A stretch of 38,065 nt of DNA from an alpha proteobacterium AAP38 (GTDB taxonomy: Bacteria > Pseudomonadota > Alphaproteobacteria > Azospirillales > Azospirillaceae): positions 1-38,065 of the forward strand of contig LJHR01000018.1 in the NCBI GenBank assembly GCA_001296005.1, given 5' to 3'. Within the stretch, counting starts at the first letter, position 1. Every line of letters begins with the position of its first letter. The notes beneath the pieces were generated by a model. That model was not told where the DNA came from. It did no database searches and worked only from the letters and a program-made list of their open reading frames with translations. Below are positions 1 through 38,065 of this stretch, in pieces. The position numbers and the translations under genes were made by a program.

Positions 1-22
1 TGGCGGGCGGAGGGGCCGTAAC

Positions 23-1345
23 TTACGAAACCCGCCGCAGCCGCGCCGCGAAGAACCCGTCCATGCCGCCGATCTCGGCCAGATGGCCCGGCGTGCAGCG
101 GACATAGCCGTCAGCCGTGATCAGGTCGGACAAACCCCCGACCTCGTCCGCTGTCACCGGCACCACCTGCATCTCGGGCCGACGGTAGAGCAGGTTGGTG
201 ATCTGGTTCTCGCCCTCTTCCGCCTGAAGCGAGCAGGTGCAATAGACCAGGGTGCCACCGGGCTTCAGCATGTCGACAGCACGATAGAGAAGGCGGGACT
301 GGATACGGCCCAGCTTCTCCACATCCTCTTCCGACTTCAGTCGCGCCACGTCGGGGTGACGGCGGATGGTGCCGGTGGCCGAACAGGGGGCGTCCAGAAG
401 GACGGCATCCACCACGGCATCGGGCCGCCATTCGGTGGCGTCCGCCGCCACCGTCGTCACCTGTGCCGCCAAACCCAGGCGGGCCATGTTCTCGGTGAGG
501 CGGACCAGCCGCTTGTCGGACCGGTCCACAGCCACGACACGGGCACCGGCGGCGGCCAGTTGCGCTGTCTTGCCGCCGGGTGCCGCGCACAGATCGATGG
601 CATCACGACCCGTCAGGTCACCGAACAGCCGGGCCGGAATGGCGGCAGCCGCGTCCTGCACCCACCAGCCGCCCTCATCAAAGCCGGACAGTTCCGTGAC
701 CTGCCCACCGGCGGCACGGCGCAGGCTGCCCGTGGGCAACACGGTCGCCTCCAGCCGTTCGGCCCAGGCGGCGGCATCGCCCTTCACGGTGATATCCAGC
801 GGCGCCTCGCCCAGATGCGTCTCGACGATGGAACGGGTCAGGGCGGTGCCATAGGTCTTGCGCCAGGAAAGCCAAAGCCAGTCGGGCGTGTTCAGACGCC
901 CTGCATCCTGTTCGGCCAGGATGCTGACCCGTTCACGGTCCAGCCGGCGCAGCACGGCATTGATCAGACCCTTATAGGGATGCTGCTTGCGCGCTACCGC
1001 CAGTTCCACCGCCGTATCGACGGCGGCATGGGCCGGCGTGCCCAGGAACAGCAGTTGGGCCGCACCCAGACGCAGGATATCCTGCACCACGGCCTTCAAT
1101 TGCTGGCCCTGCTTGTTCAGGCTGCCCTGGATGGCGGCGTCGATCTGGCCCAGACGGCGCAGGGTGGTGGCCACCAGCATCCGCACAAAGGCGCGGTCGC
1201 GCGGCTCCAACGCGCGCAAAGCGCGACTGGCGTCCCAGGCGTCGTCAAACGGCACGCGCTTGGCCAGCACGTTGAACAAAAGGTCAAGGGCCGCCCCGCG
1301 CGTCGCAAGCGCGCTATCGGCCGGGCTGGTGGTCGCATCATTCAT
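23..1345 (-). CDS. rsmB: RsmB, 16S rRNA m5C967 methyltransferase
   Basis: A 440-residue SAM-dependent RNA cytosine-5 methyltransferase of the RsmB/Sun/NOL1 family, expected to methylate 16S rRNA C967 in the cytoplasm. Residues 15-140 look like the N-terminal NusB-like RNA-binding domain. The Rossmann methyltransferase domain begins with SAM motif AIDLCAAPGGKT at 249-260. The two family cysteines are present: C321 in DAPCSATG and catalytic C371 in YCTCSLQAEEGE. The ATG at 1343-1345 gives the usual family length and the stop is at 23-25, so the gene is complete. In many alphaproteobacteria rsmB lies close to htpX and a DUF1674 gene; here those two are about 10 kb away, which fits local shuffling. 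The long plus-strand frame opposite is a GC-rich shadow. Confidence 0.96.
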   Translation of the reverse strand: MNDATTSPADSALATRGAALDLLFNVLAKRVPFDDAWDASRALRALEPRDRAFVRMLVATTLRRLGQIDAAIQGSLNKQGQQLKAVVQDILRLGAAQLLFLGTPAHAAVDTAVELAVARKQHPYKGLINAVLRRLDRERVSILAEQDAGRLNTPDWLWLSWRKTYGTALTRSIVETHLGEAPLDITVKGDAAAWAERLEATVLPTGSLRRAAGGQVTELSGFDEGGWWVQDAAAAIPARLFGDLTGRDAIDLCAAPGGKTAQLAAAGARVVAVDRSDKRLVRLTENMARLGLAAQVTTVAADATEWRPDAVVDAVLLDAPCSATGTIRRHPDVARLKSEEDVEKLGRIQSRLLYRAVDMLKPGGTLVYCTCSLQAEEGENQITNLLYRRPEMQVVPVTADEVGGLSDLITADGYVRCTPGHLAEIGGMDGFFAARLRRVS

Positions 1346-1481
1346 GGCGTGGGGATGTACCCCGCCCCGCCGCGCTTGTCGAACGCCGATGACGCAAAGG
1401 TGCCCGCCGCCCCATACTGGACTTAATCACCACAAGGCACCACATGTACGGGCCGAGCGTTAAGCTGAAAGGAATGAGATC

Positions 1482-1991
1482 ATGGCCATCGAACGCGCCA
1501 TCCTGGCCGGCGGCTGCTTCTGGGGCATGCAGGATCTGATCCGCAAGGTGCCGGGCGTCGTCGCCACCCGTGTCGGCTATACCGGCGGCGCCCTGACAAA
1601 CCCCACCTATAAGGATGTGAAGACAGGCCGCACCGGTCATGCAGAGGCCATCGAGATCAGTTTCGACAATGAGAAGCTGACGTATCGCCGCCTGCTGGAA
1701 TTCTTCTTCCAGATCCATGACCCGACGACCAGCAACCGTCAGGGCAATGATATCGGTAGCCAGTACCGTTCCGCCATCTTCGTGGAAAACGCCGCCCAGG
1801 CCGAAACCGCCCGCCATGTGAAGGCGGAGGTGGATGCAAGCGGCCATTGGCCCGGCAAGGTGGTGACGGAAATCACCGATGCCGGCCCCTTCTGGGAGGC
1901 CGAAGATTTCCACCAGGATTATCTGGAACGAACGCCCAACGGCTATACCTGCCACTGGGTGCGCCCGGACTGGGTACTGACGGGGCGGTAA
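1482..1991 (+). CDS. msrA: MsrA, peptide methionine-S-sulfoxide reductase
   Basis: A 169-residue methionine sulfoxide reductase A, which repairs S-sulfoxides of free and protein-bound methionine using thioredoxin. The signature GGCFWGMQ is at residues 10-17, with nucleophilic C12, followed by the conserved VGYTGG segment and the [10 protein letters not shown] substrate-pocket segment. A second cysteine near the C-terminus (about residue 157, GYTCHW) is a candidate resolving cysteine. An AAGGA-type ribosome binding site lies just upstream of the ATG. The gene is divergent from rsmB across 136 bases. It has normal length for a single-domain MsrA, without an MsrB fusion. Confidence 0.96.
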
Positions 1992-2066
1992 TGGCGCTGC
2001 CCCTGGACGGGGCGCGCCGCTGCGGCTAAAGCATGGGGTGGACATCGTAACCGACAGGGTCACCCC

Positions 2067-2345
2067 ATGCTGTTCGCCATTTCCTGCCTTGATCATCCGA
2101 ATTCCCTGGACCTGCGGCTGGCCAACCGCCCGACGCATCTGGACTATCTGAATTCCTATCTGGCGCAGATCGTCGTCGCCGGCCCACTGCTGGATGATGC
2201 CGGGGAAAAGCCGGTGGGCAGCCTGCTGGTCATGGATTTCGCCGACAAGGCCAGTGCCGAGGCCTTTGCCGCCGGCGACCCCTATGCCAAGGCCGGGCTG
2301 TTCCAGTCGGTCAGCATCCGCCCCTATCGCAAGGTTCTGCCGTAA
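2067..2345 (+). CDS. YciI-like protein
   Basis: A 92-residue protein of the YciI/YCII family, small ferredoxin-fold dimers whose exact substrates are mostly unknown. The pattern fits: an N-terminal strand MLFAISCLDHP, a helix with RPTHLDYL, then the AGPLLDD turn near residues 38-44 with the conserved acidic residue, then the GSLLVMDFADKASAEAFAAGDPY segment typical of the family. The gene stands with msrA, an EVE-domain gene and a Rieske gene on the same strand. The YciI-EVE pairing is common in alphaproteobacteria and suggests a shared housekeeping role, but the biochemical function cannot be read from the sequence. Confidence 0.85.
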   Translation: MLFAISCLDHPNSLDLRLANRPTHLDYLNSYLAQIVVAGPLLDDAGEKPVGSLLVMDFADKASAEAFAAGDPYAKAGLFQSVSIRPYRKVLP

Positions 2346-2459
2346 GGCCGTGGCACCCGGAGGGTGCAGGCTGGCGACCGCCGGCCCGCGCCGCGTGGCG
2401 CGTAAGCCAAGTTGCCGGATGGCAGCGCCCGGCGCATGAGGGAGCAAAGGAAAAATATC

Positions 2460-2873
2460 ATGGCCTATTGGCTGGTGAAGTCCGAACCGTTCAAATACGC
2501 CTGGGACAAGTTCGTGGCCGATGGCCGCACCCACTGGGATGGCGTGCGCAACCATCAGGCAGCCCTGAACCTGAAGACCATGAAGGTGGGCGACCGGGCC
2601 TTCTTCTATCACTCGAACGAGGGGTTGGAGATTGTCGGCATCGCGGAGATCGTGCGCGAGGCCTATCCCGACCCGTCCGATCCCGCCGGTCGGTTCGTGA
2701 TGGTCGATCTGAAGCCCGTGATGCCCGTGAAAAACCCCGTCACCCTGAAGCAGATGAAGGGTGATCCGGCCCTGGCCGAGATGCAGTTGATCAAGCAGTC
2801 GCGCCTGTCCGTCTGCCCCGTCACCGATGATCAATGGACCCATATCTGCGCCCTGGCCGAGGTGCCGGCATGA
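2460..2873 (+). CDS. EVE domain protein (THYN1-like)
   Basis: A 137-residue single EVE-domain protein. The family is PUA-like and is thought to read modified nucleobases. Recognisable segments are MAYWLVKSEP at the start, the THWDGVRNHQAALNLK loop that lines the base pocket, GDRAFFYHSN, and IVGIAEIVREAYPDP. An upstream in-frame ATG at 2412 would add 16 residues without family character. The start at 2460 is preferred because an AAGGA-like site lies just before it and the protein then begins with the family's usual MAYWL(V/L)KSEP. The stop overlaps the start of the next gene in an ATGA arrangement, which implies translational coupling with the Rieske gene. Confidence 0.92.
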   Translation: MAYWLVKSEPFKYAWDKFVADGRTHWDGVRNHQAALNLKTMKVGDRAFFYHSNEGLEIVGIAEIVREAYPDPSDPAGRFVMVDLKPVMPVKNPVTLKQMKGDPALAEMQLIKQSRLSVCPVTDDQWTHICALAEVPA

Positions 2874-3208
2874 GCGGCGGCCACGTTCTGTGCCGGGTGG
2901 AGGAGATCCCCGACGGCACGGCACGCGGCTTCGACTGGCCGAAGGGTGAGGTGAAGGTGAAGATCCTGGTGGCCCGCAAGGGCGACAGGGTCTTCGGCTA
3001 CCGCAATGCCTGCCCGCATGTCGGCGTGCCCCTGGAAATGGACCAGGACGATTTCATGAGCATTGATGGCCGCTGGCTTCAGTGCAGCACGCACGGTGCC
3101 CAGTTCCGGGTGGAAGACGGCATGTGCGTCATCGGCCCCTGCGCCGGTCGCCCGTTACGGTCAGTGCCGCTGACCGTAACGGATGGTGTGGTGGCGGTGG
3201 GGGAGTAG
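2870..3208 (+). CDS. Rieske [2Fe-2S] ferredoxin-like protein
   Basis: A 112-residue protein made up of a single Rieske domain. Cluster ligands are C48 and H50 (ACPHVGVPLE) and C72 and H75 (QCSTHGAQF), in the expected two-box spacing. There is no signal peptide or membrane segment, so it is a cytoplasmic electron carrier or a small nitrite-reductase/dioxygenase-type ferredoxin. The ATG overlaps the stop of the EVE gene by four bases. Its redox partner is not evident nearby; a Rieske oxygenase lies far downstream at about 23.8 kb with no visible link. Confidence 0.9.
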   Translation: MSGGHVLCRVEEIPDGTARGFDWPKGEVKVKILVARKGDRVFGYRNACPHVGVPLEMDQDDFMSIDGRWLQCSTHGAQFRVEDGMCVIGPCAGRPLRSVPLTVTDGVVAVGE

Positions 3209-3214
3209 CTCCCG

Positions 3215-3436
3215 TCACCCCGCCTTTCGCATCACATCGCTGAAATCATCCGTCGCCGTGGCAATACGCCGCGACAGGCAGCGCGCGTCCGCCGCCGCAT
3301 CGGCAAAGCCCGACGCGCCCACCGGCAGGGACGACAGCAGCAGGTTCAGGGTCATCAGACTGGTGCGCAGACCCAGCCGCGCCGGGTCATCGCCGGGGCC
3401 CTGACTGCCGCCCTCTTCGGGAATCACCCCACTCAT
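3215..3436 (-). CDS. Small hypothetical protein
   Basis: A 73-residue reading frame that I do not recognise. It is convergent with the Rieske gene, six bases from it. Codon use is strongly coding-like for this genome (CTG, GGC and GCG preferred, third positions mostly G/C), unlike a random shadow. A purine-rich GGACAGGGG precedes the ATG and an extended -10 sequence lies about 37 bases upstream. The protein has a polar N-terminus, a central leucine-rich helix near residues 23-38 (LRTSLMTLNLLLSSLP) and an alanine/aspartate-rich C-terminal helix. It has no clear membrane span or catalytic motif. Function unknown. Confidence 0.55.
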   Translation of the reverse strand: MSGVIPEEGGSQGPGDDPARLGLRTSLMTLNLLLSSLPVGASGFADAAADARCLSRRIATATDDFSDVMRKAG

Positions 3437-3472
3437 CCCCTGTCCGCCCTGTTTCCATGCAGTGTTATGTAA

Positions 3473-3481
3473 ATCATACCA
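3473..3481 (-). promoter_or_regulatory. Extended -10 candidate for the small hypothetical gene
   Basis: On the minus strand the sequence reads TGGTATGAT, an extended -10 (TGn plus TATGAT). No good -35 is seen. It lies 37 bases from the ATG of the 73-residue gene. Confidence 0.35.
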
Positions 3482-3717
3482 TGCTGTGCAATGGCCCGCA
3501 CGCAGTATGGCGGCCCCAACATTTCCCCGGAAAAACCGTTGAATGCGTCGAAATGCGCACGCGACGAATGTACATGTTCCAAACTTGAACGCCGGTGCTT
3601 ACATAAATTGCGTGAACGGACAGAACCCACAGGCGCGGTACACGCAAAAAGCCGGGGTTCGGTTCAAGAGATAAGCGGGACCGGTAATCGCCCGCCAACC
3701 TTGGGAGAAACAACGCC
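3482..3717. other. Upstream region of acs
   Basis: Intergenic DNA before acs. It contains a small dyad GTTC-N7-GAAC (3576-3590) next to a TGTACA palindrome, and a GGGAGAAA ribosome binding site just before the acs ATG. I found no convincing sigma-70 promoter for acs. The dyad is a possible regulator site, but no family can be assigned. Confidence 0.4.
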
Positions 3718-5658
3718 ATGAGCAGCCCAACCTTCTTTCCTGTCACGGAAGATGTGGCCGCAAGCGCCTGGGTCGACGAAGCCAAGTACAAGGCGATGTA
3801 CGAACAGTCGGTCAAGGACCCGGAAGGTTTCTGGGGCGCGCATGGCAAGCGCATCGACTGGTTCACCCCATACACACGCGTGAAGAACACCAGCTTTGAG
3901 GGCGATGTCTCCATCCGCTGGTTCGAGGATGGCACCACCAACGTCTCCTACAATTGCGTCGATCGGCATCTGGCCACGCGCGGCGATCAAACGGCCATCA
4001 TCTGGGAAGGCGACAACCCGGCGGAATCGGCCCACATCACCTATCGCGAGCTGCATGAGAAGGTCTGCCGTCTGGCCAATGTGCTGAAGGCGCAGGGTGT
4101 GAAGAAGGGTGACCGCGTCACCATCTACCTGCCCATGATCCCGGAAGCAGCCTATGCGATGCTGGCCTGTGCCCGCGTCGGCGCCATCCATTCCATCGTG
4201 TTCGGCGGCTTCTCGCCCGACAGCCTTTATGACCGCATCGTCGATTGCGACAGCAAGCTGGTCATCACCGCCGATGAAGGCCTGCGCGGTGGCCGCAAGG
4301 TGCCGCTGAAGGCCAATGTCGACAAGGCGCTGGAGAAGGCGCCGGGCGTCACCTCGGTCATCGTGGTCAAGCGCACGGGCGGCGACATCGCCTGGAAGGA
4401 CGGTCGCGACCATTGGTATCATGAGGAAACGGCCAAGGTTTCCGCAGATAATGCGCCAGAGGTGATGGGGGCCGAAGACCCGCTGTTCATCCTCTATACC
4501 TCCGGCTCGACTGGCAAGCCCAAGGGCGTGCTGCACACGACCGGCGGCTACCTCGTCTATGCCGCCATGACCCATCAATATGTCTTCGACTATCATGACG
4601 GCGACATCTACTGGTGTACCGCCGATGTGGGCTGGGTCACGGGCCACAGCTACATCGTCTATGGCCCGCTGGCCAACGGCGCCACGACCCTGATGTTCGA
4701 GGGCATCCCCAACTACCCGTCGGTCAGCCGCTTCTGGGAAGTGATCGACAAGCACAAGGTCAATATCTTCTACACGGCCCCCACCGCCATCCGGGCATTG
4801 ATGCGCGAAGGTGAAGGCCCGGTGAAGAAGACCAGCCGTGCGTCGCTGCGACTGCTGGGTTCAGTGGGCGAACCGATCAATCCGGAGGCTTGGCTGTGGT
4901 ATCACGGCGTGGTGGGCGATGGCCGCTGCCCCATCGTCGATACCTGGTGGCAGACGGAAACCGGCGGCATCCTGATCACCCCGCTGCCGGGCGCCATCGG
5001 TCAGAAGCCGGGATCGGCCACCCTGCCCTTCTTCGGTGTCCAGCCGCAGGTCGTGGATAATGAAGGCACGATCCTGGAAGGGGCCACTGAGGGCAATCTC
5101 TGCATCGTGGATAGCTGGCCCGGCCAGATGCGGACCGTCTTCGGCGATCATGAACGCTTCATCCAGACCTATTTCAGCACCTTCAAGGGTAAGTATTTCA
5201 CGGGCGACGGCTGCCGCCGTGATGAGGATGGTTATTACTGGATCACGGGCCGCGTCGATGACGTGATCAACGTCTCCGGCCACCGCCTGGGCACCGCCGA
5301 GATCGAAAGCGCCCTGGTCGCACATCCCAAGGTGGCAGAGGCCGCCGTGGTCGGCTACCCGCACGACCTGAAGGGCCAGGGCATCTATGCCTATGTGACG
5401 CTCAACGCCGGGGAGGACCCGACGGAGGAGTTGCGTAAGGAGCTGGTGACCTGGGTGCGCAAGGAGATTGGCCCCATCGCCACACCGGACCTGATCCAGT
5501 GGGCACCGGGCCTGCCCAAGACCCGGTCGGGCAAGATCATGCGCCGCATCCTGCGCAAGATCGCCGCCAACGAACATGAGGCCCTGGGCGACACCAGCAC
5601 GCTGGCCGACCCCAATGTCGTTCACGATCTGGTCAACAGCCGCATGAACCGCGGCTGA
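3718..5658 (+). CDS. acs: Acetyl-CoA synthetase (AMP-forming)
   Basis: A 646-residue acetate-CoA ligase of the ANL adenylating superfamily, which converts acetate, ATP and CoA to acetyl-CoA in two steps. The N-terminal ACS domain is followed by the phosphate-binding motif [12 protein letters not shown] at residues 260-271, the [10 protein letters not shown] core motif, and the C-terminal domain. The last holds the catalytic, acetylation-regulated lysine K606 in TRSGKIMRR. Length and motif order match the canonical bacterial enzyme. The ATG at 3718 has a GGGAGAAA site. The gene is monocistronic and is followed by a strong hairpin. Acetate scavenging is the expected role; Pat/CobB-type lysine acetylation control is likely from family knowledge. 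Confidence 0.97.
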
Positions 5659-5685
5659 GGGTTGATGGCGGTTTGAGAAAGGCAG

Positions 5686-5707
5686 GCGGCGGGGGCAACC
5701 CCGCCGC
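5686..5707 (+). terminator. Hairpin downstream of acs
   Basis: A perfect 9-bp stem (GCGGCGGGG / CCCCGCCGC) closed by a GCAA tetraloop. No T-run follows, so it may act as a stabilising or factor-assisted 3' end rather than a classic intrinsic terminator. It ends six bases before the -35 of the small RNA promoter. Confidence 0.6.
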
Positions 5708-5712
5708 AATTG

Positions 5713-5741
5713 CTGACTTTGGTCACCGTCTTTGTTACACT
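5713..5741 (+). promoter_or_regulatory. Promoter of putative small RNA copy A
   Basis: A sigma-70-like promoter: -35 CTGACT (5713-5718), a 17-base spacer, -10 TACACT (5736-5741). The second copy of the element at 23693-23665 has the same TGCTGACTT block and 17-base spacer with TACAAT. The spacer sequences themselves differ, as expected for a functional promoter under selection. Confidence 0.6.
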
Positions 5742-5747
5742 CTGCTC

Positions 5748-5837
5748 CCCAACAGCATTCCTGCGCTCAGCCCCCGTCGATGCATCTGGCATCGATGTCG
5801 GCGGGCCGTGAACGGTGAAACGCCCCTTTATTTTTTG
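5748..5837 (+). ncRNA. Putative small RNA, copy A
   Basis: A predicted transcript of about 90 nt starting some seven bases after the -10. It has a 5' motif AACAGCATTCC (5751-5761) and a hairpin TCGATGC-ATCTG-GCATCGA (5777-5795). A second hairpin follows, GGG-CCG-TGAA-CGG-...-CCC (5803-5825), and leads into a U-rich tract. Copy B on the other strand at 23658-23567 has the same order and spacing of parts. Its first hairpin has an entirely different sequence but is still perfectly paired, which is the mark of structure under selection. Reading frames do not stay aligned across the conserved blocks, so a coding explanation is unlikely. I do not recognise the family. The transcript ends are inferred. 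Confidence 0.55.
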
Positions 5838-5891
5838 TTTCATCTGGTTGCATCTGGCTGGAGTTGCCTGACAGGCAGCTCCGAATTCAGC
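5816..5891 (+). repeat. Conserved dispersed element, copy A
   Basis: Two blocks are shared with 23503-23588 in the opposite orientation. Block 1 (5816-5852) matches at 32 of 37 positions and ends in a 17-base exact match TGTTTCATCTGGTTGCA. Block 2 (5879-5891) is an exact 13-base match, CTCCGAATTCAGC. They are separated by 26 bases here and 36 in copy B. The spacer here holds a strong hairpin (GGAGTTGCCTG / CAGGCAGCTCC). Block 1 includes the U-rich tract of the putative small RNA, and the rest lies beyond the predicted 3' end. Confidence 0.75.
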
Positions 5892-5963
5892 AGGTCGAAG
5901 ACAACAAAAGTCACCCCTGCCTCTGACAGGGTAGGCCTCGAATAGAACGACCTTTGACTTACC

Positions 5964-7238
5964 TCAGCCCAGATTGATCCCCCGCGCCGCATCCAGCGTG
6001 GCGCCGGCCATGTCGGCACCGTCCAGGACGGTGGCAGACAGGTCGGCACCGGTGAAGTCGACCAGGGTCAGGTCGGCCCCGCGCAGGATGGCAGCGGCCA
6101 GTCGGGCACGGACCAGGGAGGTGCGCAGTTCGTGTCCGCGCGCCGTCTTCAGCTTGGAAAGGTTGGCCTTTTCCATATTGGCGTCGATCAGGTTCGCGCG
6201 GTCCATGCAGGCGCCGCGCAGATCGGCGAAGCTGAGATTGGTGGAGCGCAGGTCAGCCCCTGACAGCTGTGCCGCCTGCATCTGGGCACCGCGCATGTCG
6301 GCGCCGCGCAGATTGGCCCCCGTGGCCTTCATTAGGGTCAGGACGCGGCCTGCCATGTCGGTGCCTGACAGGTCCAGGCCGCTGATATCCAACTGATGGC
6401 CGGCTTGCCCGCCAGTCGCCACCCATTGCGCATGGGCGCGCAGCATGGCGTCCAGCCGTTCGGGCGGCGGCGGGCTGTTGGGCACCTCCTCCGGCGGGGG
6501 GGGCGCCGGTGGCATGTCGGGCGAAGGCCCGACGCCGCGCTGGGCCGCTTCCTCATCGGTGCGGATGGCGGCCTGCAGGGCCTGGGCCGAAACCTTGGCA
6601 CCCGACAGGTCGGCCCCGCGCAGGTCGGCATCGGCCAGGTCGGCCCCATCCAGATTGGCCGACTTGAACTGGGCATTGCGCATGTCGACGCGGGCCAGTT
6701 GCGCGCCGGCCATGGTGGCGCCGGAGAAATCCGCCTCCCGCGCGCAAGAACCGGTCAGGCGGGCACGCGTCAGGTCGGCATTGATCATGACGGCGGATGA
6801 GATGTCGGCGGGCCCGATCTCAAGCCCCAGCACCTTGAAATCGGTGCGCGTGCTGACGGCCATGTTGCCGTCGCGCAGATCGCATTCCACCATCTTGGCG
6901 CCGCGCAGGATGGCCCCGCGCAGGCTGGCGGCACGCAGGTCGGTCCGCATCAGCTGCGCGCCCGACAGATCGGCATTGGACAGGTCACAACCGAACAAGT
7001 CGGCATAGTCCAGCTTGGCCCCGACAAAGCTGGTGCCGCGTAGGATGGCGCCCGACAGGTTGGCATTGGTCAGGTTGCGGGCATTGAAGGACATGCCCGA
7101 CAGGTCGAAGAAAGGCAGGCTCAGCTTCGCCCCGCCCTGCATGCCCGACAGGTAGGCCAGATGCCGTTCGCACGCGCGGTCCAGCTGCGCCTGGGACAGG
7201 CGCACGCGGGGAGCGACATTGTTGCCGTCTGCGGACAT
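5964..7238 (-). CDS. Pentapeptide-repeat protein, two arrays
   Basis: A 424-residue protein built of A(D/N)LXX-type pentapeptide repeats, which fold as a right-handed quadrilateral beta helix. The first array covers roughly residues 45-215 (for example NLTNANLSGAILRGTSFVGA, DLADADLRGADLSGAKV). A proline-rich, charged linker follows around 230-260 (MPPAPPPPEEVPNSPPPPE), and a second array runs from about 280 to the end. There is no signal peptide or transmembrane segment. The gene starts six bases after the cheZ stop, so the two are almost certainly cotranscribed, suggesting a role linked to chemotaxis or polar organisation. Some pentapeptide proteins mimic DNA, but no direct evidence favours that here. 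Confidence 0.88.
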   Translation of the reverse strand: MSADGNNVAPRVRLSQAQLDRACERHLAYLSGMQGGAKLSLPFFDLSGMSFNARNLTNANLSGAILRGTSFVGAKLDYADLFGCDLSNADLSGAQLMRTDLRAASLRGAILRGAKMVECDLRDGNMAVSTRTDFKVLGLEIGPADISSAVMINADLTRARLTGSCAREADFSGATMAGAQLARVDMRNAQFKSANLDGADLADADLRGADLSGAKVSAQALQAAIRTDEEAAQRGVGPSPDMPPAPPPPEEVPNSPPPPERLDAMLRAHAQWVATGGQAGHQLDISGLDLSGTDMAGRVLTLMKATGANLRGADMRGAQMQAAQLSGADLRSTNLSFADLRGACMDRANLIDANMEKANLSKLKTARGHELRTSLVRARLAAAILRGADLTLVDFTGADLSATVLDGADMAGATLDAARGINLG

Positions 7239-7244
7239 GGCGGC

Positions 7245-8237
7245 TTACCCGAACAAGGCGTCGATATCGGCCTGCGACACCGTCGCACCCGCTGCCGGCG
7301 GCGGCGGGGGTGGTGGGGGAGGCGGCGGGGGAGGAGGTGGTGGGGGAGGAGGAGGCGGAGGGGGCGGCGGAGGCGCCATCTCCTCCTCCGACAATCCCCA
7401 GTCATCCATATTGTTCAAATCGTCATTGGCATCGGCCTTTGCAGGTGTCGCGGGGCCATCCAGACTGTCGAACAGGGCGTCAATATTGGCCTGGCTGACG
7501 GCCTCCAGCGCCGGGCCGTGCAGCAGGTGCTTGTCCGGACGGTCATCGTCGGGGCGCAGGGCGATAAGGCCGTCGGAGCCGACCTTCTTGCTGCCGACCT
7601 CCGTATCCTCTACGCCCCAGATCTCGATCATGGTGTTCACGCGCTGCTCGATATAGCGCAGCGTGTTGACAACCTTCGTCGTGCGCTGACCGGTAATGTC
7701 CTGGAACGAACAGGCAGTCATGATCTCGATGGTCTGGGCATCGATATCGTTGGTGATGTCGCTGGACGGCAGGCGGGAAACCAGAGCCTGAATGCGTTCC
7801 GTCGCGTTCAGAATGTCGGAGGTGGCGCGCTCGGTGGCGGTGACGATGGCGTCCAGCTCGTTCGTGGCCGCCATGATGCGGTTGGCACCGGCATCCATGG
7901 GGCGCAGCTGGGCAATCTCCTGCCGCGTCTGCTCGATATAGTTGGAGAGCTGTTTCAGCTCCTCCCGCATGATGTGGATATGCGGGCTCTGGTCGGCCAC
8001 AGCAGCAGCAGCAGCGCCGCCGGTACCGCCGATCCCCTGCAGGCGGCCCACCTGTTCCGTCATGCTGGACAAGAGCGCGCGCCAGTCATCCTGGGCCACG
8101 ATGCGTGTCTGCCGGTCGCGCTGACGCAGGAAAGCGCGACCACGGGCGGACGCCATCAGCGCCTCCTCCAGGGCAGCGTACTCCTTGTCGGAGAGTTCCA
8201 ACGGATCCATGCCGCTGCTACCGCCAAGCCCCCACAT
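7245..8237 (-). CDS. cheZ: CheZ-family CheY-P phosphatase with polyproline linker
   Basis: A 330-residue protein phosphatase CheZ, which dephosphorylates CheY-P in chemotaxis. The long helical hairpin carries the catalytic signature SFQDITGQR, with D180 and Q184 spaced as in the enterobacterial D143/Q147 pair. The C-terminal tail is unusual. Peptide SQANIDALFDSLDG starts at 248, an acidic segment follows, then 26 consecutive prolines (289-314), then SQADIDALFG ends the protein at 330. Both peptides resemble the CheY-binding N-terminus of FliM (LSQxEIDALL) and the CheY-binding C-terminus of E. coli CheZ. A GAAAGGGG site precedes the ATG at 8237. Cotranscribed with the pentapeptide gene. Confidence 0.9.
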   Translation of the reverse strand: MWGLGGSSGMDPLELSDKEYAALEEALMASARGRAFLRQRDRQTRIVAQDDWRALLSSMTEQVGRLQGIGGTGGAAAAAVADQSPHIHIMREELKQLSNYIEQTRQEIAQLRPMDAGANRIMAATNELDAIVTATERATSDILNATERIQALVSRLPSSDITNDIDAQTIEIMTACSFQDITGQRTTKVVNTLRYIEQRVNTMIEIWGVEDTEVGSKKVGSDGLIALRPDDDRPDKHLLHGPALEAVSQANIDALFDSLDGPATPAKADANDDLNNMDDWGLSEEEMAPPPPPPPPPPPPPPPPPPPPPPPPPPAAGATVSQADIDALFG

Positions 8238-8352
8238 CGGGCCACCCCTTTCAAACGACGCCAGAGCAAAGATGCCGCTAACGCAACGACCGAAGCAAGC
8301 CGCCTGTCAGCGGTCCCCGGAACAATTGCCGAAGTATGAACCACGCCCCTGG

Positions 8353-8381
8353 ATATTACAGTCGATAATTAAAAACGCCAA
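8353..8381 (-). promoter_or_regulatory. Candidate cheZ promoter
   Basis: On the minus strand: -35 TTGGCG (8381-8376), a 17-base AT-rich spacer, -10 TAATAT (8358-8353). This would give a leader of about 110 bases to the cheZ ATG. The 266-base divergent region shows no equally good promoter for the plus-strand gene. Confidence 0.55.
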
Positions 8382-8503
8382 ATTTCGCCATACTCATTTG
8401 CCATCCCCCGCTTCGGGCGTGCGTCGCGGGGCCGCTCCGGTGTAATTTGCCCCGTAGGTCACAAGAGCGGCCGACCCAGCGGCCGGGTGGGGATGGAACA
8501 AGC

Positions 8504-9388
8504 ATGGATATTCTGATCGGCTTTCCCGAAGGGGCGGCATTGGCCGGCAACCTTGCGGCGCGCACGGGCCTTCCCCTGCACCAGGTTTCGCTGCACCGAT
8601 TCCCCGATGGTGAAAGCCTTGTCCGGCTGGAGGCGGCACCCGAACGCGCCATCATTGTGCGGTCGCTGGATCAGCCCAACGCCAAGCTGGTGGAGTTGCA
8701 ATTCCTGGCCGGCGCCCTGCGGGAACGGGGTGCCAAGGAACTAACCCTGGTCGCCCCCTATCTGGCCTATATGCGCCAGGATATGGAGTTCCGGCCCGGC
8801 GAGGTGGTGAGCCAGCGCATCATGGGCCGCTGGCTGGGTGGGCTGTTCGACCGGATAATCACCGTCGATCCGCATCTGCACCGCACCCATGATCTGGGTG
8901 AGGTATTTCCCGGTGGCCGTTCCGCCGCCCTGACCGCCGGCCCCCTGCTGGGCGCCTGGGCCAGGGCGCAGGGCGCGGCGGACCAGGGCTGGATCGTCCT
9001 GGGCCCCGATGAAGAATCGGACCATCTGGTGGAAGGGGCCGCCAGGGCCGCCGGCGTGCAGGGCATTGTCGGCCTGAAGGTGCGGCGCGGCGACCATGAC
9101 GTCTCGGTCGGCCTACCGGAAGGCACCGACCTGACGGGGCGTACGATCCTGTTCGTGGATGACATCATCAGTTCCGGCGGCACGCTGATCGATGCCGCAA
9201 AGGTGGCCTATGCCCATGGGGCCGCCCGCGTCCTGGCGGCCACGGTGCATGCCGTCTTCCCCATGGAGCGGCTGGAAGCCTTCAAGGCGGCAGGCATTGA
9301 CACTGTCGTGTCTGCCGACGGCATCCCGCATCCGACCAACGCCATCGGCCTGTCGGACCTGATTGCCGATTGTCTGGCCATTCTTTGA
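8504..9388 (+). CDS. Ribose-phosphate pyrophosphokinase family protein
   Basis: A 294-residue protein with the two phosphoribosyltransferase-type domains of PRPP synthetase. N-terminal landmarks are HRFPDGESLVRL and VAPYLAYMRQD. The PRPP-binding loop is ILFVDDIISSGGTL, with the acidic pair D219-D220. It is shorter than canonical Prs (about 310-315) and departs from it at several positions, so it may be a second, divergent PRPP synthetase rather than the main enzyme. The ATG at 8504 is chosen over an upstream in-frame start at 8447, since the family begins directly with a beta strand and GFPE-like motif. A GC-rich hairpin (CGGCCG/CGGCCG) lies just upstream of the ribosome binding site. Confidence 0.85.
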   Translation: MDILIGFPEGAALAGNLAARTGLPLHQVSLHRFPDGESLVRLEAAPERAIIVRSLDQPNAKLVELQFLAGALRERGAKELTLVAPYLAYMRQDMEFRPGEVVSQRIMGRWLGGLFDRIITVDPHLHRTHDLGEVFPGGRSAALTAGPLLGAWARAQGAADQGWIVLGPDEESDHLVEGAARAAGVQGIVGLKVRRGDHDVSVGLPEGTDLTGRTILFVDDIISSGGTLIDAAKVAYAHGAARVLAATVHAVFPMERLEAFKAAGIDTVVSADGIPHPTNAIGLSDLIADCLAIL

Positions 9389-9400
9389 AGGGGTGACAGC

Positions 9401-10558
9401 ATGGTGCGGCGGCTGCGGTGGTTTCTGGCGGGTATTGCGCTGACATTCGTGGCTGCCGGTGCGCGGGCGCAGACGGACCTGACGCCTGTTTTCCAGCAGG
9501 CGCTGGAAAAGGCCGCGACTGCCCTGCCCGACAGCCCCGGCATCGCGGTGATGGTGCAGGCACCCCGCCGGGGCATCGACTGGCGCGGTGCCGTCGGCAA
9601 GGCCGATCCGGCAGGCACGGCCCTGACGCCCGACCATCCGTTCCGCGTGGCCAGCATCACCAAGGCCTTTGTCGGGGCCGCCGTCCTGCGGCTGGAGGAA
9701 GAGGGCAAGCTGTCACTGGCGCAGCCCATCGCCCCGCTGATCGCGCCGGAAACGGCGGCGTTGCTGCGCAGCGGCGGCTACGATCCCGACCGCATCACGG
9801 TTCGGCAATTGCTGGACCATACCAGCGGCCTGCGCGATTTCTATGATGACCCCGCCTATGAAAAGGCCATGCTGTCACAGCCGCAGCGGCGTTGGAGCCG
9901 GGCCGAGCAGATCGCCATCGCCATGAAGGTCGGCCCCGCCCATGGCGCGCCGGGGGAGCGGTTCCATTATGTGGATACCGGCTACTCCCTGTTGGGCGAG
10001 ATCCTGGAGCGGACCACGGGTAAGGGTATGGGGCCGGCCCTACGCCAACTGCTGCCCTATGAAAGACTGGGGTTGAGGCACACTTGGCTGGAAAGCCTGG
10101 AGCCTGCACCGGCGGGGGTAAGGCCACGCGCCCATCAATATGCATCCGGCGTCGACATGACGGCGGCAGACCCATCCTATGATCTCTATGGCGGTGGCGG
10201 GCTTGTCTCCACGCTTGATGATGTTGGACGGCTGTTCCGGGGCATCCTGCAAGGCGATGTCTTTCGGACCCCCGCCACCCTGGCCTCGGCCCTGACCCTG
10301 GTCAGCGCACAATCAGGCGAGGGCTATATGATGCAGGCGCGTCCGGCCCTGTTCGCGCCAGAGAAGGTGGGGCCGCATTCCTGTCTGGGTCTGGGCGGCT
10401 ATTACGCGGCGCTGGTGGTGCATTGCCCTTCCATCGACCTGACCATCGGTTTCAGCGCCAATGCGGCCAATCCCGACAGTTTCGACGTGGCCAGCACCTT
10501 CATGGCGGCGGTCGGGGCGGCGTTGGGCACGACACCGTCCGCCGCCCCCGCGCGGTAA
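9401..10558 (+). CDS. Secreted serine hydrolase, beta-lactamase / class C PBP fold
   Basis: A 385-residue protein with a signal peptide (basic MVRRLR, hydrophobic core, AGARA cleavage near residue 23), placing it in the periplasm. The SxxK nucleophile motif is S85-ITK-88. The second motif is Y190-VD where the family usually has YxN, and the third box appears as a glycine-rich GLGGYYAALVV rather than a clear HxG. The fold fits beta-lactamase-related esterases and D-aminopeptidases; the substrate is unknown. The ATG is 12 bases after the PRPP-synthetase-like gene, so the two are probably cotranscribed. The gene converges with htpX without intergenic space. Confidence 0.85.
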   Translation: MVRRLRWFLAGIALTFVAAGARAQTDLTPVFQQALEKAATALPDSPGIAVMVQAPRRGIDWRGAVGKADPAGTALTPDHPFRVASITKAFVGAAVLRLEEEGKLSLAQPIAPLIAPETAALLRSGGYDPDRITVRQLLDHTSGLRDFYDDPAYEKAMLSQPQRRWSRAEQIAIAMKVGPAHGAPGERFHYVDTGYSLLGEILERTTGKGMGPALRQLLPYERLGLRHTWLESLEPAPAGVRPRAHQYASGVDMTAADPSYDLYGGGGLVSTLDDVGRLFRGILQGDVFRTPATLASALTLVSAQSGEGYMMQARPALFAPEKVGPHSCLGLGGYYAALVVHCPSIDLTIGFSANAANPDSFDVASTFMAAVGAALGTTPSAAPAR

Positions 10559-11518
10559 TCAACCCCAGGGCAGACCACGCTTGCGCATACCACCGGCATC
10601 CGGAACGGTGCCGCCCCGGCGGGTGGGCGTGCTGGCCGGACGCTGCGGCGGGACGGAGCCGCCCATCACCATGCTGCGAAGGCGGCGCACACGCTCCGCC
10701 GTGCTGGGGTGGGTAGAGAACAGGCTGTCCACGCCCCGCCCATGCAGCGGGTTGATGATAAACATATGGGCGGTGGCGGGATTATTCTCCGCCGCCTGAT
10801 TGGTCACGCGGGCCGCCGTGCCCTGGATACCCTCCAGCGCATCAGCTAGCCAGTCGGGCCGGCCACTGATCTCCGCCCCCATCCGGTCGGCCTCATACTC
10901 GCGGCTTCGGCTGATGGCCATCTGCACCAGCATGGCGGCAATCGGCGCCAGGATGGAGACCAGGATCACGCCGACAAAGCCCAGCGGGTTGCTGCGGTTC
11001 TCACCATCATTGGAATGGGAGCCGCCGAAGAACATGGCGAAATTGGCCAGCATGGACAGGGCACCGGCCAGCGTCGCCGTGATGGTCATGATCAGCGTGT
11101 CGCGGTTCTTGATATGCGCCAGTTCATGCGCCATCACGCCCGCCACCTCCTCCGCCGACAGGCGGTTCAGCAGGCCGGTGGTGGCGGCAACGGCGGCATT
11201 CTCTGGATTGCGGCCCGTGGCAAAGGCGTTGGGCTGGTCATTATCGATGATATAGACCTTGGGCATGGGCAGTTCGGCCCGCTGCGCCAGACGCTGTACC
11301 ATTGTGTAGAATTGCGGGGCCGTGGCGGCATCCACCTGGCGCGCGCCATACATGCGCAGCACCATCTTGTCGGAATTCCAATAGGCAAAGGCGTTCATGG
11401 CCACGGCCACGCCCAGCGCGATGACCATGCCCGACTGCCCGCCCAGCATAAAGCCGACGGCCAGGAAAAGGCCCGTCAACCCAGCCAGCAGCATGGCGGT
11501 GCGGAAATAGCCGTTCAT
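10559..11518 (-). CDS. htpX: HtpX, membrane zinc metalloprotease
   Basis: A 319-residue M48 family protease of the inner membrane involved in quality control of membrane proteins. Two N-terminal membrane segments (about residues 7-27 and 31-46) are followed by the zinc site HELAH at 131-135, two more hydrophobic segments (about 145-165 and 177-197), and the third ligand in [11 protein letters not shown]. The frame is open further upstream to 11608. Start 11518 is preferred because [13 protein letters not shown] matches the alphaproteobacterial family start. The C-terminus has a proline/arginine-rich tail. Its stop is immediately adjacent to the stop of the convergent serine hydrolase gene. 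Confidence 0.95.
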
Positions 11519-11651
11519 GTTCTTACCCCAAGGCTCCTTCATGCCTGATCCGTTAAGCGGCCCAACCGACCGCCTTTCCTGATATGGCCCCTGCCCTGCC
11601 CGCATCAAGGCTTGGCAGGGTAACGGTCACGCGCCATATCTGCGGAGAAAG

Positions 11652-11828
11652 ATGATGGAGAGCGCCATGACCGACGAAAAGAAGACCCTGGAACAGGCCG
11701 CAGCAGACCAGTCCCCAGTCCGCAAGCCGCCCGTCAAGCAGCCGCCGGGAGAGATTGGCGGCCCCACCGGCCCGGAGCCGACACGCTTTGGCGACTGGGA
11801 ATTCAAGGGGCGTTGCAGCGACTTCTGA
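11652..11828 (+). CDS. DUF1674 / SDHAF4-like small protein
   Basis: A 58-residue gene, too short for many ORF callers. The C-terminal signature is diagnostic: GEIGGPTGPEPTRFGDWEFK followed by GRCSDF and the stop. This matches DUF1674, the bacterial relatives of succinate dehydrogenase assembly factor 4, which binds flavinylated SdhA during complex II assembly. The N-terminal half is lysine/proline-rich and likely disordered. Three in-frame ATGs (11652, 11655, 11667) each have a GGAG nearby, so the exact start is uncertain. It is divergent from htpX, a neighbourhood often seen in alphaproteobacteria. Confidence 0.88.
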   Translation: MMESAMTDEKKTLEQAAADQSPVRKPPVKQPPGEIGGPTGPEPTRFGDWEFKGRCSDF

Positions 11829-11878
11829 TCTTTCCGGTTGCATTAACGCCTACTAGTGGGTTCGTTTTGCGCTAATGA

Positions 11879-11901
11879 TCCTAAGTGTATTCAACTTAGG
11901 A
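11879..11901. promoter_or_regulatory. Perfect AT-rich dyad, candidate operator
   Basis: TCCTAAGT - 7 bases - ACTTAGGA, a perfect 8-bp inverted repeat in a 155-base gap between the DUF1674 gene and the thermonuclease gene. Its base composition differs from its surroundings. It may be a protein-binding site or a weak 3' hairpin of the DUF1674 transcript; no T-run follows directly. Confidence 0.45.
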
Positions 11902-11983
11902 CGCCGGTCTTAAATTCCTGTTCCGTTCCGGACGGCTTCAGCTTAGATTACGCGAAAGCCCCATTAACGGATCGCCGATACCC

Positions 11984-12460
11984 ATGTTGCGCCCGCGCCC
12001 TCTGCTGCTGTCGGCCCTGGCCGTTGCCCTGCTGATGCTGGGCACGGTGCCGTCGCTGGCGGTCAGTCGGGTCAGCGGCCCGCTGGCAGCACGGGTGACC
12101 GAAGTGGTGGATGGCGACACGCTGGGTGTGCGCGTCACCATCTGGCTGGACCAGGAAGTGACAGCCAGGGTCCGGCTCGACGGGATCGACACGCCGGAAA
12201 GCCGGTCCGACTGCGCCGATGAAAAACGTATGGCGCAGGAGGCGCGGCAGAAGCTGGCAACCCTGGTCGCCCCCGCGACAGAAGGTAGAGGCGATGGAAC
12301 CATCCGCCTTTACGATGTCGAATACGACAAGTATGGCGGACGGGTACGGGCGCGGGTAACCCTTGCCGATGGTACCGATCTGGCCCAGGCCATGATCAAG
12401 GCCGGCCATGCCCGCCCCTACAAGGGCGGCAAGCGCCAGCCCTGGTGCGCGGGGACGTAA
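11984..12460 (+). CDS. Secreted thermonuclease-family (SNase-like) protein
   Basis: A 158-residue staphylococcal-nuclease-fold protein. A hydrophobic signal sequence (residues about 7-26) indicates export. The OB-fold core shows VVDGDTL with acidic D43 and D45, VRLDGIDTPE with R64 and E72, and YDKYGGRVRARV with R120, in line with the calcium-binding and catalytic arginine/glutamate residues of SNase. It is likely a periplasmic or secreted nuclease. The gene is monocistronic; a nested GC-rich dyad (CGGGCA/TGCCCG around 12468-12510) follows the stop. Confidence 0.88.
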   Translation: MLRPRPLLLSALAVALLMLGTVPSLAVSRVSGPLAARVTEVVDGDTLGVRVTIWLDQEVTARVRLDGIDTPESRSDCADEKRMAQEARQKLATLVAPATEGRGDGTIRLYDVEYDKYGGRVRARVTLADGTDLAQAMIKAGHARPYKGGKRQPWCAGT

Positions 12461-12536
12461 TACCGACGGGCAGCCGCAGGGGTTCAGCCATGCGGCAAAC
12501 CCTTGCCCGCCCATGCTTCCCGCACATTGTTGCGGC

Positions 12537-12564
12537 TTGACTCCGATTTGCCCCTGCCTATACT
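12537..12564 (+). promoter_or_regulatory. Sigma-70 promoter of the alpha operon
   Basis: -35 TTGACT (12537-12542), a 16-base spacer, -10 TATACT (12559-12564). Each hexamer matches consensus at five of six positions. It lies about 245 bases upstream of rpsM and makes the rpsM-rplQ unit independent of the spc genes. Confidence 0.8.
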
Positions 12565-12571
12565 CCGCGCC

Positions 12572-12810
12572 TCTGATCCCGACCCAAAGGGATTGGACGC
12601 GTGCGATCATGCCCGCCCGTCAGCCTGGAAAGGCTGGGGGGGGGATCATGTCGTGCGTATGCATTTGGAGGCCCTGGCATCCGCCGGGTTTCTTCGGATG
12701 AGATGTCCCGAAGCCGACCGGACGCCCCGCCACGGGTACCGGAGCCGGCAGGCGGGATGTGGACGAAGATCGTCCGGTCATCGTGGCCGGACATAACGAG
12801 GAGAAGACAC
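12572..12810 (+). promoter_or_regulatory. Structured leader of the alpha operon
   Basis: About 240 untranslated bases before rpsM, rich in hairpins: CAGCCT-GGAA-AGGCTG (12621-12636), CATCCG/CGGATG (12678-12700), CCCGCC/GGCGGG (12726-12756), and GGACG/CGTCC (12761-12775). The last overlaps an alternative pairing, GTCCGG/CCGGAC (12772-12792), that abuts the GAGGAG ribosome binding site at 12798-12803. The two cannot form together. Autogenous control by a ribosomal protein is a reasonable inference, as in the E. coli alpha operon, but that operon is controlled by S4, whose gene is not in this operon. Confidence 0.5.
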
Positions 12811-13179
12811 GTGGCGCGTATCGCTGGCGTCAATATCCCCACCGCAAAGCGTGTGGTGATCGCCCTTCAGTACATTCACGGCATCGGCCCGAAGTTCGCT
12901 TCTGACATCTGCTCCAAGGTCGGCATCCCGGCTGAGCGTCGTGTCAATCAGCTGACCGACGACGAAGTTCTGCGCATCCGCGAGACGATCGACGCCGACT
13001 ACAAGGTCGAAGGCGACCTGCGTCGCGAAACCGCCATGAACATCAAGCGTCTGATGGACATGGTGGCTTATCGTGGCCTGCGTCACCGCAAGGGCCTGCC
13101 CGTTCGTGGTCAGCGCACGCATACCAATGCGCGCACCCGCAAGGGCCCGGCCAAGCCGATCGCCGGCAAGAAGAAGTAA
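12811..13179 (+). CDS. rpsM: 30S ribosomal protein S13
   Basis: A 122-residue S13, which binds the head of 16S rRNA and contacts the P-site tRNA and bridges to 50S. Family segments are [20 protein letters not shown] at the start, [13 protein letters not shown], and the basic tail [20 protein letters not shown]. The start is a GTG at 12811 with GAGGAG upstream. The frame is open to 12601, but that part is leader. First gene of the four-gene alpha operon. Confidence 0.98.
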
Positions 13180-13197
13180 GAGACGGAGTAAGACCAA

Positions 13198-13596
13198 ATG
13201 GCCAAGCCCAATGCCAACGCCGCACGTCTTCGCCGTCGCGAGCGCAAGAACATCACCTCTGGCGTCGCTCATGTGAACGCCAGCTTCAACAACACCATGA
13301 TCACCATCACCGACGCCCAGGGCAACACCATTGCCTGGTCCTCGTCGGGCACGATGGGCTTCAAGGGTTCTCGCAAGTCCACGCCCTACGCCGCCCAGAT
13401 GGCTGCCGAGGACGCGGGCCGCAAGGCCCAGGAACATGGCATGAAGACGCTGGAAGTCGAAGTGAAGGGTCCGGGTTCGGGCCGTGAATCGGCTCTGCGC
13501 GCGCTGCAGTCGATCGGCTTCCAGATCACGTCCATCCGCGACGTGACGCCGATCCCGCACAACGGCGTTCGCCCGCCGAAGAAGCGTCGCGTCTGA
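13198..13596 (+). CDS. rpsK: 30S ribosomal protein S11
   Basis: A 132-residue S11 of the 30S platform. Conserved parts include the [15 protein letters not shown] strand, the [20 protein letters not shown] segment and the C-terminal [18 protein letters not shown] tail that interacts with 16S rRNA. It lies 18 bases after rpsM with a purine-rich site before its ATG. A large inverted repeat follows before rpoA. Confidence 0.98.
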
Positions 13597-13610
13597 TTTC
13601 TGTTAGTCAT

Positions 13611-13696
13611 CGTCCCGGAACAGCATCCGTTCGGGAAAGGCCGCCACACGCCATCGTGGCAGCCCAGAATAGAGCGGATATCCCTGTTCCGGGACG
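13611..13696 (+). promoter_or_regulatory. Long-range stem between rpsK and rpoA
   Basis: A perfect 13-bp inverted repeat, CGTCCCGGAACAG (13611-13623) and CTGTTCCGGGACG (13684-13696). Inside it are a 5-bp pairing ATCCG/CGGAT (13625-13629 with 13675-13679) and a local hairpin GCCAC/GTGGC (13643-13660). It occupies most of the 132-base gap and ends 32 bases before the rpoA GTG. No T-run follows, so an mRNA processing, stability or translational control element is more likely than a terminator. Confidence 0.65.
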
Positions 13697-13728
13697 TTGT
13701 TTTGTCCCCGATGGCATGAGGCACAGCC

Positions 13729-14745
13729 GTGATCCAGAAGAACTGGCAGACTCTCGAAAAGCCGAACAAGTTGGAAATCACGCCGGGTAACGACCCGAAG
13801 CGTGAAGCCCTGATCGTTGCCGGCCCGCTTGAGCGTGGTTTCGCTCTGACGCTGGGCAATTCGCTGCGTCGCGTCCTGCTCTCCTCTCTGCAGGGTGCCG
13901 CTGTCACGTCGATCCATATCGACGGCGTGCTGCATGAATTCTCGTCGATCCCCGGCGTGCGCGAAGATGTGACGGACATCGTCCTGAACATTAAGGCCAT
14001 GGCGCTGAAGATGGGTGCCGAAGGCCCCCGCCGCATGCGTCTGCGCGCCGAAGGCCCGTGCAACGTCGTTGCCGGCATGATCGACACCGGCGCCGATATC
14101 GAGGTGCTGGACCCCGATCACGTCATCTGCACGCTGGATGCCGGCGCGCGCCTGAACATGGAACTGACCGTTCATTCGGGCAAGGGCTACATCCCGGCCT
14201 CCATGAACCGTCCGGAAGATGCTCCGATCGGCCTGATCCCGGTCGACAGCATTTTCTCCCCCGTCCGCAAGGTCGCCTATAAGGTGGAAAACACCCGCGT
14301 CGGCCAGACCACGGACTATGACAAGCTGCTGCTGACCGTTGAGACCAACGGCGCCGTCACGCCGGAAGACGCGGTGGCCATCGCCGCCCGCATCCTGCAG
14401 GACCAGCTGCAGATGTTCATCAATTTCGAAGAGCCGCAGGCAGCCGTGGCCGAGTCGAAGGCGGACGAGATCCCCTTCAACAAGAACCTGCTGCGCAAGG
14501 TGGACGAGCTGGAACTGTCGGTTCGTTCGGCCAACTGCCTCAAGAACGACAACATCGTCTATATCGGCGATCTGGTGCAGAAGACCGAGGCGGAGATGCT
14601 CCGTACCCCGAACTTCGGCCGCAAGTCGCTGAACGAAATCAAGGAAGTGCTGGCCCAGATGGGTCTGCATCTCGGCATGGAAATCCCGAACTGGCCGCCC
14701 GAGAATATCGAGGACTTGGCCAAGCGTCTGGAAGAGCCGTACTGA
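13729..14745 (+). CDS. rpoA: RNA polymerase subunit alpha
   Basis: A 338-residue alpha subunit. The N-terminal dimerisation domain includes [21 protein letters not shown] linker near residues 238-250 leads to the C-terminal domain with the helix-hairpin-helix segments ([34 protein letters not shown]) that contact UP elements and activators. The start is a GTG at 13729, preceded by [23 protein letters not shown] is the expected start in alphaproteobacteria. Third gene of the operon. Confidence 0.98.
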
Positions 14746-14757
14746 GCTTGATTTTAC

Positions 14758-14782
14758 GGGCGGGGCCGTCTAGGTTCCGCCC
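14758..14782 (+). other. Hairpin between rpoA and rplQ
   Basis: GGGCGG (14758-14763) can pair with CCGCCC (14777-14782) in the 155-base gap. It is not followed by a T-run. The remainder of the gap shows nothing that I can assign, apart from an AAGGAGAG site before rplQ. Confidence 0.35.
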
Positions 14783-14900
14783 CCTGTTTCACTTTGGGCA
14801 TTCCGCCCACCCCTGCCGTACTGGCCCATGCGGGTACCGGCGCTTGCGGGGATCGCCATCGGTTCCGCCCAGCGGGGCCATGCTATGAAGGAGAGTACCC

Positions 14901-15329
14901 ATGCGTCATGGAATGTCCGGGCGTAAGTTCAGCCGCACCACCTCCCACCGTCTGGCCATGTTCTCCAACATGGCGAACGCCCTGATCAAGCACGAGCAGA
15001 TCAAGACGACCCTGCCGAAGGCCAAGGACCTGCGTCCGATCGTCGAAAAGCTGATCACGCTGGGCAAGAAGGGCGGCCTCGCCAACAAGCGTCTGGCCTA
15101 TGCCGAGCTGCGCGACAATGCCGTTGTGGACAAGCTGTTCACCGTCATCGCCGAGCGTTACAAGGATCGCAACGGTGGTTACACCCGCGTCCTGAAGGCT
15201 GGCTTCCGTTACGGCGACAACGCCCCGATGGCCATCATCGAGTTCGTTGACCGCGACACGGCCGCCAAGGGCCAGGACAGCGGCCCGGTGCTGGTGAAGG
15301 ACGAGGACGGCGAAGAAGCCGCCGCCTGA
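14901..15329 (+). CDS. rplQ: 50S ribosomal protein L17
   Basis: A 142-residue L17, located near the tunnel exit of the large subunit. [20 protein letters not shown] at the start and the [15 protein letters not shown] segment are diagnostic. The C-terminal acidic tail ([11 protein letters not shown]) is common in alphaproteobacteria. AAGGAGAG precedes the ATG. Last gene of the alpha operon, followed by a textbook terminator. Confidence 0.98.
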
Positions 15330-15359
15330 TCCAGGCCGACCGTAAAAGGTTGAGAGAGA

Positions 15360-15390
15360 CCCCGCCGGGAGCGATCCCGGCGGGGTTTTT
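15360..15390 (+). terminator. Intrinsic terminator of the alpha operon
   Basis: A perfect 11-bp stem CCCCGCCGGGA / TCCCGGCGGGG with a GCGA tetraloop (15360-15385), followed by TTTTT (15386-15390). Confidence 0.95.
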
Positions 15391-15532
15391 CGTTTTCACC
15401 CGACGAATCACCAGAACAGACACGAGCGCCGCGAGAGGCCACGGCGTGGCGGTACTGGTGAGTATCCGGCAACATCGCGATGCCGTAACAACACCATCGC
15501 CCACGCGCTTACCCGTCATGCCATATCCCCCC

Positions 15533-15561
15533 TTGGCATAAGGGCGCATCCGCGCTACATA
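15533..15561 (+). promoter_or_regulatory. Candidate promoter upstream of the EF-G gene
   Basis: -35 TTGGCA (15533-15538), a 17-base spacer, -10 TACATA (15556-15561, a weak match). The -35 overlaps the right arm of an inverted repeat ATGCCA-N10-TGGCAT (15518-15539), a possible operator. Transcription would start at about 15568, right at the next hairpin. Confidence 0.35.
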
Positions 15562-15568
15562 GGCCGCC

Positions 15569-15614
15569 ACCGGGGAACCGAGGCGCTTGGCGCTGACGGC
15601 ACCCCGGTTTTTTT
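15569..15614 (+). terminator. Terminator or attenuator in the EF-G leader
   Basis: ACCGGGG (15569-15575) pairs with CCCCGGT (15602-15608), with inner pairings CCG/CGG and GCGC/GCGC, followed by seven Ts (15608-15614). It has the form of an intrinsic terminator but sits 115 bases upstream of the EF-G ATG, with no gene of its own to terminate. Confidence 0.65.
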
Positions 15615-15729
15615 CGTGCGGGATGGGCGCTGCGGCATCGTGGTTCCTCCCGCCTCATCCACGCACTCGACCTCACCACGCCGGGTCGGTTGATCTTTTG
15701 ACACGACGCTGGACGACGGAGCCCTTCTT

Positions 15730-17871
15730 ATGCCCCGCACTACCCCGCTTTCTGATATCCGGAATATCGGCATCATCGCCCACGTCGATGCCGGCAAGAC
15801 GACCACGACTGAGCGCATCCTGTACTATACCGGTCGTAAGCACACGATCATCGACGTTCATGATACCAAGGATCTGAAGACGTCGACGACGACCGACTAC
15901 ATGGAGCAGGAGCAGAAGCGCGGCATCACGATTCAGTCGGCCGCCGTGTCCTGCCATTGGAAGGGCAAGAAGATCAACGTCATCGACACCCCGGGCCACG
16001 TGGACTTCACCATTGAGGTGAACCGCTCGCTCCGCGTGCTCGACGGCGCTGTTGTGGTGTTCGACGGTGTGGCCGGCGTGGAGCCGCAGACCGAGACGAA
16101 CTGGCGCCTCGCGGACAACTACAAGGTTCCGCGCATGTGCTACATCAACAAGATGGACCGGTCGGGCGCGAACTTCCGCCGTACCGTGAAGATGGTCGTT
16201 GACCGTCTGGGCTCCCGCCCCATCTGCCTGCAGATGCCGATCGGCTCGGAAGACGATTTCCACGGCATGATCGACCTCGTCGAGATGAAGGCTTATGTCT
16301 GGTTCTCCGAGGAGAAGGACAGCAAGTGGGAAATCTGGGACGTTACGGACGATCTGGCTGACAAGCTGAAGATCACCAACGCCTATGACCGCGAGCTGCT
16401 GAGCCAGTACGCCACGTACCGTCAGGACCTAGTCGAAGCCTGCGTGGAGCAGGACGACGCGGCGATGGAAGCCTATCTGGAAGGCACCGAGCCGTCGGCT
16501 GAGAAGCTGCGCGAGTGCATCCGCAAGGCCACGCTGAACGGCGCCTTCGTGCCGGTTCTGTGCGGTTCCTCGTACAAGAACAAGGGCGTGCAGCAGCTGC
16601 TCGACGCCGTTGTCTGGTACCTGCCGGCCCCGACCGACGTGGAAGCCATCAAGACGGTGGACCCCGATGGTAACCCGAATGGCGAGCGTCTGTGCTCTGA
16701 CGACGAGCCGTTCTCCGGCTTGGCGTTCAAAGTGCTGAACGACAAGTACGGTTCGCTGACCTTCGTGCGCGTCTACTCGGGCGTCGTCACCAAGGGCACG
16801 ACCCTGCTGAACACCACCCGTGGCAAGCGCGAGCGTATCGGCCGTATCGTGGAAATGTTCGCCAAGGACACCAACGATCTGGAAGAATGCCGCGCCGGTG
16901 ACATCGTCGCCTTCGTGTCGCTGGCCGAAACGGATACCGGTGATACGCTGTGCGATGCCACCGCCCCCGTGGTGCTGGAGCGCATGCGCTTCCCCGAGCC
17001 CGTGATCTCCGTCTCGATCGAGCCGAAGAACCGCGCTGACCAGGATAAGTTCGGCGCCGCTATCGGCAAGATGGTCCGTGCCGATCCGTCCCTGCGTTTG
17101 GAAACCGACCGTGAAACCGGTCAGACCCTGCTGCGCGGCATGGGCGAACTGCACCTGGAAGTCACCCTGGACCGCGTCCGCACCGAATATGGTGTGGAAG
17201 GCGTCATGGGCCGTCCGCAGGTCGCCTATCGCGAGACGATCACCCGCAACGTCACGCACATCTACACCCACAAGAAGCAGACCGGCGGTTCGGGCCAGTT
17301 CGCAGAAGTGAAGATCGTGTTCGAGCCGCAGGAGCGCGGTCAGGGCTATACTTTCGTCGACCAAGTCGTCGGTGGTACCGTTCCCCGCGAATACATCCCG
17401 TCGGTGGACAAGGGCCTGCAGATGCAGAAGGAAGACGGCGTCATCGCCGGCTACCCGACTGTGGACTTCAAGGCCACCCTGATCGACGGTAAGTACCATG
17501 ACGTCGACTCGAACGCCCTGACGTTCGAAATCGCCGCCAAGGCCTGCTTCCGCGAAGCCATGAAGCTGGCAGGGCCCGTTCTGCTGGAACCGATCATGAA
17601 GGTCGAGGTTGTGGTTCCGGAAGATTATCTGGGTGACGTGATCGGCGACGTGAACCGTCGTCGTGGCACGATCCTGGGTCAGCTGGAGCGTGGCAACAAC
17701 ATCGCCGTCGAAGCTCATGTGCCGCTGTCCGACATGTTCGGTTACATCGGTCAGCTGCGCGGCATGACCTCGGGCCGTGGTTCGTTCACGATGGAATTCT
17801 CGCACTACGATCCGGTGCCGAGGAACGTCGCTGACGAAATCGTTGCCAAGCAGGGCAAGAACAACGGCTGA
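15730..17871 (+). CDS. fusA: Elongation factor G, with switch I insertion
   Basis: A 713-residue translational GTPase with all five EF-G domains, expected to drive ribosomal translocation. G1 is AHVDAGKT (17-24), G3 DTPGH from residue 86, and G4 NKMD at 140-143. Domain IV and V landmarks include [16 protein letters not shown] and [18 protein letters not shown]. The switch I segment reads [20 protein letters not shown], about five residues longer than the usual VHDGAATMDWMEQEQ, while the RGITI threonine (T67) is kept. fusA normally lies directly upstream of tuf in the str operon; that place is beyond the right edge. This separately transcribed gene may therefore be a second EF-G, or the sole copy displaced. 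The symbol is provisional. Confidence 0.88.
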
Positions 17872-17911
17872 TCCCGATAACCTCGCGTTATCAGATCCGT
17901 GCGTAAGGTCG

Positions 17912-17940
17912 ACGGCCGCTCCCTCTACCGGGGCGGCCGT
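17912..17940 (+). terminator. Terminator-like hairpin after the EF-G gene
   Basis: ACGGCCGC (17912-17919) pairs with GCGGCCGT (17933-17940), followed by TTGCCGTTT. A smaller hairpin GATAAC/GTTATC (17876-17892) lies just after the stop codon. It ends 22 bases before the next ATG. Confidence 0.6.
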
Positions 17941-17962
17941 TTGCCGTTTCAGGATGTTTTGA

Positions 17963-18862
17963 ATGAACACCCCCTCCTCCCCCTCCGGTAGCCTGACCGC
18001 CCCCGATTGGGGAAGGCTGGCACCTGCCCTGTTCGTGCTGTTGTGGAGCACGGGCTTCATCGGCGGCAAGCTGGGCCTTCCACATGCGGAGCCGCTGACC
18101 TTCCTGCTCTGGCGCATGGCGCTGGTGGCCGTTGTGCTGCTGGCTTTGTCGGCTTGGCAGAAGGCTCCCTGGCCCGGCTCCTGGGGCACTGTCGGGCATA
18201 TCGCCGTGGCGGGCCTGCTGGTGCATGGCGTCTATCTGGGGGGCGTGTTCGGTGCCTTGAAGCAGGGCATACCCGCCGGCAGCGTGGCCCTGATCGTGGG
18301 CTTGCAGCCCCTGTTGACGGCGCTGGTCGCGGGGCCCCTGCTGGGGGAGCGCATCACGGGCCGGCAATGGCTGGGCTTTGCCCTGGGTCTAGCCGGCGTG
18401 ACGGCGGTGGTGTGGGAGAAGCTGTCGCTGAATATTGGCGGGCCGTTGGGCATCGGCTTGTCGGTGGCGGCCCTGCTGGGCATCTCCATCGGCACGCTCT
18501 ATCAGAAACGCTATTGCGCCGACATGGACCTGCGTACGGGTACCACCATTCAGTATGCCGCCACCGGAACGGTACTGGCCGTGCTGGCCCCCATGCTGGA
18601 GACGATGCAGGTCAATTGGACCGCTGATTTCGTGTTCGCGCTGGCCTGGCTGTGTCTGGTCCTGTCCGTCGGCGCCATCTTCCTGCTGTTCGCCCTGATC
18701 CGGCGGGGTGCCGCCTCCAAGGTGGCCAGCCTGTTCTACATGGTCCCGCCCGTCACGGCCCTGATGGCCTGGGCCCTGTTCGGGGAGAAGCTGGGGCCAT
18801 TGGCGTTGGGTGGCATGGCCATCACGGCGGTTGGCGTGGCACTGGTGCTGCGGCGTGGATAA
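17963..18862 (+). CDS. DMT-superfamily (EamA) transporter
   Basis: A 299-residue inner-membrane protein with about ten hydrophobic segments in two EamA repeats. The first repeat starts LAPALFVLLWSTGFIGGKLG, typical of RhaT/RarD/YdcZ-like drug-metabolite exporters, and the second ends in the characteristic GAIFLLFALIRRGAASKVAS and LFGEKLGPLALGGMAITAVG. It probably exports a small metabolite or amino acid; the substrate is unknown. AGGA precedes the ATG. Monocistronic, or read through weakly from EF-G. Confidence 0.92.
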   Translation: MNTPSSPSGSLTAPDWGRLAPALFVLLWSTGFIGGKLGLPHAEPLTFLLWRMALVAVVLLALSAWQKAPWPGSWGTVGHIAVAGLLVHGVYLGGVFGALKQGIPAGSVALIVGLQPLLTALVAGPLLGERITGRQWLGFALGLAGVTAVVWEKLSLNIGGPLGIGLSVAALLGISIGTLYQKRYCADMDLRTGTTIQYAATGTVLAVLAPMLETMQVNWTADFVFALAWLCLVLSVGAIFLLFALIRRGAASKVASLFYMVPPVTALMAWALFGEKLGPLALGGMAITAVGVALVLRRG

Positions 18863-18939
18863 GTAACCGTTCGCTGTCATCAGGACCTGTAGTAGCCTAG
18901 CCACGCCGATCAAGGACCGGCTGCCACAGGAGATACTGA

Positions 18940-19617
18940 ATGCTGTCAGCTCTGGAAATCATCGCGAAGTTGCGATGCCCGATGCCGAAGGGCGTAGTCC
19001 AGGTTGGCGCCAATGCAGGTCAGGAACTGCAAAGTTTTTACGATGCCGGCGTGCATCAGGGCGTTTTCATCGAACCGCTGGACGCTCCCTTCACTGTTTT
19101 GCAGCGCTTATGCGCTTCGGTGCCCGGCTATCTGCCCATCCAGGCGGTGTGCGGTGCGAGGGATGGGGAGGACGTGACATTCCACGTCGCTAACAATTTC
19201 GGCGCGAGTTCCAGCACGCTGAAGCCGCTCGGGCATCTGGAGGATTATCCGCATGTGGATTTCGTGGCCGAACAGAAGCTGACCAGCTTCACCCTGGACC
19301 GGGTCATGGACACCGTTCATCACCACCGCCCGGATCTCTCCGGCAATTTAAGCCTGCTATACATGGATGTGCAGGGGGCGGAGTTGAGTGTGTTGAAGGG
19401 CGCAACCAGAACCCTTCAACAGATCGACTATATCTACACGGAGATCGGACTGGGTGACACGTACGAGAATGACGTGGCGATGGAAGATCTTTTTATGTTC
19501 CTGAAAATGTTCGGCTTTCGCCTGGTGGAAATGACGATGATCGGGGACGGTGCCGGCGGCGGCGGTGCCGGCAACGCCTTTCTATGCCGCTACACAGACC
19601 GGCGCTGGGGGCGGTGA
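18940..19617 (+). CDS. FkbM-family methyltransferase
   Basis: A 225-residue SAM-dependent methyltransferase of the FkbM type. The SAM-binding motif VVQVGANAGQE is at residues 19-29, followed by the acidic ribose-binding position in VFIEPLDAPF. The family motif LLYMDVQGAELSVLKGA appears at about residues 139-155 and the IYTEIGL strand after it. FkbM enzymes O-methylate sugars or other small hydroxyl substrates; no glycosyltransferase partner is adjacent, so the substrate is not suggested by context. A good AGGAGA site precedes the ATG. Confidence 0.9.
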   Translation: MLSALEIIAKLRCPMPKGVVQVGANAGQELQSFYDAGVHQGVFIEPLDAPFTVLQRLCASVPGYLPIQAVCGARDGEDVTFHVANNFGASSSTLKPLGHLEDYPHVDFVAEQKLTSFTLDRVMDTVHHHRPDLSGNLSLLYMDVQGAELSVLKGATRTLQQIDYIYTEIGLGDTYENDVAMEDLFMFLKMFGFRLVEMTMIGDGAGGGGAGNAFLCRYTDRRWGR

Positions 19618-19710
19618 CGAGGGGGCCTGCTCGCAACCAGCTTGCGTCCCCGGCCCCGGCTGGATAAGGTCCCGGCACTTTCCAACATACTTGCCAAGGT
19701 AAGAGACACC

Positions 19711-19974
19711 ATGTCTGACGCCGCAACCTCCAATGATGTCGGCGGAATCGCGGCCGACCGCCTGCGTTCCTTCATTGAGCGCATCGAGCGCCTGGAGGAA
19801 GAAAAGAAGGGCATCCAGGACGACATCAAGGACATCTATGCCGAGGCCAAGGGCACCGGCTTTGATACCAAGGTGATGCGCCAGATCATCCGCATCCGCC
19901 GGATGGAAAAGGAAGACCGTCAGGAAATGGACGCGCTTCTGGAACTGTACAAGGCAGCCCTGGGGATCGAGTGA
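19711..19974 (+). CDS. gapR: GapR nucleoid-associated protein (UPF0335/DUF2312)
   Basis: An 87-residue, all-helical, coiled-coil protein matching GapR of Caulobacter. GapR binds overtwisted, AT-rich DNA ahead of replication forks and transcription, and stimulates topoisomerases. Diagnostic segments are [38 protein letters not shown] and [20 protein letters not shown]. The frame opens at 19642, but the start at 19711 (MSDAATS) fits the family length. A perfect GC-rich hairpin follows the stop, so it is probably a single-gene transcript. Confidence 0.95.
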
Positions 19975-19997
19975 CCCCAGCGACCTGATTGTCCGTG

Positions 19998-20021
19998 ACG
20001 GCCGGGGATTTCCCCGGCCGT
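19998..20021 (+). terminator. Hairpin downstream of gapR
   Basis: A perfect 10-bp stem ACGGCCGGGG / CCCCGGCCGT with an ATTT loop. It is followed by TGCCTTTCC, a weak T-rich tail. Confidence 0.75.
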
Positions 20022-20132
20022 TGCCTTTCCGGGCCGGCAAAGCGGGCTTGACTGCCATGCCGCCTTCAACAAGGGTGTGTCCGTGTTCCGCGCCAGACCG
20101 GCTGCGGTTTCCCGTCAAGCCGCCGGAGTGCC

Positions 20133-21587
20133 ATGCTCTCCCTGGACGTCCGTCCCATCTTCTATGTGATCGGTGCGCTTTTGTCCGTCATCGCGGTTGC
20201 GATGGTGGCGCCGATGATTGCCGATCTGGCGGCGGGGCAGGATGATTGGCGGGTCTTTGCCGTCTCCTCGGGCCTGACATTGTTTTTCGGCGTGCTGCTG
20301 ATGCTGACGAATCGGGCGGAACGCATTGCCCTTTCGCTGCGTCAGACCTTTGTGCTGACCACGTTCGCATGGATTGTTGTAGGTGCTTTTGCCGCCCTGC
20401 CTTTCACCTTGGCTGAACAGCGCCTGACCTACGCCAACGCCTATTTCGAAGCCATGTCCGGCCTTACGACGACGGGCGCCAGCGCCTATGCCACGGTGCA
20501 GACCCTGCCGCCCGGCCTGCTGCTGTGGCGGTCGCTGCTGGTCTGGCTGGGCGGGATCGGCATTGTCGGCATGGGCATCGTTATCCTGCCCTTCCTGCGG
20601 GTTGGCGGGATGCAGCTATTCCGCAGCGAGTCATCGGACAAGTCGGACAAGGTGGTGCCGAGAGCCGCCGACATGGCCCTGGGCTTTGGCTGGGTCTATC
20701 TGGCGCTGACGATCGCCTGCATCATCATGCTGCGGCTGGCCGGCATGCCGATGTTCGACGCCATCAACCATTCTATGACCGCCTTGGGCACCGGGGGCTT
20801 CTCTACCAAGGATACCTCGGTCGGTTATTTCCAGAATGCCGGCGTGGAATGGACCCTGGCCTTGTTCATGTTCCTGGGCAGCCTGCCCTTTGTCCGCTTC
20901 ATCTCCATGATCAAGGGCGATACCAAGGCGCTGTGGCATGACAGCCAGGTCCGGAACTACACCGCCTTTACCCTTATCGTTTCGGGCTTGCTGGCCCTTT
21001 ATGTGATCGCCAAGGACCATCTGGACCCGATGGAGGCGATCCGCCATTCGGTGTTCAACTGCGTCTCCCTGATCACCACGACGGGCTTTGCCTCTACCGA
21101 TTATCTCGCCTGGGGCCATGGTCCCGTGGCCCTGTTTTTTATCCTGACCCTGGTGGGGGGATGCACGGGCTCCACCTCCGGCGGGATCAAGATGTTCCGG
21201 TTTGAGATTCTGTGGCTGGCCCTACGTATGCAGATCAACCGGCTGTTCAGCCCGAACCGGGTTATCCCACTGACCTATAACGGCAAGCCCGTCGATAATG
21301 ATGTCATCATCTCCGTGATGAGCTTCACCTTCCTCTATATCGCCCTGATCCTGATCTTTGCGGTGCTGCTGGGCCTGACGGGGCTCGATTATGTGACCGC
21401 CATTTCGGCCGCCGCCACGGCCCTGGGTAATGTCGGTCCCGGCCTCAGCCCCATGATCGGGCCGGTCGGCAATTACGAGCCGCTGCATGATTTCGCGGTC
21501 TGGATCATGTCGCTGGCCATGCTGCTGGGCCGGTTGGAACTGTTCACGGTCTTCGTGCTGCTCAGCCCCTCCTTCTGGCGCCGCTGA
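20133..21587 (+). CDS. trkH: TrkH-family potassium uptake protein
   Basis: A 484-residue K+ transporter subunit with about ten membrane segments. The four selectivity-filter loops are visible: TTTGAS (112-117), GTGGFS (219-224), TTTGFA (315-320) and GNVGPG (432-437). The conserved GGCTGSTSGGIK (342-353) of TrkH is present before the third-repeat intramembrane loop. It should work with a cytoplasmic TrkA, which is not in this window. GGAG lies just before the ATG. Full length for the TrkH/TrkI group. Confidence 0.95.
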   Translation: MLSLDVRPIFYVIGALLSVIAVAMVAPMIADLAAGQDDWRVFAVSSGLTLFFGVLLMLTNRAERIALSLRQTFVLTTFAWIVVGAFAALPFTLAEQRLTYANAYFEAMSGLTTTGASAYATVQTLPPGLLLWRSLLVWLGGIGIVGMGIVILPFLRVGGMQLFRSESSDKSDKVVPRAADMALGFGWVYLALTIACIIMLRLAGMPMFDAINHSMTALGTGGFSTKDTSVGYFQNAGVEWTLALFMFLGSLPFVRFISMIKGDTKALWHDSQVRNYTAFTLIVSGLLALYVIAKDHLDPMEAIRHSVFNCVSLITTTGFASTDYLAWGHGPVALFFILTLVGGCTGSTSGGIKMFRFEILWLALRMQINRLFSPNRVIPLTYNGKPVDNDVIISVMSFTFLYIALILIFAVLLGLTGLDYVTAISAAATALGNVGPGLSPMIGPVGNYEPLHDFAVWIMSLAMLLGRLELFTVFVLLSPSFWRR

Positions 21588-21685
21588 CACAGCCTCTCGA
21601 CAGGCACGCCCCGACAATTTAAACATCTGTTTGAAGGCCTGAGCACGACTCGGGGGCCGTGAACAGATATCGGGAGGATGCGGGC

Positions 21686-23479
21686 ATGAGCCGGATGGAC
21701 CGTGGCGAGATCGATTTCATCCTGGATGGCTTGCTGGACCTGGACAGCTTGCTGTCCCGCCCCCGCTTCAGCCATCTGGACCGTGACGCCCTGTCCCAGG
21801 TTCTGGACACCGCCGCCGGTCTGGCAGATGAGAAGTTCGGGCCGCATTATCACGAGGCCGACAAGCACGAACCCGACCGGATCAACGGCAAGGTCGTGAT
21901 GCTGCCCGCCGTGAAGGAGGCTGTTGACGCCTTTGCCGAGGCAGGGTTCCTGGCCGCCCATCACGATGAGGAACTGGGTGGGCTGCAACTGCCCTGGTGC
22001 ATCGTGCAGGCGGCCTTCAGTTTCTTCCAGACGGCCAACATCGCCACCGCGGCCTATCCGTTCCTGACCATCGGCGCCGGCAACCTGATCCGCAGCTTCG
22101 GCAGCGAAGCACAGCAGGCGAAGTTCCTGGCCCCCATGCTGACCGGCCGGTTCTTCGGCACCATGGCCCTGTCGGAGCCGCAGGCGGGCAGCAGCCTGGC
22201 CGATATCCGCACCAGCGCCACGCCCAATGCCGACGGTTCATACGCCATCACCGGCACCAAGCAATGGATCAGCGCCGGTGAGCATGAACTGTCGGACAAT
22301 ATCGTCCACATGGTCCTGGCCAAGATCAAGGGTGCGCCGGCGGGCGTGAAGGGCATCAGCCTGTTCATCGTTCCCCGCATCCGTGTGAACGATGACGGTA
22401 CGCTTGGCCCCGACAATGACGTGCGGCTGGTCAGCCTGCTGCACAAGATGGGCTATCGCGGCACCACCAGCACCATCCTGTCCTTTGGCGAGGAAGGGCG
22501 CTGTCAGGGCTTCCTGGTGGGGCAAGCCCATCACGGCCTGTCCTACATGTTCCAGATGATGAACGAGGCGCGGATTGGAGTCGGGCTGGGCGCTGCCGCC
22601 CTTGGCTATGCCGGCTATCGTTACTCCGCCGAATATGCCCGCACGCGCCCACAGGGTCGCCCGCTGGAGGCGCGCGACCCGACCAGCCCCATGGTGCCGA
22701 TCATTGAGCATGCCGACGTCCGCCGCATGCTGTTGCAGCAGAAGGCGGCATCGGAAGGCGCCATCGCGCTGTGCCTGCTCTGCGCCCGGCTGGTGGACGA
22801 GGAGAGGACGGCCCATGAGGAAGCCGGTCGCCGCCGCGCCAGCCTGCTGCTGGAACTGCTGACCCCCATCGCCAAGTCCTGGCCGTCGGAGCACTGCCTG
22901 GAGGCCAATAAATGGGCCATCCAGATCCTGGGTGGTTATGGATACACCCGCGATTATCCGGTGGAACAGTATTACCGCGACAACCGCCTGAACCCGATCC
23001 ATGAGGGCACCTACGGCATCCAGGCCAACGACCTGCTGGGTCGCAAAGTGTTCATGGATGGCGGGGCCGCGTTTGAGGCGCTGGCCACTGAAATGGCGAC
23101 CACGATTACTGCGGCAACCGCTCGTCCCACCCTTGCCGCCCATGCCGCTTGCCTGGGCGAAGCGCTGAGCCGGGTGGCCACCGTGACCGCGCATCTGGGT
23201 ACGGTGCGGGCCGGCGGTCAGGTGGCGCTGTCACTGGCCAATGCCACCACCTATCTGGAAATGTTCGGACACACGGTGATGGCCTGGATCTGGCTGCGCC
23301 AGGCCCTGGTGGCCGATGCCTGGCTGACGGATGGCAAGGGCGATGCCAACCATCTGAATGGCAAGCTGGCCGCCTGCCGCTGGTTCTTCGCCCACGAACT
23401 GCCCAAGACCGTCACCCAGGCCGCCATCCTGACCAGTCTGGACCGCACCGTCCTGGATGTGGAGACGGCGTGGCTGTAA
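21686..23479 (+). CDS. Acyl-CoA dehydrogenase, long (about 600 aa) type
   Basis: A 597-residue FAD-dependent acyl-CoA dehydrogenase of the extended type, with an additional C-terminal domain (as in DmdC and FadE5-like enzymes). FAD/substrate motifs include GTMALSEPQAGSSLADIRT and KQWISAGEHEL. The catalytic glutamate is probably E440 in HEGTYGIQANDLLGRKV, and ILGGYGYTRDYPVEQYYRD is typical of the family. The start at 21686 has GGAGG eight bases upstream; the frame opens earlier at 21659 with no such site. The true substrate (fatty acyl, methylthio-propanoyl or other) cannot be deduced. Confidence 0.93.
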   Translation: MSRMDRGEIDFILDGLLDLDSLLSRPRFSHLDRDALSQVLDTAAGLADEKFGPHYHEADKHEPDRINGKVVMLPAVKEAVDAFAEAGFLAAHHDEELGGLQLPWCIVQAAFSFFQTANIATAAYPFLTIGAGNLIRSFGSEAQQAKFLAPMLTGRFFGTMALSEPQAGSSLADIRTSATPNADGSYAITGTKQWISAGEHELSDNIVHMVLAKIKGAPAGVKGISLFIVPRIRVNDDGTLGPDNDVRLVSLLHKMGYRGTTSTILSFGEEGRCQGFLVGQAHHGLSYMFQMMNEARIGVGLGAAALGYAGYRYSAEYARTRPQGRPLEARDPTSPMVPIIEHADVRRMLLQQKAASEGAIALCLLCARLVDEERTAHEEAGRRRASLLLELLTPIAKSWPSEHCLEANKWAIQILGGYGYTRDYPVEQYYRDNRLNPIHEGTYGIQANDLLGRKVFMDGGAAFEALATEMATTITAATARPTLAAHAACLGEALSRVATVTAHLGTVRAGGQVALSLANATTYLEMFGHTVMAWIWLRQALVADAWLTDGKGDANHLNGKLAACRWFFAHELPKTVTQAAILTSLDRTVLDVETAWL

Positions 23480-23502
23480 GGGCAGAGCCGTTTTTACGCG
23501 GA

Positions 23503-23588
23503 GCTGAATTCGGAGGTCACAAAGGCTCGGCTCCGGGCGGGTTGGGCTTCGTGCAACCAGATGAAACAGAAAACAAGGGGGTGTTACA
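23503..23588 (-). repeat. Conserved dispersed element, copy B
   Basis: The minus-strand counterpart of 5816-5891. Block 1 is 23588-23552 (32 of 37 identical, with a 17-base exact core at 23568-23552). Block 2 is 23515-23503 (13 of 13 identical). The 36-base spacer is unrelated in sequence to that of copy A. The block 2 end lies only 24 bases from the acyl-CoA dehydrogenase stop. Confidence 0.75.
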
Positions 23589-23658
23589 TGGGGTACACCC
23601 TTGCCATCGCGAAAGCCGATGGCTTTCGGTGCGCACAGACATGGGAATGGCGTTGATG
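23567..23658 (-). ncRNA. Putative small RNA, copy B
   Basis: A predicted transcript of about 92 nt on the minus strand. In order it has the 5' motif AACGCCATTCC (23654-23644; 9 of 11 identical to copy A), hairpin CGAAAGCC-ATC-GGCTTTCG (23628-23610), hairpin GGGTGT/ACACCC (23600-23579) and then a U-rich tract. The first hairpin begins 37 bases after the -10, against 36 in copy A, and block 1 begins 77 bases after it, against 75. The stem sequences differ completely but pairing is perfect in both. It is antisense to nothing annotated and lies between two plus-strand genes. Confidence 0.55.
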
Positions 23659-23664
23659 CGTCGC

Positions 23665-23693
23665 ATTGTATCAGGGATCGCGCGGGAAGTCAG
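23665..23693 (-). promoter_or_regulatory. Promoter of putative small RNA copy B
   Basis: On the minus strand: -35 CTGACT (23693-23688), a 17-base spacer, -10 TACAAT (23670-23665). The block TGCTGACTT is identical to that of copy A, with identical spacing to the -10. Confidence 0.6.
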
Positions 23694-23714
23694 CAGTTCG
23701 GGCCTCTGTGCCGC

Positions 23715-23743
23715 CTGACCTGCGGTCCCTGTCCTGCTATGGT
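23715..23743 (+). promoter_or_regulatory. Candidate promoter of the Rieske oxygenase gene
   Basis: -35 CTGACC (23715-23720), a 17-base spacer, -10 TATGGT (23738-23743), each four of six to consensus, about 33 bases before the ATG. The -35 of the divergent small RNA promoter is about 22 bases away, so the two promoters are back to back. Confidence 0.4.
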
Positions 23744-23775
23744 GCGACGCTCCCCCGCCGCTCATGTGATGCTTC

Positions 23776-24801
23776 ATGACCAGCTTGTTCCTTACCGATA
23801 TCTGGTACTTCGCCCTGCCATCCGCCGCCCTGAAGCGGGGAAGGATGCAGGCGAAGACTCTGCTAGGACAGCCGGTCCTGTTCGCCAGGGACAATGACGA
23901 CAACGCCTTCGCGCTGCGCGATATCTGCCCGCACCGGGGCATTCCCCTGTCCTGTGGCCGATTCGATGGCCGGGAGGTGGAGTGCCGCTATCATGGCTGG
24001 CGCTTTGACGGCGGTGGCGGATGCACCGCCATCCCCTCCCTGGTCCCGGACCAGGATTTCGATTTCAGCCGTATCAAGGTTCGCCGGTATCCGGTGGCAG
24101 AGGCGCAGGGCAATCTCTGGATCTGGATGGGCGATAGCGAACCGGAGGGTGAGCCGCCGCAGATGCCCGATATGGAAGGAAGGGTGCCCAACCTGACGGA
24201 GGTCATGCATTTCCCCTGCCCCGTCGATCATGCCGTCATCGGTCTTATGGACCCGGCCCATGGGCCCTTCGTGCATCAAAGCTGGTTCTGGCGGTCCTCC
24301 CGCTCCATCCATGAAAAGGCCAAGGCCTTCGGTCCCGCCCCTTTCGGCTTTGCCATGAAACGGCACCGGCCCTCCTCCAACTCCGCCGCCTATAAGCTGC
24401 TAGGGGGCGCACCGGAGACGGAGATCACCTTCCGGCTTCCCGGTGTGCGGACCGAACATATCGCCGCCGGTCGGCACCGCATCGTCAACCTGACCACCGT
24501 CACGCCACTGGACGCCAACAATACCGAGGTCACCAACAGCTTCTACTGGACCCTGGGCTGGGCCGATCTGGCCAGGCCGATCCTGCGCCGCTTCGTGCGC
24601 CGCTTCCTGGGCCAGGATCGTGACGTGGTGGTGATGCAGCAGAAGGGGCTGGCCCATGACCCGACCTTGATGCTGATCAAGGATGCCGACACCCAGGCAC
24701 GCTGGTATCACCAGCTGAAAAACGAGTATCAGCGCGCACGGGCCGAAGGACGGGATTTTGTCAATCCGGTGAAGGATACGGTTCTGCGCTGGAGAAGTTA
24801 G
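23776..24801 (+). CDS. Rieske non-heme iron oxygenase (ring-hydroxylating alpha subunit type)
   Basis: A 341-residue oxygenase. The N-terminal Rieske domain has ligands C51 and H53 (ICPHRGIPLS) and C70 and H73 (ECRYHGWRF). The catalytic domain shows a mononuclear iron site DPAHGPFVH with H162 and H167 as ligands; D159 is the conserved acidic neighbour. It resembles VanA-like and other single-gene Rieske oxygenases, which depend on separate reductases. No reductase or ferredoxin gene is adjacent. The substrate is unknown; aromatic or steroid/hopanoid-like compounds are possible by family. Convergent with adk across a bidirectional terminator. Confidence 0.9.
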   Translation: MTSLFLTDIWYFALPSAALKRGRMQAKTLLGQPVLFARDNDDNAFALRDICPHRGIPLSCGRFDGREVECRYHGWRFDGGGGCTAIPSLVPDQDFDFSRIKVRRYPVAEAQGNLWIWMGDSEPEGEPPQMPDMEGRVPNLTEVMHFPCPVDHAVIGLMDPAHGPFVHQSWFWRSSRSIHEKAKAFGPAPFGFAMKRHRPSSNSAAYKLLGGAPETEITFRLPGVRTEHIAAGRHRIVNLTTVTPLDANNTEVTNSFYWTLGWADLARPILRRFVRRFLGQDRDVVVMQQKGLAHDPTLMLIKDADTQARWYHQLKNEYQRARAEGRDFVNPVKDTVLRWRS

Positions 24802-24834
24802 GGCTTTGCGATCCCCGTAGCGTAGCGCGGATAC

Positions 24835-24874
24835 AAAAAAGGGGCGGTCACCATGTCGGCGACCGCCCCTTTTT
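24835..24874. terminator. Bidirectional intrinsic terminator
   Basis: AAAAAA-GGGGCGGTC (24835-24849), an 11-base loop, GACCGCCCC-TTTTT (24861-24874). The 9-bp stem, flanked by A and T runs, serves both the oxygenase gene and the adk transcript. Confidence 0.95.
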
Positions 24875-24898
24875 CATTCCCTCAACCGACCCGATGGA

Positions 24899-25543
24899 TC
24901 AGCCGATGATAGCTTCCAGCTGACGGGTAACCTCATCGATCTCCGCCATGCCGTCCACCTGCTTCAACACGCCGCGAGAGGCGTAGTAGGGCAGGATGGG
25001 GGCCGTATCGCGCTCGTAAGCGGCCAGACGCTTGCCAAAGGTTTCGGCATTGTCATCGGCACGGCGCGTGAACTCCGTCGAGCCGCAATTGTCGCAGGTA
25101 CCCGCGACCGCCGTCGGCTTGAACGTATCGTGATAGCCGGTACCGCACTTGGCGCAGGTAAAGCGGCCCGTGACGCGGGTGACGAGGGCAGCCCCGTCCA
25201 CCTTCATCTCGATCACATGATCCAGCTTCAGGCCCTTATCGGCCAGCATGCTGTCCAGCGCGGCGGCCTGCGGCACGGTACGCGGGAAACCGTCCAGGAT
25301 GAAGCCCTTGGCACAGTCCGGCTGATCGATCCGTTCGGAGATCATCGCGATCATGACCTCGTCCGGCACCAACTGCCCCGCCTTCATGATGGCATCGGCG
25401 CGCTGGCCCAGCTCCGACCCGCTGCGCACGGCTGCGCGCAGCATGTCGCCCGTCGAAAGCTGTACGGTACCGTACTTCTTCTCCAGACGCTGGGACTGCG
25501 TCCCCTTACCGGCGCCCGGCGGACCCAACAGAATGAGGTTCAT
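24899..25543 (-). CDS. adk: Adenylate kinase, zinc-lid type
   Basis: A 214-residue adenylate kinase (ATP + AMP to 2 ADP). The P-loop [10 protein letters not shown] is at 7-16 and the AMP-binding motif TGDMLRAAV at 31-39. The lid carries four cysteines, C130, C133, C150 and C153 (CAKCG and CDNCG), so it is the structural-metal type. The ATG overlaps the secY stop by four bases, implying coupling. In most alphaproteobacteria adk is followed by rpsM in the same transcript; here it ends at a terminator. Confidence 0.98.
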
Positions 25544-26883
25544 CCACGTCTCCCACGCAGCTTGGCCTTCTTGATCAGTCCTTCATACTGATGCGCCAGC
25601 AGGTGGGAGTGGATCTGCGCCACGGTATCCATGGTCACCGTGACCATGATCAGCAGGCTGGTACCACCGAAATAGAAAGCGGCCCCATATTCCGCCATCA
25701 TGATTTCCGGCAGCAAGCAGACCACCGTGATGTAGGCGGCCCCCACCACCGTCAAACGGGTCAGCACGAAGTCCAGATAATCGGCCGTGTTCTTGCCGGG
25801 CCGGATGCCCGGAATGAACCCGCCATACTTCTTCAGATTCTCGGCCGTTTCGGTCGGGTTGAAGACGATGGCGGTATAGAAGAAACAGAAGAAAACGATC
25901 AGCGCGGTGTACAGCACCATGTAGAGCGGCGTGCCATGCGCGACGAAGCGGGTGATCGTGGCCAGCCATTCCGGCCCACCGGCCGACGAGAAACCGACCG
26001 CCGTCAGCGGCAGCAGCAGCAGCGACGAGGCGAAGATGGGCGGGATGACGCCAGCGGTATTCAGCTTCAGCGGCAGGTGCGAAGCCTCCCCGCCATACAT
26101 CTTGTTGCCCATCTGGCGCTTGGGATACTGCACGATCAGGCGGCGCTGTGCGCGTTCGAAGAACACGATTCCCGTGATCACGATGACCGCCAGAACCAGC
26201 AGGCCCAGGATGAACCAAGTGCTCATGGCACCGGTGCGGCCCAGCTCCAGAATCTGCGCCAAGGCACCCGGCAACGCGGCCACGATGCCGGCAAAGATGA
26301 TCAGCGAAATGCCATTGCCAACGCCCCGGGCCGTGATCTGCTCACCCAGCCACATCAGGAACATGGTGCCACCGACCATGGTGATGACGGTCGACAGGCG
26401 GAAGAACCAGCCCGGATCGATCACCACACCGCCGCCAGCCTGGTTCATGCCCTCCAGGCCTAAGGACAGGCCATAGGACTGCACCAGGGCAAGAGCCACC
26501 GTCAGGTAGCGGGTATACTGGTTCAGACGCTTGCGGCCCGACTCGCCTTCCTTCTTCAACGTCTCCAGCGACGGGGCAACAGCCGTCATCAACTGGATGA
26601 TAATCGACGCCGAAATGTAGGGCATGATGTTGAGCGCGAAGATCGACATGCGCTCAACGGCACCACCAGCGAACATGTTGAACATGCCCAGGATGCCGCC
26701 CGACTGATTGGCGAAGAAGCTGGCGAAGGCGCCGGAATCGATACCCGGCAGAGGAATGTAGGTTCCCAGGCGGTAGACGATCAACGCCCCCAGGGTAAAC
26801 CAAATCCGCTTCTTCAGTTCCGTGGCCTTCGAGAAGGCACCGAAATTGATGTTGGCGGCAAGCTGTTCAGCGGCGGATGCCAT
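25540..26883 (-). CDS. secY: SecY, preprotein translocase channel
   Basis: A 447-residue, ten-helix channel subunit of the SecYEG translocon. The start [20 protein letters not shown] leads into [20 protein letters not shown]; the plug and TM2 region ([20 protein letters not shown]) and the cytoplasmic loop [12 protein letters not shown] between TM8 and TM9 are typical. Normally it follows rplO directly, but here about 1.5 kb containing two unrelated genes intervenes. It must have its own promoter in 26884-27161; I could not find a good one there. That gap also contains a hairpin CCAGATGC/GCATaCTGG (27012-26991, minus strand). Confidence 0.98.
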
Positions 26884-27161
26884 AAAAGGCCTCTTGGCAA
26901 GTCACTGGTCCGGCCGAAACGGAGGGCCGGCCACTCTCACGCGTATCAACAGGACATAGGGGCATGTGGTCAACATGAAAAACACCAGCACCAGTATGCC
27001 ATGTGCATCTGGCAGGTGTCCGTTACACCACCGGACCCGGCATCCGGGCTGTCAACCGCCGTTATTCTTTCCGACCATAGGGGTAAGGCCATCGCGCGGC
27101 AGGGTCAATGCCACCAATGTAGGGGCTGCGGCATCTTGTGCCGATCATGCGGGGGAGGGGT

Positions 27162-27539
27162 TCAGGCCGCCTCAGTCTCGCTCATCAGGCCCACCATGTT
27201 CCCCTCGCTGTCGCGGCAGATGGAGAGATGGATATCCTTGCCGCCAACCCGTGCAATGAGGTGGGCCGGCTGTATGACGGGCGCGCCGGCAGCCTCCAGC
27301 GCGGCCTGTGCTGCCGTTGCGTCGGGTACGTTGTAGTAAAGGATGGGGCCGGCAACCTGCTCCTGCCCTTCTTGCGGCCCCAGCATCAGGCGGGTCTGGC
27401 CGCACTGAAAGAAGGCCAGCGACGGCGGCGCGTCGAACAGATGCGTAAGCCCCAACACATCCCGGTAAAAGGCGCGGGCGCGGTCCAGGTTTTGAACCGG
27501 AACGGCGACCTGCACGATATGCGAGGGGTTCAAGCCCAT
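27162..27539 (-). CDS. VOC-family (glyoxalase/bleomycin-resistance fold) protein
   Basis: A 125-residue single-module VOC protein: SHIVQVAVPVQNLDRARAFY with a metal-ligand-type histidine near residue 7, YRDVLGLTHLF, and the second half with KDIHLSICRDSEGNMVGLMS, which contains a typical H and E pair. It could be a dioxygenase-, glyoxalase- or resistance-type protein; the substrate is not evident. It is divergent from a MarR regulator across a 60-base AT-rich operator region, an arrangement that suggests MarR-controlled expression in response to a small molecule. GTAGGTGA precedes the ATG. Confidence 0.88.
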   Translation of the reverse strand: MGLNPSHIVQVAVPVQNLDRARAFYRDVLGLTHLFDAPPSLAFFQCGQTRLMLGPQEGQEQVAGPILYYNVPDATAAQAALEAAGAPVIQPAHLIARVGGKDIHLSICRDSEGNMVGLMSETEAA

Positions 27540-27567
27540 GGATCACCTACCCGCCGGATGATAATGT

Positions 27568-27597
27568 TTAGCTTAAGATAATTATTAGCAAAGCTAA
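27568..27597. promoter_or_regulatory. MarR-type operator and promoter region
   Basis: An AT-rich island in GC-rich DNA. TTAGCTT (27568-27574) and AAGCTAA (27591-27597) form an outer dyad. TTAGC-AAA-GCTAA (27585-27597) forms a tight inner palindrome, giving three half-sites. A -10-like GATAAT lies at 27577-27582 inside the dyad. The inner palindrome ends two bases before the marR ATG, so a bound regulator would block both divergent promoters. Confidence 0.65.
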
Positions 27598-27599
27598 CA

Positions 27600-28037
27600 A
27601 TGTCCGTAAAGCATCCCCATGATTGGCCGGACAGCGTTGCCGAGCGGCTGCATGCTGCGTCTATCCGGCTGCTGCGGCTATTGCGGCGAGAAGATGATGA
27701 TAGCGGTCTGACGGCACCACGCCTGTCGGCGCTGTCGGTGCTGGTCTTCGGGGGGCCCCGGTCCCTGGGCGAGTTGGCGGCAGCGGAACAGGTGCGCCCG
27801 CCCACCATGAGCCGGATCGTCGATGCGCTGGCGGCGGCGGCACTGGTCAGCCGTGATCCCGACCCGACAGACCGGCGCGGGGTTCGCATCACCGCAACGG
27901 AGGCCGGACGCGCCCTGCTCCTGGCCGGACGGGCCCGCCGGGTTGCCGCACTGGAGGCGCGACTGGCGCCATTGACGGTGGAAGAGCGGCAGGTATTGCA
28001 GCGTGGCGTGGAGATTCTGGAGCGCGTTCTGCGCTGA
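27600..28037 (+). CDS. MarR-family transcriptional regulator
   Basis: A 145-residue winged-helix regulator. The helix-turn-helix spans about residues 54-80 (RSLGELAAAEQVRPPTMSRI) and the wing DPTDRRGVRITATEAG is at 88-103; the flanking helices form the dimer domain. No ribosome binding site precedes the ATG at 27600. The -10 GATAAT lies only 17 bases upstream of the ATG, so the mRNA is leaderless or nearly so. It probably represses itself and the divergent VOC gene. A GC-rich hairpin follows. Confidence 0.9.
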   Translation: MSVKHPHDWPDSVAERLHAASIRLLRLLRREDDDSGLTAPRLSALSVLVFGGPRSLGELAAAEQVRPPTMSRIVDALAAAALVSRDPDPTDRRGVRITATEAGRALLLAGRARRVAALEARLAPLTVEERQVLQRGVEILERVLR

Positions 28038-28067
28038 CGCGCCATCCATGAATGCCAAACGCAAAGA

Positions 28068-28091
28068 CGCCCGGCTCAATCAAGCCGGGCG
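28068..28091. terminator. Hairpin after marR
   Basis: CGCCCGGCT / AGCCGGGCG, a perfect 9-bp stem with a 6-base loop. It is followed by CCCTT on the plus strand and by TCTTTGCGTTT on the minus strand, so it could act in either direction. Confidence 0.7.
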
Positions 28092-28361
28092 CCCTTCGCA
28101 GCCATATCTCAAGAATTCCCGCCACATTTGAAATCTTGAACGCCAAACATGCTGGGCACTCCAAATGCCTCGGCTGTAATGCGCCGGTGCGGATGGTACC
28201 GGGCAGTGCCTAGCGGTGTTTGCCGCCTTTACCGCCCCAGTGCGTCACCATCGGTGCCACGTCTTGATAACTACATAAGCAACTTACTAACGTCAAGTCG
28301 TTTATCATAGTGGCATCGAATGTCACATGCCTGCTTGGCCGGGGCGGAGGGCCGAAACGCA

Positions 28362-28391
28362 ACAAGGCCCCGGATCGCTCCGGGGCCTTGT
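28362..28391 (-). terminator. Terminator after rplO
   Basis: A perfect 12-bp stem ACAAGGCCCCGG / CCGGGGCCTTGT with a 6-base loop, 34 bases after the rplO stop. The minus-strand tail is T-rich only in part (TGCGTTTCGG). It marks the end of the S10-spc transcript before secY. Confidence 0.8.
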
Positions 28392-28424
28392 CACGTGCTT
28401 TACCAACGGCGTTGGCAGAACCGA

Positions 28425-28895
28425 TCAGGCCTCAACGGCCGGCAGGTTCACCTTGCCACCAGCAGCCTCGACCGCGGCGACGGCACCGGCGGAAGCGCCA
28501 GCCACGTCGAAGGTCACGGCGGCCTTGATGGCGCCCTTGTTCAGCAGACGCACGCCGTCGGCGGAGACACGCACCAGGCCGGCCTTGACCAGCGCTTCGG
28601 CGTTCACCGTCTCGGCAGCGTTCAGACGACCGTCATCGATGGCCTTCTGTACAGCGCCCACGTTGACCACGGAGTAATCCTTGGCGAACGGAACGTTGGA
28701 GAAGCCACGCTTCGGCAGACGGCGATGCAGAGGCATCTGGCCGCCTTCGAAGCCCTTGATCGAGACGCCCGTACGGGACTTCTGACCCTTGACGCCACGG
28801 CCACCGGTCTTGCCCTTACCGGACCCGATACCGCGACCGATGCGCATGCGAAGCTTGCGTGCGCCCGGGTTTTCACTGATTTCGTTGAGCTTCAT
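28425..28895 (-). CDS. rplO: 50S ribosomal protein L15
   Basis: A 156-residue L15. The glycine/arginine-rich N-terminus [20 protein letters not shown], the [16 protein letters not shown] segment and [17 protein letters not shown] are diagnostic of this 23S rRNA-binding protein. It is the last gene of the block running from rpsJ. Elsewhere it is followed by secY; here a terminator and a MarR/VOC module intervene. Confidence 0.98.
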
Positions 28896-28930
28896 GGTCT
28901 TGATCCTTCAGGCCGTATCGGGGAAACCTC

Positions 28931-29122
28931 TTACGAGGCCTCCTCGACGCGCACGAGGTGCCGAACCTTGTTGATCATCCCACGAACAGCCGGCGTATCT
29001 TCCAGCTCGCGGGTGCGGTTCAGCTTGTTGAGACCCAGACCGATCAGGGTCGCACGCTGGTCGCCCTGGCGGCCAATCGGGCTCCCCGTCTGGGTCACGA
29101 TGACGGTGTTCTTGTCAGCCAT
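28931..29122 (-). CDS. rpmD: 50S ribosomal protein L30
   Basis: A 63-residue L30, short bacterial form. [20 protein letters not shown] and the [20 protein letters not shown] segment match the family. Its ATG directly abuts the rpsE stop (no intergenic base), implying coupled translation. Confidence 0.97.
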
Positions 29123-29740
29123 TTACGCGGCCTCCTTCTCGCCTTCGCGCTTGCCCAGGATATCGGACACGCGACGACCACGACGGGCAGCCACCGAACG
29201 CGGGCTGACGCACTGCGTCAGAGCGTCGAAGGTCGCCTTGATCATGTTGTGCGGGTTGGAAGTACCGACCGACTTGGTCACCACGTCCGCCACGCCCAGG
29301 GCTTCGAAGATGGCGCGCATCGGGCCACCCGCGATGATGCCGGTACCCGGAGGAGCGGCACGGAGCACGACCTTGCCGGCACCGAAGTGACCGAAAACGT
29401 CATGATGCAACGTGCGACCCTCGCGCAGCGGCACGCGGATCATTGAGCGCTTGGCCTGCTCAGTGGCCTTGCGGATGGCCTCCGGCACTTCGCGGGCCTT
29501 GCCCGAACCGACGCCGACGCGACCCTTCGCGTCGCCGACAACAACGATGGCAGCGAAGCCGAAGCGACGGCCACCCTTGACCACCTTGGCGACGCGGTTG
29601 ATCCCGACGAGCTTTTCGACGAGATCATCGCCCTCGCGTTCCTCACGACGATCACGGTTGTCGCGATCGCGGCGCTCGCCACGATCGCGGCCACGCCGCT
29701 CATTCTCGCCGCCGGCCGCGCTGTTCTCATTACGAGCCAT
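29123..29740 (-). CDS. rpsE: 30S ribosomal protein S5
   Basis: A 205-residue S5, part of the decoding-fidelity region with S4. The double-stranded RNA-binding-like N-domain starts [20 protein letters not shown], followed by the [20 protein letters not shown] segment. The first 38 residues are an extension very rich in R, D, E and N (for example [19 protein letters not shown]), longer than in E. coli (167 aa) and probably disordered; such extensions occur in alphaproteobacteria. Confidence 0.98.
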
Positions 29741-29750
29741 GCTAACCCCC

Positions 29751-30113
29751 TTAGAACTGCAGGCCGGCTTCGCGGGCGGCGTCGGCCAAAGCCTTCACAC
29801 GCCCGTGATACAGGTACTGACCACGATCGAAGTAAACGGTGGTGACGCCTGCGGCGACAGCGCGTTCGGCAATCAGCTTGCCGACGGACTTTGCCGCCTC
29901 GGTGTCCGCCCCGGTCTTCAGGCCTTCGCGCAGATCCTTTTCCAGGGTCGACGCAGAAACCAGCGTGCGGCCGGCCTCGTCGTCGATGATCTGGGCATAG
30001 ATGTGCTGGCTCGACCGGAAGACCGAGAGACGAGCGCGCCCGCTGCCGACCTTGCGGAGCCGGGCGCGCACCCGCGCCTTGCGGCGCTGGTTGAGATCTT
30101 TTTGCTTGCTCAT
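29751..30113 (-). CDS. rplR: 50S ribosomal protein L18
   Basis: A 120-residue L18, which binds 5S r[23 protein letters not shown] and [20 protein letters not shown] are characteristic, as is the C-terminal [20 protein letters not shown]. It lies 11 bases downstream of rplF. Confidence 0.98.
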
Positions 30114-30124
30114 CGTCGTCCGCC

Positions 30125-30658
30125 TTACTTCTTCTTGCCTTCTTTGCGGATGATCGTCTCGTTATCGTACTTGACGCCCTTGCCCTTGTAGGGCTCAGGC
30201 GGACGATAGGAGCGGATCTCCGCAGCGATCTGACCAACTTGCTGCTTGTCAGCACCGCTGATCGAGATGGACGTCGGCTTGTCGCACTTCATCGTGATAC
30301 CCGCGGGAATGGGGTAGCGGATGTCGTGCGAGAAACCCAGGTTCAGCACCAGCTCCGAACCAGCAACGGCGGCCTTGTAGCCGACGCCGGTGATTTCGAG
30401 ATTGCGGGTGAAACCCTTGTCCACACCGGTCACCAGGTTGGCAACGTTGGTACGGGCGGTGGCCCAGTTCTGGCGAGCGCGGACCGTTTCGGTCCGCGGC
30501 AGGACGACAACATTGCCGCCCTCCAGCTTGGCCTCGATTTCGTCGATCAAGTTCAAGCTGAGCTGACCCAGCTTGCCCTTGGCGGTGACAGTCTGACCGG
30601 TGACCTGGACGGTAACGCCGGCCGGCACCGGCACCGGATGCTTTCCGATACGGGACAT
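30125..30658 (-). CDS. rplF: 50S ribosomal protein L6
   Basis: A 177-residue L6 with the two alpha/beta repeats of the family; [20 protein letters not shown] at the start and [18 protein letters not shown] near the end. The frame is open upstream to 30706, but the start at 30658 is chosen because AAGGAG precedes it and the protein then starts as the family does. Confidence 0.98.
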
Positions 30659-30671
30659 GTGGCCGTGCTCC

Positions 30672-31070
30672 TTAGAACACCTTGCAGAGGACTTCGCCGC
30701 CAACATTGGCAGCGCGGGCCTCTACATCAGACATGACGCCGCGAGGCGTCGACAGGATCGAAATACCGAGGCCATTATAGACCCGCGGCAGATCGGCGAT
30801 CTTCGAATAGATGCGGCGGCCCGGCTTGGAAACGCGGTGCACTTCCTTGATAACCGGCTCGCCTTCGAAGTACTTCAGTTCGATGCGCAGGGACTGCACA
30901 CCGGGACGGTCTTCCTCCACGGCATAACCGCGGATGTAACCTTCACGCTTCAGGACTTCCAGCACATTGGTGCGGAGCTTCGACGCGGGGCTCGTCACGA
31001 CCGACATACGGGCTTTCTGACCGTTACGAATACGGGTCAGCATATCGCCCAGGGGATCGCTCAGGCTCAT
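30672..31070 (-). CDS. rpsH: 30S ribosomal protein S8
   Basis: A 132-residue S8, a primary 16S rRNA binder and, in E. coli, the autogenous regulator of the spc operon. Diagnostic segments are [20 protein letters not shown], the [20 protein letters not shown] loop and C-terminal [10 protein letters not shown] target structure around rplE was not obvious by eye. Confidence 0.98.
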
Positions 31071-31083
31071 TACCCGACCCTCC

Positions 31084-31389
31084 TTACCAGCTGGACTTGG
31101 TCATGCCCGGGATCTGGCCATTGCTGGCGAGATCACGCAGGGCGACACGGCACAAGCGGAACTTGCGATAGAAGGCGCGCGGACGCCCCGTCAGCTCGCA
31201 ACGGTTCCGGATGCGGGTACGGCTGCCATTGCGGGGCAGCTGCGCCAGCTTCAGGACAGCCGTGAAACGCTCCTCATCGGAGAGTTCGCGGTTCTTAGCG
31301 GTCGCCTTGAGGGCGGTGCGCTTTTCCCGGTGCTTCGCCGCCAGTTCGGTGCGGCGCTTGTTCTTCTCGATAGAGCTCTTCTTAGCCAT
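31084..31389 (-). CDS. rpsN: 30S ribosomal protein S14 (long form)
   Basis: A 101-residue S14 of the zinc-free (C-minus) type: [20 protein letters not shown] at the start and [20 protein letters not shown] near the end, lacking the CxxC pairs of the short zinc form. The start at 31389 is preferred over 31422 by family alignment. It overlaps the end of rplE by eight bases. Confidence 0.97.
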
Positions 31390-31942
31390 TGGTCCCCGCC
31401 TCCCCGGCGAAAGGCATGTCAAAACCCTTCAGGAGAGCCTTGGCTTCCTTGTCGGTCTTGGCCGTGGTGACGAAGATGATGTCCATGCCGCGGATATCGT
31501 CCACCTTATCGTAGTCGATTTCCGGGAAAATCAGCTGTTCCTTCAGGCCCAGCGCGTAGTTCCCGCGGCCATCGAACGCGTTGCCGTTAATACCGCGGAA
31601 GTCGCGGACGCGCGGCAGCGCGATGGTGACCAGACGATCCAGGAACTCATACATGCGGTCGGCGCGCAGGGTGACCTTGCAACCGATCGGCATGCCTTCG
31701 CGCAGCTTGAACTGGGCGATGGACTTGCGAGCCTTCGTGATCACGGGCTTCTGACCAGTGATCGCAGCCAGCTCAGCGGCAGCCTGCGTCACCTTCTTGC
31801 CGTCGCTGGCGGCTTCGCCAACGCCCATGTTGATCACGATCTTTTCGAGACGCGGAATCTGCATGTCGTTGGCGTAGTTGAACTCCGCCTTCAACTTTGC
31901 ACGCAGGGTCGCGTCGTAGCGTTCTTTCATACGAGCAGCCAT
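31382..31942 (-). CDS. rplE: 50S ribosomal protein L5
   Basis: A 186-residue L5, a 5S rRNA binder contacting the P-site t[37 protein letters not shown] and [17 protein letters not shown] are diagnostic. The frame extends by a GTG to 31954, but the ATG at 31942 follows a GAGG site and gives the usual length. Only eight bases separate it from rplX. Confidence 0.97.
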
Positions 31943-31950
31943 GGCGCGCC

Positions 31951-32265
31951 TCACTCGATCACTTCGCCGGAAGCCTTGGCGAAACGGACCTTGCGGCCGT
32001 CTTCCAGCGTCCGGAAGCCGACGCGGGTCGGCTTGTTGGTCTTCGGGTCGAGAATGGCGACGTTGGACAGGTCCAGTGCCGCTTCAATCTCGACGATGCC
32101 GCCCTGCTGCATCGGGGTCTGACGCTGGTGCTTCTTCACCAGGTTGACACCGCGCACCTTGACACGGCCCTCGGACGGCAGAACGGCGATAACTTCGCCG
32201 GTCTTGCCCTTGTCCTTACCGGTGATGACAGCGACCTTGTCGCCCTTGCGGATCTTCGCAGCCAT
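31951..32265 (-). CDS. rplX: 50S ribosomal protein L24
   Basis: A 104-residue L24 with an N-terminal KOW motif ([20 protein letters not shown]), an assembly-initiating 23S rRNA binder. It overlaps the rplN stop by one base (ATGA-like junction), implying coupling. Confidence 0.98.
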
Positions 32266-32633
32266 CAGAGCACCTCCGGCGCCAGCGAAATGATCTTCAT
32301 GAACTTCTTGCCGCGCAGCTCACGGGTCACGGGCCCGAAAATGCGCGTACCGATCGGCTCGCCCTGCTTGTTGATCAGCACGGCAGCGTTACGGTCGAAG
32401 CGGATGACGGAACCGTCCTCACGGCGCAGTTCCTTGGCGGTGCGAACGATGACCGCGCGCTGCACGTCACCCTTCTTAACACGGCCGCGCGGGATGGCCT
32501 CCTTCACCGACACGACGATAACATCGCCGATGGCGGCGAAGCGACGACCAGCGCCGCCCAGCACCTTGATGCACTGCACCCGGCGCGCGCCGCTATTGTC
32601 CGCGACTTCCAGGTTGGTTTGCATCTGAATCAT
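32265..32633 (-). CDS. rplN: 50S ribosomal protein L14
   Basis: A 122-residue L14, located at the intersubunit face and near the RsfS and initiation factor contact area. [20 protein letters not shown] at the start and [20 protein letters not shown] are diagnostic. Confidence 0.98.
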
Positions 32634-32651
32634 GGAATGTCTTCCTTATCT

Positions 32652-32909
32652 TCAGGCGTTCGGAGTGTCGCCAGCGGCCGGAGCCACGACGACGGTCCAC
32701 CGCTTCGACTTGGAGATCGGACGGCATTCTTCGATCTGGACGGTGTCGCCGATCTTGAACGCGTTCGCCTCGTCGTGGGCGGCGTACTTCTTGGACTGCT
32801 TGATGAACTTCTTATACACAGGATGCATAACGCGACGTTCGACGAGCACGGTGACGGTCTTGTCACCCTTGTCGGACACCACGGTACCCTGCAGGACGCG
32901 ACGGGGCAT
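32652..32909 (-). CDS. rpsQ: 30S ribosomal protein S17
   Basis: An 85-residue S17 with an OB fold: [20 protein letters not shown], then [18 protein letters not shown]. The frame is open much further upstream into rpmC (32996). The ATG at 32909, preceded by GAGGGG, is the only start that fits the family. Confidence 0.98.
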
Positions 32910-32922
32910 CGTTAACCCCTCC

Positions 32923-33129
32923 TCAGGACGCGGACGCAGCAGAAACCTGCTGGCCCAGGATGGTCTTGATGCGGGCGATGTCGCGACGCACCACACGAAC
33001 CCGCGCAGTATTCTCCAGCTGGCCGGAAGCCTTCTGGAAACGCAGGTTGAACTGTTCCTTCTTGAGCTGGAGGAGCTGATCGTTCAGCTCGTCCGTGCTC
33101 TTGCCGCGAAGGTCAGTAGCCTTCGTCAT
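32923..33129 (-). CDS. rpmC: 50S ribosomal protein L29
   Basis: A 68-residue two-helix L29 at the tunnel exit. [20 protein letters not shown] and [20 protein letters not shown] match the family. Its ATG overlaps the rplP stop by four bases. Confidence 0.98.
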
Positions 33130-33551
33130 GCCTCACCCCCTTCACCCAGACGGGTGACCATACGCACCTTGATCGGCAGCTTTGCAGCAGCCAGCTCGAA
33201 AGCGCGGGTGGCCAGCTCAGCAGGCACACCATCGACTTCGAACATGATACGGCCCGGCGCAACGCGCGCGGCCCAGAATTCGGGCGAACCCTTACCGGAA
33301 CCCATGCGCACTTCCGCCGGCTTCGAGGACACGGGCAGATCCGGGAAAATCCGGATCCAAACGCGGCCCTGACGCTTCAGGTGGCGGGTGATAGCGCGAC
33401 GCGCCGACTCGATCTGACGGGCCGTAATACGCATCGGCTCGACAGCTTTCAAGCCGAAAGCGCCGAAATTCAGTGTGGTACCGCCCTTGGAGGCGCCGTG
33501 GATACGACCCTTGTGCGCCTTGCGGTACTTAGTACGCTTCGGACTCAGCAT
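33126..33551 (-). CDS. rplP: 50S ribosomal protein L16
   Basis: A 141-residue L16, binding near the A-site and central protuberance. [20 protein letters not shown] is diagnostic, as is the [20 protein letters not shown] loop, where an arginine is hydroxylated by YcfD in some bacteria. Confidence 0.98.
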
Positions 33552-33593
33552 GGCATGTAGCCTTCTCTATATCCCTTGCCAGTATCCGGATGA

Positions 33594-34271
33594 TCAGCGA
33601 GCAGCCGTCTGTTCCGCGGCGCGCTTGTCCTGCGCCATCGGATCATGGGCCAGCACTTCACCCTTGAACACCCACACCTTGACACCGCAGGTGCCGTAGG
33701 TGGTCTTCGCGGTGCCAACACCATAGTCGATGTCAGCACGCAGGGTGTGCAGCGGAACGCGGCCTTCGCGGTACCATTCGATACGCGCAATTTCCGCGCC
33801 GCCCAGACGGCCGGAGCAGTTAATACGGATGCCCTGGGCGCCCAGACGCATCGCCGACTGCACTGCGCGCTTCATGGCGCGACGGAACGCCACGCGGCGC
33901 TCCAGCTGGCTGGCGATGTTCTCGGCGATCAGGCGGGCGTCCAGCTCCGGCTTGCGGATCTCGACGATGTTCAGATTGACCTCGGAACCGGCCATCTTGC
34001 TGAGTTCGAGACGCAGCTTTTCGATGTCCGCACCCTTCTTGCCGATCACCACACCCGGACGGGCCGTGTGGATGGTGACGCGGGCCTTCTTGGCCGGACG
34101 CTCGATGATGACGCGGCTGACGCCGGCTGCCTGCAGACGAGTCTGCAGGTAACCGCGCAGCTTCAGATCCTGATGGAGCAGCTTTGCATAGTCACGACCA
34201 GCGTACCAGCGGCTGTCCCACGTCCGGTTGATACCGACGCGCAGGCCGATCGGATTGACTTTCTGACCCAT
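33594..34271 (-). CDS. rpsC: 30S ribosomal protein S3
   Basis: A 225-residue S3 at the mRNA entry channel. [20 protein letters not shown] at the start, the KH type II motif with [13 protein letters not shown], and the C-terminal domain [20 protein letters not shown] are diagnostic. It overlaps the rplV stop by one base. Confidence 0.98.
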
Positions 34272-34669
34272 TATTCAGCGGCCCCCTCGGCCTTGTCCTC
34301 AGCGCGCTCACGCACGATCACGGTCAGGTTGCTGAACAGCTTCTCGACACGGGCGCCACGACCGCGAGCGCGGGCATGGAAACGCTTCATGACCAGAGCC
34401 TTGCCGACCGTCGCGTGGGACACAAACAGGCGGTCAACGTCCAGCTGGTGGTTGTTCTCGGCGTTCGCGATGGCGGACTGGAGGACCTTCTTCACTTCGC
34501 CAGCGATACGACGCTTGGAAAATGTCAGAAGGGCGACAGCTTCACCAGCGGACTTTCCACGGATCAGCTGTGCAACCAGGTTCAGCTTCTGCGGGCTCGT
34601 GCGGATCATTCCGCCGAACGCCTTGGCCTCAGTCTCGCTGAGGCGCCGTTCTGCAGCCGGCTTTCCCAT
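34271..34669 (-). CDS. rplV: 50S ribosomal protein L22
   Basis: A 132-residue L22, whose long beta hairpin lines the exit tunnel. [20 protein letters not shown] and the tunnel-hairpin segment [14 protein letters not shown] are conserved. It is longer than the E. coli protein (110 aa) by an N-terminal extension ([20 protein letters not shown]), as is common in alphaproteobacteria. Two bases separate it from rpsS. Confidence 0.97.
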
Positions 34670-34671
34670 GA

Positions 34672-34950
34672 TTACTTCCTCTTCGCCTTCTTGTCGGCCG
34701 CATGGCCGTAGAACGTACGGGTCGGCGAGAACTCACCGAACTTGTGACCGATCATATTCTCGGTCACCAGCACCGGCACGAACTTCTGGCCATTGTAGAC
34801 GCCGAAGGTCAGACCAACGAAATGCGGCAGGATCGTGGAACGACGCGACCAGATCTTGATGATCTCGTTGCGGCCCGACGCACGCGCCTTGTCTGCCTTC
34901 TTCAACAGGTAGCCGTCAACGAACGGCCCCTTCCAAACGGAACGAGTCAC
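34672..34950 (-). CDS. rpsS: 30S ribosomal protein S19
   Basis: A 92-residue S19 of the 30S head, partner of S13. [40 protein letters not shown] and [16 protein letters not shown] are diagnostic. Confidence 0.98.
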
Positions 34951-34962
34951 GGCAGCACTCCC

Positions 34963-35787
34963 TTACTTAGCGCGGCGGCGGATAATGAGCTTATCCGTGC
35001 CCTTGTTCTGACGCGTCTTCTTACCCTTGGTCGGCTTGCCCCACGGCGTAACCGGGTGACGGCCACCGGAGGTGCGGCCTTCACCACCACCGTGCGGGTG
35101 ATCGATCGGGTTCATGGCGACGCCGCGAACGGACGGACGCTTGCCCAGCCAGCGGTTACGACCGGCCTTGGCGATGACCACGTTGGACTGGTCCGGATTG
35201 GACACAGCGCCGATGGTGGCCATGCACTCGCCACGGACCATGCGCAGCTCGCCCGAGGGGAGCTTCAGCTGAGCATAGCCCTGGTCGCGACCGACCAGCT
35301 GCAGGTACGTGCCGGCGGAACGAGCCAGCTGACCACCCTTGCCGGCCTTCAGCTCCACATTGTGGACGATGGTTCCGACGGGGATGTTCTTCAGCGGCAT
35401 CGCGTTGCCGGGCTTCACGTCCACCTTCTCGCCGGAGATGACAAAGTCACCGGCCTTCAGGCGCTGCGGAGCCAGAATGTAAGAGAGGGTGCCGTCCGTG
35501 TACTTCACCAGAGCGATGAAGCCGGTACGGTTGGGGTCATATTCCAGGCGCTCTACGGTCGCCGGCATATCGAACTTCGTACGCTTGAAGTCGATGATGC
35601 GGTACGTGCGCTTGTGACCGCCACCCATGCGGCGGGCGGTGATGCGACCCGTGTTGTTGCGACCGCCGGAGCCGGAGAGGCCCTCGGTCAGCATCTTGAC
35701 GGGCTTGCCCTTGTGCAGTTCCGAACGGTCCACCAGTACCAGCTGGCGGAGGCTCGGCGTAATCGGACGGAAAGTCTTCAAAGCCAT
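34963..35787 (-). CDS. rplB: 50S ribosomal protein L2
   Basis: A 274-residue L2, required for subunit association and the peptidyl transferase centre. The C-terminal block [20 protein letters not shown] contains the essential histidine, and the tail [20 protein letters not shown] is typical. Confidence 0.98.
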
Positions 35788-35797
35788 AGCTCTACCC

Positions 35798-36112
35798 TCA
35801 CACGCCGGTGGTCACGTCGATGGAGCTGCCCTCGGCGAGGGTAACCACGGCCTTCTTGTAGTCCGACCGGCGACCGATCGTCCCACGGAAGCGCTTGGTC
35901 TTCCCCTTGACCACGGAGGTATTCACCGCCGTGACCGTCACCTTGAACAGGCCTTCAACCGCGGCCTTGATCTCGGGCTTCGTCGCATCCATGCGCACCT
36001 TGAAGGTGACCTGGTTGTGCTCGGAACCCATGGTGGCCTTCTCGGTGATCACGGGCGCAACGACGACGTCGTACATGCGCTCGGCCGAGATTGTCTTCTT
36101 GCTCGTGCTCAT
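35798..36112 (-). CDS. rplW: 50S ribosomal protein L23
   Basis: A 104-residue L23, the docking site at the tunnel exit for trigger factor and [23 protein letters not shown], then [20 protein letters not shown] and [20 protein letters not shown] match the family. It overlaps the rplD stop by four bases. Confidence 0.98.
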
Positions 36113-36729
36113 TTCAGGCGAGCCTCCAGCTGCTCGACAGCGTTGCGCGTCAGGACGAGAACGTCCCTGCGCAGGATGTCGTACACGTTGGCGCCCTGTT
36201 CCGGCAGCACGTCAATGTGCGGGATGTTACCGGCGGCACGGGCGAAGTTCACATCAACGTTGGAACCGTCGATGATCAGCGCCGACTTCAGACCCAGGGC
36301 CTGCAGCTGACCGAACAGCACCTTGGTCTTGTGGCTATCGGCCTTGGCGGCCTCAAGCACGACCAGCTTGCCTTCGGCGGCCTTGACCGACAGGGCGGTC
36401 TTCAGGGCCAGCTTGCGGACCTTCTTGGTCAGGTCATGTTCGTGGGAACGAACGACCGGCCCGAAAATACGCGCGCCACCGCGGAACTGCGGCGAACGCA
36501 GCGAACCCTGACGGGCGCGACCGGTGCCCTTCTGGCGCCACGGCTTCTTGGTGGTGCCGGAGATCTCGGAGATCGTCTTGGCCTTGTGGGTACCAGCGCG
36601 GCGCTTGGCCAGCTGCCACAGCACCATGCGAGCCAGGATGTCCTGACGGGCCGGCAGGCCGAACACGTCTTCCGACAGCTCAATCTCGCCGACGGTTTCG
36701 TTGTTCAGATTCTTGATGGACGTCTTCAT
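36109..36729 (-). CDS. rplD: 50S ribosomal protein L4
   Basis: A 206-residue L4 with an extended tunnel loop. [20 protein letters not shown] followed by [15 protein letters not shown] is diagnostic. In E. coli L4 represses the S10 operon; whether it does so here is unknown. Confidence 0.98.
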
Positions 36730-36732
36730 TTA

Positions 36733-37437
36733 TCAGCCCTCCGCCGCGACAGCTTCAGCAGCCGGAGCACGGAAGGCGCCGGGGAACGGCACGCCCTCGG
36801 GCAGCTTCTTCTTGACGGCGTCCTTGACGAGGACGAAAGCGCCCTCATGGCCCGGGACAGCGCCCTTGACCAGGATCAGACCGCGCTCGGCGTCGACCGA
36901 CACGACCTTCAGGTTCTGGACGGTGACGGTGTCGACACCCATGTGACCGGGCATCTTCTTGTTCTTGAAGGTCTTACCGGGATCCTGACGGCCACCGGTC
37001 GAACCGATGGAGCGGTGCGACACGGACACGCCGTGGGTCGCACGCAGACCGCCGAAATTCCAGCGCTTCATACCGCCGGCAAAACCCTTACCCAGGGTAG
37101 TGCCCTGCACGTCCACGAACTGGCCGGAAACGAAATGATCCGCGGTCAGCTCAGCACCAACCTCAATCAGGTTAGCGGGAGCCACGCGGAACTCGACGAG
37201 CTTCTTCTTCGGCTCGACCTTGGCCTTGGCGAACACCTCACGCTGGGCCTTGGCGACGTTCTTCACCTTGGCCTTGACGGCGCCGAGCTGGAGGGCGGTG
37301 TAGCCATCCTTCTCTTCCGTCTTGTGGGCGACGACCTGGACCTGGTCCAGCTTCAGCACAGTCACCGGCACGCTTTCACCCTCGTCTGTGAAGACGCGGG
37401 TCATGCCGACCTTCTGCGCGATCAATCCGGATCGCAT
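36733..37437 (-). CDS. rplC: 50S ribosomal protein L3
   Basis: A 234-residue L3. [20 protein letters not shown] at the start and the [20 protein letters not shown] loop that approaches the peptidyl transferase centre (its glutamine is the PrmB methylation site in E. coli). The alanine-rich C-terminal tail is alphaproteobacterial. The 65-base gap from rpsJ contains a hairpin: CGGGA/TCCCG with inner CCTC/GAGG (37456-37485). Confidence 0.98.
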
Positions 37438-37502
37438 CTGTTTTTCTCCATAACTCGGGACATCCTCAGATCGGGAGAGGTCCCGTACTCCACCAAACTA
37501 GA

Positions 37503-37811
37503 TTACAGCTTGATTTCGACGTCGACGCCGGCGGCCAGGTCGAGCTTCATCAGCGCATCAACCGTCTGGGGCGTCGGATCGACGATATCCAGCAGACGCT
37601 TGTGGGTGCGAATCTCGAACTGCTCACGCGACTTCTTGTCGATGTGCGGGCTGCGGTTCACCGTGAACTTTTCCAGCTGCGTGGGCAGCGGAATCGGACC
37701 GCGGACGCGCGCACCGGTCCGCTTCGCGGTGTTGACGATCTCGCTGGTGCTCTGGTCGAGCACGCGATGATCAAACGCCTTAAGGCGGATCCGGATATTC
37801 TGATTGTCCAT
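37503..37811 (-). CDS. rpsJ: 30S ribosomal protein S10 (NusE)
   Basis: A 102-residue S10, which also acts with NusB in antitermination. [40 protein letters not shown] and [20 protein letters not shown] are diagnostic. The ATG is preceded by TAGGAC. First gene of the S10 cluster, 106 bases after tuf. Confidence 0.98.
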
Positions 37812-37852
37812 GTCCTAGACCCCAAAAAGAGCAGGGTTTATACCCAAAGAGT

Positions 37853-37883
37853 GGGCCGGCCCCAAGTACTTTCGGGCCGGCCC
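37853..37883 (-). terminator. Hairpin between tuf and rpsJ
   Basis: Two copies of the self-complementary decamer GGGCCGGCCC (37853-37862 and 37874-37883), 11 bases apart, pair into a strong stem. The minus-strand tail is CACTCTTTGGG, so it may partly terminate transcription from tuf into rpsJ. Confidence 0.55.
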
Positions 37884-37917
37884 CACCACATTGCTGTGAT
37901 GCGTCGAAGCGATAGGC

Positions 37918-38065
37918 TTACTTGACGATCTTCGACACAACGCCGGCGCCGACGGTACGACCGCCTTCACGGATGGCGAAGCGCAGGCCTTCGTCCATGG
38001 CGATCGGGGCGATCAGCTTCACGGCGAAGCGGATGTTGTCGCCGGGCATCACCATTTCCGTACCT
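37918..38065 (-). CDS. tuf: Elongation factor Tu, 3' end only
   Basis: The C-terminal 48 residues of EF-Tu, ending in [32 protein letters not shown] and a TAA stop at 37918-37920. The rest lies beyond the right edge. Its position upstream of rpsJ is the usual str-S10 junction, where fusA would be expected further upstream. Confidence 0.97.

Follow-up and report, generated by a model that had tools for sequence, protein, structure and literature searches.

A roughly 40-copy family of intergenic elements with promoter-like blocks and a conserved three-heptamer core in one clade of Niveispirillum

The 38,065-nucleotide stretch of the alpha proteobacterium AAP38 genome analysed here (the window) holds two intergenic loci, copies A and B, which the initial annotation presented as paralogous small RNA genes of roughly 90 nt, each with a promoter, two hairpins (the first of them covarying) and a terminating U-rich tract; the question raised is whether these loci are RNA genes or copies of something else. 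We see about an even chance that they belong to a dispersed, promoter-carrying intergenic repeat that has been inherited in place and whose core is a putative DNA-protein site. This reading rests on copy number, on the shared sequence and regular spacing of promoter and core, on their slow change between orthologs, on synteny and on empty sites. That the two loci are paralogs with a common promoter-like block held up, as both are members of a true family of short non-coding intergenic elements, roughly 40 copies strong and restricted to one clade of Niveispirillum, with 38 covariance-model matches and 44 core-pattern matches (at most 3 mismatches) in the genome of the window (G000).

The promoter block, 17-base spacer, 5' motif and hairpin arms named at the outset are all in place in both copies (Table 1). 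In copy A, CTGACT ends at 5718 and TACACT occupies 5736-5741, with 17 bases between them (5719-5735), and the hairpin TCGATGC/GCATCGA lies at 5777-5783/5789-5795. The extent of the unit had to be redrawn: it is about 180-195 bp long rather than roughly 90 nt, and the U-rich tract proposed as its end sits inside the conserved core. Mean column identity between A and B is 76%, and the two agree best downstream (3') of the hairpins (TGTTTCATCTGGTTGCA, 17/17; CTCCGAATTCAGC, 13/13). A full copy comprises a promoter-like block, a hairpin-prone leader, a three-heptamer core and, often, the palindrome TTCGGAG/CTCCGAA.

Table 1. Features of copies A and B in the window, and arrays of cores at other loci
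Feature	Position	Strand	Basis or detail
Copy A, whole	5711-5892 (right end approximate)	+	sequence
Copy A, -35 block TGCTGACTT	5711..5719	+	alignment with copy B; consensus of 77 copies
Copy A, extended -10 TGTTACACT	5733..5741	+	13 bases past the -35 block
Copy A, 5' motif AACAGCATTCC	starts 5751	+	
Copy A, variable leader	5742..5815	+	hairpin arms 5770-5783 / 5789-5802
Copy A, core TGAAACG-N13-TGTTTCA-N3-GGTTGCA	5816..5852	+	exact pattern match
Copy A, end palindrome GGAGTTGCCTG/CAGGCAGCTCC and right end CTCCGAATTCAGCA	5860..5892	+	
Copy B, whole	23695-23503 (right end approximate)	-	sequence
Copy B, -35 block TGCTGACTT	23687..23695	-	
Copy B, extended -10 TGATACAAT	23665..23673	-	TACAAT 23670-23665
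Copy B, variable leader	23589..23664	-	perfect 8-bp hairpin CGAAAGCC/GGCTTTCG, 23628-23621 / 23617-23610
Copy B, core TGTAACA-N13-TGTTTCA-N3-GGTTGCA	23552..23588	-	one mismatch to pattern
Copy B, end region	23503..23535	-	CGGAG 23535-23531, CTCCG 23515-23511
Copy B, right end CTCCGAATTCAGC	23515-23503	-	
Tandem core arrays	L277 1355-1568; L278 1369-1624; L280 1412-1626; L284 1319-1634; L286 1390-1594; L293 1358-1545		

A BLAST search with copy A returned 13 places in its own genome, copy B included, and a covariance model was built from an alignment of 21 copies, A and B being among the training copies. Eleven Niveispirillum genomes were examined (including G000-G003, G005-G007, G009 and G010), and the search of relatives proposed by the annotation did yield further homologs: 37 matches in G006, 27 in G003, 21 in G009, 20 in G005, 10 in G007 and 2 in G002, i.e., five other species with 10-37 each, and none in the other four Niveispirillum species. 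Under stricter filters the model matched in 8 of 59 genomes overall, and outside the genus in 1 of 48, with a single weak match (E=0.005). The core pattern, at up to 3 mismatches, gave 48 matches in G006, 28 in G003, 25 in G009, 21 in G005, 6 in G007, 3 in G002 and 1 in G010, none in three Niveispirillum species, and, when its letters were reversed as a control, none in every genome scanned. Of 385 Alphaproteobacteria genomes sampled, three contain an exact core, and they are the sample's only three Niveispirillum genomes. Scanning named genomes brought up eight stretches, of which N. lacus has four, a Niveispirillum MAG two, and Azospirillum soli and an Asticcacaulis MAG one each. The A. soli stretch (L141 1739-1777) is an exact core match directly before a membrane-transport-like reading frame (as read from its translation), and is possibly due to chance; the Asticcacaulis contig (L142 1325-1363), whose copy closely resembles the one in L035, is perhaps a misbinned Niveispirillum contig.

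The plasmid collection has one Niveispirillum record, NZ_CP025614.1 of N. cyanobacteriorum TH16, where no annotated feature lies beneath the match in a gene table that is itself incomplete; the phage collection has no Niveispirillum record. Assignment to an Rfam family found nothing credible: Rfam 15 gave no match in the window at gathering score and none in seven further loci, and at relaxed thresholds copy A drew three sub-threshold matches, none better than E 0.16, all to families that are eukaryotic or unrelated. Nothing was found in the literature on small RNA in Niveispirillum; among the matches listed, no Niveispirillum title concerned repeats and no title under Azospirillum 'repetitive extragenic' concerned such elements, and in PMC2573895 'mosaic element' and 'RIME' are not present as whole words.

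We collected 137 distinct cores (at most 4 mismatches) from the loci fetched, which are a part of the model matches. Within 150 nt upstream, 64 of the 137 have a match (at most 3 mismatches) to the consensus TGCTGACTT-N13-TGCTAnnnT, a sigma-70-type promoter with an extended -10, versus 0/136 on the opposite side and 7/788 in shifted windows; a refined scan raised the count to 77/137, with a gap from TGCTGACTT to TGnTAnnnT of 13 in 72 of these 77 copies and of 14 in five. Many copies have a promoter-like sequence of their own, and others consist of the core alone; the first scan recognised no promoter in 73 of 137. The two copies of the window share the block and the 17-base spacer, as first described, yet a promoter scan called only copy B promoter-like (spacer 17, TG ahead of TACAAT) and called none in copy A. 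The claim of a terminator at the end of the unit found no support, in that intrinsic terminators after the promoter were not enriched (5/56 forward vs 6/56 reverse). Five copies (L034, L038, L039, L040 and L045) have the -35 block within the loop of an inverted repeat upstream of the core, whose arms differ between copies (e.g., GCGGGCGGAA/TTCCGCCCGC in L034); this repeat might also terminate transcription of the upstream gene, and a fold z was computed for four of the five.

The core spans 37 bp, TGMAACR-N13-TGTTKCA-N3-nGTTKCR, i.e., three heptamers (TGTTKCA and its inverse) centred at 0, 20 and 30 bp, with spacers of 13 and 3 in 77 of 80 distinct cores. Mismatches are few: among the 137 cores, 68 have none and 44 have one (112/137 with at most one, where four were allowed). 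As an RNA stem, heptamers 1 and 2 would pair in 91.5% of cells, yet no two-sided change occurs in 21 copies, and the letter meant to pair them varies independently (47/17 vs 8/6, p=0.33; 80 cores). We read the core as a DNA site rather than an RNA stem, and it is probably one contacted by a protein, although its letters could equally form an RNA site. An ECF-sigma-like or sigma-54-like reading was set aside as the spacing does not fit those consensus sequences. The heptamer TGTTTCA, present in the copy A core, is half of the parS site, TGTTTCACGTGAAACA; the core holds such ParB-type halves in everted order, and a partition-like or chromosome-organising protein is thus conceivable as its reader. 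ParB itself was rejected for this role: the true parS sites are located elsewhere, TGTTTCACGTGAAACA occurring twice in G000 at 3.4 kb apart (C7:184604-184619 and 187963-187978), and the core is without the palindrome. Tandem arrays of degenerate cores (TGMAACA-N13-TGTTKCACAn-nGTTKCRCAGG) also lie in gaps adjoining unrelated genes, and the one in L286 retains a promoter-like block upstream.

The leader, about 70 nt between promoter and core, changes fast and is likely hairpin-prone. Its mean folding z is -1.13 (n=57, copies that are not independent, since orthologs are included) vs -0.17 in control windows (n=171, p=2e-7) and -0.62 for its own reverse complement (p=0.03); an earlier run on 41 copies gave -1.31. 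Perfect hairpins of at least 7 bp occur in 8/57 leaders vs 8/249 controls (p=0.003) and of at least 6 bp in 13/57 vs 28/249 (p=0.03), and the hairpin-length distribution as a whole is not shifted relative to controls (p=0.20). Template switching in quasi-palindromes would also give perfect hairpins without selection. The claim of a covarying first hairpin survives in the leader's folding and in the enrichment of long perfect hairpins, and covariation itself is borderline and only suggestive; the second hairpin is at chance level, with 6/57 leaders vs 25/285 shuffles.

On covariation, the 21 aligned copies have pair counts that do not exceed shuffles and a structure that does better than slid versions of itself, both in percentage paired and in covariation score. 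Among the 57 leaders, three column pairs stand slightly above the null maximum (0.22, 0.22 and 0.21 vs 0.20), and, in shuffles that ignore the relatedness of copies, the best 5-pair run (columns 25 and 76 inward, with the second-best, at columns 47 and 69, nested inside it) is matched by 1/40, and runs of 3 and of 4 pairs by 6/40 each. Alignments of 19 ortholog groups fold with a mean z of -1.84 vs column-shuffled alignments, a generous value because column shuffling does not keep dinucleotides, and they contain 32 compensatory, 62 half and 60 broken cells. A closing stem of 5' CAAC with 3' GUUG, plausible in single folds, was dropped because, by eye in the alignment, the 5' letters vary while GUUG is constant. 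In L128 (about 2940-2975) the leader has a TTTCGGAGCGATCCGC unit in tandem repeats, which suggests that TTCGGAG forms a separate module.

Comparison of orthologs separates these parts. The copies are syntenic between species: 33 groups have at least one flank common to copies in other species (24 cores are single), and 117 of 144 ortholog links are supported by both flanks. Between G000 and G006 (23 groups), fixed core letters differ at 11/552 positions (2.0%) and the core spacer at 80/299 (26.8%), the leader at 169/899 (18.8%; 13 groups, gaps excluded) and the flanks, which are largely coding, at 7.6%; in 16 pairs from these two species the -35 nonamer differs at 5/144 positions, and of the five letters fixed in the -10, 1/80 has changed. 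Divergence of fixed core, core spacer, leader and flanks is 3.2, 16.2, 7.6 and 5.2% for G000/G005; 4.2, 37.9, 19.2 and 7.7% for G005/G006; 4.9, 39.7, 33.6 and 12.1% for G000/G009; and 4.2, 44.2, 37.7 and 10.7% for G000/G003, such that fixed core letters diverge less than the core spacer in all five species pairs run. This slow change of promoter and core points to selection on them and not on the leader's letters, and the family is probably under selection; the low divergence is nonetheless partly one of ascertainment, because copies are counted only if the core (at most 4 mismatches) or the promoter is recognised, a requirement that also makes lost copies invisible to the ortholog counts. The paralogs are old, judged by sequence identity: among 18 full copies in G000, pairs have a median of 69% and reach at most 77%.

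Copy A lies between the acetyl-CoA synthetase gene (acs) and a convergent pentapeptide-repeat gene, with a terminator-like site for the latter's strand just past it (5931-5915), and copy B runs up to the 3' end of an acyl-CoA dehydrogenase gene. Neighbours were assigned to 36 G000 copies with a simple gene caller. Downstream, 19 of these copies face a convergent gene and 17 a codirectional one, with a convergent gene beyond all eleven copies that score highest; upstream, the gene points the same way as the element in 27, points away from it in 7 and is of unknown direction in 2. Among 27 neighbour proteins scanned (a subset) there was no shared function and no recurrent DNA-binding protein; they are mostly metabolic or housekeeping, mostly of one family each, with acyl-CoA dehydrogenase and Rieske proteins found twice each.

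Origin is where two alternatives meet the evidence. The copies could be what is left of a miniature transposable element, functionless today, whose left end included the -35 block and whose spread accounts for the conservation; we consider this unlikely. Two sites, those of copy A and of a copy on contig C25 (L081), are empty in the sister species G007, as such an element would leave them: at the former, the acs terminator and its T run are followed in G007, across 42 nt that separate the aligned blocks, by the pentapeptide gene (G001 is likewise without the element there), and at the latter, 5 nt separate the aligned blocks vs 256 in G000. For the G006 copy of L120, the flanks are too rearranged to place an orthologous empty site. 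Because four Niveispirillum species are without model matches, gain is simpler than loss by parsimony, though loss in G007 is possible. The element is thus short, multi-copy and absent from orthologous sites in relatives, as expected of a MITE; furthermore, the ends of copy A (5711-5722 and 5881-5892) are 83% complementary over 12 nt, and a right-end motif with at least 10/12 matches recurs in 11/57 copies vs 1/478 control windows. Against this, the right-end matches fall in few ortholog families (15 copies inspected) and overlap the TTCGGAG palindrome, exact repeats of the ends are no commoner than with shuffled partners, no target duplication is visible in the 15 flank pairs inspected (the empty sites being too diverged to place ends), the paralogs are old, and between orthologs the spacers vary much more than the core and promoter letters that they separate, ascertainment accounting for part of the last. 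MITE membership of the family is not established. Spread as REP/BIME-type palindromic repeats by a RAYT transposase, which would suit the intergenic setting, the tens of copies and the arrays in places, is highly improbable and largely refuted by the occurrence of the Y1 transposase family in only 1/11 Niveispirillum genomes (G000, one match of 24.5 bits against a cut-off of 23); it would require a RAYT too divergent for that family model to recognise.

The alternative closest to the original proposal is a large family of sibling small RNAs in which each full copy would be an sRNA gene, the core its shared functional region (RNA that pairs with other RNA or binds a protein) and the leader hairpin a structural domain. 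It is a tentative possibility, as is a trans-acting RNA. For the sRNA family speak the promoter-like blocks, the strand-biased leader folding, the ortholog-group fold with its compensatory cells, the rarely matched 5-pair helix, the enriched long hairpins and the convergent genes downstream of the best-scoring copies. However, broken cells outnumber compensatory ones, pair counts in the 21 copies are at shuffle level, terminators are not enriched, and the core has a rigid, helical spacing and is found also without a promoter and in arrays. Some evidence also weighs against the repeat with a DNA site that we prefer: better folding than controls and reverse complement, together with borderline covariation, points to an RNA role; over half of the cores (73/137) are without a recognised promoter in the first scan; and part of the low divergence of core and promoter is ascertainment.

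Under the preferred reading of a dispersed repeat, the family would have multiplied among the ancestors of one Niveispirillum clade and afterwards been inherited in place. The promoter would be active, and the core would be read as DNA by a protein contacting one helix face; transcription toward the next gene, with a protein bound downstream, would insulate or tune the intergenic region, and the transcript may be without a sequence-specific role of its own. More speculatively, and with some doubt on our part, a putative protein could read the three-heptamer site from one helix face across the ~40 elements, many with a promoter, to form a one-clade network with fast-turnover hairpin transcripts as its output. 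Dozens of gene-less promoter-like blocks with a rigid motif, gained within one genus, would offer a clean system for how repeats become regulatory networks, where the core is usable directly as bait for a candidate binding protein and sister species without copies serve as natural controls.

By analogy, the family would work most like Correia or QMITE elements. QMITE1 and QMITE2 of Coxiella burnetii, at about 50 copies, are described as giving rise to sRNAs and as keeping their positions from strain to strain; QMITE1 carries sigma-70 promoters, and QMITE2 is 150-190 bp long and found mainly in 3' untranslated and intergenic regions (PMC5896051, as excerpted). The likeness is one of description rather than sequence, and covers copy number, size, intergenic position, a sigma-70-type promoter and retention in place; in contrast, a GTAG REP and direct repeats of 7-11 nt belong to QMITE2 (PMC5896051), and neither was seen in the Niveispirillum family, where the conserved parts are the promoter block and the three-heptamer core while the leader turns over. 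Correia repeat enclosed elements of Neisseria are dispersed short repeats with promoter sequences that can bind IHF, and their location is mostly conserved between strains (PMC2649163, as excerpted). They resemble our family in having, by sequence, a promoter within a dispersed repeat, and differ in that inverted-repeat ends are part of their description (PMC2649163), whereas the Niveispirillum ends are only imperfectly alike. A genus-specific RNA family of Bartonella occurs in tandem with DNA-binding protein genes (PMC5387305); the 27 scanned Niveispirillum neighbours have no such recurrent partner and no shared family, and the likeness lies in genus-limited, multi-copy, non-coding units.
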